Source: Nocardioides exalbidus (GTDB lineage: Bacteria; Actinomycetota; Actinomycetes; Propionibacteriales; Nocardioidaceae). Taken from it: DNA of 64,000 nucleotides. How positions within the stretch are numbered: position 1 is the stretch's first letter; every line of letters starts with the position of its first letter. The stretch spans positions 2,604,001 to 2,668,000 of the forward strand of contig NZ_FNRT01000002.1 of NCBI RefSeq assembly GCF_900105585.1, in the 5' to 3' direction. Shown here one piece after another: positions 1-64,000 of the stretch. Made by a program: the position numbers and the translations under genes. Below the pieces are notes generated by a model that did no database searches, had not been told where the DNA came from, and saw nothing but the letters and a program-made list of their open reading frames with translations.

Positions 1-506
1 TCGGCCGCACCAACGTCCCGAACGTCTACGCCATCGGCGACTGCACCGGCAAGCTGATGCTCGCCCACGTGGCCGAGGCGATGGGCATCGTCGTGGCGGA
101 GACCATCAACGGCGCCGAGACCATGCCGGTCGAGTACGACTTCGTCCCGCGCGCGACCTACTGCATGCCGCAGATCGCGTCCTTCGGCTACAGCGAGCCG
201 CAGGCCAAGGAGCGCGGCTACGACGTCAAGACCGCGACGTTCCCCTTCACCGCCAACGGCAAGGCCATGGGCCTGGGCGAGGCGGTCGGCTTCGTGAAGG
301 TCGTCGCCGACGCCGAGCACAACGAGATCATCGGCGCCCACATGATCGGCCCCGACGTGACCGAGCTGCTGCCCGTGCTGACGCTGGCACAGAAGTGGGA
401 CCTCACCGCCGACGAGGTGGGCCGCAACGTCTTCGCCCACCCGACGCTCGGTGAGGCGGTCAAGGAGGCCATCCACGGCATCGCCGGCCACATGATCAAC
501 CTCTGA
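1..506 (+). CDS. lpdA: Dihydrolipoyl dehydrogenase, C-terminal part (5' end outside window)
   Basis: This is the E3 flavoprotein that reoxidises dihydrolipoamide in 2-oxoacid dehydrogenase complexes, using NAD+. Only the last ~168 residues are present; the open frame enters from before base 1. The FAD-binding 'YAIGDC' segment is encoded at about 30-45. It is followed by the dimerisation domain with the His-Glu catalytic dyad motif 'AHPTLGE' near the C-terminus, which marks a true lipoamide dehydrogenase. The TGA stop overlaps the ATG of the next gene by one base, so the two flavoproteins are probably cotranscribed. The symbol is uncertain because actinobacteria use lpd, lpdA or lpdC for such genes. 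Confidence 0.9.
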
Positions 507-1897
507 TGACCGACCGCATCGTCATCGTCGGCGGCGGCCCGGGCGGCTACGAGGCCGCCCACGTCGCCGCCCAGCTGGGCGCCGACGTCACCGTCGTCGA
601 CACCGACGGTGTGGGCGGCTCCGCGGTCCTCACCGACTGCGTGCCGAGCAAGACCCTCATCGCCACCTCCGAGCTGATGACCGACATGGCCGCGGCGCAG
701 GAGCTCGGGGTCAACTTCCGCGACCACGAGGGTGATGCGGCCACCTCGATCGTGGTGGACCTCGCCCGGGTCAACGCCCGGGTCAAGCAGCTCGCGGCCG
801 ACCAGTCGACCGACATCGCCTCGGGCCTCGCGCGCGACGACGTACGCGTCGTCACCGGTCGCGGCCGCCTCGGGCCCGGCCTCACGGTCGTCGTCGACAC
901 CGACGGCGGCGAGGAGACCATCCAGGCCGACGCGATCCTGCTGGCGACCGGCGCCTCGCCGCGCACGCTGCCGAGCGCCCAGCCCGACGGCGAGCGCATC
1001 CTCACCTGGGAGCAGGTCTACGACCTGACCGAGGTGCCGGAGAAGCTCATCGTGGTCGGCTCGGGCGTCACGGGCGCGGAGTTCGCCAGTGCCTACCTCT
1101 CGCTCGGCATCGACGTCACGCTCGTCAGCAGCCGCGACCGGGTGCTGCCCGGCGAGGACGCCGACGCCGCTGCCGTCCTCGAGGAGGTGCTGACCCGGCG
1201 GGGGATGAACCTCCTCGGGAAGTCGCGCATGCAGTCGGTCACCCGCGAGGGCGACGAGGTCACCGTGACGCTGACCGACGGCCGCACGGTCACCGGCAGC
1301 CACTGCATCCTCGCGCTCGGCTCGGTCCCGAACACCGCCGGCCTCGGCCTCGAGGAGGCGGGGGTGTTCACCGACGAGGGTGGCTTCATCAAGGTCGACC
1401 GGGTCTCGCGCACGTCCGCACGGGGCATCTACGCGGCCGGTGACTGCACGGGCGTGCTGATGCTGGCCTCGGTCGCTGCGATGCAGGGTCGCATCGCGAT
1501 GTGGCACTACCTCGGTGACGCGGTCGCGCCGCTCGATCTCAAGAAGGTCGCCTCCAACGTCTTCACCTCGCCCGAGATCGCCACGGTCGGCTGGTCGCAG
1601 CAGGCCGTCGACTCCGGCGAGATGGCGGCCGAGGTCGTCACCCTGCCGCTCGCCGGCAACGCACGCGCCAAGATGCAGGGCGTGCGTGACGGCTTCGTGA
1701 AGCTCTTCTGCCGCCCCGGCACCGGCATCGTCGTCGGCGGCGTGGTCGTCGGCCCGCGCGCGTCCGAGCTAATCCACCCGGTCTCGATCGCGGTCGCGGA
1801 GTCGCTCACGGCCGACCAGCTCGCCCACGCCTTCACGGTCTACCCCTCGATGAGCGGGTCGATCGCCGAGGCGGCCCGCCGCCTGCACCGCGTCTGA
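506..1897 (+). CDS. NAD(P)H-quinone dehydrogenase, LpdA-type flavoprotein disulfide reductase homologue
   Basis: A 463-residue two-dinucleotide-binding flavoprotein. It has an FAD Rossmann motif 'GGGPGG' at residues 9-14, an NAD(P) motif 'GSGVTGAE' near 185 and 'YAAGDC' near 310. Where lipoamide dehydrogenases have a CxxxxC redox pair, only one cysteine remains ('TDCVPSK', C45). The C-terminal His-Glu dyad is replaced by 'TVYPSMSGS'. Both changes are known from mycobacterial LpdA (Rv3303c), a quinone reductase rather than a lipoamide dehydrogenase. Quinone reduction is therefore inferred from the family. It is translationally coupled to the lpd gene just upstream, and its 3' end overlaps the convergent nei-like gene by 65 bp. 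Confidence 0.87.
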   Translation: MTDRIVIVGGGPGGYEAAHVAAQLGADVTVVDTDGVGGSAVLTDCVPSKTLIATSELMTDMAAAQELGVNFRDHEGDAATSIVVDLARVNARVKQLAADQSTDIASGLARDDVRVVTGRGRLGPGLTVVVDTDGGEETIQADAILLATGASPRTLPSAQPDGERILTWEQVYDLTEVPEKLIVVGSGVTGAEFASAYLSLGIDVTLVSSRDRVLPGEDADAAAVLEEVLTRRGMNLLGKSRMQSVTREGDEVTVTLTDGRTVTGSHCILALGSVPNTAGLGLEEAGVFTDEGGFIKVDRVSRTSARGIYAAGDCTGVLMLASVAAMQGRIAMWHYLGDAVAPLDLKKVASNVFTSPEIATVGWSQQAVDSGEMAAEVVTLPLAGNARAKMQGVRDGFVKLFCRPGTGIVVGGVVVGPRASELIHPVSIAVAESLTADQLAHAFTVYPSMSGSIAEAARRLHRV

Positions 1898-2723
1898 CCC
1901 GCGCGTCGGGGCCGGGACCGGGCTGGCAGGCCGCGCACCACCACGTCCACCGGTTGGCAGCGTCGCCGGGGATCTCCTCGACCGTGCTGACCGGTCCGCC
2001 GCAGCGGCGGCACCCCTGGCGCTGGCGACCGACGACCCAGTGGTCGTCGCCCTTCGCGGACGACCCGGTCGTCACCTGGTAGGCGCCGTCGACCGTCGCC
2101 GAGTGGCGCAGCATCCCGGCCGCGCGCGCGACGAGGCGATCGACGTCGACGTCGCCGACGGGTGTCCAGGGGCTCACGCCGGTGAGGAAGGCGAGCTCGT
2201 TGGCCCAGAGGTTGCCCAGGCCCGCCATCGACCGCTGGTCGAGCAGGGCGCTCACCAGCGGCCTGGCCGGGTCGGCGCCGAGCCGACGGGACGCCTCGTC
2301 GGCGTCCCAGTCCGCGCGCAGCGGGTCGGGACCGAGGTGGCCGACCAGGTCGTGCTCGCGGTCGGTGGCGACCAGGTCGAGGTCGTGCAGCCGGATGCCG
2401 TGCACGGTGCGCCGGTCCTCGAGGGCGAGCACCAGACGCACGTGCGGCTGGACCCTGCCCGGGAGCCGCTTGCCCGGCGCGAGCGTCGACCACGACCCGT
2501 CCATCTTCAGGTGGCTGTGGAGCGTGGCCGCCGGTGAGGAGTCCGTGGCGGAGAAGCGGGTGAGCAGGTGCTTGCCGTGCGTGTCGTGACCCAGCACCGT
2601 GCGCCCGCCGAGGTCACGGGTCGCCAGGCGGGGCACCCGGAAGTCGGAGCGCGCCACGACCTGTCCGGCGAGCTGGCGGTCCAGCCGGCGGGCGAGCTTC
2701 CAGACGCTGTCTCCCTCGGGCAC
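1833..2723 (-). CDS. Fpg/Nei family DNA glycosylase (Nei2-like)
   Basis: Bifunctional base-excision DNA glycosylase/AP lyase of about 296 residues. The GTG start gives 'VPEGDSVW', which places the catalytic Pro-Glu pair directly after the initiator, as the mechanism requires; longer in-frame extensions would abolish it. Further signatures are the beta-hairpin lysine in 'HLKMDGSW', the H2TH segment 'GLGNLWANE' and a C-terminal zinc finger with CxxC pairs ('CRRC' and 'CAAC'). The 'PEGD' N-terminus fits actinobacterial Nei endonucleases better than Fpg/MutM. The last ~25 residues run past the zinc finger into sequence antisense to the neighbouring flavoprotein gene, so the tail may contribute little. 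Confidence 0.88.
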   Translation of the reverse strand: MPEGDSVWKLARRLDRQLAGQVVARSDFRVPRLATRDLGGRTVLGHDTHGKHLLTRFSATDSSPAATLHSHLKMDGSWSTLAPGKRLPGRVQPHVRLVLALEDRRTVHGIRLHDLDLVATDREHDLVGHLGPDPLRADWDADEASRRLGADPARPLVSALLDQRSMAGLGNLWANELAFLTGVSPWTPVGDVDVDRLVARAAGMLRHSATVDGAYQVTTGSSAKGDDHWVVGRQRQGCRRCGGPVSTVEEIPGDAANRWTWWCAACQPGPGPDARVRRGAGGGPPRRSTRSSRGRP

Positions 2724-2754
2724 CCGACCAGTGTCACAGGCGGGTACGACAGCC

Positions 2755-3495
2755 TCAGTGCGGCGAGGCGACCAGGTCGGCGACGCTCGCCCACGTGCGG
2801 TCCGCGTCCTGGAGCCAGAAGTCGTGCCCGACGCCGGGCAGGCGGCGTACGTCCCAGCCGAGGGCAGCGAGCCGGTCCGCCAGCTCGTCGGGGAGGACGG
2901 CGGGGGAGTCGTCGGACAGCACGAGCGTCGACGGCACGGCGGGTGTGGCCACCGCGACCGGGTGGTGGGCGATCTCGCGGAACACCCCGACCGCCATGGC
3001 CTTGTCGAACCGCGCGGTCGCTGCCTTCCGGAGCGCGACGTCCGCGGGGGACATCGCCGGACGGCCACGGCTGCGCAGCTTCTGCACGAGCGCTGCGCCG
3101 ACGACGCTCACCGGGGACGTGGCCCAGAAGAGCCGGCCCGCGAGGCCTGAGGTCGGCAGGCCGAGCCGGAACCCGGGGTCGAGGTAGACCGCGTGCGCGG
3201 GGGCCAGTCGGGCGACGGCTCGCTCGAGGACGGTGCCGCCGAGGGAGTGGCCCACGACGACGTCGAGCCCGGTCGGCAGCGTCTCGACGAGGTCGTCGGC
3301 GAAGGCCCGGACGGAGTAGTCGACCGACCGACCGCTCGCGCCGTGGCCGCGCAGGTCGACGGCCGTGACGGTGGTGCCGCCGGCGTCGACGAGGCGCTCG
3401 GTGAGCCCGCGCCAGAGCGCGCCGCCGGCGCCCAGGCCGTGGACGAGCACGACCTGCCGCGGACCGGTGCCGTGCTGCTGGGTCGCGAGCCTCAT
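2755..3495 (-). CDS. Alpha/beta hydrolase
   Basis: A 246-residue alpha/beta-hydrolase fold protein of unknown substrate. It shows the oxyanion segment 'LVHGLGAGG' near residue 18, the nucleophile elbow 'GHSLGG' (Ser84) and a C-terminal catalytic His in 'GVGHDFW'. The ATG overlaps the stop of the upstream hydrolase gene (ATGA), so the two are probably translated together. The cap region between the nucleophile and the acid (roughly residues 100-190) is basic and alanine-rich. The fold does not distinguish esterase from lipase or thioesterase. Confidence 0.85.
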   Translation of the reverse strand: MRLATQQHGTGPRQVVLVHGLGAGGALWRGLTERLVDAGGTTVTAVDLRGHGASGRSVDYSVRAFADDLVETLPTGLDVVVGHSLGGTVLERAVARLAPAHAVYLDPGFRLGLPTSGLAGRLFWATSPVSVVGAALVQKLRSRGRPAMSPADVALRKAATARFDKAMAVGVFREIAHHPVAVATPAVPSTLVLSDDSPAVLPDELADRLAALGWDVRRLPGVGHDFWLQDADRTWASVADLVASPH

Positions 3496-4307
3496 CGGGG
3501 TGCGACCTCGCCGAGGAACTCCAGCAGCACCTCGTTGAACCGGTCGGGCTGGTCGATGCTGACCGCGTGCCCGGCGTCCTCGATGACGAGCGCGCGGCCG
3601 TGGGCCGTCCCGGCCACGGCGGCCTCCGCGTGCTCGCACGACCAGACCTGGCTCTCGCGGCCCGCGACCATCAGCAGCGGGAGGGGGAAGCGTCGTACGA
3701 CGTCGCGCCAGTCCGCCAGCGCGTGGTCGCGCAGCAGCGGCAGCGTCTCGGGTGCGGTGCTGTCGCGGAAGGAGGGGAACCCGCCGAGGCGCTCGGCCAG
3801 CCGCGCCACGGCCGGGCCGGACCTGTCCACGGTGCGGCCGCCGTCGAGCTGGGGGACGCCGTGGTCGAAGAAGGTGGCGGCGTTGCCGGGCTCGTAGCCG
3901 TAGAAGCCGTGGGGCCAGGTGTCGTCGTTGAGCATCTTCGGGGTCTGGTCGACGACCACCACACCGGACAGGCGAGCGGGGCCGAACTGGTCGACGTAGG
4001 CCCAGAGGGTGTTGCCGCCCATCGACGCCCCCACGAGCGCCACGTCGCTCAGGTCGAGGTGCTCCAGGAGCTCGCCGAGGTCGCGCCCGTGGCGGGCCAT
4101 CCGCTGGCCGTGCGAGGGGGTCTCGGACTCGCCGTGCGCCCGGCGGTCGAACGTCACGACCCGGTGGCCGGCGGCGAGGAGCGCGTCGACGGTGAGGATC
4201 CACGCGGTCGCGGGTGCGGTGAACCCGTGGACGAGCACCACGGCGGGCCCGCTGCCCTCGTCGGTGTAGGCCAGCGCCACGTCGTCGGTCGTGCGGAAGG
4301 TCGGCAT
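3492..4307 (-). CDS. Alpha/beta hydrolase, haloperoxidase/epoxide-hydrolase-like
   Basis: A 271-residue alpha/beta hydrolase with 'LVHGFTAP' near residue 25, nucleophile motif 'GASMGG' (Ser95) and terminal His in 'EDAGHAVSI'. The ATG at 4307 is preferred because a TACGGT hexamer lies 6 nt upstream, an arrangement typical of leaderless actinobacterial mRNAs, and because the protein then begins at the first beta strand. It overlaps the downstream hydrolase gene by 4 bp. Two unlike hydrolases in one transcript suggest sequential ester or lactone cleavage; that is inference only. Confidence 0.86.
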   Translation of the reverse strand: MPTFRTTDDVALAYTDEGSGPAVVLVHGFTAPATAWILTVDALLAAGHRVVTFDRRAHGESETPSHGQRMARHGRDLGELLEHLDLSDVALVGASMGGNTLWAYVDQFGPARLSGVVVVDQTPKMLNDDTWPHGFYGYEPGNAATFFDHGVPQLDGGRTVDRSGPAVARLAERLGGFPSFRDSTAPETLPLLRDHALADWRDVVRRFPLPLLMVAGRESQVWSCEHAEAAVAGTAHGRALVIEDAGHAVSIDQPDRFNEVLLEFLGEVAPR

Positions 4308-4313
4308 GACCCG

Positions 4314-4319
4314 ACCGTA
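4314..4319 (-). promoter_or_regulatory. -10 element TACGGT, likely leaderless promoter of the hydrolase pair
   Basis: TACGGT on the minus strand ends 6 nt before the ATG at 4307. This spacing would put the transcription start at or next to the start codon. No convincing -35 hexamer is visible. Confidence 0.5.
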
Positions 4320-4370
4320 GCCGCGCACGCGGGCCCCCGGGGATGGAGACCTCGCCCGTCACGGGCGACG

Positions 4371-6062
4371 TCAGGTGGAGGGGGTGTCCATGAGTCGGTG
4401 CAGCCGGAGCGCGACCTGCAGCTCCAGCGCCCGGCCCGGGTCCTTCCAGCCGGGGCCGAGGAGCGCGGTGACCCGGTCCAGCCGCTGGTAGAGCGTGTTG
4501 GCGTGGATGTGGAGCGCCTCGCAGGTGCGCGCGTGGTGGCGGGCCTGCTCGAGGTAGGTCTCCAGGGTCAGCGTCAGGTCACGCTGCCGCTCGCGGTCGT
4601 GGTCGAGGAGCGGGCCCACGGTCGTGCGGACGAAGGCCGCGATCTCGCCGCGACCGGACCGGCTGAACAGCGAGCGGTAGAGCCCGAGGTCGTCGCTGAC
4701 GGCGCACGCGCCCGCGCGGTCGAGGGCGAGCAGCAGGGCCGCCGTCTGCCGGGCCTCCTCGTGGGCCGTACGCACTCCTGCCGGCCCACCCGGCCCCGAG
4801 GCCAGCCCGGTCGTGGGGGTCGCGCCGTCCGCGCCGGAGAGCCGGGCCACGACGTCGCGCACGTCGTCGACGCCGGCCGGCAGCAGCACGACGACCTGGC
4901 CGGCGTGGGCGGCCGACCACCCGCGCACGTCGGCAGCGAGCCGGGCCGCGAACGCGGTCGCGGCGGCGCTGCCGACCGGCTCGGGGTCGACGACCGCGAC
5001 GGTCGCCACGGAGCGGAGGTCGATGCCGATCGCGCGCGCCCGCCGGAGCAGGCTGGCCTCGTCGGCCTCGGAGGAGAGCAGCGCGTGGACGAACTCGCCG
5101 CGCGTGCGGAGCTCGGCCTCGGTGACGGAGCGCTCGGAGGCGAGCAGGACGGCGACCGTCGTGGCGCCGATGCGCAGGAGCCGGTGCGACTCCTCGTCGT
5201 CGGTCGCCAGGGAGGCGACGAGGTCGCCGGCGTGGCCGCTCGGCAGGTTGACCGGCACGACGGGGCCGCCGTCGGGCGAGCGCTCGCCGGCGAGTGTCCG
5301 GCCCTCGTGGTCCCGGACCTCGACGACGATCCCGGCCGAGCGTTCCAGCGCTGCGACCACCGCGGGCAGGCCGCCGCCCTGGATCACGACCTCGTTGAGC
5401 ACGTCGCGCAGGTCGCTGGCGCGCTGCCTGCCCGCGTTCGCCTCGCGAAGCGCTGCGTTGGCCGTGCGCAGGTCGGCGGCGGCCGTCCGCTCGCGGTCGA
5501 AGAGGTCGGCCGTGCGCAGCGCCAGCGCCGCGTGGGCGGCCAGGCCCGCGAGCAGCTCGACGTCGTGGTCGACGAACACGCGCGGTCGCCGGTCGGCGGC
5601 CAGCAGCACGCCCAGGATCTCCTCACCCACGACGAGCGGGACGCCGAGGATCCCGCCCAGCTGCTCGCTCTGCGCCGCCGACTCGGTCCCGGGTGTGCGG
5701 GGGAAGCGGTCGTCGGCGAGGTAGCTGTCGCTCCACATCGGCCGGCCGGTCGCGAGCACCTGGCCACCGAGGCCCTGCCCCGATCGCAGCTCGATGCCGC
5801 GCATCGCGGACCCCATGGCGCCGTCGACGACCTCGATCCGGAGCACGTCGGTGCGCAGCAGCATGATGTAGGCGACGTCGACGACGAGCAGCCTCCGCGC
5901 CTGGCGCGCCACCTCGTCCAGCACGTCGCGGGTGTCGTGCAGGGCCGCGAGCCGCCGGGCGAGGTCGTTGAGGACGGCGAGCTCGTCGGCGCGGCGACGC
6001 AGGTCCGCGACGTCGTACGCCGTCTCCTCGCCCGTCGCGCCCATCGCCCCATCCTCGCCCAT
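4371..6062 (-). CDS. GAF domain / PucR-type helix-turn-helix transcriptional regulator
   Basis: A 563-residue one-component regulator. The N-terminal third (about residues 25-190) is a GAF-type ligand sensor containing 'LGVPLVVGEEILGVLL'. The middle is a variable region. The last ~60 residues match the PucR/CdaR C-terminal HTH ('HANTLYQRLDRV' followed by 'LALRLHRL'-like helices; here 'ELQVALRLH'). Proteins of this type activate catabolic genes in response to small acids, purines or sugar acids. It lies directly downstream of an MFS carrier and an FAD-linked hydroxyacid oxidase in the same orientation and is the obvious candidate to control them. An internal ATG at 6044 is an alternative start. 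Confidence 0.86.
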   Translation of the reverse strand: MGEDGAMGATGEETAYDVADLRRRADELAVLNDLARRLAALHDTRDVLDEVARQARRLLVVDVAYIMLLRTDVLRIEVVDGAMGSAMRGIELRSGQGLGGQVLATGRPMWSDSYLADDRFPRTPGTESAAQSEQLGGILGVPLVVGEEILGVLLAADRRPRVFVDHDVELLAGLAAHAALALRTADLFDRERTAAADLRTANAALREANAGRQRASDLRDVLNEVVIQGGGLPAVVAALERSAGIVVEVRDHEGRTLAGERSPDGGPVVPVNLPSGHAGDLVASLATDDEESHRLLRIGATTVAVLLASERSVTEAELRTRGEFVHALLSSEADEASLLRRARAIGIDLRSVATVAVVDPEPVGSAAATAFAARLAADVRGWSAAHAGQVVVLLPAGVDDVRDVVARLSGADGATPTTGLASGPGGPAGVRTAHEEARQTAALLLALDRAGACAVSDDLGLYRSLFSRSGRGEIAAFVRTTVGPLLDHDRERQRDLTLTLETYLEQARHHARTCEALHIHANTLYQRLDRVTALLGPGWKDPGRALELQVALRLHRLMDTPST

Positions 6063-6077
6063 GGCGTCAGGATCAGG

Positions 6078-6101
6078 GCTGGGACCAGTGCTGGGACCAG
6101 T
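6078..6101. repeat. Two tandem 12-bp repeats GCTGGGACCAGT
   Basis: Two perfect head-to-tail copies of GCTGGGACCAGT fill most of the 41-bp gap between the oxidase stop and the regulator start. Each copy contains the small palindrome CTGG-GA-CCAG. They could bind the regulator or be a simple duplication; the sequence does not decide. Confidence 0.6.
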
Positions 6102-6103
6102 GC

Positions 6104-7516
6104 TCAGGTGACGACCTTGCCCGGGTTGAGCACGCCGTGGGGGTCGAGGGCCCGCCTGATCGCGCGGTGCATCTCGACGACGGCGAGCGGCAGCTCGGCG
6201 GCCAGGCCGGCCCGCTTCAGCAGGCCGACGCCGTGCTCACCGGTGACCGTGCCTCCGCAGGCGAGCGCCTCGACGATGATGTCGTCGAAGGCGTGCTGGG
6301 CCCGCACGCGCGCCTCGTCGTCGCCGGCCGGCGTGATGATCAGCGGGTGGAGGTTGCCGTCACCGGCGTGCGCGATGTTGGCGATCAGGACGTCGTGGCG
6401 CCGGGCGATCTCCTGCACGGCGGCGAGCATCGCCGCGACGCGGCCGACCGGGACGCACACGTCCTCGGTGAGCACCGGCCCGAGCCGCTCGAGCGCGGGG
6501 TAGGCCAGGCGGCGGGCGGCGAACATCGCGTCGGCCTCCGACTCGTCCTCCGAGCGCGCGGCGAACGTCGCGCCGGCGCCCTCGAAGGCGGCCAGGACCG
6601 CTTCGGCCTCGGCCACGCCGGCGGCTCCCGGGCCGTCGAGGCGGGCGAGCAGGATCGCCTCGCAGTCGGCCTCGATGCCGAGGTCCTTCCAGTCGTTGAC
6701 GGCCGTGAGGCAGTGCCGGTCGAGCAGCTCGAGCGCCGAGGGGACGGTGCCGGCACGCGCCACCGCGGCCACCGCCTCGCCCGCGGCGACCAGGGAGTCG
6801 AAGAAGCCGACGACGGTCTGCTCGGCCGGCCGCGCGGGACGCAGGCGCACCGTGATCTCGGTGACCAGCCCGAGGGTCCCCTCGGAGCCGACCAGCAGCG
6901 AGACCAGGTCGTAGCCGGCGACGCCCTTGGCCGTCTCACGTCCGACGCGCACGAGCTCACCGGTGCCGGTGACGACCTCGAGGGCGAGGACGTAGTCGCC
7001 GGTGACGCCGTACTTCACGCAGCAGACGCCGCCGGCGTTGGTCGCGACGTTGCCGCCGATGGTCGACCAGGGCGAGCTGGCCGGGTCCGGGGGATACCAC
7101 AGGCCGTGCTCGGCGACGGCAGCGCGGAGGTCGTCGTTGACGACCCCGGGCTGGACGACGGCCAGCCGCTCGACCGGATCGATCCGCGTCACGGCCGCCA
7201 TCCGCTCGAAGCTGACGACGATCCCGCCACTGACGGAGTTGGCGCCGCCGGACAGCCCTGTCCCGGCGCCGCGGGGGACGACGGGGACCTCGTGCGCCAC
7301 GCACCAGCGGACGATGGTGCGCACCTGCTCGGAGGTCGCCGGCCGGGCGACGGCCAGCGGGAGCGCCCAGGGTGCCCACTCGGCCTCGTCGTGGCTGTAG
7401 CGGGCGGTGGAGGCCGGGTCGGTGAGCAGCGTGCCCGCGGGGAGCTGGTCGACGAGCGAGGCAAGGTCCACGCGCCCAGTCTCCGCACCGTGCGCAACCG
7501 GTGTCGTCAGGGTCAT
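6104..7516 (-). CDS. FAD-linked oxidase, GlcD/D-lactate dehydrogenase family
   Basis: A 470-residue two-domain flavoprotein. The N-terminal FAD-binding PCMH domain carries 'PRGAGTGLSGGA' (about residue 85) and 'GGNVATNAGG' (about 145). The C-terminal cap domain carries 'HAGDGNLHP' and 'EHGVGLLKR' and ends in 'DPHGVLNPGKV'. This architecture is shared by glycolate oxidase GlcD, D-lactate dehydrogenase and D-2-hydroxyglutarate dehydrogenase. No GlcE/GlcF partners are present, which favours a stand-alone D-lactate or D-2-hydroxyacid dehydrogenase. Its ATG overlaps the stop of the MFS gene (ATGA), so carrier and oxidase are coupled. Confidence 0.88.
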   Translation of the reverse strand: MTLTTPVAHGAETGRVDLASLVDQLPAGTLLTDPASTARYSHDEAEWAPWALPLAVARPATSEQVRTIVRWCVAHEVPVVPRGAGTGLSGGANSVSGGIVVSFERMAAVTRIDPVERLAVVQPGVVNDDLRAAVAEHGLWYPPDPASSPWSTIGGNVATNAGGVCCVKYGVTGDYVLALEVVTGTGELVRVGRETAKGVAGYDLVSLLVGSEGTLGLVTEITVRLRPARPAEQTVVGFFDSLVAAGEAVAAVARAGTVPSALELLDRHCLTAVNDWKDLGIEADCEAILLARLDGPGAAGVAEAEAVLAAFEGAGATFAARSEDESEADAMFAARRLAYPALERLGPVLTEDVCVPVGRVAAMLAAVQEIARRHDVLIANIAHAGDGNLHPLIITPAGDDEARVRAQHAFDDIIVEALACGGTVTGEHGVGLLKRAGLAAELPLAVVEMHRAIRRALDPHGVLNPGKVVT

Positions 7517-8796
7517 CGCACGGCCTTGATCGGGCGGACCAGGGCCGCACCGAGCATCACGAAGACGATGCCGGAGACGAACACCGCCGGGTAGCCGCCG
7601 GTGATCGTGACGAGCGCCGCGGCGATCGACGGGCTCATCGCCTGGGGGAGCGTGGTCGCCAGGCCGAGGATGGCCAGGTCGCGACCGGCGCTGCTCTCGC
7701 CCTGGAGGCGTGCGGGGAGCACCTCGGTCATCAGCGCCAGGTCGATGGAGATGTAGACCCCGAAGCCGAGGCCGAGCAGGAAGGCGTACGCCAGCACGCC
7801 CGTCGTGGTGGGTACGAGGAGCGGGATGGCCAGCGCGAGCGACATGACGACCGACGACCAGACGATGAAGGGCTTGCGGCGCCCGACCTTGTCCGACAGC
7901 CAGCCGCTGCCCAGCGCGGACAGCAGCACGCCGACGAGCAGCACGACGCCCATCGTGGCGGCGAACGAGTTCGACTCGGCGTCGCTGAGCCCGATGTAGT
8001 CGCGCAGGATGTAGAGGCCGTAGGTCTGCGAGCCGTAGAAGCCGATCACCATCAGGAAGCGCGAGGCGAAGGCCCAGGCGAAGTCGGGGTGCTGGCGCGG
8101 GCTGATCCAGAAGCCGCGCAGGAAGTCCTTCGCCGACGTGCGCTGGCGGGGGAGGTCGGCGCTCGAGGGGTCGCGGTTGACGACGACGAAGAGCCCGACG
8201 ACGGCGAGCATCAGCAGCGCCAGGACGGCGTAGGGCAGGAGGCCCCGGGTCGCGGTGCCGCCGGCGACGATGACGCCGACGGCGTTGCCGATGGTGATGC
8301 CCACGCCGATCATCGCCGACACCCCGCCGCGCCGGGTCGGGGGATAGCGGTCCGGGACGAGGGCGGTCGCGGCGGCCTGCAGGGCGTTCACGCCGACCTG
8401 CACGACCAGCCACACCAGGGCCACGGTGAGCACCGACCCGGCGAGCGGCAGGCCGAGGAGGAAGCCGCTGGTCAGCAGGGCGCCGCCGACCATCCAGGGC
8501 GTGCGTCGGCCGAAGCGCGAGCGGGTCGCGTCCGACAGGGCGCCGGCGACCGGCTGGGCGAAGATGTTGGCGACGAAGGCGACCGTGGTGACGAAGGCGA
8601 GGTTGCCGACCTTCGACGCCTCGTCGAGACCCGAGACGATGTTGGGCAGCAGGATGCCGTTGCCGCCGGAGTTCACCGCGAGGATCGCGACGTAGACCAT
8701 CAGCAGGCCGAAGGACATCCGGCGCAGGCGGGGCTCGGGCGCCGCGGCGCCTGCCTCGGCCGTCGAGGCGGGGGTGGGGATCTCGGTCAGCGCCAT
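7513..8796 (-). CDS. MFS transporter
   Basis: A 427-residue integral membrane carrier with about 12 hydrophobic segments. It has the cytoplasmic loop motif 'GALSDATRSRFGRRTPW' between helices 2 and 3, typical of the sugar/cation symporter-like MFS branch. The N-terminal ~25 residues are hydrophilic and alanine/proline rich. It is first in an operon with the FAD-linked oxidase, so it probably imports the hydroxyacid or a precursor. The substrate itself cannot be read from the sequence. Confidence 0.86.
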   Translation of the reverse strand: MALTEIPTPASTAEAGAAAPEPRLRRMSFGLLMVYVAILAVNSGGNGILLPNIVSGLDEASKVGNLAFVTTVAFVANIFAQPVAGALSDATRSRFGRRTPWMVGGALLTSGFLLGLPLAGSVLTVALVWLVVQVGVNALQAAATALVPDRYPPTRRGGVSAMIGVGITIGNAVGVIVAGGTATRGLLPYAVLALLMLAVVGLFVVVNRDPSSADLPRQRTSAKDFLRGFWISPRQHPDFAWAFASRFLMVIGFYGSQTYGLYILRDYIGLSDAESNSFAATMGVVLLVGVLLSALGSGWLSDKVGRRKPFIVWSSVVMSLALAIPLLVPTTTGVLAYAFLLGLGFGVYISIDLALMTEVLPARLQGESSAGRDLAILGLATTLPQAMSPSIAAALVTITGGYPAVFVSGIVFVMLGAALVRPIKAVR

Positions 8797-8842
8797 GGTG
8801 TGCTCCTGGCTCCGGGGCGGCTGGTCGCCGCCGGTGCCGGGG

Positions 8843-8848
8843 ACGCTA
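8843..8848 (-). promoter_or_regulatory. Candidate -10 element (TAGCGT) of the MFS/oxidase operon
   Basis: TAGCGT on the minus strand lies about 47 bp upstream of the MFS start. It is downstream of the palindrome at 8873-8885, at a distance suited to an activator. Confidence 0.4.
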
Positions 8849-8872
8849 CGGACGACGCCGGGCGTCGGCGAT

Positions 8873-8885
8873 GGAGAAGTTCTCC
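8873..8885. promoter_or_regulatory. Palindrome GGAGAAGTTCTCC, candidate operator
   Basis: A perfect 6-1-6 inverted repeat in the 122-bp gap upstream of the MFS/oxidase operon, about 30 bp upstream of a TAGCGT hexamer. It is a plausible binding site for the GAF/PucR-type regulator encoded at the end of the operon. The assignment is inference. Confidence 0.45.
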
Positions 8886-8918
8886 GTCATGTGACGCTCG
8901 TCATGGAGGGTCTGCCGG

Positions 8919-9578
8919 TCACGGCCCCAGTGAGCCGCCGACGCCGTTGTTGTTGCCCATCGCCTGGTTCAGGTAGGCCTGCGCGAGGTTCTGCTGGCCG
9001 TGCACGCCGTGACCGGGTCGTGACGCCAGGCGGGCGGCGGCGTCGATCGCGCCGTCGACACCCGCGGCGAGGTGCCACGGCACCCAGCGGTCACCGATGC
9101 GGACCATCCGGACGAGCGGCTCCTCGCCCGCTGCCAGCCGGCGCGCGTCCGCGGCGCAGACCGCGATCACGCGCGGGGTGCCGCCCGGAGGTGACCACTC
9201 GACGTCCTGCATCGACGGACCGTGCTGCGGGTTGAAGAAGCAGGGGTCGCGGCGCTCGGGCAGGGGCTCGCCGTCGCGCAGGGCGATGACGGCGGCCCGG
9301 TGGTAGCGGGCGTCGGTGACGACCTGCTCGATCGAGGTCACGTCGTCGGCCGTCCGGCTCGCCGCCACGAGGTGCTTGGCCTGGTCGTAGAGCTCGATCG
9401 CGCGCCGGTAGTGGTCCCTCGCCCCGGGGTCCAGGTCGTCGCCGAGCGTGTCGACGTGGAGCTCGGCGACCTGCTCGCCGAGGACGGTGACGTCCTCGTC
9501 CACCAGCTTGCGTGCGACGCGCCAGCGGTCCTTCTCGACCAGCTCCTGCTCGCGCCTGCGCCTGCGTCCCCCGAACAT
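8919..9578 (-). CDS. Conserved hypothetical actinobacterial protein with CFFNPQHGPS motif
   Basis: About 219 residues, starting at the ATG that gives 'MFGGRRRRREQEL'; a longer open frame exists but reads through the promoter region. The N-terminal half is charged and helical. The second half has 'CFFNPQHGPSMQDVEW' near residue 125 and 'VIAVCAADARRLAAGEEP' near 155, spaced cysteines resembling a recurrent C-terminal module of actinobacterial unknowns. The C-terminus is Gly/Asn/Gln rich ('NQAMGNNNGVGG'). No signal peptide or membrane helix is seen. It is divergent from the SpoIID-domain gene. I do not know its function. Confidence 0.75.
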   Translation of the reverse strand: MFGGRRRRREQELVEKDRWRVARKLVDEDVTVLGEQVAELHVDTLGDDLDPGARDHYRRAIELYDQAKHLVAASRTADDVTSIEQVVTDARYHRAAVIALRDGEPLPERRDPCFFNPQHGPSMQDVEWSPPGGTPRVIAVCAADARRLAAGEEPLVRMVRIGDRWVPWHLAAGVDGAIDAAARLASRPGHGVHGQQNLAQAYLNQAMGNNNGVGGSLGP

Positions 9579-9687
9579 CCTCGGAGTGTGCCACGGGGTG
9601 GGGTCGTCGTACGAGGCGTTCGGGTCCGTGGTTCGCGACCCGCCTGTACGGTGGGTGGCTCTGTTGCCGCACGCTGGAGGAGGTCCC

Positions 9688-10929
9688 GTGCCCCGTCCGA
9701 CCCACCTGGTCCGCCTGCTGCTCGTGGTCCTCGCGAGCGCGCTGCTGCTGCCGGTCATCCCCGCGAGCGCCGAGGCCCCGCCGCGCAAGAAGGTCGAGAC
9801 GTGGACCGTCGCGGGCAGCACCGCGATCACCGTCACCGGGCACGGCTACGGCCACGGGCACGGCCTGTCGCAGTACGGAGCCCAGGGTGCGGCCCTGCAG
9901 GGACTGACCTGGCAGCAGATCGACGAGTTCTACTACCCGGGCACGGACTGGGGCCGCATCGCCGGCAGGATCCGGGTCCTGATCACCGCCGACACCGGCC
10001 GCGACGTGCAGGTCGCCGCCCGCCCCGGCCTCCGCGTCGGCAGCCTCGACCGGCCGCGCACCTGGCGGCTCCCGGCCGACCGGGCCACGAAGTGGCGCCT
10101 CGTCGGGAACGGCAGCGACACCCAGGTGCAGTGGACCAGGGGCGGCGTGTGGCGCACCTGGAAGAAGCTGCGCGGGCAGGCCGAGTTCTCCTCGACGACG
10201 AGCCAGCCGCTGACCCTGGTGCTCCCCGGTGGCGCACGACGGGACTACCGCGGCACGCTGCAGTCCGCGGCCGCGCGGCAGAGCACCACGCGCGAGACGG
10301 TCAACGAGCTCAGCATGGAGGCGTACCTCCGTGGCGTCGTGCCGCAGGAGGTGCCCGCGCTGTGGCAGCCCGCAGCGGTGAGCGCGCAGTCGGTGGCGGC
10401 CCGCACCTATGCCGCGTTCGAGCGCTCGCACCCCTCGGCCGCCCACTACGACCTCTGCGACACCTCGGCGTGCCAGGTCTACGGCGGCGTCGACGCCGAG
10501 CACCCCGCCGCGACGGCGGCGATCAGGGCCACCGCCAAGCAGGGCCTGTTCTACGGCGGCCGGCCGGCCTTCACGCAGTTCTCCGCGAGCAACGGCGGCT
10601 TCTCCGCGTCCGGGTCGATGCCCTACCTCGTCGCGCAGGCCGATCCCTACGACGGCGTCGACAACCCGAGGTACTCCACCTGGACCGCGACCCTCGACGA
10701 CACCCAGGTCGAGCGGCAGTGGCCCGCGATCGGCGACCTCACCGGCATCGAGGTGGCGGCCCGCGACGGCAACGGCGACCTCGGCGGCCGGGTCCTCGAC
10801 ATGGCCTTCATCGGCACGGCCGGCACCGTGCGCGTCGACGGCGACGACGTCCGGTCCGCGTTCGGGCTCAACTCGGACTGGTTCACCTTCGCCGTGATGC
10901 CCCGGCAGAAGGGCCAGGCGCGCGAGTGA
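9688..10929 (+). CDS. Secreted SpoIID/LytB domain protein
   Basis: A 413-residue exported protein. The GTG at 9688 has a strong GGAGGAGG ribosome-binding site and gives a signal peptide with a hydrophobic core 'LLLVVLASALLLPVI' ending near 'ASAEA'. An N-terminal 'GHGYGHGHGLSQYGA' segment (about residue 55) is typical of this family. The SpoIID core contains 'YLRGVVPQEVPALW' and 'AQSVAARTYA' around 215-245. SpoIID enzymes are lytic transglycosylases acting on denuded glycan strands in spore formers. In non-sporulating actinobacteria the role is likely cell-wall remodelling. It shares GTGA with the next gene. Confidence 0.88.
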   Translation: MPRPTHLVRLLLVVLASALLLPVIPASAEAPPRKKVETWTVAGSTAITVTGHGYGHGHGLSQYGAQGAALQGLTWQQIDEFYYPGTDWGRIAGRIRVLITADTGRDVQVAARPGLRVGSLDRPRTWRLPADRATKWRLVGNGSDTQVQWTRGGVWRTWKKLRGQAEFSSTTSQPLTLVLPGGARRDYRGTLQSAAARQSTTRETVNELSMEAYLRGVVPQEVPALWQPAAVSAQSVAARTYAAFERSHPSAAHYDLCDTSACQVYGGVDAEHPAATAAIRATAKQGLFYGGRPAFTQFSASNGGFSASGSMPYLVAQADPYDGVDNPRYSTWTATLDDTQVERQWPAIGDLTGIEVAARDGNGDLGGRVLDMAFIGTAGTVRVDGDDVRSAFGLNSDWFTFAVMPRQKGQARE

Positions 10930-11867
10930 GGCTCCGCGTGCTGTGGGCGGGGCTCGCGGCGACCCTCCTGGTCACGTCCGCCTGCTCGGCCGGCGGCACC
11001 GCGGCGCCCGGTGACGACGGCGGCCTGCCCGACCCGGTCATCGAAGCCGAGGTCACCTCCGACGTCGACTACGTCGCGCTCGGCGACTCGTTCTCCGCCG
11101 GCCCGTTCATCGGCACGATGCGCACCGACCCCGCGGGCTGCGCGCGCTCGAAGGACAACTACCCGGCCTTCCTCGCCGACTGGCTCGACGTGAAGAGCTA
11201 CACCGACGTCACCTGCTCGGCCGCCACCACGCAGGACCTCACCGGGACGATGGCGCTCTACGACGGCGGCACGGCCCCGCCGCAGCTCGACGCGGTCACC
11301 GCCGACACCGACCTCGTCACGCTCGGCATGGGCGGCAACGACTTCGGCATCTACGACTCGCTCATCCGGTGCCAGGACGGCCGCCTGGCGGTCTGCCCGG
11401 TCGCGGACCTGCGCACCGACGCCGGCAAGGTCGCCGGCAACATCCGCAAGGCCGTGCGCGACATCCGGGCGCTGGCGCCCGAGGCGGACGTCTACGTCGT
11501 CGGCTACCCCGACATCCTCCCGACCGAGGGCACCTGCAAGGCCGTCGGGGTCCAGGCCGAGGCGCTCGGGCCCATCGCCGAGGTGGCGGTCGCCCTCAAC
11601 GCCTCGCTCCGTGAGGGCGCGACGGCCGCCGGGGCGTCGTACGTCGACATGGAGGCGGTGTCGGACGGCCACGACGTCTGCGCCGGGGGGCGGGCCTGGA
11701 TCAACGGACCGCGGTTCCGGATCGGGGTCGCGGCGCCGTTCCACCCGAAGATCAACGGCATGCGCGCCGTGGCCGCGACCGTCTACGAGCAGGTCACCGG
11801 GGACGAGCCCGACGTCACGGAGTACGCCGAGCCCGACCCGGACGTGGTCGTGCTGAACGAGGGGTAG
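10926..11867 (+). CDS. SGNH/GDSL hydrolase lipoprotein
   Basis: A 313-residue secreted esterase-like protein. The GTG overlaps the previous stop and yields a lipoprotein signal with lipobox 'LVTSAC' (Cys near residue 18). SGNH blocks are visible: 'ALGDSFSAG' (nucleophile Ser), 'GMGGNDFG' and a C-terminal 'FHPKINGM' containing the catalytic His. Six or more extra cysteines suggest disulfides outside the membrane. This resembles secreted actinobacterial lipases/acyl hydrolases of the SGNH family. Coupling to the SpoIID protein suggests action on cell-envelope esters, which is inference. Confidence 0.88.
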   Translation: MRLRVLWAGLAATLLVTSACSAGGTAAPGDDGGLPDPVIEAEVTSDVDYVALGDSFSAGPFIGTMRTDPAGCARSKDNYPAFLADWLDVKSYTDVTCSAATTQDLTGTMALYDGGTAPPQLDAVTADTDLVTLGMGGNDFGIYDSLIRCQDGRLAVCPVADLRTDAGKVAGNIRKAVRDIRALAPEADVYVVGYPDILPTEGTCKAVGVQAEALGPIAEVAVALNASLREGATAAGASYVDMEAVSDGHDVCAGGRAWINGPRFRIGVAAPFHPKINGMRAVAATVYEQVTGDEPDVTEYAEPDPDVVVLNEG

Positions 11868-11939
11868 CGAGCCGCACGGGACGGGGTGCGAGGCGTGCGC
11901 CACACTGGTGGTCCAGAGACCCCACCCCCAGGAGAGCCC

Positions 11940-12410
11940 GTGTCCCTCACCCAGGTCCCGCTGCGCCTCGCCACCGGCGCGTTCATCCTCAACTCGGGCA
12001 TCGGCAAGCTCGGGGCCGACGAGGGCACCGCGCAGTTCCTCCACGGCGCGGCTGCGTCCACCTATCCCACGTTCTTCAAGGACATGGAGCCCACGAAGTT
12101 CGCGCGCCTGCTCGCCTGGAGCGAGATCGGGGTGGGCGCCGCCCTCCTCGCGCCGATGGTCCCGGCCACCGTCGCCGGCGCGGCGCTGACGGGCTTCGGC
12201 TCGAGCCTGGTCGGCATGTACCTGCGGACGCCGTCGATGACGCTGGACGACGGCATCCGTCCCAGCCAGGACGGCATCGCGGTGGCCAAGGACGTGTGGC
12301 TCGTCGGTGCGGGGCTGACCCTGATGACCCAGGGCATCTCCGCCGCGGCGAAGTCCGGTGCCAAGGCGTCCAGGCGCGCGCTGAAGAAGGCCTCGCCGCT
12401 GCCTCGCTGA
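11940..12410 (+). CDS. DoxX-like membrane protein
   Basis: About 156 residues. The GTG at 11940 follows an AGGAGA ribosome-binding site. It opens with 'PLRLATGAFILNSGIGKL', a DoxX-family first helix, and has further hydrophobic segments near residues 62-90 and 118-135. The C-terminus is Lys/Arg rich. DoxX proteins are small membrane proteins linked to oxidative stress and sulfur metabolism, but their biochemistry is poorly defined. It ends 4 bp from the convergent pyruvate carboxylase stop, leaving no room for a dedicated terminator. Confidence 0.72.
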   Translation: MSLTQVPLRLATGAFILNSGIGKLGADEGTAQFLHGAAASTYPTFFKDMEPTKFARLLAWSEIGVGAALLAPMVPATVAGAALTGFGSSLVGMYLRTPSMTLDDGIRPSQDGIAVAKDVWLVGAGLTLMTQGISAAAKSGAKASRRALKKASPLPR

Positions 12411-12414
12411 CGCC

Positions 12415-15400
12415 TCAGCCGATCACCAGCACCAGGTCGCCACCCTCGGCGGCCTTGGTGGACGGGATCGCGAGCCGCTGGACCGTGCCCGCGACGGGGG
12501 CGGAGATGGAGGCCTCCATCTTCATCGCCTCGATCGTCGCGACGGTCTGGCCGGCCTCGACGGTGTCGCCCTCGGCGACGGTCACGGTGACCGCGCCGTC
12601 GTAGGGCGCCGCGACGTGGCCGGTGTTGGCCGGGTCGGCCTTCTCGGCCGACGCGACGTCGGCGGAGATGCTGCGGTCGCGCACCTGCACGGGCCGCAAC
12701 TGGCCGTCGACGGTCGCCATCACGTTGCGGAAGCCGCGCTCGTCGGGCTCGCTGATCGCCTCGAGGCCGAAGATCATCTCCCGGCCCTCGCGGACGCGGA
12801 CCTGGTGCTCCTCGCCGCGGCGCAGGCCGTAGAGGTAGTCGATCGTCGAGACGCCGGACAGGTCGCCGTACTTCTCCCGCGACTCGTGGAAGGCGGCTGT
12901 CGGGCCGGGGAAGAGCAGCTCGTTGAGCGTCTCGCGGCGGTCGGTCGCGAGGCTCGCCTGCTGCTCGGCGGTGAGGGTCTCGGCCGGCTGCTTCCAGGTC
13001 TTGCCCGCCAGCGCCTTGCTGCGGAAGGGCTCGGGCCAGCCGCCGGGCGGGTCGCCCAGTTCGCCGTTGAGGAAGCCGATGACGGAGTCCGGGACGTCGT
13101 ACGACGCCGGGTCGGCCTCGAACTCGGCCGGGTCGGCCTTCGCGGCGACGAGGGCGAGCGCCAGGTCGCCGACGACCTTCGACGACGGCGTCACCTTCAC
13201 GACGTTGCCGAGGATGTCGTTGGCCGCGGCGTACATGTCCTCGACCTGCTCGAACTTCTCGCCGAGGCCGAGCGCGATCGCCTGCTGGCGCAGGTTGGAG
13301 AGCTGGCCGCCGGGGATCTCGTGGCGGTAGACCCGGCCGGTCGGGGCGGGCAGGCCGGACTCGAACGGCGCGTAGACGCGGCGCACGGCCTCCCAGTAGG
13401 GCTCCATCGCGTTGACCGCCGCGAGCGAGAGGCCGGTCTCGCGCTCGGAGTGGTCGGTCGCGGACACCAGCGCGGACAGCGCGGGCTGCGACGTGCCGCC
13501 GGCCATCGACGCGGTCGCGCCGTCGACCGCGTCGACACCGGCGTCGATGGCCGCGAGCAGCGTCGCGAGCTGGCCTCCGGGGGTGTCGTGCGTGTGGAGG
13601 TGGACCGGCAGCTCGAAGCGCTCGCGCAGCGCGGTCACCAGGGTGCGCGCGGCGGGGGCGCGGAGCAGGCCGGCCATGTCCTTGATCGCGAGCACGTGGG
13701 CGCCGGCCTCGACGATCTGGTCGGCGAGGCGGAGGTAGTAGTCGAGGGTGTAGAGCTTCTCGCCGGGCGACGACAGGTCGCCGGTGTAGCAGAGCGCCAC
13801 CTCCGCGACCGAGGTGCCGGTGGCGCGGACGGCGTCGATGGCCGGGCGCATCTGGGAGACGTCGTTGAGGGCGTCGAAGATGCGGAAGACGTCGATGCCG
13901 GTCTCGGCGGCCTCCTGGACGAACGCCTCGGTGACCTCGGTCGGGTACGGCGTGTAGCCGACCGTGTTGCGCCCGCGCAGCAGCATCTGCAGGCCGATGT
14001 TGGGGATCGCCTCGCGCAGGGCGGCGAGCCGCTCCCACGGGTCCTCGTTGAGGAAGCGGAGGGCCACGTCGTAGGTCGCGCCGCCCCAGCACTCGACCGA
14101 CCACAGCTGCGGCGTGGTGCGGGCGACGTGGTCGGCGACGGCGAGCAGGTCGCGGGTGCGGACCCGCGTGGCGAGCAGCGACTGGTGGGCGTCGCGGAAG
14201 GTCGTGTCGGTGACCGCGACGTTCTTCTGCGCCCGCAGGCGGCGGGCGAACTCCTCCGGGCCGATCTCGCGCAGGAGCTGGCGGGTGCCGTCGGGCACCG
14301 GCTGCGAGCGGTCGAGCCGGGGGAGCTTGCTGACCGGTGCCACCGAGACCGGGGCCGTGCCGTGCGGCTGGTTGACCGTGACGTCGGCGAGGAAGTCGAG
14401 CAGGCGCGTGGCGCGGTCGCCGCCGAACTGCTGCTTGAGCAGCTGCGGGTGGTCCTCGATGAAGGACGTGGTGACGCCGCCGGCGGTGAAGTCGGGGTCG
14501 GCGAGCACGGCCTGGAGGAAGCCGACGTTGGTCGAGACGCCGCGGATGCGGAACTCGAGCAGCGCGCGGCGGGCCTTCTGCACGGCGGCCTCGAAGGTGC
14601 GGCCGCGACAGGTGAGCTTGGCGAGCATCGAGTCGAAGTGCGGGCTGATCTCGGCGCCGGTGTAGGTGGTGCCGCCGTCGAGGCGCACGCCCGGGCCGCC
14701 GGGGGAGCGGTACATCGTGATGCGGCCGGTGTCGGGCCGGAAGCCGTTGGCCGGGTCCTCGGTGGTGATGCGGCACTGGAGCGCGAAGCCGCGCGGGGCG
14801 ACGGTGTCCTGGGTGAGCTCGAGGTCGGCGAGGGTCGCCCCGGCGGCGATGCGCATCTGCGACTGCACGAGGTCGACGCCGGTGACCTCCTCGGTCACGG
14901 TGTGCTCGACCTGGATGCGCGGGTTCATCTCGATGAAGACGTACTTGCCCGACGGGTCGAGCAGGAACTCGACGGTGCCGGCGTTCTTGTAGTTGATCTC
15001 GCGCGCGAAGCGCACCGCGTCGGCGCAGATGCGGTCGCGGAGCTCGGGGTCGAGGTTGGGCGCCGGGGCGATCTCGACGACCTTCTGGTGGCGCCGCTGC
15101 ACCGAGCAGTCGCGCTCGTAGAGGTGGATCACGCCGCCCTCGGAGCCGGTGCCGTCGGAGAGGATCTGCACCTCGATGTGGCGCGGGTCGACCACGGCCT
15201 GCTCGATGAAGACGGTCGGGTCGCCGAACGCGCCCTCGGCCTCGCGCATGCAGGTCTCGATCGCCTCGCGCAGGTCCGCGCGGTCGTCGACGCGGCGCAT
15301 GCCGCGACCGCCGCCGCCGGCGACGGCCTTGACGAAGAGCGGGGCCTCGATCGCCTCGGCGGCCGTCAGCAGCTCCTCGACGTCGGTCGACGGCGGCACG

Positions 15401-15801
15401 GACTCCAGCACGGGTACGCCGGCGGCCTTGGCCGCGGCGATCGCGCGCGCCTTGTTGCCGGTCAGGGTGAGCACGTCGGCGCTCGGACCGATGAACGTGA
15501 TGCCCGCCGCGGCGCAGGCCTCGGCGAGCGCCGGGTTCTCCGAGAGGAAGCCGTAGCCGGGGTAGATCGCGTCGGCCCCGCAGTCGACGGCGACCTGCAC
15601 GATCGCCTCGGGGTCGAGGTAGGCGCGGACCGGGTGGCCGACCTCCCCGATCTGGTAGGCCTCCTCGGCCTTCATCCGGTGCTCGGACCCGCGGTCCTCG
15701 TGGGGGAACACGGCCACCGTGCGCGCACCGATCTCGCGCGCTGCACGGAAGGCCCGGACTGCGATCTCGCCACGGTTGGCGACGAGCACCTTGGAGAACA
15801 T
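12415..15801 (-). CDS. pyc: Pyruvate carboxylase
   Basis: A 1128-residue single-chain anaplerotic enzyme that makes oxaloacetate from pyruvate, bicarbonate and ATP. Domains in order are biotin carboxylase with ATP-grasp (about 1-450, 'GGGGRGMR' and 'FIEMNPRIQVEHT'), the HMGL-like carboxyltransferase (about 530-800, 'DTTFRDAHQSL'), the conserved PC/OADA domain (to about 1020) and a C-terminal biotinyl domain with the 'EAMKME' lysine. Length and order match the alpha4-type enzyme. The ATG at 15801 begins the standard '[13 protein letters not shown]'. A TAGCGT hexamer 7 nt upstream suggests leaderless transcription. Biotinylation would depend on BirA at 38.9 kb. Confidence 0.97.
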   Translation of the reverse strand: MFSKVLVANRGEIAVRAFRAAREIGARTVAVFPHEDRGSEHRMKAEEAYQIGEVGHPVRAYLDPEAIVQVAVDCGADAIYPGYGFLSENPALAEACAAAGITFIGPSADVLTLTGNKARAIAAAKAAGVPVLESVPPSTDVEELLTAAEAIEAPLFVKAVAGGGGRGMRRVDDRADLREAIETCMREAEGAFGDPTVFIEQAVVDPRHIEVQILSDGTGSEGGVIHLYERDCSVQRRHQKVVEIAPAPNLDPELRDRICADAVRFAREINYKNAGTVEFLLDPSGKYVFIEMNPRIQVEHTVTEEVTGVDLVQSQMRIAAGATLADLELTQDTVAPRGFALQCRITTEDPANGFRPDTGRITMYRSPGGPGVRLDGGTTYTGAEISPHFDSMLAKLTCRGRTFEAAVQKARRALLEFRIRGVSTNVGFLQAVLADPDFTAGGVTTSFIEDHPQLLKQQFGGDRATRLLDFLADVTVNQPHGTAPVSVAPVSKLPRLDRSQPVPDGTRQLLREIGPEEFARRLRAQKNVAVTDTTFRDAHQSLLATRVRTRDLLAVADHVARTTPQLWSVECWGGATYDVALRFLNEDPWERLAALREAIPNIGLQMLLRGRNTVGYTPYPTEVTEAFVQEAAETGIDVFRIFDALNDVSQMRPAIDAVRATGTSVAEVALCYTGDLSSPGEKLYTLDYYLRLADQIVEAGAHVLAIKDMAGLLRAPAARTLVTALRERFELPVHLHTHDTPGGQLATLLAAIDAGVDAVDGATASMAGGTSQPALSALVSATDHSERETGLSLAAVNAMEPYWEAVRRVYAPFESGLPAPTGRVYRHEIPGGQLSNLRQQAIALGLGEKFEQVEDMYAAANDILGNVVKVTPSSKVVGDLALALVAAKADPAEFEADPASYDVPDSVIGFLNGELGDPPGGWPEPFRSKALAGKTWKQPAETLTAEQQASLATDRRETLNELLFPGPTAAFHESREKYGDLSGVSTIDYLYGLRRGEEHQVRVREGREMIFGLEAISEPDERGFRNVMATVDGQLRPVQVRDRSISADVASAEKADPANTGHVAAPYDGAVTVTVAEGDTVEAGQTVATIEAMKMEASISAPVAGTVQRLAIPSTKAAEGGDLVLVIG

Positions 15802-15808
15802 GGGCCGA

Positions 15809-15814
15809 ACGCTA
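15809..15814 (-). promoter_or_regulatory. -10 element TAGCGT, likely leaderless promoter of pyc
   Basis: Minus-strand TAGCGT with a 7-nt gap to the ATG at 15801 and no Shine-Dalgarno sequence between. The -35 region is weak. Confidence 0.5.
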
Positions 15815-15863
15815 TCCAGTCCGGGTGTGAGCGAGGGCACGTGTCCGTCACCCGGGCATCGCG

Positions 15864-16817
15864 TCATGCCGCGCTGGCATCCTGGGCGCCGTCCTGCGCG
15901 CGCCACCACGCGACCGTCGTGGTCAGCCCGTCGTCGAGGGGCGTGGGGGACAGGCCGAGGCGCTGCTCGCTGGCGCTGGAGTCCATGACGAACGGCCGGC
16001 TGAACATGTAGCCCGTCTCCGCCATCTCGCGCATCGACCGCGAGGCGAGGCCCATCGCGCTCATCACGCCGACCGGGATCGCGGACATCTTCGGGGTGCG
16101 GACGCCGGCCACCTGCGCGACCCTCGTGACCAGCTCGCGCTGGGTGAGCGCCGGCGCGGTCGGGGCGTGGAGGAAGGAGTTCCAGAGGTCCTCGCGGCCC
16201 GCGGCCGTGATCATCGCGGCGGCCAGGTCGGGGACGTAGGTGAACGAGTGCGGCTGGTCGATGCTGCCGAGGACCCGCATCGTCCTCCCCGCCAGCACGG
16301 TCGGGACCAGCCGCTCACCGGCGTGCGCCATGCGGACGGCGGGGCCGTAGAAGTCCGACGCCGCGACGCTGACCGTCGGCGTGCTCGACGCGTCACGCTG
16401 AGCGAGGAGCTCGGTGCGGATGCCGAGCTTGCCCGTCGTCGCGGTGCGCGGGGTGGCCTCGGTCATCACGCCGTCGACCTGGCCGTAGGAGTAGAGGCTC
16501 TCGGGGAAGACGACGACCGCACCGACGCGTCCGGCGGCCTCGAGCACCGCCTGCTCGGCCTTCGGCAGCTCCGCGCGCCACACCTTCGAGTCGTACGCCG
16601 ACCCGTGGATGCAGTGGTGCACGGCGACCGCACCCTCGAAGGCGCTCTCGAGGGCGGACCGCTGGGAGACGTCGACCTTCCTGCGCTCGATGAGCGGGTG
16701 GACCGGGCCGCTGCCCGAGCGGGTGAGCAGCCGGACCTGGTGTCCGGCGTCGGCGAGCTGCTGGGCGACGGTCGAGCCGACGGGTCCGGCTCCGGTGACG
16801 ACGTGGATGGTGTTCAT
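15864..16817 (-). CDS. NAD-dependent epimerase/dehydratase (extended SDR)
   Basis: A 317-residue Rossmann-fold protein of the extended/atypical SDR type. It has the cofactor motif 'TGAGPVGS' at residues 8-15, 'VHHCIHGSAYDSKVW' near 75 and a 'SLYSYGQ' segment that supplies the catalytic-site Tyr region. The ATG at 16817 is preceded by AGGAGATCCGC, a clear ribosome-binding site. It is divergent from a TetR gene whose likely operators lie in the shared gap. The substrate is unknown; such proteins often act on nucleotide sugars or reactive carbonyls. Confidence 0.82.
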   Translation of the reverse strand: MNTIHVVTGAGPVGSTVAQQLADAGHQVRLLTRSGSGPVHPLIERRKVDVSQRSALESAFEGAVAVHHCIHGSAYDSKVWRAELPKAEQAVLEAAGRVGAVVVFPESLYSYGQVDGVMTEATPRTATTGKLGIRTELLAQRDASSTPTVSVAASDFYGPAVRMAHAGERLVPTVLAGRTMRVLGSIDQPHSFTYVPDLAAAMITAAGREDLWNSFLHAPTAPALTQRELVTRVAQVAGVRTPKMSAIPVGVMSAMGLASRSMREMAETGYMFSRPFVMDSSASEQRLGLSPTPLDDGLTTTVAWWRAQDGAQDASAA

Positions 16818-16839
16818 GCGGATCTCCTGGTCAGAAAGT

Positions 16840-16854
16840 GAGAGCGGTGCTCTC
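16840..16854. promoter_or_regulatory. Operator candidate GAGAGC-GGT-GCTCTC
   Basis: A perfect 6-3-6 inverted repeat 23 bp upstream of the epimerase start. It shares the core AGAGC-N3-GCTCT with a second site 51 bp away, next to the divergent TetR gene. This is the expected pattern for a local TetR repressor. Confidence 0.65.
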
Positions 16855-16891
16855 GTTTCGACCATCCTGACGCGCGCACCGGTGAAAAGCA

Positions 16892-16904
16892 AGAGCAGCG
16901 CTCT
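16892..16904. promoter_or_regulatory. Operator candidate AGAGC-AGC-GCTCT
   Basis: A perfect 5-3-5 inverted repeat on the TetR side of the divergent gap, with the same AGAGC half-site as 16840-16854. Together the two sites could repress both directions. Confidence 0.65.
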
Positions 16905-16944
16905 CTTTTGTCACGCACGCTCGCAGATGTGCTTCACTGGAGGA

Positions 16945-17745
16945 ATGATCGACACCTCCACCCCGCGCGCCCGGGCCCGCGAGCAGACGATGCGCGACAT
17001 CGTGCGGATCGGTCGCGTGCACCTCGCGACCGACGGCGCTGCGGCCCTGTCGCTGCGGGCGGTCGCGCGCGACCTCGGGATCGTGTCGTCGGCCGTCTAC
17101 CGCTACGTCGCGAGCCGCGACGAGCTGCTCACGCTGCTCGTCGTCGACGGCTACGACGAGCTCGGCGACGCCGTCGACGCCGCCCTCGCCTCCGTGGATC
17201 CGGCCGACTTCGCCGGTCGGATGACGGCCATCGGCCGCGCCGTCCGGGCGTGGGGCCTCGCCGAGCCGGCGACGTACGCCCTCCTCTTCGGCAGCCCCGT
17301 CCCGGGCTACGAGGCGCCCGCCGAGCAGACGACCGGCCCCGGTGTCCGCGTCGTCGGCCGTCTCGTCGAGGTCTGGGAGGACGCCTGGCAGGCGGGCGCG
17401 ATCGCGGTCGCGGTCGACGAGGGTCCGCTGAAGCCTCGCCGCCTCGCCCGCGACCTCGCCCGGATCCGACGCGAGATGGGCCTGACCGTGCCCGACGCGC
17501 TGATGGCGCGCGGCTTCTTCGCGTGGGCCGCACTCTTCGGCTGCGTGACCTGGGAGGTCTTCGGGCAGTACGGCTCGGCCACCTTCGCCGACCCCGCCGA
17601 CCTCTTCGAGCAGCACCTCGCGGCGCTGGTCGAATCGGTCGGCCTGGCCCAGCCGTCAGTCGCGGTGCTCGTCCCCGGCCGGTGCGGCGACGTCGAGGGC
17701 CCAGATGACGCCGAACTTGTCGCGCAGCTGGCCGGCGAGGGATGA
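16945..17745 (+). CDS. TetR/AcrR family regulator with WHG C-terminal domain
   Basis: A 266-residue repressor. The N-terminal HTH is at about residues 15-60 ('LSLRAVARDLGIVSSAVYRYVASRDELL'-type arrangement). It is followed by the WHG-type ligand domain with 'YALLFGSPVPGYEAP' near 115. The ATG at 16945 follows GGAGGA. Two copies of an AGAGC-N3-GCTCT palindrome in the gap to the divergent epimerase gene are its likely operators. The last ~30 residues are encoded antisense to the C-terminus of the VOC gene; this 90-bp convergent overlap is unusually long. Confidence 0.87.
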   Translation: MIDTSTPRARAREQTMRDIVRIGRVHLATDGAAALSLRAVARDLGIVSSAVYRYVASRDELLTLLVVDGYDELGDAVDAALASVDPADFAGRMTAIGRAVRAWGLAEPATYALLFGSPVPGYEAPAEQTTGPGVRVVGRLVEVWEDAWQAGAIAVAVDEGPLKPRRLARDLARIRREMGLTVPDALMARGFFAWAALFGCVTWEVFGQYGSATFADPADLFEQHLAALVESVGLAQPSVAVLVPGRCGDVEGPDDAELVAQLAGEG

Positions 17746-18090
17746 CCAGGCGGCGGGGCCGAGCGCCTGACGGACCTCGGCGCCCTCGAGGAGGCCTTCC
17801 CAGGCGCGGGTGATCTCATCGGCGTCGGTCCCGCTGAGGTAGACGTAGGAGGCGTTGGTGCCCTGGTCGTAGGGCTGGCCCGGCCACACGTCGAACGCCA
17901 TCACGCGGATGCCGGAGGGCGACTGGACCTGTCCCCACACGATGCGGTCGGCCCACGCGGGGTCGTCGGTGGCGCCCATCGCGCCGTAGGTCATGGTCAT
18001 GGCCTCGCTGCCGAAGGCCGTGGCGTAGAACGCCAGGGCCTCGCGGGCGTTGCCGTCGAAGTTGAGGTGGGGTGTCGTGGTGATCGTCAT
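17656..18090 (-). CDS. VOC family protein (PhnB/glyoxalase-like)
   Basis: A 144-residue protein of the vicinal-oxygen-chelate superfamily, PhnB branch. It opens with 'PHLNFDGNAREALAFY', the first beta-alpha unit, and has 'VMAFDVWPGQPY' and 'WEGLLEGAEVRQALGPAAWS' in the second half. The family includes dioxygenases, glyoxalases and antibiotic-binding proteins; 'DKFGVIWALDV' is the usual C-terminus of PhnB-like proteins. The start is the ATG at 18090, preceded by GGAAGAG. It follows a DUF1772 gene on the same strand. Confidence 0.85.
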   Translation of the reverse strand: MTITTTPHLNFDGNAREALAFYATAFGSEAMTMTYGAMGATDDPAWADRIVWGQVQSPSGIRVMAFDVWPGQPYDQGTNASYVYLSGTDADEITRAWEGLLEGAEVRQALGPAAWSSLAGQLRDKFGVIWALDVAAPAGDEHRD

Positions 18091-18182
18091 GGGGGTGACT
18101 CTTCCGGGGGAAGAGGTCAGTTCGTGTCCTCTACTCGACCCGATCGCAGATTCTTCGGCTGCGGGTCGCTCGGCGACCCTGA

Positions 18183-18686
18183 TCAGCTCGTCCGCAGGGC
18201 CGCGATCCCCAGCAGCGCCAGTGCGCCCGCAGTGGTGAGGGTCCGGGCGGCGTTCAGCAGGACCCAGCGCGACTCGAAGTCCGCGCGCACCGCGGCCAGG
18301 TCCTGGATCGCGTCGACCCTGCCCGCGGCCTCGAGAGCGTCGTTGAGCGGGATGTTGCCGGCGACGGTGATCGCCACCGTGCCGACGGCGAGTGCGGTGG
18401 CGGCGATCGCCCACGGCCGGGCCTGCGGGCCTCCGAGCACGGCGACCGCCGCGGCGAGGACGGGCGCGCCCACGAAGGTCGCGACGAAGAGCGGGTTCAC
18501 GATGGCGACGTTGATCTGCTGCAGCGCGCCGACGAACGTGCGGTCGTCCACGCGGGCCAGGCCCGGCATCACCCCGGTGGACCACGTGAAGTAGGTGCCG
18601 GCCTGGAGCCCGGCGACGAGGACGGCGGCGGCGAGGGCGACGGTCGACAGGAGCGACTGGGGCGGGAGGTCCTGGGTGGTGGTCAT
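18183..18686 (-). CDS. DUF1772 (anthrone oxygenase-like) membrane protein
   Basis: A 167-residue membrane protein with about four hydrophobic segments: residues 12-30, 55-75, 80-100 and 145-162. It contains 'LQAGTYFTWSTGVMPGL' and 'NIPLNDAL', both characteristic of DUF1772. Fungal relatives are anthrone oxygenases; bacterial ones have no settled role. The ATG at 18686 is chosen over longer in-frame starts because it immediately precedes a short hydrophilic leader and the first helix. It is divergent from the AraC locus, which probably regulates it. Confidence 0.83.
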   Translation of the reverse strand: MTTTQDLPPQSLLSTVALAAAVLVAGLQAGTYFTWSTGVMPGLARVDDRTFVGALQQINVAIVNPLFVATFVGAPVLAAAVAVLGGPQARPWAIAATALAVGTVAITVAGNIPLNDALEAAGRVDAIQDLAAVRADFESRWVLLNAARTLTTAGALALLGIAALRTS

Positions 18687-18766
18687 GGCACCAGTCCATC
18701 GTGCCCGGCCGAGAGTATCCATGGTTGATCCGCCGCTCTCCATACGTGAGCGTCTACATTCTCTCC

Positions 18767-19081
18767 ATGGACGCCCTCACCGGACTGCTCGACGGTCCTC
18801 GTGCCCGGGGAGCGTTCCTGCTCCGGATCCTGCTCGACGCCCCGTGGTCGGTCCGCCTCGAGGACGAGGCGCCGCTGTCGGTGACGTCGGTGGTGCGTGG
18901 CCACCTCTGGGTGTGCCCCGACGGCGAGGAGCCGGTCCGCCTGGACGCGGGCGACGTGGTGGTGTGGGTGGGAGGTGAGCACTGGTCGATCGCCGACGAC
19001 CCGGGCACCGCCACCCAGGTCGTGATCCGTCCCGGCCAGGTGTGCACCACGGTCGACGGCCACGACGTGTCGAGGAGATGA
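18767..19081 (+). pseudogene. AraC regulator, N-terminal cupin half (frameshifted)
   Basis: Encodes 104 residues beginning 'MDALTGLLDGPRARGAF', the standard start of AraC proteins with an N-terminal cupin sensor domain. It ends '...VDGHDVSRR' at a TGA. The HTH half continues in the next frame from an ATG that overlaps this stop (ATGA at 19078-19081). Restoring one G in the TCGAGGAGATG stretch would read D-V-S-E-E-M-S and join both halves into one ~313-residue protein of normal family length. A split gene with translational coupling is the alternative explanation. Confidence 0.8.
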
Positions 19082-19707
19082 GCCAGGGAGTGCGCAGCTG
19101 GGGCAACAGTGCGGCCGGGGAGACGGTGCTTCTCACCGGCGTCTACCTGATGGAGGGCGAGGTGACGCGACGCCTGCTCCGGGCCCTGCCGCGCACGATG
19201 GTGCTGCGTGCGGACGAGCTCGACACCCCGCTGCTCGACCTGCTGGGCGAGGAGGTGGTCCGCGACGCCCCCGGCCAGGAGGCGATGCTCGACCGGTTGC
19301 TCGACCTGCTGCTGATCAGCCTCCTGCGCACCTGGTTCGCCCGGTCGCGATCCGACGCGCCGGGCTGGTACGCCGCGCAGGGCGACGCGGTCGTGGGGCC
19401 GGCGCTGCGCCTCATGCAGCACCACCCCGAGCACCCGTGGTCGGTGGTGGAGCTCGCCGATCGCTCAGGGGTGTCGCGCGCGGCCTTCGCCCGGCGCTTC
19501 ACCGAGCTCGTCGGCGCCCCGCCGATGGCCTTCCTGACCGACTGGCGGATCTCCCTGGCCGCCGACCTGCTCCTCGACCCGGACGTCACCGTCGCCTCGG
19601 TCGCACGGCAGGTCGGCTACGCGACCCCGTTCGCGCTGAGCGCCGCGTTCAAGCGTGAGCGTGGTGTCAGCCCGCGCGACCACCGGAGGGCCGCGCTCAG
19701 CGCGTGA
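19078..19707 (+). pseudogene. AraC regulator, C-terminal half with AraC HTH (frameshifted)
   Basis: Encodes 209 residues. It begins 'MSQGVRSWGN', which in intact relatives follows the cupin without a break, and contains the remainder of the sensor. The C-terminal AraC/XylS double HTH has 'WSVVELADRSGVSRAAFARRF' and 'VARQVGYATPFALSAAFKRERGVSPRDHR' regions (about residues 120-205). On its own it lacks the ligand-binding barrel but retains DNA binding, so it could act constitutively if expressed. It overlaps the convergent flavoprotein gene by 11 bp. Confidence 0.82.
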
Positions 19708-21385
19708 GGGCCCGGCCGACCGCGCGGCCGGAGAAGATGCAGCCGCCGAGGAAGGTCCCCTCGAGCGCGTTGTAGCCGTGGACGCCGCCCCCGCCGAAGC
19801 CGGCGACCTCGCCCGCGGCGTACAGGCCCGGGACGACGCTCCCGTCGGCGGCGATGCACCGGCCGTCGAGGTCGGTCTCGAGCCCGCCGAGGGTCTTGCG
19901 GGAGAGGATGTTGAGGCGGACGGCGATGAGCGGGCCGTGCGAGGGGTCGAGGACCTTGTGCGGCTTGGCGACCCGGATCAGCTTGTCCGTACGACTGCGG
20001 CGGGCGTTGTGGATCGCCATCACCTGGACGTCCTTGGAGAAGGCGTTGTCCATCTCGCGGTCGCGGGCGACGATCTGCCGCTCGAGGTCGTCGACGTCGA
20101 GCTTCGGGCCGCGGGCGAGCTCGTTCATCCCGGTCACCAGCTCGTCCAGGGAGTCGGCCACGACGAAGTCCACGCCGTGCTCCTTGAAGGCCTCGACCGG
20201 ACCGGGCGCGCCCTTGGCGAGGCGGCTCTGCGCCAGGAACTTGAGGTCCTTGCCGGTGATGTCGGGGTTCTGCTCGGAGCCGGAGAGGGCGAACTCCTTC
20301 TCGATCATCGACTGGGTCAGGACGAACCACGAGTAGTCGTGGCCCGCGGCGAGGATCTGCTTCATCGCGCCGATCGAGTCCGCGCCGGGGACGCCGGACA
20401 TGCCCTCGAGCCGCTTGCCCGTGGCGTCGAACCACATCGACGACGGGCCGGGCAGGATCCGGATGGCGTGGTCGGGCCACACCGGGTCCCAGTTGTGGAT
20501 GCCCTCGACGTAGGCCCACATCCGGTCCTTGTTCACCATCGTGGCGCCGGCGGTCTCGGCGATGCCCTGCATGCGTCCGTCGACGTGCGCGGGCACGCCG
20601 GAGATCATGTGCTCCGGTGCGGCGCCCACGCGCTCGGTCGGCCAGTTGCGGCGCATCAGCTCGTGGTTGTGGCCGATGCCGCCGCTCGTCACGGCGACCG
20701 CCGCGGCGCGGAGCTCGAAGTCACCGGCCTTGTCGCGGTTGGACTTCACACCCCGGGCACTGTCGTCGTCGGCCAGGATCGTGCCGCGCACGCCGACGAC
20801 CGCGCCGTCCTCGACGACCAGCTCGTCGACCTGGTGGCGGAAGGCGAAGCGTACGAGCCCGGCCGCCTCGGCCTTCTCGACCGGCTCGGCGAAGATCCGG
20901 ACGACCTCGGGGCCGGTGCCCCACGTCAGGTGGAAGCGCGGGACGGAGTTGCCGTGGCCCAGGGCCCGGCCGTCGCCGCGCTCGGCCCAGCCGACGAACG
21001 GCAGCGACTTGAGGCCGAGGTCGTGGAGGTAGTCGCGCTTCTCGCGGTGGGCGAAGTCGACGTACGCCTTCGCCCACTGCCGCGGCCAGAAGTCCTCGCC
21101 GCGCCCCGGGCCGTCGGTGCCGTCGCCGAGCCGGTCGAACTGCGCGGAGCCCTGCCAGTCCTGCCACGCGAGCTCGGGGGAGTCGGTGATGCCCATCCGG
21201 CGCTGCTCGGGGCTGTCGACGAACAGGAGCCCGCCGAGCGACCACCAGGCCTGGCCGCCGAGGTTGGCGCGGTTCTCCTGGTCGAGGACGAGCACCTTCT
21301 TGCCGGCCAGGGCGAGCTCGTGGGTGGCGACGAGGCCGGCGAGGCCGGCGCCGACGACGATGACGTCGGGGTGGAAGGTGCTCAT
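19697..21385 (-). CDS. FAD-binding dehydrogenase (KstD/fumarate reductase-like)
   Basis: A 562-residue flavoprotein. The FAD motif 'VVGAGLAGLVATHELA' is at residues 10-25. A long substrate-cap domain follows, then the C-terminal FAD segment 'GLYAAGEVAGFGGGGVHGYNALEGTFLGGC'-type region, seen in pieces from about residue 525. This is the COG3573 type related to 3-ketosteroid dehydrogenases and flavocytochrome c fumarate reductases. No heme-binding CxxCH or lipid anchor is present, so it is probably a cytoplasmic dehydrogenase of unknown substrate. Its start overlaps the stop of the TetR gene (ATGA), implying joint control. Confidence 0.85.
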   Translation of the reverse strand: MSTFHPDVIVVGAGLAGLVATHELALAGKKVLVLDQENRANLGGQAWWSLGGLLFVDSPEQRRMGITDSPELAWQDWQGSAQFDRLGDGTDGPGRGEDFWPRQWAKAYVDFAHREKRDYLHDLGLKSLPFVGWAERGDGRALGHGNSVPRFHLTWGTGPEVVRIFAEPVEKAEAAGLVRFAFRHQVDELVVEDGAVVGVRGTILADDDSARGVKSNRDKAGDFELRAAAVAVTSGGIGHNHELMRRNWPTERVGAAPEHMISGVPAHVDGRMQGIAETAGATMVNKDRMWAYVEGIHNWDPVWPDHAIRILPGPSSMWFDATGKRLEGMSGVPGADSIGAMKQILAAGHDYSWFVLTQSMIEKEFALSGSEQNPDITGKDLKFLAQSRLAKGAPGPVEAFKEHGVDFVVADSLDELVTGMNELARGPKLDVDDLERQIVARDREMDNAFSKDVQVMAIHNARRSRTDKLIRVAKPHKVLDPSHGPLIAVRLNILSRKTLGGLETDLDGRCIAADGSVVPGLYAAGEVAGFGGGGVHGYNALEGTFLGGCIFSGRAVGRALTR

Positions 21386-22020
21386 GCGTGCTGCTCCATC
21401 GGCGAGGGGTAGTGGCGGACGATCATCTCGGCGAGCAGGCGCAGTGCCCGCTCGACGGTGCGGCCCGGTGGGGCCGTCGGGTCGGGGTCGAGGGCGGAGA
21501 ACGCCAGCCCGTCGAGCATGTTGACCACGATGCTGAGGACGGCGGCGAGGTCGTCGGCTCCGAGGTGCTCGCCCCACAGGTCGGCCGCGGCGGCGAGCAT
21601 CTGTGCGTGGAGGGACTCCCGGGCGGGGTGGAGCGCCACCCGGAGGTCGGCGTCGGCGCGGGCCGCGACGAGCAGCTCGCGCCAGGTCTGGTTGGCGGGG
21701 GAGAGGACCGCGCGGCGGAGGTGGCCCAGGACGGCGGCGACGTCGTCGGCGGTCGCGACGGACGCACCTCCGACCGTCGTGCGGAAGGCCACGACGTTGC
21801 GGGTCGCGACGTGCTCGGCGGTCGCGACGAGCAGCGCCTGCCGCGTCGGGAAGTACCGGAACAGCGCTCCCTGGCTCACGCCCGCCTCCGCGCAGACCGC
21901 GGCGGTCGAGGTGGCGGCGTACCCCCGCTCGGTCAGGCACGCCACCGTCGCGTCGAGGAGCGCGGTGATCGTGCCTTCGCGGCGCTCGGCCTGGGTGCGC
22001 CGTTCGCGAGTCGTGGTCAC
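21382..22020 (-). CDS. TetR/AcrR family regulator
   Basis: A 212-residue repressor starting with GTG. The HTH occupies about residues 14-60 ('VSQGALFRYFPTRQALL'). The C-terminal domain is helical with 'HLGADDLAAVLSIVVNMLDGLAF'. It precedes and overlaps the FAD-binding dehydrogenase gene, which it most likely controls together with itself. The upstream gap holds an imperfect repeat AGCAAG-CA-CTCACT close to the start and a perfect 20-bp palindrome farther out. Confidence 0.88.
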   Translation of the reverse strand: MTTTRERRTQAERREGTITALLDATVACLTERGYAATSTAAVCAEAGVSQGALFRYFPTRQALLVATAEHVATRNVVAFRTTVGGASVATADDVAAVLGHLRRAVLSPANQTWRELLVAARADADLRVALHPARESLHAQMLAAAADLWGEHLGADDLAAVLSIVVNMLDGLAFSALDPDPTAPPGRTVERALRLLAEMIVRHYPSPMEQHA

Positions 22021-22040
22021 CCGGCAAGTGTCACATAAAA

Positions 22041-22054
22041 AGTGAGTGCTTGCT
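22041..22054. promoter_or_regulatory. Imperfect inverted repeat near the TetR start, possible operator
   Basis: AGTGAGTGCTTGCT has half-sites that match at four of six positions. It lies 21-34 bp upstream of the TetR/flavoprotein operon, beside an A/T-rich patch that could hold the -10. This is weak evidence. Confidence 0.3.
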
Positions 22055-22071
22055 ATCTATGTCTGTCTGGA

Positions 22072-22091
22072 GTCACCGGATATCCGGTGAC
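22072..22091. promoter_or_regulatory. Perfect 20-bp palindrome GTCACCGGATATCCGGTGAC
   Basis: Every base is symmetric about the central AT. It sits 52-71 bp upstream of the TetR operon and downstream of accA. It may be a transcription-factor site or part of a terminator; there is no T tract. Confidence 0.6.
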
Positions 22092-22094
22092 CGC

Positions 22095-22130
22095 CCCGCT
22101 TGTCACACCAGATCTCGGCCGACAAGCGGG
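22095..22130. terminator. Stem-loop after accA
   Basis: Ten-base perfect arms CCCGCTTGTC and GACAAGCGGG enclose a 16-nt loop. It starts about 34 bp after the accA stop on the minus strand. There is no U tract, as is common in actinobacterial terminators. Confidence 0.5.
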
Positions 22131-22163
22131 AGACTCGGGTGCAAAGTCGGCCTCGCCGCTCGA

Positions 22164-23945
22164 TCAGTCCTTGATCTCGCAGATCACGGCGCCGTTGGTG
22201 ACTGTGGCGCCGACCTCGGCGGCGAGGCCGGTGACGGTGCCGGCCTTGTGGGCCTTGAGGGGCTGCTCCATCTTCATCGCCTCCATGACGACGATGACGT
22301 CGCCCTCAGCGACGCTCTGGCCGTCCTCGACGGAGACCTTCACGATGGTGCCCTGCATGGGGGAGGTGACGGCGTCGCCGGACGCCGCGGCGCCGGCCTT
22401 CTTCGCGGTGCGCTTGCCGGCCTTCTTGGCACCGCCGGCAGCGCCGCCGCCGGTGGAGAGCCCGCCGAGCCCAGCCGGGAGGACGACCTCGAGGCGCTTG
22501 CCGCCGACCTCGACCGTGACCTTCTGACGCTCGCCGGCCTCCTCCGCCTCGGCCGAGTCGCCGGCGTAGGGCTCGAGCTGGTTGTCGAACTCGGTCTCGA
22601 TCCACTGGGTGTATACCGTGAACTCGCCCTCGCCCGACGGAGTCGAGGGGCCGACGTAGGCCGGGTCACGCACGACCGCGCGGTGGAACGGGATGACGGT
22701 CGGCATGCCGTCGACGACGAACTCGTCGAGGGCGCGGCGCGAGCGCTCGAGGGCCTGGGTGCGGGTGGTGCCGGTGACGATGAGCTTGGCGATGAGGGAG
22801 TCGAACGAGCCGGGGACGGTCTCGCCGTTCTCGTAGCCCCCGTCGAGGCGTACGCCGGGACCGGACGGCGGTGCCCACGCGGACAGGGTGCCGGGCGCGG
22901 GCATGAAGTTGCGGCCGCCGTCCTCGGCGTTGATGCGGTACTCGATGGAGTGGCCGCGGATCTCGGGGTCGCCGTAGCCGAGCTCCTCACCGGCGGCGAT
23001 GCGGAACATCTCGCGGACCAGGTCGATGCCCGTGACCTCCTCGGAGACGCAGTGCTCGACCTGGAGGCGGGTGTTGACCTCGAGGAAGGAGATCGTGCCG
23101 TCCTGCGCGACGAGGAACTCGCACGTGCCGGCGCCGTAGTAGCCCGCCTCCTTGAGGATCCGCTTGGACGACTCGTAGAGCTCGTCGAGCTGCTCCTGCG
23201 ACAGGAACGGCGCGGGCGCCTCCTCGACGAGCTTCTGGTTGCGGCGCTGGAGCGAGCAGTCGCGGGTGGAGACGACGACGACGTTGCCGTGCTGGTCGGC
23301 CAGGCACTGGGTCTCGACGTGGCGCGGCTTGTCGAGGAACTTCTCGACCAGGCACTCGCCGCGACCGAACGCGGTGACGGCCTCGCGGACGGCCGACTCG
23401 TAGGCGTCGGGGATCTCCTCGAGCGTGCGGGCGACCTTGAGGCCGCGGCCACCGCCACCGAAGACGGCCTTGATCGCGACCGGGAGGCCGTTGGCCTTCG
23501 CGAACTCGACGACCTCGTCGGCGCCGGCGACGGGGTCCTTGGTGCCCGGCGCGAGCGGGGCGTTGGCGCGGTCGGCGATGTGCTTGGCCTTGGCCTTGTC
23601 GCCCAGGGCCTCGATCGCGGCCGGCGGGGGACCGATCCAGATCAGGCCGGCGTCGAGCACGGCCTGCGCGAAGTCGGCGTTCTCGGCGAGGAAGCCGTAG
23701 CCGGGGTGCACGGAGTCGGCGCCGGTGTCGGTGGCGACCTTGATGATCTTGGCGATGTCGAGGTAGGACTCGGCCGGGGTGGCCCCGCCGAGGGAGTGGG
23801 CCTCGTCCGCGAGCCGCACGAACAGCGCGTCGCGGTCCGGGTCGGCGTAGACCGCGACGGAGCTGATACCGGCGTCCTTGCAGGCGCGGATGACGCGGAC
23901 GGCGATCTCGCCGCGGTTGGCGATGAGGACCTTCTTCAAGCTCAC
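22164..23945 (-). CDS. accA3: Acetyl/propionyl-CoA carboxylase alpha subunit (biotin carboxylase + BCCP)
   Basis: A 593-residue protein that carboxylates its own biotin and serves one or more carboxyltransferase beta subunits. The biotin carboxylase/ATP-grasp module spans about 1-450 ('[17 protein letters not shown]', 'GGGGRGLKV', '[11 protein letters not shown]'). A linker rich in Lys and Ala ('[15 protein letters not shown]', near 500-515) leads to the biotinyl domain with 'MEAMKME' near residue 560. This two-domain form is the actinobacterial AccA3 type. The GTG start follows AGGAG. It stands alone here; its likely partners AccB and AccE are 13 kb away. Confidence 0.94.
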
Positions 23946-24055
23946 GCGAGGACTCCTGGGTCAGCAGAACGGCGACGTACCGCTCGGCAGGTTACCGCGC
24001 CCCGGCCGCGGCGTGACGGGTGCCCGTTGTGACGGACAACACCCTGTCGAGACAA

Positions 24056-24093
24056 CTGCGGCCGCGACCCCCCGGGAGGGGCCACGGCCGCAG
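24056..24093 (-). terminator. Hairpin terminator downstream of alkaline phosphatase
   Basis: Nine-base arms CTGCGGCCG/CGGCCGCAG enclose a C-run/G-run that can pair further. It begins 22 bp after the phosphatase stop on the minus strand. It is a strong GC hairpin without a U tract. Confidence 0.65.
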
Positions 24094-24115
24094 CAGGTGG
24101 AGGTTCGGTGCCCGG

Positions 24116-25843
24116 TCAGCGCACGGTGAGGGTGCGCTTGACCTCGGTGCGTCCACCCGCGCCGACGGCGATGACCTTGATCTGGGCGGAGCCGCGGTCG
24201 AGCCTCGGCAGCTTCACCGAGCCACCCTTCCTCGACAGCTCACGGACGACGACGTCCTTGCCCTGCTTGATCTTGACCTTCACCGAGGTCGCGCCGTCCA
24301 CGGTGACCGAGATCCAGGTCTCGGAGCCGCGAGCGACCTTCTTCGGCGACGCCAGCCAGATGGTCGGCTCCTCGACCGGGGTGCTCGTCGGGGTGCTGGT
24401 CGGCGCCGGGGTGGTCGGCGACGGCGTCGTGGTGACCGTGGTGGTGGCGGTCGCGGTGGGCTGCGTCGGCAGCGTGCTCGGCGTACGACCCATCATGGTG
24501 TTGAAGAGGTCGGTCTGGTCGATCACGCCGGTGACGTTGGCGGCCTGCGGGCCGATCGCCGCGACGCGGATCTGCGAGCCGGTGTGCGTGGCCTGCTGCG
24601 GCGGCGTGCCGGCGTACGACGACGAGTACGCGACCGTCATGGGGTCGCCGTCGGCGGTGGTGACGGTCGCCGTGGCGCTGCCGCCGAAGTTGTCCATCAC
24701 GATCTGCGTCGAGTGGGCGTGGTCGCCGGTAACGATGACGAGCGTGTCGGGGTGCGCCTTCTGGTAGTCCAGCGCGGCCTTGACGGCCAGGTCGAGCTCC
24801 TCGAGCTCGCCGATCGCGCCGCAGATGTCGCGCTCGTGCTCGGCCTTGTCGACGCTCGCGCCCTCGACCTGCAGGAAGAAGCCGTTGGGGTTGTCGAGCA
24901 GCGAGATCGCCTCGGTGGTCATCGCGGCCAGCGTGGGCTGGGTGCCTCGGCTCTGCTCGACGCACGGGCCGGTGTCGGAGGTGCCGCCGTTGACCGCGAG
25001 GCGCGGGGCGTACTTGCGGGTCATGTTGCCGGGGCTGAAGAGGCCGAGGACCGGGCCGCCGGAGAGGCTGGTGACGCCGGCCAGCTCGCTGGCCGTGGTG
25101 ACGGAGCGGTAGCCCCTGGTGTTCCTGGCGTAGTCGAGGACCGTCGTCGAGCTGCCCTCGAGCGTCTTGGCGTAGCGGTTCTGCCCGCCCCCGAGGAGGA
25201 CGTCGACCTTGTTGTCGACGAGCTGCTCGGCGATCGAGCCGAGGCCGTTCTGCGACTTGAGCGCGGCCTGGCAGTTGGTCATCACGCTGGGGTCCTGGCA
25301 GGCGCGCGCGTTGATGTGCGACGCGGCGGCGGCCGGGGTGGCATCGGTGATCTCGGCGGTGGAGACGTCGCCGGTGAGCTTGCCCATCGCCTTGAACTTC
25401 TCGAGCACGGTCTGGTAGTTCTCACCCGGCACGGTGTCCGCGGTCGAGGGGCCCTGCGAGATGCGACCGTCGACGGTCTTCTTGCCGGTCGACCAGCCGC
25501 TGGCGGTCGGAGCGGAGTCGGAGACGTAGGCGATCGGGTACTTCGGGCCGGCGCCGACCTTGAGGCCATACGTCGTCATCGCGCCCGTGAAGGGGAGCTC
25601 GTCGAGCACGAGGCGGCCCGAGGCGCCCTTGGAGTAGTTGCGCGCAGCGGTGATCATCGAGTCGTCCATGCCGTCGCCGATGAGCAGGATCACGCTCTTG
25701 GGCCTGGCCGGGTTGATCTGCTGGGCCAGGTCTGCCGAGCGGTCCTGGGTGAATCCCATGGGTACGGCGCTCGCAGCGGCGATGCCGAGGGCGACGACGG
25801 CAGCGGTGCCGGCGGCGATGGCGGGAACGGAGAGACGCTTCAC
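24116..25843 (-). CDS. phoA: Secreted PhoA-type alkaline phosphatase with C-terminal Ig-like tail
   Basis: Phosphomonoesterase of about 575 residues, exported by an N-terminal signal ('AIAAGTAAVVALGIAAASA'). The metal ligands and nucleophile of E. coli PhoA are recognisable: 'LIGDGM' (Asp57), 'VSDSAPTAS' (Ser110), 'SVDKAEH', 'TGDHAHS' and 'HTGSQIRVAAIGP', followed by a PhoA-like 'DQTDLFNTM'. The catalytic domain ends near residue 455. A Thr/Pro-rich linker and an ~85-residue beta-rich domain are added, which PhoA lacks. The GTG at 25843 is preferred because AAAGGA lies upstream; an ATG nine codons earlier is possible. No clear PHO box was seen. Confidence 0.9.
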   Translation of the reverse strand: MKRLSVPAIAAGTAAVVALGIAAASAVPMGFTQDRSADLAQQINPARPKSVILLIGDGMDDSMITAARNYSKGASGRLVLDELPFTGAMTTYGLKVGAGPKYPIAYVSDSAPTASGWSTGKKTVDGRISQGPSTADTVPGENYQTVLEKFKAMGKLTGDVSTAEITDATPAAAASHINARACQDPSVMTNCQAALKSQNGLGSIAEQLVDNKVDVLLGGGQNRYAKTLEGSSTTVLDYARNTRGYRSVTTASELAGVTSLSGGPVLGLFSPGNMTRKYAPRLAVNGGTSDTGPCVEQSRGTQPTLAAMTTEAISLLDNPNGFFLQVEGASVDKAEHERDICGAIGELEELDLAVKAALDYQKAHPDTLVIVTGDHAHSTQIVMDNFGGSATATVTTADGDPMTVAYSSSYAGTPPQQATHTGSQIRVAAIGPQAANVTGVIDQTDLFNTMMGRTPSTLPTQPTATATTTVTTTPSPTTPAPTSTPTSTPVEEPTIWLASPKKVARGSETWISVTVDGATSVKVKIKQGKDVVVRELSRKGGSVKLPRLDRGSAQIKVIAVGAGGRTEVKRTLTVR

Positions 25844-25965
25844 GTCCGGTGGTCCTTTCGATGTGGGCAACAGTCCGACTTTGGTCGTCCGCGGCGACCG
25901 GGGCGCGGCGGTCCGGTGACGATTGCGTGACCGTCGTACGTCGCCGAGGCGACCCTCGTGCGCAG

Positions 25966-25983
25966 GGTTAGCGATCGTTAACC
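25966..25983. promoter_or_regulatory. Near-perfect 18-bp palindrome upstream of the acyl-CoA dehydrogenase
   Basis: GGTTAGCGATCGTTAACC is symmetric except for one base pair. It lies just upstream of the TAGGGT -10 at 25992, where a repressor would block RNA polymerase. It may be the site of an unlinked fatty-acid regulator. Confidence 0.5.
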
Positions 25984-25991
25984 TTTGGGGT

Positions 25992-25997
25992 TAGGGT
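25992..25997 (+). promoter_or_regulatory. -10 element TAGGGT, likely leaderless promoter of acyl-CoA dehydrogenase
   Basis: TAGGGT ends 7 nt before the ATG at 26005. This supports that start over the in-frame GTG at 25996, which would overlap the hexamer. Confidence 0.55.
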
Positions 25998-26004
25998 GCC
26001 GAGC

Positions 26005-27204
26005 ATGACCTTCGAGCTGTCCCCCGAGCACGAGCAGTTCCGCCGCAGCGTCCGCGACTTCGCCGAGGCCGAGATCGCCCCGCACGCCGCGCAGTGGGAC
26101 CGCGACCACCACTTCCCGACCGACGTGGTCCAGAAGATGGGCGCGCTCGGGCTGATGGGGCTCACGGCGCCCGAGGAGTTCGGCGGCGCGGGGATGGCCG
26201 GCGAGGACGGCGGCTTCACGTCGCTGTGCCTGGCGATCGAGGAGATCGGCCGCGTCGACCAGTCGATGGGGATCACCCTGGAGGCCGCCGTCGGGCTCGG
26301 GATCAACCCGATCCTGACCTACGGCACCGAGGCGCAGAAGAAGGACTGGCTGCCGACCCTCGTGGCCGGCGAGCACGTCGCGGGCTTCGGGCTGACCGAG
26401 CCCGGCGCCGGCTCCGACGCGGGGGCGACGAAGACGAAGGCCGTGCTCGACGAGGGCGAGTGGGTGGTCAACGGCGCCAAGCAGTTCATCACCAACTCGG
26501 GATCGTCGATCACCTCGCTCGTCACCGTGACCGCGCGCACGGGCGAGCGGCCCGACGGCCGGCCGGAGATCTCGACCATCGTCGTCCCGTCCGACACTCC
26601 TGGCTTCGTCGCGGAGAAGGCGTACGACAAGCTCGGCTGGCACGCGTCCGACACCCACCCGCTGTCCTTCACCGACGCGCGGGTCCCCGAGGAGAACCTC
26701 CTCGGTGAGCGTGGTCGCGGCTACGCGCAGTTCCTCGCGACCCTCGACGACGGTCGGGTCGCGATCGCTGCGCTGGCGGTCGGCTGCATCCAGGCGTGCC
26801 TCGACATGTCGCTGCAGTACGCCGGCGAGCGACAGACGTTCGGCGGGCCGATCGGGCGCAAGCAGGGGCTCGCGTTCCAGGTCTCGGACCTCCAGGTCAT
26901 GCTCGACGCCTCGCGCCTGCTGACCTACAAGGCCGCCGCGATGAAGGACGCGATGGACGCCGGCGCCAGCTCGGTCTCCACCGCCGCGTTCAAGCAGGCC
27001 GCTGCCGTCGCGAAGCTCTACACCACGGAGTCCGCGGTCACCGCGACGCGGATCGCGACCCAGGTCTTCGGCGGCTACGGCTTCATGGAGGAGTACCCGG
27101 TCGTCCGGTTCTACCGCGACGCCAAGGTGCTCGAGATCGGCGAGGGGACCTCGGAGGTCCAGCGGATGCTGATCGCGCGGGGGCTCGGCCTGCCGGTCGA
27201 GTGA
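26005..27204 (+). CDS. Acyl-CoA dehydrogenase
   Basis: A 399-residue FAD enzyme that introduces the trans-2 double bond in acyl-CoA. It has the N-terminal helical domain ('LSPEHEQFRRSVRDFAE'), the middle beta domain with 'GFGLTEPGAGSDAG' (about residue 130), and the C-terminal helical domain with 'QVFGGYGFMEEYPVVRFYRDAK' parts and 'IGEGTSEVQR', whose Glu is the usual catalytic base. It is monocistronic, divergent from alkaline phosphatase, with a palindrome over its promoter. Chain-length preference cannot be read from sequence. Confidence 0.92.
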   Translation: MTFELSPEHEQFRRSVRDFAEAEIAPHAAQWDRDHHFPTDVVQKMGALGLMGLTAPEEFGGAGMAGEDGGFTSLCLAIEEIGRVDQSMGITLEAAVGLGINPILTYGTEAQKKDWLPTLVAGEHVAGFGLTEPGAGSDAGATKTKAVLDEGEWVVNGAKQFITNSGSSITSLVTVTARTGERPDGRPEISTIVVPSDTPGFVAEKAYDKLGWHASDTHPLSFTDARVPEENLLGERGRGYAQFLATLDDGRVAIAALAVGCIQACLDMSLQYAGERQTFGGPIGRKQGLAFQVSDLQVMLDASRLLTYKAAAMKDAMDAGASSVSTAAFKQAAAVAKLYTTESAVTATRIATQVFGGYGFMEEYPVVRFYRDAKVLEIGEGTSEVQRMLIARGLGLPVE

Positions 27205-27216
27205 CCCAGGAGGGTC
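27203..27216. repeat. GACCC-AGGA-GGGTC repeat
   Basis: This 5-4-5 inverted repeat begins inside the stop codon of the acyl-CoA dehydrogenase. The same 14 bp recur after the response-regulator stop (30198-30211), and a variant occurs at 30244-30258. Confidence 0.6.
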
Positions 27217-27226
27217 GGAGCGACCC
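27212..27226. terminator. Hairpin between convergent acyl-CoA dehydrogenase and YnfA genes
   Basis: GGGTCG-GAG-CGACCC is a perfect 6-3-6 inverted repeat filling the 24-bp convergent gap. It is a candidate bidirectional terminator. Confidence 0.5.
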
Positions 27227-27228
27227 GC

Positions 27229-27564
27229 CTACGCCGGCCGCGGCGCGTACATGATCACCGCGACCCCGACGAGGCAGATCAACGCGCCGGCGACGTCGTA
27301 CCGGTCCGGCCGGAAGCCGTCGACGACCATGCCCCAGGCGAGCGAGCCGGCGACGAACACCCCGCCGTAGGCCGCGAGGATCCGGCCGAAGTTCGCGTCG
27401 GGCTGCAGGGTCGCGACCAGTCCGTAGACGCCGAGCGCGACGAACCCGGCGCCGATCCACAGCCAGCCGCGGTGCTCGCGCACGCCCTGCCACACCAGCC
27501 ACGCACCGCCGATCTCGGCGACGGCGGCGAGCGCGAACAGGATGAGCGACTTGGCGACCGTCAT
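27229..27564 (-). CDS. YnfA/UPF0060 family membrane protein
   Basis: A 111-residue protein made of four hydrophobic helices. It has family motifs '[11 protein letters not shown]' near residue 16, '[13 protein letters not shown]' near 45, '[18 protein letters not shown]' near 62 and a final '[14 protein letters not shown]'. The family resembles small multidrug-resistance-type transporters in size and topology, but its substrate is unproven. It is flanked by a terminator-like hairpin on its 3' side. Confidence 0.9.
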
Positions 27565-27648
27565 GGCGGCAGTGTCGCAGCGCTGCCGCGCGGCGGAGCC
27601 ATCCGGTCAGGAAGTGCTCGAGGACCAGTGGGGCCCGCGACCGGCCGG

Positions 27649-28149
27649 TCACCGCCGGGCGATGGCCTCGGCCGCTGCCAGGAGCGCGTCGACGACGTCC
27701 GCGAGGGGAGCGGTGGCGTCGATGGCCGTCCCGGGCGGTACGTCGTCGCCGGCGGCGTGCAGTCGCAGCACGAGCTCGCGTTGCTCCGGCGTCGATCCCC
27801 AGTCGTCGTCAGCGCGCTGGTCGAGGCGACGCACGAGGGTCGCGCGATCGACCTCCAGCACGAACACCGAGTCGAACACGTCCAGGAAGCTCGCCGCGTT
27901 GCGCGAGCCACCGCAGAAGAACGTGAGCCGCGCGCTCGTGTCGGCGGCCCGCGCTCGCACGAGGGTCGCGTCCCAGCCGTGGTTGCCGTGGATCTCGGCG
28001 GCCGTCGTCGGCGCGAGGTCGGGGGAGAGGCGGACCGCGAGGTCGGTGTCGCCGTTGACGGCGTCGTGCCCCCGCCGGCGCAGCTCGTGGCACACCGACG
28101 TCTTGCCCGTGCCCGACGCGCCCTCCACCAGGAAGTTCCACCGACCCAT
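27649..28149 (-). CDS. P-loop nucleotide kinase-like ATPase
   Basis: A 166-residue cytosolic protein with a Walker A motif 'VEGASGTGKTS' at residues 8-18 and 'GDTDLAVRL' shortly after. Its size and the 'VFVLEVDRATLVRRL' strand-helix resemble small kinases such as shikimate, adenylate or gluconate kinase, although the substrate loop is not diagnostic. The 3' end coincides with a GACCGGCCGGTC palindrome that might terminate transcription. It is divergent from the histidine kinase. Confidence 0.8.
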   Translation of the reverse strand: MGRWNFLVEGASGTGKTSVCHELRRRGHDAVNGDTDLAVRLSPDLAPTTAAEIHGNHGWDATLVRARAADTSARLTFFCGGSRNAASFLDVFDSVFVLEVDRATLVRRLDQRADDDWGSTPEQRELVLRLHAAGDDVPPGTAIDATAPLADVVDALLAAAEAIARR

Positions 28150-28199
28150 GCCTGCATGATCTCCCCCTCCCGACGGATCCGCGCGCGGGTGGCGCGATC

Positions 28200-28205
28200 T
28201 ACCCT
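28200..28205 (+). promoter_or_regulatory. -10 element TACCCT, likely leaderless promoter of the HK-RR operon
   Basis: TACCCT ends 6 nt before the ATG at 28212, and no ribosome-binding site lies between. This is the only visible promoter for the kinase/regulator pair. Confidence 0.5.
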
Positions 28206-28211
28206 CGGCCC

Positions 28212-29534
28212 ATGCCCCACCCGACCGCCCGCGTCCTCGAGTGGTTCGGCGTCGACGACGCCTTCGAGCGCGGGCGCCCGCCGATCGGTCGCAGCGACGT
28301 CCTCCTCGCCGTCCTCGTGGAGGCGGTCAGCCTGCTCGCCCTGGAGCTGGTCAGGAGCGCCGGAGGCTTCTCGCACACCGATGTCCCGGTCTGGGCGCAG
28401 TGGTTCGCCGTCTCGAGCGGTGCCGTGCTGCTGCTCGGCCGACGCCGCTGGCCGTTGACGGTCGCGCTGATCGCCTCCGTGCACATGTTCGTCGCGGGCG
28501 TCACGATGCCCGAGGTGATGGGTCAGGTGTCGCTGCAGATCATCTACTTCGTCGCGATCCTCAGTGGCGTCGCGTGGGCGCGCGACCGCCGCGCCATGGT
28601 GCTGGTGATGGGCCTGATCGTGCTCTTCATGTTCGCCTGGATCACCTGGCAGTTCGCCCTCGGTTCGTCCGTGCAGGACTGGCTCGACGACGAGGAGCTC
28701 TCGGAGCACATCGGCTTCTTCCCGCCCATCCCGGCGGCGATCGCGATCACGCTGCTCATCAACGTCATCTACTTCGGCGGCGCGATCATCGGCGGCGGCG
28801 TCTCGTGGCGGGCCGCACGCCAGCGCGGCCGGCTCGAGGAGCAGGCCGTCACGATCGCGGCCCAGGCCGGGCGCCTGCGCGACCAGGCGGTCGTCGACGA
28901 ACGGCTCCGCATCGCCCGCGACCTCCACGACGTGGTCGCCCACGGGGTCTCCGCGATGGGGATCCAGGCGGGCGCGGCGCGACGGGTGCTCGACCGCGAC
29001 CCCGACGCGGCGTGTACGGCCCTCGCGAACGTCGAGGAGGCCTCGCGCGAAGCGGTGACCCAGATGCGCCACCTCCTCGGCACGCTGCGCGAGGGCACGG
29101 CCGAGCGCACCGAGCGCACGACCGACGCCGGGGTCCGCGACCTCCCCGACCTCGTCGCCGACGTCGCCGGGCAGGGACTGGCGGTCAACCTCGACGTCGT
29201 CGAGGCGCAGGCCGACGCGGCGGGGCGGCTCTCGCGGGGGATCGGGCTGGCGGTCTACCGCACGGTCCAGGAGGCGCTGACCAACGTCCGCCGGCACTCG
29301 ACCGCGGACACCGTGTCGGTCGTCGTCCGCATCGACGAGTCCCAGCCGCGGCCCTACGCCGAGGTGGAGGTCGTCGACAACGGCCGCCCGCGGCACGGTA
29401 CGTCCGGCAGCGGGCTCGGCCAGCTCGGCATCCGGGAGCGCGCCGCGACGCACGGCGGACAGGTCGACATCGGGCCCCGGGTGACCGGCGGCTACCGCGT
29501 GCGGGTGCGCTACCCGCTGGCGGTGTCGCGATGA
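28212..29534 (+). CDS. NarL-type sensor histidine kinase
   Basis: A 440-residue membrane kinase. About six hydrophobic helices (residues 30-48, 62-76, 82-99, 107-122, 129-150 and 173-195) form a sensor with almost no extracytoplasmic domain. A short coiled linker leads to the HisKA_3 dimerisation region 'RIARDLHDVVAHG', with the phosphoacceptor His239, and a HATPase domain ('VVDNGRP', 'GLGQLGIRERAATHGG'). Intramembrane-sensing kinases of this type often detect envelope stress or lipophilic drugs. Its stop overlaps the response regulator start, and an ABC exporter follows. Confidence 0.92.
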   Translation: MPHPTARVLEWFGVDDAFERGRPPIGRSDVLLAVLVEAVSLLALELVRSAGGFSHTDVPVWAQWFAVSSGAVLLLGRRRWPLTVALIASVHMFVAGVTMPEVMGQVSLQIIYFVAILSGVAWARDRRAMVLVMGLIVLFMFAWITWQFALGSSVQDWLDDEELSEHIGFFPPIPAAIAITLLINVIYFGGAIIGGGVSWRAARQRGRLEEQAVTIAAQAGRLRDQAVVDERLRIARDLHDVVAHGVSAMGIQAGAARRVLDRDPDAACTALANVEEASREAVTQMRHLLGTLREGTAERTERTTDAGVRDLPDLVADVAGQGLAVNLDVVEAQADAAGRLSRGIGLAVYRTVQEALTNVRRHSTADTVSVVVRIDESQPRPYAEVEVVDNGRPRHGTSGSGLGQLGIRERAATHGGQVDIGPRVTGGYRVRVRYPLAVSR

Positions 29535-30199
29535 GCGACGTGCTGAGGGTCCTGCTCGTGGACGACCACGCGATGGTCCGCTCGGGCTTCGCGATGGTCC
29601 TGTCGGTCGAGGACGACATCGAGGTCGTGGGGCAGGCCGCCGACGGCCTCGACGCGATCGAGCTGGCGCGCCGGACGCGGCCCGACGTGGTGCTGATGGA
29701 CGTCCAGATGCCGCGCATGGACGGCATCGAGGCCACCCGCCACCTCGTCGCCGACGACCTCGGGCACGTCGTGATCGTGACGACCTTCGACCGCGACGAC
29801 TACCTCTTCGACGCGCTGCAGGCCGGAGCGAGCGGCTTCCTGCTGAAGAACGCCGGCCCGGAGCAGCTCCTCGACGCCGTACGCGCCGCCGGACGTGGGC
29901 ACGCCCTGCTCGCGCCCGAGGTCACGCGGAGGGTCATCGGCCGGATGGCCGGAGAGGACGCGGCCGTCGACCGGCCGGAGCCGGCCGAGCTCGCGCACCT
30001 CACCGCTCGCGAGCGCGAGGTGCTGGTGATGCTCGCGCGGGGCCTGTCCAACGGCGAGATCGCGGCCGAGCTGGTGCTCGGGGAGGCGACGGTGAAGACC
30101 CACGTGTCCAACGTGCTCGCCAAGCTCCACCTGCGCGACCGGGTGCAGGCCGTGATCTACGCCTACGAGGCCGGCCTCGTCCTCCCGACGGAGGACTGA
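29531..30199 (+). CDS. LuxR/NarL family response regulator
   Basis: A 222-residue two-domain regulator. The receiver has the acidic 'VDDH' at residues 10-13 and phosphoacceptor Asp57 in 'VLMDVQMP'. The LuxR HTH is at about 150-210 ('LTAREREVLVMLARGLSNGEI' split over two helices, then 'EATVKTHVSNVLAKL'). It is coupled to the histidine kinase through ATGA. Two copies of CCCAGGAGGGTCGC between its stop and the ABC transporter start are good candidates for its binding sites. Confidence 0.93.
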   Translation: MSDVLRVLLVDDHAMVRSGFAMVLSVEDDIEVVGQAADGLDAIELARRTRPDVVLMDVQMPRMDGIEATRHLVADDLGHVVIVTTFDRDDYLFDALQAGASGFLLKNAGPEQLLDAVRAAGRGHALLAPEVTRRVIGRMAGEDAAVDRPEPAELAHLTAREREVLVMLARGLSNGEIAAELVLGEATVKTHVSNVLAKLHLRDRVQAVIYAYEAGLVLPTED

Positions 30200-30213
30200 C
30201 CCAGGAGGGTCGC
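30200..30213. promoter_or_regulatory. CCCAGGAGGGTCGC, copy 1, upstream of the ABC exporter
   Basis: First of two identical 14-bp motifs 47 bp apart in the gap between the response regulator and the ABC genes. Each has a CCC-AGGA-GGG symmetric core. Confidence 0.5.
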
Positions 30214-30246
30214 ACCTCCACCCCCAGGTTCCGTCGCGCGGGGGAT

Positions 30247-30260
30247 CCCAGGAGGGTCGC
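30247..30260. promoter_or_regulatory. CCCAGGAGGGTCGC, copy 2, upstream of the ABC exporter
   Basis: Identical to 30200-30213 and located just upstream of the TAGCGT -10 at 30268. It would occupy the -35 region, as expected for an activator that replaces a weak -35. Confidence 0.55.
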
Positions 30261-30267
30261 CCCCGCC

Positions 30268-30273
30268 TAGCGT
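30268..30273 (+). promoter_or_regulatory. -10 element TAGCGT, likely leaderless promoter of the ABC exporter
   Basis: TAGCGT ends 7 nt before the ATG at 30281, with no ribosome-binding site between. The -35 position is covered by the repeated motif. Confidence 0.55.
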
Positions 30274-30280
30274 CGGAGCC

Positions 30281-31162
30281 ATGTTGGAGATCCGAGAGCT
30301 GACCAGGCGGTTCGGCGAGAACACCGCCGTCGACCACGTGTCCTTCGAGGTGCCACCGGGGCTGATGACCGGCTTCGTCGGTGGCAACGGTGCCGGCAAG
30401 ACCACGACCATGCGGATGGTCATGGGCGTGCTCGGCATCGACGAGGGCGAGGTGCTGTGGCAGGGCCGGCCGATCACCCGGCTGGACCGCCGCACGTTCG
30501 GCTACATGCCGGAGGAGCGGGGCCTCTACCCGAAGCAGCCGATCCTCGACCAGCTGGTGTACGTCGCCCAGCTCAAGGGCATGGAGCGGACCGAGGCGCG
30601 GAGCGCGGTGCAGGAGCTGCTGGAGCGGTTCGGCCTCGGCGAGCGGACCAAGGACCACCTCGAGAAGCTGTCGCTGGGCAACCAGCAGCGGGTGCAGATC
30701 ATCGCCTCGGTGCTGCCGAAGCCGGCCGCCCTGATCCTCGACGAGCCGTTCTCCGGCCTGGACCCGCTGGCCGTCGACTCGATGGTCGACCTGCTGCGGG
30801 AGTACACCCGCGACGGTGTGCCGGTCCTCTTCTCCAGCCACCAGCTCGACCTCGTCGAGCGACTGTGCGACCGCCTGGTCGTGCTGTCCCAGGGACGCCG
30901 GGTCGCCGCCGGGACCGTGTCGGAGCTGCGCGACGCGGGGGTGCCGCGCTTCCGACTGGTCCTCGGCGGCGACGCCGGTTGGGTCCGCGACCTGGGCGGG
31001 CTCGACGTGCTCGACCTCGACGGCTCCAGCGTCCTGGTCGAGGTGGCCGAGGACGGGGCCGAGCAGCACCTCATCGCCGAGGCCACGAGCCGCGGCGCCG
31101 TCCACGAGTTCGTCCGGGTCCGCCCGGCCCTCAGCGAGATCTACCGGGAGGCCACCGCATGA
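30281..31162 (+). CDS. ABC transporter ATP-binding protein
   Basis: A 293-residue ATPase. Walker A is 'GGNGAGKTTT' near residue 35, the signature 'LSLGNQQRVQ' departs from LSGGQ as in NatA-type exporters, and Walker B is 'ALILDEPFSGLDP'. A C-terminal extension of about 80 residues matches the DUF4162 type. It is coupled to the permease by ATGA. It lies downstream of a kinase/regulator pair, as do drug- or peptide-efflux ABC systems. Confidence 0.92.
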   Translation: MLEIRELTRRFGENTAVDHVSFEVPPGLMTGFVGGNGAGKTTTMRMVMGVLGIDEGEVLWQGRPITRLDRRTFGYMPEERGLYPKQPILDQLVYVAQLKGMERTEARSAVQELLERFGLGERTKDHLEKLSLGNQQRVQIIASVLPKPAALILDEPFSGLDPLAVDSMVDLLREYTRDGVPVLFSSHQLDLVERLCDRLVVLSQGRRVAAGTVSELRDAGVPRFRLVLGGDAGWVRDLGGLDVLDLDGSSVLVEVAEDGAEQHLIAEATSRGAVHEFVRVRPALSEIYREATA

Positions 31163-32358
31163 GCACCACCGACACCAATCGTGACCGCCAGACCGGGGAG
31201 CCGGGCTGGCTCCTCGTCACCCGCCGCGAGGTCGTCTCGCGGATCACCGACAAGTCCTTCCTCATCGGCACGGCGCTGATGGTCGTGATGCTCGTCGGGT
31301 TCATCGGCTTCACCGCCTGGCAGGACGAGCGCACCAGCGACTACGACCTCGCCGCGACACCGGACGCGGTCGCGATGGCGACCGCCGTCGCCGACAACGC
31401 CTCGGCGATCGACGACAAGGTCAGCGTGAAGCTGGTCGAGGTCGCCGACGAGGACGCCGCCAAGGCCGCGCTGCGCGACGAGGACGTCGACGCCTGGCTC
31501 CACCCGACCGACGACGGCTGGCAGCTGACGTCCGAGTCGAGCGAGCAGGACTCCCTGACCACGGTCGTCGAGGGCGTCGTACGCCAGCAGGTGCTCACCG
31601 AGAACGCCACGGCCGCCGGTTCGTCGGTCGAGCAGCTCGAGGCGGGCAGCACCGTCAGCACCGACTTCCTGCGCGGCGACGCCGAGAGGGCGAGCGTGGC
31701 GGAGGCCGTGGGCTTCGTCTTCGTCTTCCTGTTCTACTTCGCCGCGCTGATCTTCGGCATGCAGCTCGCGTCGTCGGTCATCGAGGAGAAGCAGAGCCGG
31801 ATCGTCGAGATCATCGCCGCCGCGATCCCGCTGCGGCACCTCCTCGCCGGGAAGGTCCTCGGCAACACCGCGCTCGCGGTCGTGCAGCTGCTCGTCTACG
31901 TCGCGGTGGGACTCGTCGGCCTGAGCTTCACGTCGTACAAGTCCTACGTGCCCGCGCTGTCGGGGCCGACCGTGTGGTTCATCGCGTTCTTCCTCGCCGG
32001 GTTCGTGGCGCTGGCGTGCCTCTGGGCGGTCGCCGGGTCGCTGGCCTCGCGCACCGAGGACCTGCAGGCGACCTCGACGCCGCTGACGATGCTGATGCTG
32101 GCGATGTTCTTCGGCGGCCTCTCGCTCGACGGACGCGGCCAGGTGATCGCGTCGTTCATCCCGCCGGTCTCGGCGGTCGTGATGCCGAAGCGGATCCTCG
32201 CCGGGGGTGTCGACTGGTGGGAGCCGCTGGTCGCGCTGGGCCTGCTGGCCGTCTTCGCCGCGATCACCGTGATGGTCGGCGAGCGGCTCTACCGCCGGGC
32301 GCTGCTCCAGACGGGCGGCCGGGTCACGCTGCGGCAGGCGTGGTCGAGCGCGGAGTAG
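31159..32358 (+). CDS. ABC transporter permease (NatB/ABC-2 type)
   Basis: A 399-residue permease. One N-terminal helix (residues 38-56) is followed by a ~130-residue extracytoplasmic domain and then about five helices from residue 185 onward. 'VIEEKQSRIVEIIAAAIP' after the second helix is the typical coupling segment of NatB-like permeases. With the preceding ATPase it would form a half-size exporter acting as a dimer. Cargo is unknown; family members export sodium or antimicrobial compounds. Confidence 0.88.
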   Translation: MSTTDTNRDRQTGEPGWLLVTRREVVSRITDKSFLIGTALMVVMLVGFIGFTAWQDERTSDYDLAATPDAVAMATAVADNASAIDDKVSVKLVEVADEDAAKAALRDEDVDAWLHPTDDGWQLTSESSEQDSLTTVVEGVVRQQVLTENATAAGSSVEQLEAGSTVSTDFLRGDAERASVAEAVGFVFVFLFYFAALIFGMQLASSVIEEKQSRIVEIIAAAIPLRHLLAGKVLGNTALAVVQLLVYVAVGLVGLSFTSYKSYVPALSGPTVWFIAFFLAGFVALACLWAVAGSLASRTEDLQATSTPLTMLMLAMFFGGLSLDGRGQVIASFIPPVSAVVMPKRILAGGVDWWEPLVALGLLAVFAAITVMVGERLYRRALLQTGGRVTLRQAWSSAE

Positions 32359-32370
32359 GTCAGGAGTAGG

Positions 32371-32835
32371 TCAGGAGAGCCAGCCGAAGAGCGACGAGGC
32401 TCCGAAGACGACCACCCAGAAGCGCAGTCCGCGTCCGAGGGTGCCGGTGACGAGGAAGATCCACATCGGCACCCGCAGGATCCCGGCGAGCACGGCCGTC
32501 ACGGCGTAGGGCGGGAAGCCGCTGAACGCCGAGACGAAGAGGAGGCCGGCCGTGAACCACGGCCGGCCTTCTGCGCGCTCGTGCCACTTGTCGAGCGACG
32601 CCTTGGCCGCCGGCTTCTGCAGCTGCCGGTTGACCCAGGGTGCGCGCTCGACGTGGGTGCCGCCCCAGTACCAGAGGATCTTGCCGAGCATCTGGCCGAT
32701 CGTCGCGGCGATGACCAGCGCCCACTCGTGGCCGGGGGCCTGGCTGACCGCCCCGGTCAGGATGATCTCGATGTTGATCAGCGGGAGGAGGGCAGAGCCG
32801 ATCGACGCGCCCAGGACGCTCCAGAACAGCGTCAA
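32371..32835 (-). CDS. Small VTT/DedA-like membrane protein (YqaA type)
   Basis: About 154 residues with hydrophobic segments near residues 5-25, 35-50, 88-105 and 125-145. It contains 'GRPWFTAGLLFVSAFSGFPPYAV' pieces and 'VTGTLGRGLRF', which resemble the SNARE-associated/VTT fold of DedA and YqaA proteins. The only plausible start is TTG at 32835, whose TTGA overlaps the stop of the phosphatidyltransferase gene; this coupling supports the rare start codon. The pairing hints at lipid translocation or membrane homeostasis. Confidence 0.75.
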   Translation of the reverse strand: MTLFWSVLGASIGSALLPLINIEIILTGAVSQAPGHEWALVIAATIGQMLGKILWYWGGTHVERAPWVNRQLQKPAAKASLDKWHERAEGRPWFTAGLLFVSAFSGFPPYAVTAVLAGILRVPMWIFLVTGTLGRGLRFWVVVFGASSLFGWLS

Positions 32836-33482
32836 CCGCGGGCTCCCGGTACGGGCAGCCCGATCCGCACCAACCGGTGCAGCGAGACGCACTTCAGCAC
32901 CAGGAGCGCGGTCGCGATCACCAGGCCGACCCACATCCAGCCGGTCACGAGCAGCAGCACGGCGAACAGTGCGCTGTTGACCGCCTTGGCGGGCTTTGAC
33001 CAGTTCCACAGCCAGATCGGCCGGTCGATCACGAAGAAGTAATTGGGGCTGCGCACCGGCCACGCGAGGAACGCGATCGACAGGAAGCAGTCGACCACCA
33101 TGAACTCGGCGAGGTAGACGAAGATCGCCGGTGAGAGGTCGGGCTGGAGCCACGCCAGGCCGATGTAGAACGCGGCCGCGTTGAGCCGGTCGCACATGAT
33201 GTCGAGCACCGCGCCGATCCGGGTCTCGCAGTCGCGCACGCGCGCGTAGAAACCGTCGAGCATGTCGCCGAGCCAGTAGACGACGAGCGCGACCACCAGC
33301 AGGGTCAGGCTCTCCTGGTGGGCAGCGGTGGCGGCGAGGACGACCGAGGCGATCGTGCGGACCGCGGTGATGACGGTCGCGCCGGTCAGGAGCCGCTCGT
33401 CGCGGACGCCGTAGCGGTCGTCGGGATCAGGGTCCGGCTGTGCCACGACCTGCTTCGACGCCACTCCCGACCCGCTCCCCAC
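32832..33482 (-). CDS. CDP-alcohol phosphatidyltransferase
   Basis: About 216 residues. The catalytic signature DG-x2-AR-x8-G-x3-D-x3-D is fully present, beginning 'DMLDGFYAR' near residue 71. Around it are five or six hydrophobic helices. The enzyme transfers a phosphatidyl group from CDP-diacylglycerol to an alcohol such as glycerol-3-phosphate or inositol phosphate; the acceptor cannot be read. The start is uncertain: GTG at 33482 lacks an obvious ribosome-binding site and GTG at 33464 is an alternative. It is coupled to the VTT-like gene. Confidence 0.88.
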   Translation of the reverse strand: MGSGSGVASKQVVAQPDPDPDDRYGVRDERLLTGATVITAVRTIASVVLAATAAHQESLTLLVVALVVYWLGDMLDGFYARVRDCETRIGAVLDIMCDRLNAAAFYIGLAWLQPDLSPAIFVYLAEFMVVDCFLSIAFLAWPVRSPNYFFVIDRPIWLWNWSKPAKAVNSALFAVLLLVTGWMWVGLVIATALLVLKCVSLHRLVRIGLPVPGARG

Positions 33483-33501
33483 GGTCCGGAATGCTATCGG
33501 G

Positions 33502-34098
33502 TCAGGTCCACAGGCTCGGCCACCCGTGCCCGAGTTCGACGACGAGCTCGCGCAGGAGGGGCAGGCTGACGCCGACGACGTTGTGGTGGTCGCCCTCGAT
33601 CCCGGTGACGAACGCCCCGCCGATCCCGTCGATCGTGAACGCCCCGGCGACCTCCAACGGCTCGCCCGTGGCGACGTAGGCGTCGATCTCGTCGTCGCTC
33701 ACGTCGGCGAAGTGCACGAGGGTCGAACCCGTGGCCGCGGCCACCCGACCCGTCGCCACGTCACGCAGGCAGTGCCCGCTGTGGAGGACGCCGGAGCGCC
33801 CGCGCATCGCCTGCCAGCGGCGCCTCGCCTCGGCGGGGTCGTGGGGCTTGCCGTGCGCCTCGCCGTCGAGCTCGAGCACCGAGTCGCAGCCGAGGACGAG
33901 GGCGCCCGGGGGCACGTCGTCGCGCGCCGCGACCGCCGCGCACTTGAGCTCGGCGAGCCCGAGCGCCAGCTCGGCCGGCGGCAGGTCGCTCAGCTGCGAC
34001 TCGTCGACCCCGCTGACGATGACGGTCGGCTCGATGCCGGCGCTGCGGAGCGTGGCGAGTCGCGCCGGCGACGCCGACGCGAGGACCAGCTGCGTCAC
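33502..34098 (-). CDS. maf: Maf-like nucleoside triphosphate pyrophosphatase
   Basis: A 198-residue house-cleaning pyrophosphatase. It begins 'LVLASASPARLATLRSAG', has the conserved 'GVDES', 'GCDSVLEL', 'GKPHD' and 'SGVLHSGH', and ends with 'IDGIGGAFVTGIEGDHHNVVG', the canonical Maf C-terminal motif, seen here in pieces. The GTG at 34098 overlaps the stop of the DUF885 gene (GTGA). Maf proteins hydrolyse noncanonical or modified nucleotides. The closely spaced order DUF885-maf suggests one transcript. Confidence 0.93.
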   Translation of the reverse strand: MTQLVLASASPARLATLRSAGIEPTVIVSGVDESQLSDLPPAELALGLAELKCAAVAARDDVPPGALVLGCDSVLELDGEAHGKPHDPAEARRRWQAMRGRSGVLHSGHCLRDVATGRVAAATGSTLVHFADVSDDEIDAYVATGEPLEVAGAFTIDGIGGAFVTGIEGDHHNVVGVSLPLLRELVVELGHGWPSLWT

Positions 34099-35786
34099 AG
34101 GCGCTCCAGCGCCGCGCGTAGTGGGTCGAGGCCCAGCGAGCCGAGGTCGAGCGCGGCGCGGTGGAAGGCCTTCAGGTCGAAGTCGTCGCCCTGTCGCTCC
34201 TGCACCCCGGCGCGCGCCTCGAGCCAGATCCGCTCGCCGACCTTGTAGGACGGCGCCTGGCCGGGGAGGCCGAGGTAGCGCTTGACCTCGAACTGGATGA
34301 ACTCGTCGTCCATCCGGCAGTGCAGCCGCATGAACTCGAGGCCGAGCTCGGGCGTCCACGTCTCGCCGGGGTGGAACGCGGTGCCGCCGGCGCCGAGCCG
34401 GTTGTCCTCGGGGATGGTCAGCTCGAGGTGCATGCCGATGTCGACGATCACGCGCGCAGCGCGCAGCGACTGGCCGTCGAGCATCCCGAGCAGGTCGGCC
34501 GGGTCGTCGAGGAAGCCGAGCTCCTCCATCAGCCGCTCGGCGTAGAGCGCCCAGCCCTCGCCGTGCCCGCTGCACCAGCACATGAGCCGCTGCCATCGGT
34601 TGAGCGTGTCGGAGCGGTAGGCCGTCTGCGCGACCTGGAGGTGGTGGCCGGGGACGCCCTCGTGGAAGACCGTCGTGACCTCGCGCCACGGGTGGAAGGC
34701 CTCGATGCCGTCGGGCACCGACCACCACATGCGTCCCGGGCGCTCGAAGTCCTCCGAGGGGCTGGTGTAGTAGATGCCGCCGTCGTTGGTCGGGGCGAGC
34801 ATGCACTCGATGCGGCGGATCGGCTCGGGGATGTCGAAGTGCACGTCCGCCATCGCCTCGATCGTGCGGTCCGCGAGCGCCTGCATCCAGTCGCGGAACT
34901 CCTCGCGACCGTGCACCACGCGAGACGGGTCGGCGTCGAGGTGCGCCACGGCCTGGTCGACGTCGGCGCCGCTCTGGATGCGATCGGCCGTGGCGTGCCT
35001 TAGGTCGGAGAGCCGCTGGAGCTCGGTCCAGCCCCACGCGTAGGTCTCGTCGAGGTCGACCTCGGCCCCGAGGAAGTAGCGGCTGGCCAGCGCGTAGACC
35101 TCGCGACCGACGCCCTCCTTCGCCAGGCCCTGCGGCTCGAGCTCGTCGCTGAGGAACAGCCCGAACGCCGCCGTGGCCGCGCTCGCGGCCCGCGCCAGCG
35201 CGCGGAGCTCGTCCTGGTCGGCAGCGTCCAGCCGCTCGACCAGGCCGAGGTAGAAGTCGCCGGCCTCGCCCGCCTGGCCGGTCCAGCGACGCACCTGCTC
35301 GGCCACCTCGGCGTACTGCCGCGAGGCGACGACGTTGCCCTTGCGCGCCTCGTCGGACAGCGTGACCCGCAGCCCCTCGAGCGCGGTGGGCACCAGCGCG
35401 AGCCGGGCGGCGATCGCGGCGACCGCCTCCTCGCCCTCGGTCGGCATCAGGTCGAAGACGCCGCGGATCTCGTGGAGCGGGCTCCACAGCACCGACATCC
35501 GCGACCGGGCCACGCCCGCCTCTTCGAGCTCGATCTCGAGGCGGGTGCGCTCGAGGAACGAGTCCTTCGCCGCGGCCTCGCGGTCGTCGACCGGCGTCGC
35601 CGCCTCGACCGCGGCCACGGCGGCGCGGTTGAGCGCCTCGCGGGCGTCGAAGCCGGCGGGGGAGTAGTCGGTCATCGCGTGCTCGTGGCCGGCCACCCCG
35701 ATCGAGGTCGCGGTCAGCGGGTCGAGCGCGCAGAAGTCGTCGACGTAGGCGTCGCAGAGGGCATCGATGGCACGTGTCTGGCTCAC
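34095..35786 (-). CDS. DUF885 family putative metallopeptidase
   Basis: A 563-residue protein. The defining motif 'FHEGVPGHHLQ' (about residue 305-315, an HE..PGH..Q zinc-binding pattern) and the downstream 'LHCRMDDEFIQFEV' region identify DUF885, thought to be carboxypeptidase-like zinc enzymes. No signal peptide is present, so it is probably cytoplasmic. GTG at 35786 is supported by a TAGGGT hexamer 7 nt upstream. It is cotranscribed with maf. Confidence 0.88.
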   Translation of the reverse strand: MSQTRAIDALCDAYVDDFCALDPLTATSIGVAGHEHAMTDYSPAGFDAREALNRAAVAAVEAATPVDDREAAAKDSFLERTRLEIELEEAGVARSRMSVLWSPLHEIRGVFDLMPTEGEEAVAAIAARLALVPTALEGLRVTLSDEARKGNVVASRQYAEVAEQVRRWTGQAGEAGDFYLGLVERLDAADQDELRALARAASAATAAFGLFLSDELEPQGLAKEGVGREVYALASRYFLGAEVDLDETYAWGWTELQRLSDLRHATADRIQSGADVDQAVAHLDADPSRVVHGREEFRDWMQALADRTIEAMADVHFDIPEPIRRIECMLAPTNDGGIYYTSPSEDFERPGRMWWSVPDGIEAFHPWREVTTVFHEGVPGHHLQVAQTAYRSDTLNRWQRLMCWCSGHGEGWALYAERLMEELGFLDDPADLLGMLDGQSLRAARVIVDIGMHLELTIPEDNRLGAGGTAFHPGETWTPELGLEFMRLHCRMDDEFIQFEVKRYLGLPGQAPSYKVGERIWLEARAGVQERQGDDFDLKAFHRAALDLGSLGLDPLRAALERL

Positions 35787-35793
35787 GCGGCCG

Positions 35794-35799
35794 ACCCTA
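35794..35799 (-). promoter_or_regulatory. -10 element TAGGGT, likely leaderless promoter of DUF885-maf
   Basis: Minus-strand TAGGGT with a 7-nt gap to the GTG at 35786; no ribosome-binding site lies between. Confidence 0.55.
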
Positions 35800-35837
35800 G
35801 CCCGCTCCGTGACAGCCAACAGTCCGGTTTCGAGTCG

Positions 35838-35886
35838 GACAGTGGAGCTCCCGGCCGCTAGGTCGGGCCGCGGGCTCCACTGTCGA
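35838..35886. repeat. 49-bp hairpin repeat, copy 1
   Basis: Identical over 49 bp to 36918-36966 and in the same orientation. Bases 35838-35884 fold into a stem of 10 perfect pairs plus 3 and 5 more with one mismatch, around a 9-nt loop. It covers the stop of the AbiEi/DUF559-type gene, supplying its last ~10 codons. Confidence 0.92.
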
Positions 35887-36856
35887 TGGTGCATGCGGGA
35901 CCGCAGGCGCGTGGTCGGCCGTCCCATCCCCGCTGGTGGAGCACCCCGCCGACGATCGCCGCGAGGCGGCACGGCTGGAGGACCTGTGCCCATCCGGGCC
36001 TGAGGGTGACGTGGTCGTCGACGACAGCGTCGAGGTCACGCTGCAGATCGGCCCACCGGTCGACGCTGTCGCGGTGGCCGAAGGCGCCGTCGAGCTCGAT
36101 CAGCACGCGCTCGGGAGCGTGTCGTACGTCGCGCAGGACCACGCCGCTGGGAGTGCCGACGCGCAGCTGCCGATCACCGGGAGGGAGGTCGTGTGCCCGT
36201 TCGACATCGCGGAGATAGCGCCTCTCGAGCACCGAACGTGTGCCTGCGGCGATGTCGGCCAGGATCTCGCGGAGGATCGCGCGCTGGCGGAGCCGCGGCA
36301 ACCGATCGATCGTCTCCACGAGCCGCGCGGCGGTGGTCATCCCCTGGTGCACCGCGTCGGACAGCAGCCCGACGGCGTCGGCCTCGTCCTGGTCGCTCGC
36401 CGCCTTGAGGACGGCGAAGTCGAACGTCGCGCGCGGTGGCCGCCTGTTGACCTGGGTCCACGCCTCCCGGTCGGCAACGCGCTCGACCGTCACGCCGGCC
36501 GGCGGAGTGATGCGCCTCTCCCGGTCGACGAGCAGGTGGATCTGCCGCGGCTCCTCGACCCGACCGCGGTCGCGCGTCATCCCGTGTGCGTCGAGAGCGG
36601 ACTCGCGGTGGAGCGCGGCCGGGCTGCAGGCAAGAACGGCCGCCCACTCCCGCTGCTTCCTGGACGGGCGGCCGTTGTGGTCGACGTACACCCGCGGGTG
36701 GATCTCCACCAGCTCACCGCGCGCGAGGAGACGGCGTACGTCCGCCCGCGAGGCCCGAAGGTCGACCAGCTGCTGGCGTGAGACCACGCCGTCCTGGCGC
36801 CTGAGGAGTCGGGCGAGCCCCGTCGTGTCGAGGGTGCTCGTCGTGCGCTTCGGCAT
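35858..36856 (-). CDS. AbiEi-type HTH / DUF559-like protein
   Basis: A 332-residue protein. The N-terminal winged helix, 'GVVSRQQLVDLRASRADVRRLL' in pieces at about residues 23-48, matches the AbiEi antitoxin N-domain. The C-terminal region, 'VLIELDGAFGHRD' then 'DRWADLQRDLDAV' and 'RPGWAQVLQPCRLA' (about 245-305), matches the DUF559/Vsr-like nuclease fold common in actinobacterial AbiEi-like proteins. No AbiEii toxin gene is adjacent, so it is an orphan. The natural family end appears to be near 'RACGPAC'; the final residues come from a 49-bp repeat that also recurs upstream of the gene. Confidence 0.8.
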   Translation of the reverse strand: MPKRTTSTLDTTGLARLLRRQDGVVSRQQLVDLRASRADVRRLLARGELVEIHPRVYVDHNGRPSRKQREWAAVLACSPAALHRESALDAHGMTRDRGRVEEPRQIHLLVDRERRITPPAGVTVERVADREAWTQVNRRPPRATFDFAVLKAASDQDEADAVGLLSDAVHQGMTTAARLVETIDRLPRLRQRAILREILADIAAGTRSVLERRYLRDVERAHDLPPGDRQLRVGTPSGVVLRDVRHAPERVLIELDGAFGHRDSVDRWADLQRDLDAVVDDHVTLRPGWAQVLQPCRLAAIVGGVLHQRGWDGRPRACGPACTIDSGARGPT

Positions 36857-36917
36857 CCCACGACGATGAGTCCCGGGGCAGGCCGTCCGCCATGGCTCGC
36901 GAGGACCTGTGGAGAGC

Positions 36918-36966
36918 GACAGTGGAGCTCCCGGCCGCTAGGTCGGGCCGCGGGCTCCACTGTCGA
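36918..36966. repeat. 49-bp hairpin repeat, copy 2
   Basis: Exact copy of 35838-35886, offset by 1080 bp, lying in the gap between the AbiEi/DUF559 start and the accE stop. Flanking bases differ from the first base onward on both sides, so the repeat unit is sharply bounded. Confidence 0.92.
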
Positions 36967-36972
36967 GTGGGG

Positions 36973-37202
36973 TCAGCGGGGCAGGCCGCTGGCGCGCCAG
37001 CCGCCGGTGCCGTTGCGGTGGGTACGCCGGACGCCGCGGGCGGGATGGTTCCAGGAGGGTCGCGTCGGGCGGGGCGCCTCGCCGTCGGCGGACCCGAGCG
37101 CGGAGAAGACCGCCACGAGGGCGGCGACCTCCTCCGGAGTGGCGTCGGGGTTGACGACCCGCAGCAGCGGGGCAGGCGTCTCCTGCTCGGAAGGCGTGTC
37201 CA

Positions 37203-37203
<1 letters not shown>
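36973..37203 (-). CDS. accE: Acyl-CoA carboxylase epsilon subunit
   Basis: A 76-residue actinobacterial subunit that stabilises the acyl-CoA carboxylase holoenzyme. It has the expected short helix 'NPDATPEEVAALVAVFSAL' and a tail ending 'GGWRASGLPR'. Its ATG shares one base with the stop of accB, so the two are coupled. The disordered middle and Trp-rich end are normal for the family. The gene stops 6 bp from copy 2 of the 49-bp hairpin, which may serve as its terminator. Confidence 0.9.
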
Positions 37204-38831
<1,628 letters not shown>

Positions 38832-38898
38832 GCGATGGCCTCCTGGTCGCACTGGGTCTACTACCTGTTGTCCGAATCTGTCGGGCAATCTAGACCCC

Positions 38899-39696
38899 AT
38901 GACGCACAGCCCTGCAGAGCGCCCACCCCTCGACCCCGCCCGGCTGGTCGCGCCGATCGGCTGGCGCGTCGAGGTCGAGGAGGCGACGCCCTCGACCAAC
39001 GCCGTGGTCGCGGCGCGCGCCCGCGGCGGCGAGGAGCCCGGGCTCGTCGTGGTCACCGAGCACCAGACCGCCGGTCGCGGCCGGCTCGACCGCGTGTGGG
39101 AGACACCGGCCCGCTCGTCCCTCACGTTCTCGGTGCTGCTGCGACCCGACGTACCCCCGACGTCGTGGTCGTGGCTGCCGCTGCTGACCGGGTACGCCGT
39201 CCAGGCCGCGCTCGCGGACCGGCTGCCCGACATCGCGCTGAAGTGGCCCAACGACGTCCTCGTCGACGGCGGGACCGGCGTCGGCCGCAAGGTCTGCGGC
39301 ATCCTCGTCGAGCGGGTCGAGACGGAGGCGGGGCCGATGGCGGTCATCGGGTGCGGGATCAACGTCGACCAGACCCTCGACGAGCTGCCGATCGCGCTGG
39401 CCACGTCGGTCGCGCTGGAGACCGGGGAGCCGGTGGAGCGCACAGGCCTGCTGGGGCAGGTGCTCGGCTCGCTGCACGGCCTCCAGGGGCTGCTCGACGA
39501 CACCGAGTCGCTGCGCCGGGCCTATGCCGACGTGTGCGTGACCCTGGGCAAGACGGTCGACGTGCACCTGCCCGGGGGAGAGGTACGCCGCGGGGAGGCG
39601 CTCGACATCGACGCGACCGGTGCGCTGGTGGTCGGGACCGACGAGGGAGCCTTCACCGTCGCCGCCGGAGATGTCGTGCACGTGCGGCCCGCCTAG
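38899..39696 (+). CDS. birA: Biotin-[acetyl-CoA-carboxylase] ligase
   Basis: A 265-residue ligase that makes biotinyl-AMP and attaches biotin to BCCP-type lysines. It has '[10 protein letters not shown]' near residue 33, the adenylate-binding '[11 protein letters not shown]' near 62, '[11 protein letters not shown]' and 'CGILVE', and a C-terminal SH3-like cap. It lacks the N-terminal DNA-binding domain of E. coli BirA, so it is a monofunctional class I enzyme. Location opposite accB-accE fits its role; pyruvate carboxylase and AccA in this window are further clients. Confidence 0.93.
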
Positions 39697-39711
39697 TGAC
39701 ATGATCGGCGC

Positions 39712-40221
39712 GTGGCCTATCCCAGCAAGCTCCTCAACGAGGGTGAGCACGTCGTCGTCACCACCCGCACGCACGTCAAGTCGCTGATCCTCCCGGGTCT
39801 CGTGGTGCTCGTCGCGCTGGCCGTCGCGCTGTTCCTCAACGGCCTCGTCGACAACTCGGTCGTCAGGATCGTCGTCTGGGTGCTGTTCCTGGCGGTCCTG
39901 GTGTGGTTCCTGGTCGGGCCGTTCCTGAAGTGGCTGACGACGACCTACACGTTCACCAACCGCCGCTTCATCAAGCGCTCCGGCTTCATCGCCAAGGAGG
40001 GCCGCACGATCCCGCTCAACCGGATCAGCGGGGTCGACTTCGAGATCGGCGTCATCGACCGCATCTTCGGCTGCGGGACCCTCGTCGTCTCCGACGCCAG
40101 CACGGACGGCAGCGTCGAGCTCTACGACATCCCCGACGTCGAGAAGGTCCAGCTCCAGGTCTCCGACGAGCTGCACCGCCTCTCGGGTGGCGACGCGCAC
40201 CGCCGGGACGATGGCACCTGA
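39712..40221 (+). CDS. PH domain-containing membrane protein
   Basis: A 169-residue protein with two adjacent helices (residues 26-45 and 52-72) followed by a bacterial PH (bPH2/YdbS-like) domain containing 'TTYTFTNRRFIKRSG', 'IPLNRISGVDFEIGVIDRIFG' pieces and 'LYDIPDVEKVQ'. The function of these proteins is unknown; some lie with lipid or stress genes. The GTG at 39712 has CATGAT 6 nt upstream, a weaker leaderless signature. It overlaps the cyclase gene by 11 bp. Confidence 0.86.
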   Translation: MAYPSKLLNEGEHVVVTTRTHVKSLILPGLVVLVALAVALFLNGLVDNSVVRIVVWVLFLAVLVWFLVGPFLKWLTTTYTFTNRRFIKRSGFIAKEGRTIPLNRISGVDFEIGVIDRIFGCGTLVVSDASTDGSVELYDIPDVEKVQLQVSDELHRLSGGDAHRRDDGT

Positions 40222-41233
40222 TCCCAGCGAGCAGGGCGAGCAGCCCGACCCCGCGACCCGCCAGCAGCGTCCGGGTGAGCGGCTCGACGAGGCGATCCTG
40301 CGCAGCAAGCCGCGCTTCAACGCCCTCGAGGTGGCCGCCGAGACCGGTGTGACCATCGAGGAGACGCGGCGGCTCTGGCGCGCCCTCGGCTTCCCGGAGT
40401 TCAGCGGCGAGAAGGCCTACACCGCCGCCGACATCGAGGCCGTCTCCACGCTGATGAGCTTCGTCGACGCCGGCGCGGTCGACTTCGACACCGCGGTGAA
40501 CCTCACCCGCGGCGTGGGCCAGACGATGGCCCGGCTCGCCGACTGGGAGGTCTCGACCCTGGTCACGAGGGTCGAGGAGATGGCCGCCGGCGACGAGGCC
40601 AACAGCTCGCGGGTCCACAGCGCGCTGCAGCTGATCAACGAGGTCAACCCGCCCTTCGAGCGGCTCGTCGTCTACGCGTGGCGGCGCCACCTCGCCGCCG
40701 CTGTCGGCCGGATCGAGGCGATGGGCGCGAAGGACGAGGACCTCCACACCATCGACGTGACCGTCGGCTTCGCCGACCTGGTCTCCTTCACGGCCCTGTC
40801 CAACACGCTCGACCGCGACGAGATCGGCGACCTCGTCGAGGTCTTCGAGTCACGCTGCCAGGACGTCGTGGCCCGCTACGGCGGCCGGATCATCAAGAGC
40901 CTCGGCGACTCGGTCCTCTTCGTCACCAACACCGCCGAGGAGTCGGTCGGGGTGGCCGAGGGGATCATCAACGTCATCGGTCGCGACGCGAAGATGCCCG
41001 ACGTGCGCCTCGGCCTCGCGAGCGGACCGGTGATCCAGCGCCTCGGCGACATCTTCGGGCCGCCGGTCAACATGGCCGCGCGGCTCACCCAGGTGGCGCG
41101 CCGCAACCGGCTCATCGTCGACCAGAACACCGCCGACCTCCTCCCGACCGACGAGTGGGAGCACCGCCGCCTCCCGGCCCGTCCGGTCCGGGGCTTCGGT
41201 CTCGTGGAGCCGGTCGCCGTACGCCGTCGCTGA
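40211..41233 (+). CDS. Class III adenylate/guanylate cyclase with N-terminal regulatory domain
   Basis: A 340-residue cytosolic cyclase. The N-terminal ~150 residues ('NALEVAAETGVTIEETRRLW', 'AVNLTRGVGQTMARLADWE') resemble the autoinhibitory Ad_Cy_reg domain of pH-sensing mycobacterial Rv1264. The catalytic domain has the first metal Asp in 'GFADLVSFT', the substrate Lys and second metal Asp in 'IKSLGDSVLF', and the transition-state Asn/Arg in 'PPVNMAARL'. All key residues appear present, so it should be active. cAMP is the likely product. The ATG at 40211 lies inside the PH gene. Confidence 0.9.
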   Translation: MAPDPSEQGEQPDPATRQQRPGERLDEAILRSKPRFNALEVAAETGVTIEETRRLWRALGFPEFSGEKAYTAADIEAVSTLMSFVDAGAVDFDTAVNLTRGVGQTMARLADWEVSTLVTRVEEMAAGDEANSSRVHSALQLINEVNPPFERLVVYAWRRHLAAAVGRIEAMGAKDEDLHTIDVTVGFADLVSFTALSNTLDRDEIGDLVEVFESRCQDVVARYGGRIIKSLGDSVLFVTNTAEESVGVAEGIINVIGRDAKMPDVRLGLASGPVIQRLGDIFGPPVNMAARLTQVARRNRLIVDQNTADLLPTDEWEHRRLPARPVRGFGLVEPVAVRRR

Positions 41234-41324
41234 GCCCGCCCCGGCGTCAGGAGGCGCCTGTCAACGGTCTGGACCACTCGTCCACAACTCACCCAAAAGG
41301 GCTGCCTCCGCGGCCGCGAATCCC

Positions 41325-41330
41325 TACGTT
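41325..41330 (+). promoter_or_regulatory. -10 element TACGTT upstream of the orphan winged-helix gene
   Basis: TACGTT ends 7 nt before GTG 41338, supporting that start and a leaderless message. Confidence 0.45.
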
Positions 41331-41337
41331 CGGGCTC

Positions 41338-41655
41338 GTGTTGGCTGTGCAAGACGTGCGACTGGACCCGACCACCCGACAGGTGTGGCGTGGCGAGCGC
41401 GAGATCAGGCTCTCGCGCAAGGAGTTCCAGCTCCTGCATGCCCTGATGGTGCGCCCGGGGCACATCGTGACCCGCAGCGAGCTGATGGCGGACGTGTGGC
41501 AGACCTCGTTCTACACGAACTCCAAGACCATCGACGTGCACCTCGGCTGGCTGCGCCGCAAGCTCGACGACGACCCGCGCAACCCGACGCTGATCACCAC
41601 CCACCGCGGTCGCGGCCTGCGCTTCGAGACCAAGGCCGACACGGTCGCGTCCTGA
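41338..41655 (+). CDS. Stand-alone OmpR-type winged-helix DNA-binding protein
   Basis: About 105 residues consisting only of a Trans_reg_C winged helix: 'RLSRKEFQLLHALMVRPGHIV', then 'DVWQTSFYTNSKTIDVHLGWLRRKL' pieces and the wing 'ITTHRGRGLRF'. There is no receiver domain and no neighbouring kinase, so it cannot be controlled by phosphotransfer in the usual way. Several GTG/TTG codons could start it; GTG 41338 is chosen from the -10 spacing. Target genes are unknown; purK follows 21 bp downstream but has its own promoter. Confidence 0.84.
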   Translation: MLAVQDVRLDPTTRQVWRGEREIRLSRKEFQLLHALMVRPGHIVTRSELMADVWQTSFYTNSKTIDVHLGWLRRKLDDDPRNPTLITTHRGRGLRFETKADTVAS

Positions 41656-41663
41656 CGCCCCGA

Positions 41664-41669
41664 TAGGCT
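41664..41669 (+). promoter_or_regulatory. -10 element TAGGCT, likely leaderless promoter of purK
   Basis: TAGGCT ends 7 nt before GTG 41677, within the 21-bp gap after the winged-helix gene. Confidence 0.5.
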
Positions 41670-41676
41670 CCCGGTC

Positions 41677-42846
41677 GTGTCCTCGACCGGTTCCCACCGT
41701 GCTCCCACGCTCGCCGTCATCGGGGGCGGCCAGCTCGCCCGGATGATGGCCCAGCCCGCGATCGCACTCGGCCTCCCCCTGCGGCTGCTCGCCGAGGCCG
41801 AGGGCGTCTCCGCCGCCCAGGTCATCCCCGACCAGCTCGTCGGCGACCACACGGACCTCGACACCCTGCGCGCCGTCACCGCGGGCACCAGCGTCGTCAC
41901 GTTCGACCACGAGCACGTCCCGATCGCGCACCTGCACGCGCTCGTCGCCGACGGGATCGCCGTCCGCCCCGGGCCGGACGCGCTCGTCCACGCCCAGGAC
42001 AAGGCCGTGATGCGTCGACGGCTCGCCGAGCTCGACGTGCCGTGCCCCCGCAACGCGGTCGTCACCACGGCCGCCGACGTCGAGGAGTTCGGCCTGCCGT
42101 GCGTCCTCAAGACCACGCGCGGCGGCTACGACGGCAAGGGCGTCTGGGTCGTCCGTGCGATCGACGAGGCACAGGCCGCCTTCGACGCGGCCGCGGCCGC
42201 CGGCGTGGAGGTGCTGGCCGAGGAGCTCGTCGACTTCCGCCGCGAGCTGTCGGCGCTGGTCGCCCGGTCGCCCAGCGGCCAGGCGGCGGCGTACCCGGTC
42301 GTGGCCTCCACCCAGCTCGACGGCATCTGCCACGAGGTCGTCGCCCCCGCACCCGACCTCGCGCCCGCCCTGGCCGGGGAGGCGCAGGAGATCGCCCTGC
42401 GCATCGCCGGTGCGCTCGACGTCACGGGCATCCTCGCCGTCGAGCTCTTCGAGACCGCCGACGGCCGGATCCTGGTCAACGAGCTGGCCATGCGCCCCCA
42501 CAACACCGGCCACTGGTCCCAGGACGGCGCCGTGACGTCCCAGTTCGAGAACCACCTCCGCGCCGTCATGGACCTCCCGCTGGGCTCGCCGGCCCCGCGT
42601 GAGCGCTGGACCGTGATGGTCAACATCCTCGGTGGACCCACCGACACCGGGAGGCTGTACGACGGCCTGCCGCACGCGATGGCCCGCGACCCGCGGCTGC
42701 GGGTGCACTTCTACGGCAAGGACCTGCGGCCCGGCCGCAAGGTCGGACACGTCAACGCCTACGGCGACGACCTCGAGGACTGCCTCGAGCGCGCCCGGCA
42801 CGCCGCCGCGTGGTTCCGTGGCGACCTCGGCAACGTCAGTGCTTGA
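41677..42846 (+). CDS. purK: 5-(carboxyamino)imidazole ribonucleotide synthase
   Basis: A 389-residue ATP-grasp enzyme of de novo purine synthesis that makes N5-CAIR from AIR, bicarbonate and ATP. It has 'IGGGQLARMM' at the N-terminus, 'LKTTRGGYDGKG' near residue 145 and 'VELFETADGRILVNELAMRPHNTGHW' in parts near 260-285, all diagnostic of PurK. It begins with GTG. purE follows after 18 bp with a GGGGGAGAG ribosome-binding site, giving the usual purK-purE unit. Confidence 0.95.
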   Translation: MSSTGSHRAPTLAVIGGGQLARMMAQPAIALGLPLRLLAEAEGVSAAQVIPDQLVGDHTDLDTLRAVTAGTSVVTFDHEHVPIAHLHALVADGIAVRPGPDALVHAQDKAVMRRRLAELDVPCPRNAVVTTAADVEEFGLPCVLKTTRGGYDGKGVWVVRAIDEAQAAFDAAAAAGVEVLAEELVDFRRELSALVARSPSGQAAAYPVVASTQLDGICHEVVAPAPDLAPALAGEAQEIALRIAGALDVTGILAVELFETADGRILVNELAMRPHNTGHWSQDGAVTSQFENHLRAVMDLPLGSPAPRERWTVMVNILGGPTDTGRLYDGLPHAMARDPRLRVHFYGKDLRPGRKVGHVNAYGDDLEDCLERARHAAAWFRGDLGNVSA

Positions 42847-42864
42847 TCAGGGGGAGAGTGAACG

Positions 42865-43401
42865 ATGAGTGAGACGCAGCAGCAGCCCGTGAGGGTCGGG
42901 ATCGTGATGGGCTCCGACTCCGACTGGCCGGTGATGCAGGCCGCGGGCGAGGTGCTCACCGAGCTCGGCGTCGCGTGGGAGGCCGACGTGGTCTCGGCGC
43001 ACCGGATGCCGACCGAGATGATCGCGTGGGGCCAGGAGGCGCACACGCGCGGGCTCTCGGTGATCATCGCCGGCGCCGGCGGGGCGGCCCACCTGCCCGG
43101 CATGCTCGCGTCCGTCACGCCGCTGCCCGTCATCGGCGTGCCGGTGCCGCTGAAGTACCTCGACGGCATGGACTCGCTGCTGTCGATCGTGCAGATGCCC
43201 GGTGGCATCCCGGTCGCCACCGTCGCGATCGGCAACGCCAAGAACGCCGGCATCCTCGCCGCGCGGATCCTCGGCACCAGCGACGCCGGGCTCCAGCAGC
43301 GCCTCGTCGACTACCAGGACCAGCTCGCCGAGACCGCCCACGCCAAGGGCGACGTCGTGCGCCAGGCGGCGACCGGCGGCACCCGCAAGGTCGGCTTCTA
43401 G
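42865..43401 (+). CDS. purE: 5-(carboxyamino)imidazole ribonucleotide mutase
   Basis: A 178-residue mutase converting N5-CAIR to CAIR. It has '[14 protein letters not shown]' at residues 11-24, '[11 protein letters not shown]' near 44, '[14 protein letters not shown]' near 68 and '[18 protein letters not shown]' near 110, in pieces. It is the class I type that works with PurK, which lies just upstream. The TAG stop overlaps the stop of the convergent ArfB-like gene. Confidence 0.96.
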
Positions 43402-43832
43402 TCGCGCTCGCGCACCCGGCCGCGCAGCGACTTCGTCGAGGCGCGCTCCTTCTTCGCCCTGAGCCGGCGCTCCTTCGCGCCGCGTGACGGCTTCGTCGGC
43501 CGGCGCGGGGGCGGCGGCGGAGCGAGGGCGGAGCGGAGCTGCTCGGCCAGCCGCTCGCGGGCGGCCACCCGGTTGCGGTGCTGCGAGCGGTGCTCGGACG
43601 CCGCGATGCTCACGGTGCCGGACGGCCAGCGGCGCAGGGCCCGCGACCTCTGGGTGTCGGTGAGCGCCGTCGAGGACGCGACGTCGTAGTCGAGCTCCAC
43701 CCGCGAGTCGCTCGTGTTCACGGACTGACCGCCCGGTCCCGGCGACCTCGAGAACCGCTCGACCAGCTCGGAAGCGGGCACGACCAGGCCGTCGGGCAGG
43801 CCCGGTCCGGCGGGCACGTGGAGGTCGCGCAT
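43398..43832 (-). CDS. arfB: ArfB-like peptidyl-tRNA hydrolase / release factor-like protein
   Basis: A 144-residue protein with the release-factor GGQ motif 'GPGGQSVN' (Gly34-Gly35-Gln36) followed by 'SRVELDYDV', and a Lys/Arg-rich tail ('[16 protein letters not shown]') that in ArfB enters the mRNA channel of stalled ribosomes. It lacks the codon-recognition domain of RF1/RF2, fitting stalled-ribosome rescue. The ATG at 43832 has CACAAT 6 nt upstream. It is convergent with purE and divergent from the hydroxyglutarate oxidase. Confidence 0.88.
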
Positions 43833-43911
43833 ACCCCCATTGTGGGAGGTCGGGCCGTCCGGCTTGACGCGGCCCGCGGCACGCACCACCGTCCTCCCTG
43901 TGGGGAGTGCG

Positions 43912-45117
43912 GTGGGGGAGCAGAGGATCGGCGTGGTCGGCGGAGGCATCCTCGGGGCCGCGATCGCGCGTGAGGTCGTCCGCCGACGCCCCGGCACGCA
44001 CGTCGTGGTCCTCGAGAAGGAGGACCACCTCGCCGCCCACCAGACCGGGCACAACTCCGGCGTCGTGCACGCCGGCATCTACTACAAGCCCGGCAGCCTG
44101 AAGGCCGAGCTCTGCACCCGCGGCCGCGGCCTGCTGCGCGACTTCTGCGCCGAGCACGCGATCGCGTACGACGCCTGCGGCAAGCTCGTCGTCGCCGTCG
44201 ACCCGGCCGAGATGGGGCGCTTCGACGCGCTCGAGCGGACCGCGACGGAGAACAAGGTCCCCGGCCTGCGACGGGTCGGGCCGTCGGAGATCCGCGAGGT
44301 CGAGCCGCACGCCGTCGGCCTGGCCGCGCTGCACTCGCCCGAGACCGCGATCACCGACTACCCGGCGATCACCCGGGCGCTGGCCGACGAGGTCGTGGCC
44401 GCCGGCGGAGAGGTGCGCCTCGGTGCGAGGGTCGTCGACATCCAGCGGCACGCGGGAGGGGTGACGGTGCGGGTCGAGGGTGACCCGGCGCCGCTGCGCT
44501 TCGACCACGTCGTGGTCGCCGCGGGGCTCTACGCCGACCGGGTCTCCGCGCTCGTCGACGGCGAGCGTGCGCCGGCGATCCTGCCGTTCCGCGGGGAGTA
44601 CCTCGGCGTCAGCGCCGCCAAGCAGGACATGGTGCGCGGCATGGTCTACCCGGTGCCCGACCCGCAGTACCCCTTCCTCGGCGTGCACTTCACCCGCCGC
44701 GTCGACGGCACGCTCGAGGTCGGGCCCAACGCGGTGCTCGCCACCAAGCGGGAGGGCTACCGGCTCCGCGACGTCTCGGCGGGCGACCTGCGCGAGGTCC
44801 TCGCGTGGCCCGGCTTCTGGCACCTCGCCCGTGCCCACTGGCGCACCGGCATCGACGAGGTGATCGGCTCGGCGTCGCAGCGTGCCTTCATGAAGCGGGC
44901 CTCGGCCTACGTCCCGGACATCGGGGTCGCCGACGTGCGGCGGGCGGGCAGCGGCGTACGCGCCCAGGCGGTCGACCGCGACGGGAGCCTCGTCGACGAC
45001 TTCCGGATCACCAGCGCGGACGGCGTGACGTGCGTGCGCAACGCGCCCTCGCCCGGGGCGACGTCGAGCCTCGCGATCGCCGAGCACGTGCTCGACCAGG
45101 CGTGGGGCCCCGCCTGA
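43912..45117 (+). CDS. lhgO: L-2-hydroxyglutarate oxidase
   Basis: A 401-residue FAD-dependent oxidase of the DAO fold. It has the dinucleotide motif 'VVGGGILGAAIAREV', 'HQTGHNSGVVHAGIYYKPGSLKA' parts near residue 45-65 and 'YPVPDPQYPFLGVHFT' near 248, typical of LhgO/YgaF. It oxidises L-2-hydroxyglutarate to 2-oxoglutarate and can pass electrons to the membrane quinone pool. GTG 43912 is chosen because a GTGGGGAG ribosome-binding site precedes it; GTG 43900 is an alternative. Confidence 0.9.
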   Translation: MGEQRIGVVGGGILGAAIAREVVRRRPGTHVVVLEKEDHLAAHQTGHNSGVVHAGIYYKPGSLKAELCTRGRGLLRDFCAEHAIAYDACGKLVVAVDPAEMGRFDALERTATENKVPGLRRVGPSEIREVEPHAVGLAALHSPETAITDYPAITRALADEVVAAGGEVRLGARVVDIQRHAGGVTVRVEGDPAPLRFDHVVVAAGLYADRVSALVDGERAPAILPFRGEYLGVSAAKQDMVRGMVYPVPDPQYPFLGVHFTRRVDGTLEVGPNAVLATKREGYRLRDVSAGDLREVLAWPGFWHLARAHWRTGIDEVIGSASQRAFMKRASAYVPDIGVADVRRAGSGVRAQAVDRDGSLVDDFRITSADGVTCVRNAPSPGATSSLAIAEHVLDQAWGPA

Positions 45118-45130
45118 CGCCACGGGTCAC

Positions 45131-45136
45131 TAGGGT
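45131..45136 (+). promoter_or_regulatory. -10 element TAGGGT, likely leaderless promoter of the oxidoreductase operon
   Basis: TAGGGT ends 6 nt before ATG 45143 in a 25-bp gap, with no ribosome-binding site between. Confidence 0.55.
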
Positions 45137-45142
45137 CGGGGC

Positions 45143-46141
45143 ATGACGACTCGCTGGGGAATCGCTGCCACCGGGAAGATGGCGCAGGTCTTCGCCACCG
45201 ACCTCGCCCTCGTGCCCGACGCCGAGCTGGCCTTCGTGGGCAGCCGGTCCGCGGAGTCGGCCGACGACTTCGCGGGGCGGTTCGGCGCCGGTGGGGCGGG
45301 CACCTACCGGGACCTGGTCGACGCCGGCCGGGCCGGGGAGGTCGACGTCATCTACGTCGCGACCCCGCACCCGCAACACCGCGACCTCGCGCTCGCCGCG
45401 ATCGAGGCCGGCACCCCGCTCCTCGTCGAGAAGGCCTTCACGGCGACCGTCGCCGGCGCCCAGGAGGTCGTCGACGCGGCCCGTGCCGCCGGCGTGTTCT
45501 GCATGGAGGCGATGTGGACCCGCTTCCAGCCCGCGCTCGTGCAGGCGCGCGAGCTGGTGGCCTCCGGTGCGATCGGCGACCTCGTGCTCGTGCAGGCCGA
45601 CTTCGGCGCCCACCGCGCGTTCGACCCCGCGGACCGGCTCTTCGACCTCGCGCTCGGCGGCGGCTCGGTCCTCGACCTCGGCGTCTACCCGATCTCGCTC
45701 GCCCAGCACTTCCTCGGCCGCCCGGACCGGGTCACGGCCACGGGCACGCTGTTCCCCAACGGCGCCGACGCGTCCGCCGCGATCCAGCTGTCGTACGACG
45801 ACGGGCGGGCCGCCGCGCTCACCTGCACGCTCGCCAGCCAGACCCCGGGCCGGGCGGTCATCAGCGGCACCGGCGGCTCCATCGAGCTCGAGCCGCCGTT
45901 CCACCACCCCAGCCGCATCGTCGTACGACGCAACGGGCAGGAGCCGGAGACGGTCGAGCGGTCGGCCGTCGGTCGCGGCTACACCCACCAGGTCGACGAG
46001 GTGCAGGCGTGCCTCGCGGCCGGGCTCACCGAGAGCCCCGTGATGCCGCTCGCCGACACGCTCGACGTGCAGTGGATCCTGGGGGAGTGCCTCGCACAGC
46101 TCGGCATCGACATCCCGGAGGGCTCCGTGGAGCTCGCGTGA
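45143..46141 (+). CDS. Gfo/Idh/MocA family oxidoreductase
   Basis: A 332-residue NAD(P)-dependent oxidoreductase. The N-terminal Rossmann domain opens 'WGIAATGKMAQVFATDL'. The family signature 'LVEKAFTATVAGAQEVV' lies near residue 95, supplying the catalytic Lys in the 'EKA' position. The C-terminal domain contains 'DLALGGGSVLDLGVYPISLAQ' near 170. Family members act on sugars, cyclitols or dihydrodiols; the substrate is unknown. Its stop overlaps the GTG of the kinase-like gene (GTGA), suggesting a shared pathway. Confidence 0.9.
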   Translation: MTTRWGIAATGKMAQVFATDLALVPDAELAFVGSRSAESADDFAGRFGAGGAGTYRDLVDAGRAGEVDVIYVATPHPQHRDLALAAIEAGTPLLVEKAFTATVAGAQEVVDAARAAGVFCMEAMWTRFQPALVQARELVASGAIGDLVLVQADFGAHRAFDPADRLFDLALGGGSVLDLGVYPISLAQHFLGRPDRVTATGTLFPNGADASAAIQLSYDDGRAAALTCTLASQTPGRAVISGTGGSIELEPPFHHPSRIVVRRNGQEPETVERSAVGRGYTHQVDEVQACLAAGLTESPVMPLADTLDVQWILGECLAQLGIDIPEGSVELA

Positions 46142-47001
46142 ACGACCCGCGCGACCTGCTCGCCGAGCACTGGGGCCTGACGGCGCCGCGCGTGCGGTCG
46201 CTCGACGGCGGCATGAACTCGACAACCTGGCTGGTCGAGCACGACGGCACTGCCTACGTCGCCAAGCACGTCCCGCCCGGCGGCGTCGACGCGCTGCTGG
46301 CCGGCTCCGAGGTCGCCCGGACCCTCGCCGACGCCGGGTTCACCACGGGTCGTCCGGTGGCCGCCCGCGACGGACGCCTCGTCGTGACCGAGGCTGGCCT
46401 GGCCCTGCTCGAGCACGTGCCCGGCCGCGAGCTCGAGGGCGACTCCGAGGACGAGCAGGAGTGGATCGCCCGGGTGCTGGCCGGGGTGCACGCGACGGAC
46501 GCGGCACCCGGCCCCGCGACCTCGGTCTTCGCGACCGACTGGCTCGACCCGCACGCTCCCGGGGTCGGCGAGCACGACTGGCTGGTCACCGCGATCGCCC
46601 ACGTCCGCGAGGAGACCGACCCGCTCGCGCTGACCTGGTCGGTGCTGCACACCGACCCGGCGCCCGAGGCGTTCGTCCACGACGACGCGACAGGTGTCAC
46701 CGGGCTGATCGACTGGGCGGGCGCCCGGCGCGGCCCGGTGCTCTACGACGTCGCCTCGGCAGTGATGTACCTCGGCGGACGGGCGCGCGCGTCGGCCTTC
46801 CTGGCGGCGTACGCCGACCGCGGCCCGCTGGCGGCCGACGAGCTGCGGCAGCTCGACGCGTTCAGCCGGCTGCGGGAGGCGGTCCAGGGCGTCTACTTCG
46901 CGGGTCGCCTCGCCACCGACGACCGGACGGGCGGCGTGGAGGTCGCGGACAACCAGCGGGGGCTCGACGACGCACGTCGCCGGCTGGCCGGGCTCGGCTA
47001 G
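46138..47001 (+). CDS. Aminoglycoside phosphotransferase (APH)-fold protein
   Basis: A 287-residue kinase-like protein. It has the ATP-site Lys in 'AYVAKHVPP' (about residue 41), a catalytic-loop equivalent 'VLHTDPAPEAFVHDD' near 172 and the metal Asp in 'GLIDWAGARRGPVLYD' near 195. The loop has His and Asp but Glu where the HxDxxxxN motif has Asn, so full activity is not certain. Substrates in this superfamily range from aminoglycosides to sugars, choline and homoserine. It is coupled to an oxidoreductase, so a metabolic role is more likely than drug resistance. Confidence 0.82.
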   Translation: MNDPRDLLAEHWGLTAPRVRSLDGGMNSTTWLVEHDGTAYVAKHVPPGGVDALLAGSEVARTLADAGFTTGRPVAARDGRLVVTEAGLALLEHVPGRELEGDSEDEQEWIARVLAGVHATDAAPGPATSVFATDWLDPHAPGVGEHDWLVTAIAHVREETDPLALTWSVLHTDPAPEAFVHDDATGVTGLIDWAGARRGPVLYDVASAVMYLGGRARASAFLAAYADRGPLAADELRQLDAFSRLREAVQGVYFAGRLATDDRTGGVEVADNQRGLDDARRRLAGLG

Positions 47002-47426
47002 CGCCCGCGCTTGCGCCACTCGATCGCGGGGCAGGTGTTCATCACCATCGGCACGCCCGCCGCGATCGTGCGCTCGAACGCCTCGGGGTCGACGACGCCG
47101 AGCTGGAACCAGACCCCGCCCGCGCCGATCTCCACCGCCTGGTCGGCGAACTCGCCGGCGGCCGAGGAGCGCCGGAAGACGTCGACGACGTCGATCGGGA
47201 AGGGCACCTCAGCGAGGGTGGCGTAGCCCTGCTCGCCGTGCACGGTCGCGGCCGAGGGGTGGATCGGGACGATCTGCTTGCCGCGGTCCTGCAGCAGCTT
47301 CGCGATCGACCACGCCGTGCGCTCGGGGTTGTCGGAGAGTCCGACGACGGCCCAGGTCTGCCCCTCGTCGAGCATCCGCTCGATGCTCGCGGGGTCCTGC
47401 CAGCTGAGCCGCTCCGACGTGGTCAC
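46998..47426 (-). CDS. CoA-binding domain protein (YccU-like)
   Basis: A 142-residue single-domain CoA-binding Rossmann protein with 'WAVVGLSDNPERTAWSIAKLLQDRG' parts at residues 25-48, 'IVPIHPSAATVHGEQGY' near 53 and 'GVWFQLGVVDPEAFERTIAAG' near 105, ending 'MNTCPAIEW'. This order is typical of the YccU family, which resembles the CoA-binding module of succinyl-CoA synthetase but lacks catalytic parts. It overlaps the upstream TetR gene by ATGA. Confidence 0.88.
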   Translation of the reverse strand: MTTSERLSWQDPASIERMLDEGQTWAVVGLSDNPERTAWSIAKLLQDRGKQIVPIHPSAATVHGEQGYATLAEVPFPIDVVDVFRRSSAAGEFADQAVEIGAGGVWFQLGVVDPEAFERTIAAGVPMVMNTCPAIEWRKRGR

Positions 47427-48115
47427 GCCTCATCGTAGGACGGTGTCGCGTCCGCGACGACCTCCCGCAGGGCGGGCAGCAGCCTCTCCACCGGCACGTC
47501 GCTGCGCAGCACGACGACCGCGGTGTCGCCGGAGGGCCGGGACGCACGGAAGACCTCCTCCATCGCGACGGCGAACTCGGCCTCGGCCTGCTCGGCGGTG
47601 ATGGTCCCGCGCAGCCAGCGCCGCAGCACGTGGTTGTGCGCGGTCACGACGGCGTTGGCGAGCAGCTCGGCACGGAGATCGCCGATCAGGTCCGGCCGGT
47701 CGCCGTCGCCCGTCCACTGGTCCAGGAAGGTGCGGAAGAGCCGCTGGTACTGCAGCAGCCCGGCCGTCTCGCGGCTGCGGAGCGCGGGCACGTTGCGGGC
47801 GAGGCGGTAGCGCTGCTGCGCGCGGGCGCCCTCGGCGACGTAGTGCGCGAGGACCAGGTGCGCCGCCTCGGTCACCGCGACCTCGACCGTCGCGGAGGTG
47901 GCGGTCGCCAGTCGCGCGGAGACCGCGCCGAGCATGGCGTCGTGGTCGGGGAAGATCACGTCCTCCTTGGACCGGAAGGCCCGGAAGAACGTGGTGCGCC
48001 CGACCTCGGCCCGCGCCGCGACGTCGTCGACGGTCGTCTCGTCGAAGCCGCGCTCCTCGAAGAGCGCGAAGGCCGCGTCGATGAGCCGGTCGCGGGTGCT
48101 GGTCACGGGGGACAT
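47423..48115 (-). CDS. TetR/AcrR family regulator of the beta-oxidation pair
   Basis: About 230 residues. The ATG at 48115 is preferred: TACCAT lies 7 nt upstream, and the longer start at 48139 would put the palindromic operator inside the coding region. The HTH lies at about residues 8-52 ('ETTVDDVAARAEVGRTTFFRAFRSKEDV' in pieces). It is divergent from a 3-hydroxyacyl-CoA dehydrogenase/acyl-CoA dehydrogenase operon. An ACTCAGT motif overlaps both -10 elements, so it probably represses both directions and responds to an acyl-CoA. Confidence 0.88.
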   Translation of the reverse strand: MSPVTSTRDRLIDAAFALFEERGFDETTVDDVAARAEVGRTTFFRAFRSKEDVIFPDHDAMLGAVSARLATATSATVEVAVTEAAHLVLAHYVAEGARAQQRYRLARNVPALRSRETAGLLQYQRLFRTFLDQWTGDGDRPDLIGDLRAELLANAVVTAHNHVLRRWLRGTITAEQAEAEFAVAMEEVFRASRPSGDTAVVVLRSDVPVERLLPALREVVADATPSYDEA

Positions 48116-48123
48116 GGTGGCGA

Positions 48124-48155
48124 TGGTACTCAGTACCACATCACGTACACTCAGT
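48124..48155. promoter_or_regulatory. Double TetR operator with overlapping divergent -10 elements
   Basis: TGGTACT-C-AGTACCA (48124-48138) is a perfect odd palindrome. Its ACTCAGT core recurs exactly 21 bp away (48149-48155), two helical turns on the same face. The minus-strand TACCAT (48123-48128) and plus-strand TACACT (48146-48151) are the apparent -10 elements of tetR and the dehydrogenase operon, and both overlap the motif. Confidence 0.65.
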
Positions 48156-48159
48156 TTCC

Positions 48160-49014
48160 ATGAGTGCTGGAGTGCAGGACGTCGGTGTGGTCGGGTGCGG
48201 ACTGATGGGTGCGGGCATCGCGGAGGTGACGGCGCGCGCCGGCCTCGACGTGGTCGTCGCCGAGTCGTCCGAGGCGGCCGCTGACGCGGGCCGGGCGCGT
48301 CTCGAGCAGTCGCTCACGCGTGCCGAGTCGAAGGGCAAGATCGAGTCCGCAGCCGCCGTGCTGGAGCGGATCCGCGTCGTCACCGACCTCGGCGAGCTGG
48401 CCGACCGCGACCTCGTGGTCGAGGCGATCGTCGAGGACGAGTCGGCCAAGACCGACCTCTTCGCCCGGCTCGACGAGATCGTCACCTCGCCCGACGCCAT
48501 CCTCGCCTCCAACACCTCCTCGATCCCGATCATGAAGCTCGGCGTGGTCACCTCCCGCCCGGCCCAGGTCATCGGCGTGCACTTCTTCAACCCCGTGCCG
48601 GTGCTGCCGCTGGTCGAGCTGGTGCCGAGCCTGCTGACCTCGGCGGAGACCACGGCTCGCGCCCGCGACTTCGTCGAGACCTCGCTCGGCAAGCAGGCGA
48701 TCGACAGCCAGGACCGCGCGGGCTTCGTGGTCAACGCGCTGCTCATCCCGTTCGTGCTCTCGGCGATCCGGATGCTCGAGTCGGGCTTCGCCACCGCCGA
48801 GGACATCGACCGCGGCCTCGTGCTGGGCGCCGCCCACCCGCAGGGTCCGCTCGCGCTCGCCGACCTGATCGGCCTCGACACGACCAAGGCCGTCGCGGAG
48901 TCGCTCTACGAGGAGTTCAAGGAGCCGCTCTACGCCGCCCCGCCGCTGCTCAACCGGATGGTCGACGCCGGCCTCCTCGGCCGCAAGACCGGCCGCGGCT
49001 TCTACACCTACTGA
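48160..49014 (+). CDS. 3-hydroxybutyryl-CoA / 3-hydroxyacyl-CoA dehydrogenase
   Basis: A 284-residue NAD(P)-dependent dehydrogenase. It has 'VVGCGLMGAGIAEV' at residues 9-22, 'SNTSSIPI' near 120, the catalytic His region 'GVHFFNPVPVLPLVELV' parts near 137, and a C-terminal helical domain with 'HPQGPLALADLIGLD', ending 'GRGFYTY'. This is the FadB2/Hbd type that interconverts acetoacetyl-CoA and 3-hydroxybutyryl-CoA. An acyl-CoA dehydrogenase follows 24 bp downstream and a TetR repressor gene is divergent. Confidence 0.92.
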   Translation: MSAGVQDVGVVGCGLMGAGIAEVTARAGLDVVVAESSEAAADAGRARLEQSLTRAESKGKIESAAAVLERIRVVTDLGELADRDLVVEAIVEDESAKTDLFARLDEIVTSPDAILASNTSSIPIMKLGVVTSRPAQVIGVHFFNPVPVLPLVELVPSLLTSAETTARARDFVETSLGKQAIDSQDRAGFVVNALLIPFVLSAIRMLESGFATAEDIDRGLVLGAAHPQGPLALADLIGLDTTKAVAESLYEEFKEPLYAAPPLLNRMVDAGLLGRKTGRGFYTY

Positions 49015-49038
49015 TCCGTCCGCACCAGGAGTCATCCG

Positions 49039-50211
49039 ATGAACGAGTTCCCGATGTATGCCCTCTCCGAGGAGCACCAGGCCATCCGCGAGGCGGTCCG
49101 CGCCGTCGCCGACGCGAAGATCGCGCCCCACGCGGCCGAGGTCGACGAGGAGGCCCGCTACCCGCACGAGGCCGCGGCGGCCCTGCTCGCGTCCGACTTC
49201 CACGCCCCGCACGTGCCGGAGCAGTACGGCGGTGCCGGTGCCGACGCGCTCGCCACCGTGCTGGTGATCGAGGAGGTCGCGCGCGCGTGCGTGTCGTCGT
49301 CCCTGATCCCGGCGGTCAACAAGCTCGGCTCGCTCCCGGTGCAGATCGCCGGCTCGGAGGAGCTCAAGCAGAAGTACCTCGGCGCGCTGGCCCGCGGCGA
49401 GGGCGGCTTCTCGTACTGCCTCTCCGAGCCCGACGCGGGCTCCGACGCGGGCGGAATGAAGACCCGTGCGGTGCGCGACGGCGACCACTGGGTGCTCGAC
49501 GGCGTGAAGCGCTGGATCACCAACGCGGGGGAGTCGGAGTTCTACACCGTCATGGCCGTGACCGACGACGAGAAGAAGACGCGCGGCGGTGTCTCGGCCT
49601 TCGTGGTCGAGAAGTCCGACGAGGGCGTCTCCTTCGGCGCCCCGGAGAAGAAGCTCGGCATCAAGGGCTCGCCGACGCGCGAGGTCTACCTCGACAAGGT
49701 CCGCATCCCCGCCGACCGGATGATCGGCGAGGAGGGCACCGGCTTCACCACCGCCATGAAGACCCTCGACCACACCCGCGTCACCATCGCCGCGCAGGCC
49801 GTCGGCGTCGCCCAGGGGGCGCTCGACCACGCCCTCGACTACGCCAAGGGGCGGGAGCAGTTCGGCACGTCGATCGCCGACTTCCAGGGCCTGCAGTTCA
49901 TGCTCGCCGACATGGGCATGAAGGTCGAGGCCGCACGCCAGATGACCTACGCCGCCGCCGGCCGCTCCGAGCGCGGCGACGACGACCTCACCTTCTTCGG
50001 CGCCGCCGCGAAGTGCTTCGCCTCCGACGTCGCCATGGAGGTCACCGTCAACGCCGTGCAGGTCCTCGGCGGCTACGGCTACACCCGCGACTACCCGGTC
50101 GAGCGGATGATGCGCGACGCCAAGATCACCCAGATCTACGAGGGCACCAACCAGGTCCAGCGGATCGTGATGGCGCGCCAGCTCCTCGCCGGGGTGCAGT
50201 CCGAGCTCTGA
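49039..50211 (+). CDS. Acyl-CoA dehydrogenase
   Basis: A 390-residue FAD enzyme. The ATG at 49039 has AGGAG 9 nt upstream. Features are '[17 protein letters not shown]' at the N-terminus, '[14 protein letters not shown]' near residue 130, '[21 protein letters not shown]' parts near 340 and '[11 protein letters not shown]', with the catalytic Glu in 'YEGT' as in short/medium-chain enzymes. It forms an operon with the 3-hydroxyacyl-CoA dehydrogenase, so a short- or branched-chain beta-oxidation role is likely. Confidence 0.93.
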
Positions 50212-50292
50212 GCCGGCCGGCGCCGGTGAGACGTGCGCCTCATCCACGCCCCGTCGGGGGCTGCCGATGCCGCTGCGGGCGGTGCGGCTGAA

Positions 50293-50298
50293 TACCGT
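50293..50298 (+). promoter_or_regulatory. -10 element TACCGT, likely leaderless promoter of the HAD gene
   Basis: TACCGT ends 6 nt before GTG 50305, which fixes that start over the longer open frame. Confidence 0.45.
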
Positions 50299-50304
50299 CG
50301 TGGT

Positions 50305-51174
50305 GTGAGCTCACCTGCCCCCGCCGTCTCCGTCCTCGACGACCTCGCACCCGGCGCGCTCGCCGGCGTACGACTCGTGGTGTCGGACCTCGACGGCACG
50401 CTGCTGGCGCCGGACCGGACGCTTCCGTCCAGCACCGGTGGGCTCGTCGCCGACCTGGTCGCCGCGGGCCTCACGTTCGTGCCGGCCAGCGGGCGGGCGC
50501 ACGCCTCGCAGGCCGAGCTCTTCGCCGAGGTCCCGCTCGTCGACACCTACATCGCCGACAACGGTGCGGTCCTCGTGGAGCACGGGGAGGCCAGGGCGAC
50601 GGGGACCCTCGACGAGTCGCTCGTGCGCGAGCTCGTCGACGCGGTCCGGGAGTACGCCCGTGCCGAGGGCCGGCGGGCGACCGCCGTCGTGTGCGGCGTC
50701 GACAGCGCGTGGGTCGAGGTCGACGGCGAGATCTGGGACGAGGCCCTCCACTACCACCCGACCCTGACCCGGGTGGCTCGCCTCGAGGACGTCACCGACG
50801 ACGTCATCAAGGTGGCGATCATCGACCTCGAGAGCACCGAGGCGGTCGACCGTGACGTGCTGGTGCACTTCGCGGACCGCGCTCAGGTGACCCGGTCGGG
50901 CACCCACTGGGCGGACGTCACCGCCTTCGGCGTGACCAAGGGCCAGGCGCTGCGCGACCTGCAGGCACGCCTCGGAGTCGGTCCCGACCAGACGGCCGTG
51001 TTCGGCGACCACCTCAACGACCTCGAGATGTTCGGCGAGGCCACGCACTCCTTCGCCGTCGCCCACGCGCAGCCCGAGGTCGCCGCGATCGCGCGCCACC
51101 AGCTGCCCGACGTGGTCGAGCCGGTGCAGGCCGTCATGCGCCGGATCCTGGACGACGTCGCCAGTCAAGGCTGA
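50305..51174 (+). CDS. HAD superfamily Cof-type phosphatase
   Basis: A 289-residue phosphatase. Motif I is 'VSDLDGTLL' near residue 25, with the nucleophile and acid Asp. Motif II lies in 'FVPASGRA' near 55. Motif III/IV is 'KGQAL' then 'FGDHLNDLEMF' near 233, giving the Cof/IIB cap arrangement. These enzymes hydrolyse sugar phosphates, FMN or PLP. GTG 50305 is preferred on promoter spacing. A terminator-like stem follows before the convergent HNH gene. Confidence 0.88.
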   Translation: MSSPAPAVSVLDDLAPGALAGVRLVVSDLDGTLLAPDRTLPSSTGGLVADLVAAGLTFVPASGRAHASQAELFAEVPLVDTYIADNGAVLVEHGEARATGTLDESLVRELVDAVREYARAEGRRATAVVCGVDSAWVEVDGEIWDEALHYHPTLTRVARLEDVTDDVIKVAIIDLESTEAVDRDVLVHFADRAQVTRSGTHWADVTAFGVTKGQALRDLQARLGVGPDQTAVFGDHLNDLEMFGEATHSFAVAHAQPEVAAIARHQLPDVVEPVQAVMRRILDDVASQG

Positions 51175-51187
51175 CGCGAACGTGCCT

Positions 51188-51233
51188 GTGACCCCGCCGT
51201 CGTGGTGACGGGCGGGGTGCGGGGCGGGGTCAC
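51188..51233. terminator. Long stem-loop between convergent HAD and HNH genes
   Basis: Eleven-base perfect arms GTGACCCCGCC/GGCGGGGTCAC enclose a 24-nt loop holding a second GGCGGGGT copy that could pair alternatively. It overlaps the HNH stop and can serve both genes. Confidence 0.6.
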
Positions 51234-52645
51234 GGTCGTGCGGGCGGTGGGGGCTCGATGTGGTTGATCGGGGTGGTGCCTGATCGGTCGCGTCTGAACT
51301 GGTGGCCGTGGGGTGACGTCCACTCGAAGACCCCGGGCTCGACCATGGCGTAGTGCCAGCTGGTGAAGGTCTTGAGTCGGTGGTGGGAGCGGCACAGGCA
51401 GGCGAGGTTGTCGGACCGTGTGGGTCCGGGTTGTGGTCGGCCTTCGGCTTCGGCGTCGTGGTCGTACGGGCTGATGTGGTCGATGTCGCAGGCCCTGGCT
51501 GGCCTGGTGCAGTGGGGGAAGACGCAGGTGCGGTCGCGCAGGATGACCTGTTCGCGGATGCGGTCGGGGATCTCGTAGCCGGGCGCGCTCAGGTTGTGGT
51601 TGAGGTCGATGACCGGCTTCACGGTCACCTTCGTCCGACTGTCGGAGCACCAGGACTGGAGCTGCTCCAACAGGAGGAGCTTCTGCCGGTTCTCCATCCG
51701 TCCGGTGGGACCGAAGACCGTCGTCTCCTCGACCAGGTCTGCGTCGAAGTGGGCGTGGAGCACGACCTCCCGCGCGACGGGGAGGTCGTCCTTCCGGTCG
51801 TCCGTCGAGGTGGTGGTCGTGGCGCCGCGGGCGTGGAAGAGGTCGAGGGCGGTCTGGGTGCGGGCGAGGTTGCCGAGGGCCTTGGCCCGCCGCACGTCGA
51901 GGGTCTCGGTGGAGCCGAGGGCTTTCTGCGTCGCGGCGTCACGGCTGAGGGCGTGGTCGAGGTCGATGCCGTCGGCGAGGTCGAGGTCGGCCTCGACGTG
52001 GACGGTGCCGGCGAAGTGCACGTCCTGATCCAGGACGGTGACGTGGCGGGGGTCGACGTACAGGTAGCCGTCGTCCGGGTCAGCCGCCCGATCCGGTTGA
52101 GCGAGCTGGAACCTCTTGATGGCTTCTGCGACGAGGCGGTCGAGCTGCGCGACACCGACCTTTCCCGCGACAGCCGTGACCTGGTCGTCGACCCAGCTCG
52201 CGGCGTCACGGGTCAGCGAAGGAACCGCGTGGATGGTCGCCTCCGCGACCGACCGCGCCCGCCACGCGGGCACCGCACCGGCGTGGACCTGGGACCACAG
52301 CCTGGGGAGGCGGTGGCGGAGCTCGAGGGCGTGCCCGATGAGCTTCTTCGCCGCGGTCGTGCTGATGCCGAGGACGGCTCCGAGCTCGGCCACACAGAAC
52401 TCCGCTACCAGCGGGCAGCCGTCGCCGGCGATCGGCTCCTCGTGCTCCGAGCCTGGTGTGGTGAAGGCTGCGGCGAGGTGGATCGACTCGGGTGGGTGGA
52501 GGTCGGCCCAGCGGGCGGCGAGGTCGAGCTGGTCGGCGGCTGCCTGGTCCTCGACGGCCTTGCGGTCGCGCAGGGCAGCGAGCAGGGCGAAGGCAGTGAG
52601 GTCGTCGACCCCTGCCTCGCGGACCGCTGCCAGCACTTCGCTCAT
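51230..52645 (-). CDS. DUF222 / HNH endonuclease domain protein
   Basis: A 471-residue protein. The DUF222 region (about 35-330) is helical with 'VAEFCVAELGAVLGIS'. The C-terminal HNH has 'CVFPHCTRPARACDIDHI', 'RSDNLACLCRSHHRLK' and paired Cys for zinc. Such genes are multicopy in actinobacteria and sit in 13E12-type repeats in mycobacteria. Their function is not established. TACAAT 7 nt upstream of the ATG supports the start. No inteins or mobile-element ends flank it here. Confidence 0.9.
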   Translation of the reverse strand: MSEVLAAVREAGVDDLTAFALLAALRDRKAVEDQAAADQLDLAARWADLHPPESIHLAAAFTTPGSEHEEPIAGDGCPLVAEFCVAELGAVLGISTTAAKKLIGHALELRHRLPRLWSQVHAGAVPAWRARSVAEATIHAVPSLTRDAASWVDDQVTAVAGKVGVAQLDRLVAEAIKRFQLAQPDRAADPDDGYLYVDPRHVTVLDQDVHFAGTVHVEADLDLADGIDLDHALSRDAATQKALGSTETLDVRRAKALGNLARTQTALDLFHARGATTTTSTDDRKDDLPVAREVVLHAHFDADLVEETTVFGPTGRMENRQKLLLLEQLQSWCSDSRTKVTVKPVIDLNHNLSAPGYEIPDRIREQVILRDRTCVFPHCTRPARACDIDHISPYDHDAEAEGRPQPGPTRSDNLACLCRSHHRLKTFTSWHYAMVEPGVFEWTSPHGHQFRRDRSGTTPINHIEPPPPARP

Positions 52646-52652
52646 GTGTTCG

Positions 52653-52658
52653 ATTGTA
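52653..52658 (-). promoter_or_regulatory. -10 element TACAAT, likely leaderless promoter of the HNH gene
   Basis: Minus-strand TACAAT, close to the consensus TATAAT, with a 7-nt gap to the ATG at 52645. It is the best -10 in the window. Confidence 0.6.
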
Positions 52659-52736
52659 GGCGACGGGTCCGACAGTGGCCATGCTCGGAGGTGCGAGGTT
52701 CGGTCAAGGGATGGTCTGGTTGGCGCCGGCGTCAGG

Positions 52737-53318
52737 TCAGAAGAGCTGGTAGTCGTCGCGCGAGACCCGGAAGCCGTGCCCGGAGCCGGTGTCCCAGCAG
52801 GTCATCGCGGTCTCGGTGCTCTGGCAGGCGCGGTCGCCGACCACGGAGGTGGTGCCGTACGTCAGCTCGGGCGGCTGCTCGGTGAAGGTCACGTCGCCGC
52901 GGCAGATGCCGCGGGCGCCGGTGCTGCGGTCGACCCGGAACTGGTTGTCGGCCCAGTCGAGCCGGCAGTCAGCGGGCTTGGGGAGGGGTTGGTAGGAGCT
53001 CTCCTTCACCTCGCACTCGATGCCGTACTCGAGCGAGCACCAGATGTTGCCGCTCGGGGAGCTCAGCTGATCCTGCGCCACGACCGGGCCGTCGACGGCA
53101 GGAGCGCCGGCGGTCGGGGTGATCGACCCGGACGGGGTCTGGGTGGTGGGCGAGGTGGACGTCTCCGTCGGTGACGCGGTCTCGGTCACCGTCTGCGTCA
53201 CGGTCGGTGCGGCGGACTCGTCGGCACTCTCGCCTCCGCCACTGGAGCAGCCGGACAGTGCGAGCCCGACCACCACCGCGGCGTACGCCATCGCGCGCCG
53301 ACCCGTCCCCCTCCGCAT
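52737..53318 (-). CDS. DUF6636-like lipoprotein
   Basis: A 193-residue lipoprotein. The signal is 'MAYAAVVVGLALSGC' with the lipidated Cys near residue 24, followed by a Ser/Thr/Pro linker rich in 'TVTQTVTETASPTETST'-like repeats to about residue 75. The globular part has 'SPSGNIWCSLEYGIECEV', 'ICRGDVTF' and a final 'GHGFRVSRDDYQLF', which match the DUF6636 pattern of paired cysteines. It is probably surface-exposed, with function unknown. The ATG at 53318 is divergent from the F420-reductase-like gene. Confidence 0.85.
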   Translation of the reverse strand: MRRGTGRRAMAYAAVVVGLALSGCSSGGGESADESAAPTVTQTVTETASPTETSTSPTTQTPSGSITPTAGAPAVDGPVVAQDQLSSPSGNIWCSLEYGIECEVKESSYQPLPKPADCRLDWADNQFRVDRSTGARGICRGDVTFTEQPPELTYGTTSVVGDRACQSTETAMTCWDTGSGHGFRVSRDDYQLF

Positions 53319-53399
53319 GGACCGATGCTCGAAGCGGGGACGGATCTCTGTCAACCGCTCGCGTGGAATGCCCGCCTCCGCGCGTCGGTTGGGCTGGAC

Positions 53400-54092
53400 A
53401 TGGCAACCATCGGACTCATCGGCAGCGGAAACATCGGCAGCACCGTCGCGCGGCTGGCGCTCGACGCCGGGCACGACGTCGTGCTCAGCAACAGCAGGGG
53501 TCCCGAGACCCTCGCCGACCTCGTCGCCGAGCTGGGCGACCGGGCTCGCGCAGCCACTGCGCAGGAGGCGGCCGCGGCCGGTGACATCGTCGTCGTGACG
53601 GTCCCGCTCAAGGCCTACCGCGAGGTGCCGGTCGAGCCGTTGCGCGGCAAGACCGTGATCGACACGAACAACTACTACCCCGACCGCGACGGCCGGATCG
53701 CCGAGCTGGACGACGAGTCGACGACCACCTCCGAGCTGCTCCAGGCGCACCTGCCCGAGTCGCACGTGGTGAAGGCCTTCAACAACATCTTCTTCGCGCA
53801 CCTGGCCACGCTCGCCCGCCCGCACGGCGACCCGGAGCGGTCCGCCCTCGCCATCGCGGGCGACGACGCCGGTGCCAAGCAGGCCGTCACCGAGCTCCTC
53901 GACTCCCTCGGCTACGACGCCCACGACGTCGGCCCGCTCGCCGAGGGCTGGCGCTACCAGCGCGACACGGCGGCCTATGTCGCCCCGTACGCACAGCCGG
54001 ACGCCGAGGACTTCGCCACCGGCACCCGGCGTGCCACGTCCGCCGACCTCGAGGCCCTCCTCGCGCAGGCGGTCCGCTACCGCGACATGTGA
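53400..54092 (+). CDS. NADPH-dependent F420 reductase-like / NAD(P)-binding protein
   Basis: A 230-residue Rossmann protein beginning 'ATIGLIGSGNIGSTVARLAL', with 'NSRGPETLADLV' near residue 30 and 'VIDTNNYYPDRDG' near 88. It resembles NADPH:F420 oxidoreductases and metalloreductase Steap-like proteins, which share this domain. The 'SNSRG' loop after strand 2 fits NADP(H) binding. F420 itself cannot be inferred. It ends 1 bp before the convergent sigma-factor gene. Confidence 0.84.
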   Translation: MATIGLIGSGNIGSTVARLALDAGHDVVLSNSRGPETLADLVAELGDRARAATAQEAAAAGDIVVVTVPLKAYREVPVEPLRGKTVIDTNNYYPDRDGRIAELDDESTTTSELLQAHLPESHVVKAFNNIFFAHLATLARPHGDPERSALAIAGDDAGAKQAVTELLDSLGYDAHDVGPLAEGWRYQRDTAAYVAPYAQPDAEDFATGTRRATSADLEALLAQAVRYRDM

Positions 54093-54093
54093 C

Positions 54094-54543
54094 TCAGGCC
54101 CGGCGATCGGGCTCCAGCATCCCCTGGAGCGCCGCGAGCCCGCGCGAGGTGTGGCTCTTCACCGTGCCCTCGGGGATGCCGAGGTCGGTCGCCGTCTCGG
54201 CGACGCTCAGGCCGAGCCAGTGCCGCGACACCACGCACGCGCGCTGCATGGCGCTCAGCTGCTCCAGCGCCTGCATCAGCACCGTGCGCTCCTCCACGGG
54301 GAAGGGCTCACGTGCTGCACGCTCGGGCAGGCGGTCGGTCGCCTGCTCCCGTCGCCAGGGTCGGCGGTGCTCGTCGATGTGGGCGCGGAGCAGGATCTGC
54401 CGGACGTACGCCTCCTCCCGGCCGTCGCGTCGGACCCGCGGCCAGGCGACGTAGAGCTTCACCAGCGCCTGCTGGAGCAGGTCGTCGGCGCGGTCCCAGT
54501 CGCCGCAGATGACGTAGGCCGCCTCCCGCTCGGCCTTCCTCAC
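54094..54543 (-). CDS. SigE-family ECF sigma factor (short N-terminus)
   Basis: A 149-residue sigma-70-like factor. Region 2 is 'CGDWDRADDLLQQALVKLYVAWPRV' in pieces (about residues 12-38). Region 4 is 'LSAMQRACVVSRHWLGLSVAETATDLGI' then 'EGTVKSHTSRGLAAL' (about 95-140). The SigE family usually carries ~15-25 more residues before region 2; here the GTG overlaps the upstream stop (GTGA) and no better start exists. It follows a one-helix membrane protein that may be its anti-sigma, the reverse of the common gene order. Confidence 0.84.
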   Translation of the reverse strand: MRKAEREAAYVICGDWDRADDLLQQALVKLYVAWPRVRRDGREEAYVRQILLRAHIDEHRRPWRREQATDRLPERAAREPFPVEERTVLMQALEQLSAMQRACVVSRHWLGLSVAETATDLGIPEGTVKSHTSRGLAALQGMLEPDRRA

Positions 54544-55394
54544 TGGGCCTCCCCGAGCATGCACTGGCGGTCGGGGTCGTAGGCGGGGGAAGAGACGTGG
54601 GCGAGGACGTCCTCGACGCTCCCGAAGCGACCGAACAGCGGGAACGCCAGCGCCATCCCCCCTGCGCGCTGCACGAGGTACCAGGTGCGCGCGTCGTCGT
54701 CGAGCTGCACGACCGCGTCCACCCCGGTCGGACCGCGGTAGCCGGCGGGCATCGTCAGTCCCGTCGCCTGCTGCCGGATGGCCCAGCCGGGCAGCGCCTC
54801 GAGGTCTCCGCCACGCGTGTAGGCGACGAGAAGGGTCGCGGGCGTGCCCTGCCATCGCGACGCGACGTAGGAGACCCAGGCGCCGAACGTCAGGTCGCCA
54901 CGCAGGTCGGCAGGATCGGCGTGCTGCGCGAAGAGGCTCCCGTCCGCGCCGGGCTCCTTGAGCAGCGCCCAGTCGGTGTCCGCGCCGTCGGTGACCTCCA
55001 CGGCTGCGGCATCCACTCCCACGAGGGGGTCCATGATGCGGGCCGTGTAGGTCCAGCCGTCGCGGATCACCAGCGTGCCGCTGGAGGTGTAGGCCACGGG
55101 GTCGTCCTGGAGGAGCTGGTAGCCCTCGCACTCCGCCGACGTCCGTCCGGCGCTCGGCAGGTCGCACCGGTCGGCTCCCCGCGACGCGACGCGATCGCCC
55201 GACGGCGCCGCACCGGGGTCGAGGGCCACGACCAGGCTCGTTGCGATCGCCACCGACGCCACCGTCGCGGCGAGTGCCGACAGGGCGCGACGGCGTACGA
55301 CGGTGCGCCGACCAGCCCGGAGCGCGTCCTCGATCGCGAACCGGTCGACCGGCTCGGTGCTGAGGTCGCGCTCGATCTCCTCGCGCAGGTCCAT
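54540..55394 (-). CDS. Single-pass membrane protein, putative sigma-factor partner
   Basis: A 284-residue protein. A ~36-residue cytoplasmic, charged N-terminus ('MDLREEIERDLSTEPVDRFA') leads to one helix ('ALSALAATVASVAIATSLVVAL', split at about residues 37-58) and a ~225-residue extracytoplasmic domain with four or more cysteines ('DRCDLPSAGRTSAECEGY', 'RQCMLGEAQ'). The topology fits an anti-sigma factor, though no zinc anti-sigma motif is present. Its stop overlaps the sigma gene. I do not recognise the outer domain. Confidence 0.76.
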   Translation of the reverse strand: MDLREEIERDLSTEPVDRFAIEDALRAGRRTVVRRRALSALAATVASVAIATSLVVALDPGAAPSGDRVASRGADRCDLPSAGRTSAECEGYQLLQDDPVAYTSSGTLVIRDGWTYTARIMDPLVGVDAAAVEVTDGADTDWALLKEPGADGSLFAQHADPADLRGDLTFGAWVSYVASRWQGTPATLLVAYTRGGDLEALPGWAIRQQATGLTMPAGYRGPTGVDAVVQLDDDARTWYLVQRAGGMALAFPLFGRFGSVEDVLAHVSSPAYDPDRQCMLGEAQ

Positions 55395-55488
55395 GGGTGC
55401 CTCCGGGTGCAGTATGCGGAACCTCTCGACAGGGATACGGAGCGACGCCCGGGTGCGTTGCAGTGTCAGGTGGTCCTTGCAGATTGCG

Positions 55489-55510
55489 TACTGAGTATGC
55501 ATACTCCGTA
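55489..55510. promoter_or_regulatory. PadR operator candidate, 22-bp palindrome
   Basis: TAC-n-GAGTATGCATACTC-n-GTA is symmetric except for one pair. The inner 14 bp (55493-55506) are perfect. It ends 3 bp before the padR ATG, overlapping a CATACT -10-like hexamer. This is the expected site for PadR autorepression. Confidence 0.65.
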
Positions 55511-55513
55511 TCC

Positions 55514-56110
55514 ATGTCGATCCGTCACGGACTCCTGGCCCTCCTCGAGCGCGGCCCGGGCTACGGCTACCAGCTGCGCGCCGACTTCGACGCCGTCACC
55601 GCCGACGCCTGGCCCCTCAACATCGGGCAGGTCTACTCGACCCTGTCGCGCCTCGAGCGCGACGGACTCGTCGAGCCCGCGGGGCAGGACGAGCAGGGCC
55701 GCGCGCGCTACGCCATCACCGGCGCGGGGAGGGCCGAGCTGCTCGACTGGTTCGCCTCCGCCGTGACGGCTCAGGACCGGCCGCGCGACGAGCTCTCGAT
55801 CAAGCTCGCGCTCGCCGTGACCGTCCCCGGGGTGGACGTCGCGGCCCTGATCCAGCACCAGCGGGCCGCGACGATCGGCCGCCTGCAGGACCTCACCCGG
55901 CTCAAGTCACAGGGGGAGCCGGGAGAGGAGCCGGGCGGCCTCGCGTGGTCGCTGGTGCTGGAGAACCTGAGGTACGCCGCGGAGGCCGAGGTGCGCTGGC
56001 TCGACCACTGTGAAGCGATGGTCGCGCGCGCGGCGAAGCGTGGTGCACCCGCACACGCGGCAGCACCGGCGAAGGACCGCGCGACGACGGGCAAGGGGGC
56101 GCGGCGATGA
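55514..56110 (+). CDS. PadR family transcriptional regulator
   Basis: A 198-residue repressor. The N-terminal winged helix has 'SIRHGLLALLERGPGYGYQLRADFD' in pieces, 'NIGQVYSTLSRLERDGLVE' and 'RYAITGAGRAEL'. A helical C-terminal dimerisation domain contains 'LAWSLVLENLRYAAEAEVRWLDHCE' in pieces. The ATG at 55514 overlaps nothing upstream and lies right after a 22-bp palindrome. It overlaps the ABC ATPase gene (ATGA); this padR-ATPase-permease layout resembles drug- or lipid-responsive efflux operons. Confidence 0.92.
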   Translation: MSIRHGLLALLERGPGYGYQLRADFDAVTADAWPLNIGQVYSTLSRLERDGLVEPAGQDEQGRARYAITGAGRAELLDWFASAVTAQDRPRDELSIKLALAVTVPGVDVAALIQHQRAATIGRLQDLTRLKSQGEPGEEPGGLAWSLVLENLRYAAEAEVRWLDHCEAMVARAAKRGAPAHAAAPAKDRATTGKGARR

Positions 56111-56826
56111 CGCAGCCGGTGCTCGAGATGCAGGACGTGAGCCGGATCCACGGCCGTGGCGACGCGGCGGTCCATGCGCTGCGCGGGCTCGACCTGACGG
56201 TCATGCCCGGTGAGATGGTCGCCGTGATGGGCCCGTCGGGCTCGGGGAAGTCCACCCTGCTCAACCTCGCCGGCGGCCTCGACCAGGCCACGGCAGGTCG
56301 CACGCGGGTGCAGGGCGAGGAGCTCGGGTCGATGTCGCAGGGTGCGCTCGCGTCGCTGCGGCGCCGCCGGGTCGGCTACGTCTTCCAGGACTACAACCTG
56401 ATCCCGTCGCTCACCGCGCAGGAGAACGTCGCGATGCCGCTCGAGCTCGACAAGGTCAGGTCGCGCGAGGCGCTGCGGACGGCGCGCGCCGTCCTGGACG
56501 AGGTCGGGCTCGAGGGCCTGTACGACCGGTTCCCGGCGCACCTGTCCGGTGGCCAGCAGCAGCGGGTCGCCATCGCACGTGCGGTGGTCGGGGAGCGCTG
56601 CCTCGTGCTGGCCGACGAGCCCACGGGCGCTCTCGACTCGGAGACCGGCGAGCAGGTCCTCGCGCTGCTGCGTGCCCGCTGCGAGGCCGGCAGCGCCGCG
56701 CTGCTGGTCACGCACGAGGCACGGCACGCCGGGTGGGCCGACCGGGTGGTGTTCCTCCGCGACGGTGTCGCGGTCGACGAGACCCAGCGGTCCTCGCCGC
56801 AGTCGCTGCTGGTGGGTCGCGAGTGA
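56107..56826 (+). CDS. ABC transporter ATP-binding protein (MacB/LolD type)
   Basis: A 239-residue ATPase with Walker A 'MGPSGSGKST' near residue 40, the Q-loop 'YVFQDYNLIPSLTA', signature 'LSGGQQQRVAIARA' near 142 and Walker B 'CLVLADEPTGALD'. The sequence is typical of the MacB/LolD/FtsE branch, which couples to FtsX-like permeases by mechanotransmission. The permease gene overlaps its stop by GTGA. Confidence 0.94.
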   Translation: MTQPVLEMQDVSRIHGRGDAAVHALRGLDLTVMPGEMVAVMGPSGSGKSTLLNLAGGLDQATAGRTRVQGEELGSMSQGALASLRRRRVGYVFQDYNLIPSLTAQENVAMPLELDKVRSREALRTARAVLDEVGLEGLYDRFPAHLSGGQQQRVAIARAVVGERCLVLADEPTGALDSETGEQVLALLRARCEAGSAALLVTHEARHAGWADRVVFLRDGVAVDETQRSSPQSLLVGRE

Positions 56827-59513
56827 CCCGCTGGCTCCCGGCACTGCGGATGGCGCGCCGCGACCTCTGGTCCCACAAGGGCCGCTCGCTGCTCATGGCG
56901 TTCCTCGTCGCGCTGCCGGTCCTCGTCGCCGTGACCGTCGCGCAGTTCCACACCAACCTCCGCTGGACCGGCGAGCAGGCGGCGCGGGCCGCGATGGGTG
57001 GTGCCGACCTCATGGTCGAGGTCTCGCCCTGGGACCGCGTCGAGGTCACCTACTGGTCGGGCGACATGGGCTACACGGCCGTCAAGCCGAACGGTGAGCC
57101 GGCCCGGGCCGACCGGAGCCCGAAGCCGCAGCGCGACGCGTCCTCCGTCGACGTCGCCGCGCTGATGCCCGAGGGCAGCCGCGTGATCGACCACCGAAGC
57201 TACGGCTGGGTCGTCCTCGCCAGCGGTGGCCAAGCCAGCGTGGAGGTCATCGACGCGAGCGATCCGATGGCCGAGGGGTTGGGCTGGGTGTCCCGCGGCG
57301 CGGCACCGATCGCCCCCGACGAGGTCGCCCTCGACGCGGGATCGGCCCGGGCGCTGGAGCTCCTCGACGACGACGGCGACCCGCTGCCCGACGCGTCCCT
57401 GCAGCTGCTCGACGGCACCACCGTCCGGGTGGTGGGGGTCGTCGACCCGCGCGAGCGGGAGGTCTTCGCCGAGGGGGTCGAGATGATCGCCCCGCCCGGG
57501 GGAGTCGTCGCCACGGAGGCCCTCGCAGCCCAGCAGCAGGACGAGGCGGCGTCGTACCGCTTCCTGGTGGACCTGCCCGGCACCTCGGGCGCGGACCTGC
57601 ACGAGCTGGTCGACACGCTGGCGGCGCAGGGGGTCGCGGCCATGCCCCGTCAGGCGATGTTCGACCCTCAGGAGTGGGACGTGCAGTACGCCGACGACGG
57701 GCCGGTGGACGCCGCGGCGCTCGCCGTCGGCGCCCTGGTGGTGCTGTTCGGCCTCATCGAGGTGGTGCTGCTGGTGGGCTCGGCCTTCGCCGTCGGTGCC
57801 CGTCGCCAGGTGCGCGACCTCGGCCTCGTGGCCGCCAACGGGGGAGCGGCGGGTGACGTGCGCCGGGTGCTGCTCGCCCAGGGTCTCGTCCTCGGGGTCG
57901 GGGCGTCCGCGCTGGGTGCGGTGGCCGGGGTCGTGGTGTTCCGGCTCGGCGTCCCGGTCTACGAGGTCGTCGCCCACACGCGGGTCTGGACGCAGGACGT
58001 CGACTGGTTCCTCGTCTCGGTGCTCACGCTGCTGGGCGCGGTCACCGGCCTCGCCGCCGCGCTCGCGCCGGCGTGGAGCATCGGCCGGATGAGCCCGGTC
58101 GATGCGCTCTCCGGGCGCTTCAGCGTCGGCGGCTCGGGAGACCTCCGCACGCACCGGCCGGCCACCGGCCTCGCGATCCTCGGGCTGGTGGTGCTCGTCG
58201 CGAGCGGGTGGTGGATCTCCGCGGAGTTCGCCGCGGTCGGGACGAGCGTGCCGACCGAGCCCTACCGGTCGCAGCCCTCGGGGGTCCCGGTCGTCATCGG
58301 CGCCGTCGGCCTGGTGCTGCTCATCGGTGGACTCACGTGGCTGTCCCCGCACGTCGTACGCCGCATCGCCGGGGCGTCGCGGTGGCTGTCGGTCTCGGGC
58401 AGGTTCGCCCTGCGCGAGGCGTCGCGGCACCGGTTCCGGACGGCCGCCAGCGCGGTGTCGCTGATGATCACGGTGGCGGGCATGGTGTTTGCCGGCTTCG
58501 CCGTGCAGGCCGCGTCCGCCGAGCTCGCGAGCCAGGCCGGTGACGCGGGGAGGCGTTGGATGTCGATCACCGTCGCGACCGACGAGCTGCCCGAGGAGGT
58601 CGGGCCGGCGGCCGGAGCGCAGCGGGTGGCCGGCGTCATCGCTGCTGTCGAGGACCAGGTCGGGACGAGCACGACCTACGTGACGTCGCGGGCGACGATG
58701 CCGGGCGTGCCCTACGTGGAGCCCTTCCTCGGCTCCCGCTCCATGCCCGGCGACGGCGTGCGCGTCGTCGATGAGGAGTCCCTGCGGCAGCTGGTCGACG
58801 TGGACGACGACGTCCTCGCCGCCTTCGCGGACGGGGTCGTCGTCACCACCTCGACGGGATCGGTGGTCGACGGCCAGGTCCGGGTGAGCTTCGACCCCGG
58901 TGACCGCACGCAGCGCGACTCGTGGGAGCTGCCCGCGATCGCGGCGCGGGCCACGGGCGCCGACCGCGGGTACGACGGCGGCAGCGCGTGGATGTCGCCT
59001 GACACGGCAGAGGGTCTCGGGTTCGTGGTCTCCCCGCAGACCGTGACCGTGCTGACGCCGCGCGACATCACCGGCGCCGACCTCGACGCGCTGGCCGTCG
59101 AGGGCATCACGCCCTCGACGGTGGTGCGCGACCTCGACACCGCCAGCCTGCTGCGCTTCGCGGCACTCGGCGCCGCCGCACTGCTGACACTGGTGGTCGT
59201 CGGCATCGCGGTCTCGCTCTCGGCCGCCGAGGGGCGCGCGGACCAGGCCACCATGGCGGCGGTCGGTGCGGGGCCGTGGCGACGGCGGCTGGTCGGCGCG
59301 ATGCACGGGCTGTTCATCGGGGTGGTCGGTGCGCTGCTCGGCGCGGCCATCGGGTTGCCGGCCGGGGCTGCCCTGATGCAGGTCGACGGCATGCCGGGCA
59401 CGGGGATCCCGTGGCTGGTGCTGCTCGGCCTGCCGCTCGTGCCGCTGCTGGCCTGGGTGGCCGGATGGCTGGCGACCTCGACGCGGCTCACGATGGTCCG
59501 TCGCACCGGCTGA
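56823..59513 (+). CDS. FtsX-like ABC transporter permease
   Basis: An 896-residue permease. After the first helix ('LLMAFLVALPVLVAVTVAQ', about 23-41) comes a ~240-residue extracytoplasmic domain. A cluster of helices follows near residues 300-420, with 'RRQVRDLGLVAANGGAAGDVRR' at the first FtsX unit. A second extracytoplasmic stretch is followed by a final FtsX unit near 790-880. The duplicated FtsX arrangement is typical of actinobacterial MacB-like systems without a separate adaptor. Substrate is unknown; envelope lipids or peptides are common. Confidence 0.9.
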   Translation: MTRWLPALRMARRDLWSHKGRSLLMAFLVALPVLVAVTVAQFHTNLRWTGEQAARAAMGGADLMVEVSPWDRVEVTYWSGDMGYTAVKPNGEPARADRSPKPQRDASSVDVAALMPEGSRVIDHRSYGWVVLASGGQASVEVIDASDPMAEGLGWVSRGAAPIAPDEVALDAGSARALELLDDDGDPLPDASLQLLDGTTVRVVGVVDPREREVFAEGVEMIAPPGGVVATEALAAQQQDEAASYRFLVDLPGTSGADLHELVDTLAAQGVAAMPRQAMFDPQEWDVQYADDGPVDAAALAVGALVVLFGLIEVVLLVGSAFAVGARRQVRDLGLVAANGGAAGDVRRVLLAQGLVLGVGASALGAVAGVVVFRLGVPVYEVVAHTRVWTQDVDWFLVSVLTLLGAVTGLAAALAPAWSIGRMSPVDALSGRFSVGGSGDLRTHRPATGLAILGLVVLVASGWWISAEFAAVGTSVPTEPYRSQPSGVPVVIGAVGLVLLIGGLTWLSPHVVRRIAGASRWLSVSGRFALREASRHRFRTAASAVSLMITVAGMVFAGFAVQAASAELASQAGDAGRRWMSITVATDELPEEVGPAAGAQRVAGVIAAVEDQVGTSTTYVTSRATMPGVPYVEPFLGSRSMPGDGVRVVDEESLRQLVDVDDDVLAAFADGVVVTTSTGSVVDGQVRVSFDPGDRTQRDSWELPAIAARATGADRGYDGGSAWMSPDTAEGLGFVVSPQTVTVLTPRDITGADLDALAVEGITPSTVVRDLDTASLLRFAALGAAALLTLVVVGIAVSLSAAEGRADQATMAAVGAGPWRRRLVGAMHGLFIGVVGALLGAAIGLPAGAALMQVDGMPGTGIPWLVLLGLPLVPLLAWVAGWLATSTRLTMVRRTG

Positions 59514-59540
59514 GCTCCCGGCGCCGACTGCCGGCGGGAC

Positions 59541-60173
59541 TCACCCGGCGAAGACGGATCGCCCCTCGGTTGCCGAGGTCCCGAGGTCGCTCTTCGGCAG
59601 CGGGTCGCCGGCGGTGGCTGCGGTGATCCAGGCGTCGGTGGTGGCGACGGCCGCGAAGTTGGAGTGCAGCAGCACCATCAGCACGTCGTGGAGCTGCTCG
59701 GCCGAGACCTTGCCGGCCTCGTTGGCGAGGTGGATGGCGCCGGTCGCGTCCGAGAGCACCTCCGCCTCGAGGCCGAGCTCCTCGGCCGAGACGGCCGTGG
59801 CGATGTCGCAGTTGTTGGTCATGTAGCCCACGAGCGAGATCGTGTCGACACCCTGCGCCGAGAGCCACGCGGCGACGTCCGTGCCGGCGAAGACGCTCGA
59901 GCTGTCCTTCGTGACCCGCTTCCACGCCTCGGTCGCGCGCGACTCGACCTCGGGGTGGACGGTCCAGCTGTGCGAGCCGACGGCGAAGATCGGGGCGCCC
60001 TCGGGCAGCTCGTGCTGCACGAGCACGACCGGGATGCCCCGCTCGTTGGCCAGGTCGAGGGCACGCACGACGTTGGCCAGCGTCTCGTCGCGGTCGGGGT
60101 GCTGGATCTGCAGCACGCCGTCGAAGTACTCGTTCTGGACGTCGACGACGATGAGCGCACGCTTGCTGGGCAC
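59541..60173 (-). CDS. Isochorismatase-fold cysteine hydrolase
   Basis: A 210-residue hydrolase. The catalytic triad of the isochorismatase-like family is visible: Asp11 in 'IVVDVQNEYF', Lys89 in 'KRVTKD' and Cys122 in 'GYMTNNCDIAT'. The GTG at 60173 has AGGAG upstream; an extended start farther upstream is less likely. Members cleave amides, nicotinamide, ureas or isochorismate. The FtsX gene ends convergently 27 bp away. Confidence 0.9.
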   Translation of the reverse strand: MPSKRALIVVDVQNEYFDGVLQIQHPDRDETLANVVRALDLANERGIPVVLVQHELPEGAPIFAVGSHSWTVHPEVESRATEAWKRVTKDSSSVFAGTDVAAWLSAQGVDTISLVGYMTNNCDIATAVSAEELGLEAEVLSDATGAIHLANEAGKVSAEQLHDVLMVLLHSNFAAVATTDAWITAATAGDPLPKSDLGTSATEGRSVFAG

Positions 60174-60297
60174 GGATCTTCTCCTGGGCGGGGGTGGGGG
60201 CAGGGCCTCCAGCATGGCCGCTCGTGCCTGAGCACGCATCCGAGGTTCGCCTGGTCGAGAGCGGCTGCTGCCGGTGCCGGCCTGACCGTCGTCCGGC

Positions 60298-60303
60298 TAG
60301 CCT
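60298..60303 (+). promoter_or_regulatory. -10 element TAGCCT, likely leaderless promoter of dienelactone hydrolase
   Basis: TAGCCT ends 7 nt before GTG 60311, fixing the start within a longer open frame. Confidence 0.5.
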
Positions 60304-60310
60304 CGGGCGC

Positions 60311-61054
60311 GTGCCCACACTGACGCTGACCATGCCCGACGGCAACGCCGAGGCCTACCTCGCCGCCGCGCCCGACGGAGCCCCCGCACCCGGGGTGCTG
60401 TTCGTGATCGACGCGATCGGGCTGCGGCCGCGGATCGAGGAGATGGCAGACCGGATCGCGTCGTGGGGCTACACGGTGCTGGCGCCCAACGTCTTCTACC
60501 GCGACGGTCGCGCCGCCGACGTCGCACCGAAGGCCGACCTGCGCGAGCCCGGCAACCGGGAGGCGTTCATGGGCGAGGCGATGCAGCGCGTCCGAGGACT
60601 GACCCCCGAGCTCATCGCGCGGGACCTCCCGGCGTACCTCTCCGCCCTCCGCTCGCGCCCGGAGGTGTCGGGGGACGAGGTCGGCGCCACGGGCTACTGC
60701 ATGGGTGCGCGGATCGCGATCCGCGCGGCCGGCGCCGACCCCGGCGTGGTGGCCGTCGGCGGCTGGCACGGCGGCGGTCTCGTCACCGACGAGCCCGACA
60801 GCCCACACCTCGCGATCGCGACCGCCCGGGCCACCTTCGCCTTCGGCCACGCCTCGAACGACGGGTCGATGCCGCCCGAGGCCGTCACCGCGCTCGGCGA
60901 GGCGATCGACGCTGCCGGGCTGACGGTCGCCAACGAGGTCTTCCCCGGCCCGCACGGCTACTCGATGTCGGACACGTCGATGTACGACGAGGAGTCCGCC
61001 GAGCGGCACTTCGACAGCCTCCGGGCGCTGCTCGACTCGACCCTGCGGGGCTGA
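60311..61054 (+). CDS. Dienelactone hydrolase family protein
   Basis: A 247-residue alpha/beta hydrolase. The nucleophile is cysteine, in 'ATGYCMGARIA' (Cys130), as in true dienelactone hydrolases (GxCxG), followed by an acid and the His in 'FPGPHGYSM'. These enzymes open dienelactones in aromatic catabolism, but many homologues hydrolyse other esters. No ring-cleavage genes are nearby, so the role is open. A hairpin terminator follows its stop. Confidence 0.9.
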   Translation: MPTLTLTMPDGNAEAYLAAAPDGAPAPGVLFVIDAIGLRPRIEEMADRIASWGYTVLAPNVFYRDGRAADVAPKADLREPGNREAFMGEAMQRVRGLTPELIARDLPAYLSALRSRPEVSGDEVGATGYCMGARIAIRAAGADPGVVAVGGWHGGGLVTDEPDSPHLAIATARATFAFGHASNDGSMPPEAVTALGEAIDAAGLTVANEVFPGPHGYSMSDTSMYDEESAERHFDSLRALLDSTLRG

Positions 61055-61065
61055 CTCCCGCACGC

Positions 61066-61083
61066 CCGGTCGCCGACGACCGG
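61066..61083. terminator. Hairpin CCGGTCG-CCGA-CGACCGG between convergent genes
   Basis: Seven-base perfect arms with a 4-nt loop in the 33-bp gap between the dienelactone hydrolase and the 374-residue unknown. It can act on both strands; no U tract is present. Confidence 0.6.
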
Positions 61084-61087
61084 TGAC

Positions 61088-62212
61088 CTAGAGGTGCACC
61101 GGCGGCGGCGTCCAGTCGCGGTGGTTGGCGACGACGTCGGCCGCGTAGGACTGCAGCCCGATGTCGGCGAAGCCGGTCGTGTCGCCCGGCCGCTCCGTGC
61201 GCAGCTGGTCGAGGGTCTTGATCATCTCCTCGGTGATCCGCTTGAGGTCGTTGAGGAAGCCGTTGTGGATGTCGGAGGCGGTCGCGGCACTGAGCACCTC
61301 CATCTCGATGCTCTCGTCCGGGATCACGTAGGTCACCAGGCCGGTGACGAGGCTGACGCCACCACTGACGGCGGCAGCCGGCGGGAACAGCGCGACCAGA
61401 CCGGTCACCGTGCTCACGTGGCCGAGGATGTCCTTCACGCCCTCGTTGCTCGTCATCGCCCCGGTCGGCCAGGCACCGCTGCGGTCCTTCCACGCCTGCC
61501 ACTGCTCGAGCGCCTCCACCACCCGGTCGCGGCACTTGGTCGACGCCTTGACCATGTTCTTCTGGTAGCGGGAGATGGCCGTGGCGACCTGAGCGCTCGA
61601 GGAGGCGAGCCGCGCGGCCGCCTGGACGTAGAGGGCGCACTTCTCGTTGACGTCGGTCCAGAAGTCGTAGAACGACTCCGAGCTCTGCGAGGTCGCCGGC
61701 CAGTGCTGCTGCAGGTCGGTGAGCCACTGGGGGGCGTGGGGGTCGCCGGGCGCGGCCCAGCCCGCCTCGGGCTCCAGCTGCTGGTGGAGCCACTGGGTGA
61801 GGGCGTAGAGCGACTCGACGGGCGCGTGCATCGCCTCGGCGTCGGGCTCCCACACGTCGCGGGTGGCGCTGCGGTAGACGGTGGTGACGGCACTGTTGAC
61901 CCAGCTGTCGTGGCGCTGGTTCCACACCGAGGTCAGGGCCTCCTGGAACAGTCGCTCACGGTCGGCGTTGGTGACGGTCTGCTCGTACCAGTCGGGGTGC
62001 GTCGGGTGCATGCCGACGTAGTTGGCCTGGGTCTCCCAGGCGTGCGAACCCGGGATGCTGAAGTAGCCGGGCATCCAGCACCAGCCCTCCTCGAGCGTGC
62101 GGCCCTGCTCGCCCTCGAACAGGTCGGCGCACCCCTCGTTGCCGTCGAGCTCGCCGATGCCGTCGACGATCTCGGTGAACAGGGGGTCGAGCTGGTCGAG
62201 GATCCCGGCCAC
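61088..62212 (-). CDS. Unknown helical protein, second gene of a two-gene unit
   Basis: A 374-residue protein I do not recognise. Residues 1-110 are Trp/Tyr rich ('WCWMPGYFSIPGSHAWE'). A long helical section follows from about 180 to 250 ('YVQAAARLASSSAQVATAISRYQ'), then a hydrophobic patch near 268-300 ('LVALFPPAAAVSGGVSLVTGLV') that could be one or two membrane-active helices, then a charged helix. There is no signal peptide. It follows a small helical protein after 1 nt. The layout resembles type VII-secretion LXG/WXG pairs, but the diagnostic motifs are not clear. The GTG at 62212 has no obvious ribosome-binding site. Confidence 0.68.
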   Translation of the reverse strand: MAGILDQLDPLFTEIVDGIGELDGNEGCADLFEGEQGRTLEEGWCWMPGYFSIPGSHAWETQANYVGMHPTHPDWYEQTVTNADRERLFQEALTSVWNQRHDSWVNSAVTTVYRSATRDVWEPDAEAMHAPVESLYALTQWLHQQLEPEAGWAAPGDPHAPQWLTDLQQHWPATSQSSESFYDFWTDVNEKCALYVQAAARLASSSAQVATAISRYQKNMVKASTKCRDRVVEALEQWQAWKDRSGAWPTGAMTSNEGVKDILGHVSTVTGLVALFPPAAAVSGGVSLVTGLVTYVIPDESIEMEVLSAATASDIHNGFLNDLKRITEEMIKTLDQLRTERPGDTTGFADIGLQSYAADVVANHRDWTPPPVHL

Positions 62213-62213
62213 G

Positions 62214-62576
62214 TCAGACCTCCGGACCGGTCGGCTCGGTGGCGAGCTCGGGGTCGCCGACGTACTGCGTGTGCTGGTCGAACCACGCCTGGGCCTCGGC
62301 GTCGACGGCCACGAAGTCGTCGGCGATGAGGTCGAGCGCGGTCGCGCTGTCGTTGAAGGTGCGCACCATCGAGCGCAGGTGGAGGAAGAGCTCGACGGAG
62401 ATGTCGGAGAGGTCGCCGGCGATCGGGTGGTTGCCGGCGAGGGCCAGCTGGGCGGCGATCGGGTTGATCGCGCCCGAGTCGCTGGTGGCGTGCGCTGCGA
62501 AGTCCGCGGCCCTGGCCGGGAGCTCCTCGTGCGCGGCGCGGTAGATCGCGCTCATCTTGATGTCGATCACGGTCAT
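62214..62576 (-). CDS. Small helical protein, WXG100-like partner (tentative)
   Basis: A 120-residue, largely helical acidic protein. It has helices around residues 8-30, 55-80 and 85-105, with 'ADDFVAVDAEAQAWFDQH' near the C-terminus. Size and placement before a large partner recall WXG100/ESX proteins, but no clear WxG turn is visible, so the assignment is weak. The start may be ATG 62576 or the internal ATG at codon 8 (62555). Confidence 0.62.
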   Translation of the reverse strand: MTVIDIKMSAIYRAAHEELPARAADFAAHATSDSGAINPIAAQLALAGNHPIAGDLSDISVELFLHLRSMVRTFNDSATALDLIADDFVAVDAEAQAWFDQHTQYVGDPELATEPTGPEV

Positions 62577-62667
62577 GTGTGCGTCCCTTCGGTGTGCTCC
62601 GTTCGTACCCGTGCCGGGCGTCGCGGAAACACACCCGGAACCGGGGAGTCGCAGGGCGGCGGGACGG

Positions 62668-63714
62668 TCAGACGAGCAGGGTCACGAGTGCGAGGGCCAC
62701 AGTGGCTGCCACGAGGGTCGAGATCGTCGCCAGCAGCAGGGCGCGGACCGGGACCGGCCACAGGTAGCGGGCGACGATGCCGGTGCCGAGGCCGAACATC
62801 GCGGCGCTGAGCAGGAGCGTGGTCAGCTGGCCTGCGAGGTCGAGGACGCCCTGGGGGAGGACCCCGGTCGTGCGGACCGCGACGGCGGCCAGGAAGCCGA
62901 GGAGGAAGAGCGGGACGAGCGGGCCTCGACGGGTCGCGTCCTCCGAGCGGCAGATCCGGGCCGAGACGAGCTGCACCGGTGCGAGCAGCGCGACGCGGGC
63001 GAGCTTGACCGTGGTGGCGGTGGCCAGGACCGTCGCCCCGCCCGCGCCGATGAGTGACGCGGCGGCGATCACCTGGGCGACCTCGTGGATGCTGGCGCCC
63101 GCCCAGACCGCGGTCTGCTCGTCGGTCAGGCCGAAGGCGCTGCCGAGCGCGGGGACCGCGCCGATCATGATCGTGCCGAACACGGTGACCAGGGCGACCG
63201 CGAGCGCGACGTCCTTGGGCCTGGCCCGGATCGAGGACTCCACGGCGGCGACGGCGGCCGCGCCGCAGATCGAGAAGCCGGCGGCGATCAGGGTGACCAG
63301 GTCGCGCTCGAGTCCCAGGAGCCGGCCGGCGAGCTGGGTGGCGGCGTACGTCGTCACGACCGTCGCCAGCACGACCGCGATGCCGGAGGCGCCGAGGGCC
63401 AGCACGTCGGTGATGGCGATCTTGAGGCCGAGCAGCACGATGCCCGAGCGGAGGAGGAGCTTGTCGAGCCGGGGCGCTGTGCCGACGACGTAACGGCTCA
63501 GGCCCGGGGTGTTCGCGGCGGCGACGCCGATGACGAGCGCGACCAGCAGCGGGCCCATGAGGGGCGCCGCGGTGCTGATCGCCAGGGCGACGCCCGCGAC
63601 GGCGAAGGCGAGGATCGCGCGGCGGAGGTAGGTGGCGCGTCGCGACGGCGTCGTGGCGGACGGGGGCGCGGGCGACGTCGGGGTCGAGACGGTCTCGGGA
63701 GGGAGGAGGGCCAC
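62668..63714 (-). CDS. YeiH/UPF0324 family putative sulfate exporter
   Basis: A 348-residue membrane protein with about ten hydrophobic helices. It has 'LLVALVIGVAAANTPGLSRYV' in pieces, 'LLRSGIVLLGLKIAITDVLALG' in pieces, and 'AAGFSICGAAAVAAVESSIRA' near residue 145, the conserved motif of the family. YeiH genes lie beside LysR-type regulators, as here. Sulfate/sulfite export is a common annotation but is not well proven. GTG 63714 is the start. Confidence 0.88.
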   Translation of the reverse strand: MALLPPETVSTPTSPAPPSATTPSRRATYLRRAILAFAVAGVALAISTAAPLMGPLLVALVIGVAAANTPGLSRYVVGTAPRLDKLLLRSGIVLLGLKIAITDVLALGASGIAVVLATVVTTYAATQLAGRLLGLERDLVTLIAAGFSICGAAAVAAVESSIRARPKDVALAVALVTVFGTIMIGAVPALGSAFGLTDEQTAVWAGASIHEVAQVIAAASLIGAGGATVLATATTVKLARVALLAPVQLVSARICRSEDATRRGPLVPLFLLGFLAAVAVRTTGVLPQGVLDLAGQLTTLLLSAAMFGLGTGIVARYLWPVPVRALLLATISTLVAATVALALVTLLV

Positions 63715-63733
63715 GGTCCAAGGATGTTTCGCA

Positions 63734-63746
63734 CGACATAGTGTCG
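63734..63746. promoter_or_regulatory. CGACA-TAG-TGTCG inverted repeat, LysR-site candidate
   Basis: A perfect 5-3-5 repeat in the 71-bp gap between divergent yeiH-like and lysR genes. It also satisfies the LysR T-N11-A pattern loosely. Confidence 0.45.
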
Positions 63747-63785
63747 ACTAGACGCGGACCCGGGGGCAGGTCATAATCGTTGCTT

Positions 63786-64000
63786 ATGAGCAAGGAGCTG
63801 GACCTCCAGGCGCTGCGCCTCCTGGTCCTCCTCGAGGAGGAGGGCAGCCTCGGCGCCGCCGGCCGCCGCCTCGGCATCACGCAGCCTGCGGCGAGCATCT
63901 CGCTCCGCGCGTTCGAGACGCGCTGGCAGCTGCGCGTGGCGGAGCGGACGCCGCGCGGCACCCGGCTCACCCCCGACGGCGTGACGGTCGCGGCCTGGGC
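63786..64000 (+). CDS. LysR family regulator, N-terminal part (3' end outside window)
   Basis: The first 71 codons of a LysR-type regulator. 'MSKELDLQALRLLVLLEEEGSLG' is read in pieces, with the HTH 'AAGRRLGITQPAASISLRAFE' following and 'ERTPRGTRLTPDG' after the wing. CATAAT lies 8 nt upstream of the ATG. It is divergent from the YeiH exporter, which it likely regulates, as CysL-like proteins do. It runs off the window end, so the effector domain is unseen. Confidence 0.9.
   Translation, partial: MSKELDLQALRLLVLLEEEGSLGAAGRRLGITQPAASISLRAFETRWQLRVAERTPRGTRLTPDGVTVAAW

Follow-up and report, generated by a model that had tools for sequence, protein, structure and literature searches.

The 44-nt gap between the start codons of tetR and hbd, two divergent genes in a 64,000-nt stretch of the Nocardioides exalbidus genome (hereafter called the window), very probably forms a two-dimer TetR operator whose sites are two helical turns apart. 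In the proposed mechanism, one TetR dimer would bind a perfect palindrome and recruit a second dimer to a weaker, degenerate palindrome (Table 1). As the centers of the two palindromes are separated by 21 bp, corresponding to two helical turns, both dimers are expected on the same face of the DNA and would probably bind cooperatively. They would cover the start region of tetR and, on the side of the hbd-acd operon, both the -10 element and the start, and TetR would repress its own gene as well as the operon until a pathway intermediate, most likely an acyl-CoA thioester, releases it. Taken as a whole, this reading (a cooperative two-dimer operator that represses tetR and hbd-acd and is released by acyl-CoA) is highly likely to be correct, judging from sequence comparison, and we infer each of the binding, the cooperativity, the repression, the ligand, and the leaderless hbd start. 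The idea of a paired operator is strongly supported by the related loci, and the idea of leaderless transcription is supported for hbd alone. A divergent TetR repressor that acts through two operators is a well-known general scheme, and the locus provides a further example of it. For a TetR lineage that is common in Nocardioides and also occurs in relatives, it supplies a promoter layout, an operator, and a predicted target; the lineage seems to govern steps in the breakdown of acyl-CoA.

Table 1. Genes, candidate promoter elements, and operator sites of the tetR-hbd locus (positions in the window)
Feature	Position	Strand	Remark
Small CoA-binding-domain protein gene (PF13380)	46998..47426	-	overlaps the tetR 3' end
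tetR, 230-aa TetR-family regulator	47423..48115	-	predicted binder of the paired operator
Candidate -10 TACCAT of the tetR promoter	48123..48128	-	doubtful
Operator site 1, perfect odd palindrome TGGTACTCAGTACCA, center 48131	48124..48138		13/13 to consensus
Spacer between sites 1 and 2	48139..48145		in relatives conserved mainly at -10 positions
Candidate -10 TACACT of the hbd promoter	48146..48151	+	start predicted to be leaderless; lacks a Shine-Dalgarno sequence
Operator site 2, weaker palindrome, center 48152	48146..48158		8/13 to consensus
hbd, 3-hydroxybutyryl/3-hydroxyacyl-CoA dehydrogenase	48160..49014	+	NF005875/PRK07819 subfamily
acd, acyl-CoA dehydrogenase	49039..50211	+	next after hbd, 24-nt gap

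The hbd product scores 471.7 bits against the NF005875/PRK07819 model (cut-off 319), and the acd product matches the Pfam families Acyl-CoA_dh_1, _N, and _M. The tetR gene, whose closest named matches are found in Nocardioides hwasunensis and N. currus, lies nearer to its divergent neighbor than the 200 bp that serve as a criterion for TetR-family autorepressors. TetR-family genes at less than this distance are reported to repress the divergent neighbor in most cases (PMC3511530). The small gene that overlaps the 3' end of tetR is probably co-transcribed with it. A CoA-binding-domain-like gene follows tetR in 16 of the 58 loci with enough downstream sequence (a set that includes distant relatives and one duplicate), and in 13 of these it does so within 102 nt.

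The first-pass annotation had described a perfect palindrome and a second ACTCAGT core exactly 21 bp apart, and the coordinates confirm this arrangement (48124-48138 for the palindrome and 48149-48155 for the core of site 2). Its placement of TACCAT 7 nt before the tetR ATG and of TACACT 8 nt before the hbd ATG, each overlapping a core, likewise proved correct. When up to three mismatches were allowed, the 15-mer TGGTACTCAGTACCA was matched twice in the window (one place, read on both strands) against 0.18 matches expected, and the core pair at 21 bp was matched once with up to two mismatches against 0.35 expected. ACTCAGT alone was found three times with 3.85 expected, and it was therefore rejected as an enriched window-wide motif. 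The third of these copies is part of TACTGAGTATGCATACTCCGTA (55489-55510), directly before the ATG (55514, + strand) of a gene for a PadR-family protein (55.7 bits to Pfam PadR), and TACTGAGTATGCATACTCCGTA looks like that PadR regulator's own site.

The exact core pair is found a single time in the genome (4.6 Mb). The next best pair carries two mismatches, and the idea that the genome contains a larger regulon was rejected, as there was no second pair with fewer than two. Among the matches listed, two single-site genome matches (L044 and L047) are both located inside open frames. Relaxed core pairs (up to three mismatches) showed no excess in the genome, with 86 forward matches compared with 89 for the reversed-pattern control. 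As relaxed pairs are thus no commoner than in the control, the pair in this single genome would be no more than suggestive; it is the comparison across related loci that argues against chance.

An orthologue of tetR (E ≤ 1e-30) is present in 101 of 215 genomes of the same genus. In total, 123 same-genus tetR loci were read (39 from searches and 84 more), and in 100 of them a divergent hbd or acd gene lies within 260 bp. These 100 loci were scanned for the distance between the best and the second-best match to the operator consensus GGTACTSAGTACC (13 scored positions), with no spacing assumed. The distance was uniquely 21 bp in 84 loci and tied with 21 bp in eight more (L010, L070, L089, L094, L098, L115, L129, and L137); it was 22 bp in six (L011, L110, L142, L143, L148, and L165) and neither in L079 and L119. 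In 100 sets of dinucleotide shuffles, a mean of 2.4 loci and a maximum of 8.1 had 21 bp, and no distance ever exceeded 8.3. In a forced choice between 21 and 22 bp, 93 loci fit the former and seven the latter, including L119 with its poor second site. Since the consensus had been picked after viewing 16 loci, a control with scrambled palindromes of the same arm letters was run, which placed at most 45 of the 100 loci at one distance and reached mean best scores of at most 9.0, compared with 11.95 for the real consensus. These locus counts are not independent, as the loci share ancestry; in a tree of 160 proteins, the spacing state requires at least six changes among 113 labelled rows. The earlier proposal of two operators on one DNA face thus gains support from a spacing of 21 bp kept uniquely in 84 of the 100 loci and as a tie in eight others.

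In the 93 loci that fit 21 bp (60 effective clusters), conservation is concentrated in both palindromes with their next arm letters, and further conserved columns are the TA at -9/-8 of site 2. No column further out in this footprint rises above about 0.3 bits. On the tetR side, a T situated outside the palindrome, 11 nt from the center of site 1, is also conserved (weight 0.62, 0.89 bits, 93 loci).

The hexamer TANNNT occurs at -9 from the center of site 2 on the hbd/acd strand in 52 of the 93 loci, compared with a background mean of 1.1 per offset; spacer shuffles gave a mean of 5.8 and a maximum of 14. As the TA of this hexamer falls outside the 13-bp operator, it represents largely independent evidence for a -10 element overlapping site 2, and this part of the first-pass annotation is supported for the hbd/acd operon. 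TACACT, the hexamer of the window and of L062 and L063 (its two nearest relatives), is placed at -6 from the center of site 2, 3 nt further on.

It had also been claimed that both promoters are leaderless, with both -10 elements overlapping operators. We consider this combined claim possible, if rather doubtful: its hbd half is supported for the window, L062, and L063, and its tetR half is questionable. The window has no Shine-Dalgarno sequence before either gene, and both TACCAT and TACACT recur in L062. The hbd start looks leaderless in the window, as its sequence combines a -10 hexamer 6-8 nt before the start with the lack of a Shine-Dalgarno sequence, and TACACT is also found 8 and 7 nt before the ATG in L062 and L063, respectively. 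However, these three are the only leaderless-like hbd/acd starts among the 100 loci, of which 71 have a Shine-Dalgarno sequence, 25 have neither, and one has no start found. By the same simple rules, which make start-codon and Shine-Dalgarno calls approximate, the tetR start has a Shine-Dalgarno sequence at one candidate start in 50 of the 100 loci and is leaderless-like in 35, neither in nine, and not found in six. The presence of TACCAT says little about a tetR promoter since the hexamer is made of the conserved arm of the operator; its standing as an independent -10 element is accordingly weakened, and L063, the second-nearest relative, lacks it and carries AGGA ahead of tetR. Furthermore, a GTG at 48139, upstream of the tetR ATG (48115), opens the same frame, and a simple sigma-70 consensus scan of both strands from 48050 to 48230 returned no promoter. 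On the tetR strand, TANNNT is found at +14 from site 1 in 25 of the 93 loci (e.g., TAGGGT of L012).

The fixed spacing may also be read in another way, namely as two independent operators, one per promoter, that are bound by dimers without contact and stand 21 bp apart because the divergent promoters are close. With 13-15 bp, either site is by itself a complete palindrome of the usual TetR size, the mycobacterial repressor BkaR binds its motif as a dimer and has two such motifs in its divergent promoter (PMC3920632), and the stronger of the two sites switches side from locus to locus, all of which would suit independent sites. Their spacing should, however, drift with intergenic length, and it remains at 21 bp, or at 20 or 22 bp in sister groups, while the distance from the hbd/acd start to the estimated tetR start ranges from 43 to 214 nt. 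Cooperativity is suggested precisely by this spacing being fixed in gaps of such widely varying length. In addition, one site of at least 12/13 is paired with one of at most 10/13 in 61 of the 100 loci, as would be expected if the second dimer were recruited, and we consider independent operators unlikely. A chance palindrome, or the site of another regulator such as the PadR-family protein with the same core before its gene, is far more improbable still. The core is indeed no commoner than chance in the window, and one copy directly precedes the PadR-family gene, yet the pair travels with the tetR lineage through many genomes in which most flanking positions diverge. The cooperative two-dimer operator is thus the reading that we prefer. 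Its two-turn spacing persists where most flanking positions have changed, and small insertions would put cooperativity between the dimers to a direct test.

The tetR product has the features of the TetR family, i.e., a TetR_N helix-turn-helix (57.6 bits, Pfam cut-off 24) and, in the AlphaFold model (mean pLDDT 92), an all-helical C-terminal domain. For residues 2-195 of the model, alignment with a TetR-family structure gave Z 17.5. The best structure matches (2dg7, 2rae, and the MftR structure 8x0a) have Z scores between 17.5 and 16.9, with 180-183 residues aligned at 3.3-3.5 Å, and are to be seen as tied, as they lie within 1 Z of each other; for two of them, the values are Z 17.4 over 182 residues at 3.5 Å (2rae) and Z 16.9 over 180 residues at 3.3 Å (8x0a). 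In the helix-turn-helix, R40, F44, and R45 are invariant in all 45 aligned orthologues, which are a chosen subset of the loci. Residues 209-223 (47447-47491) are modelled as an extra helix outside the structure-compared part, and a VVVLRT...LPxLR-like C-terminal end is common to many of the TetR orthologues. This region could be a dimer-dimer contact.

MftR, the mycofactocin regulator, binds long-chain acyl-CoAs and requires His68 for the binding of oleoyl-CoA (PMC8728441). Its NCBIfam model (TIGR03968) is the nearest named one for the TetR protein, and membership was rejected as the score of 77.5 bits is far below the cut-off of 224.9. In the alignment to 2rae, read by eye, the His68 column corresponds to Met61 here and is occupied by L, V, M, or I in every one of the 45 orthologues, so that homology does not establish an acyl-CoA ligand. 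Given the target genes and such structural neighbors as MftR and FadR, an acyl-CoA inducer is nevertheless a sensible guess.

Among known systems, the divergent promoter of Tn10 TetR/tetO contains a pair of operators; a dimer binds to each, both directions are shut, and tetracycline is the effector. The sequence and spacing of tetO differ from those of the operator pair described here. In QacR-type operators, two dimers occupy one operator region and share one palindrome, whereas two complete palindromes are present here 21 bp apart. QacR was reported to bind its 28-bp palindrome as a tetramer (PMC4482099). MftR protects a single 27-bp region with the palindrome T-N2-GGCA-N5-TGCC-N2-A, as opposed to the paired palindromes found here. 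A similar scheme is that of BkaR (Rv2506 / MSMEG_4718), a mycobacterial TetR repressor of branched-chain keto-acid genes. As here, its tetR gene is divergent beside acyl-CoA metabolism genes, and two intergenic palindromes are conserved across species. BkaR represses itself and the neighboring operon, and one of the two probes was bound more weakly (PMC3920632). The target operon in Mycobacterium smegmatis is accD1-bkdC, compared with hbd-acd here, and GTTA(N)T(N4)A(N)TAAC takes the place of GGTACTSAGTACC as the core of the operator, with no mention of a fixed spacing in the passages cited (PMC3920632); a search of the full 44-nt gap did not find the BkaR operator, and GGTACTCAGTACC is there instead. 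Two further regulators, AccR of Streptomyces avermitilis and PccD of Saccharopolyspora erythraea, are covered in PMC11596240. A search of the open-access literature found no paper that combines GTACTGAGTAC with TetR, and by title none on this TetR lineage or locus, including TetR with hbd/acd or leaderless transcription in Nocardioides.

The pair extends beyond the genus. Of 20 hbd/acd-linked loci from other genera (divergent, within 260 bp, three duplicates left out), 15 are best at 21 bp, with ties resolved towards 21. A 21-bp pair is lacking in L181, which has 30 bp, and in the Microtetraspora loci L192-L195, three of which have 22 bp with weak second sites and one 44 bp. In three acd-linked loci that are more distant (L215, L219, and L221), the spacing is 20 bp. 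No convincing pair was found in the distant relatives L196-L201, L203, L204, L206-L208, L210, L212-L214, L216-L218, and L220; L216-L218 and L220 have no hbd/acd/accD matches.

Within the lineage, 27 further loci were treated as paralogues, 23 from the same genus without hbd/acd beside tetR and four from other genera. An acyl-CoA carboxylase gene starts 54-100 nt from tetR in 17 of the 27, including L145, L174, and L177 (called by the Carboxyl_trans domain in L145 and by similarity to the L145 gene in the others). With the strict consensus, the best pair is at 20 bp in 13 of 23 paralogues. With a looser consensus, which was shaped on the paralogue loci themselves, 20 bp comes out as the sole best distance in 23 of the 27 and as a tie in L155 and L166; in L132 and L161 it is not best even then. 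The carboxylase paralogues keep an ACTSAGT core with altered outer arms, and several genomes carry both the 20-bp and the 21-bp kinds. The groups with 20, 21, and 22 bp represent natural spacing variants. It may even be that dimer spacing itself is a specificity code within one regulator lineage, with 21 bp (22 bp in one set) for the hbd/acd branch and 20 bp for the carboxylase paralogues. If so, spacing and arm letters would bar paralogous acyl-CoA regulons from cross-talk through dimer-dimer contacts. We regard such a code as improbable; against a simple version of it, the three distant acd-linked loci mentioned above are also at 20 bp. Pairs resembling GGCACTSAGTGCC, spaced by 22 or 23 bp, occur in the Streptomyces-type loci L202, L205, and L209. 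In L202 (979-1863 and the upstream gap), a distant tetR relative is divergent from a gene with an electron transfer flavoprotein domain, and the gap between them holds GGCACTCAGTGCC-like sites 22 bp apart.
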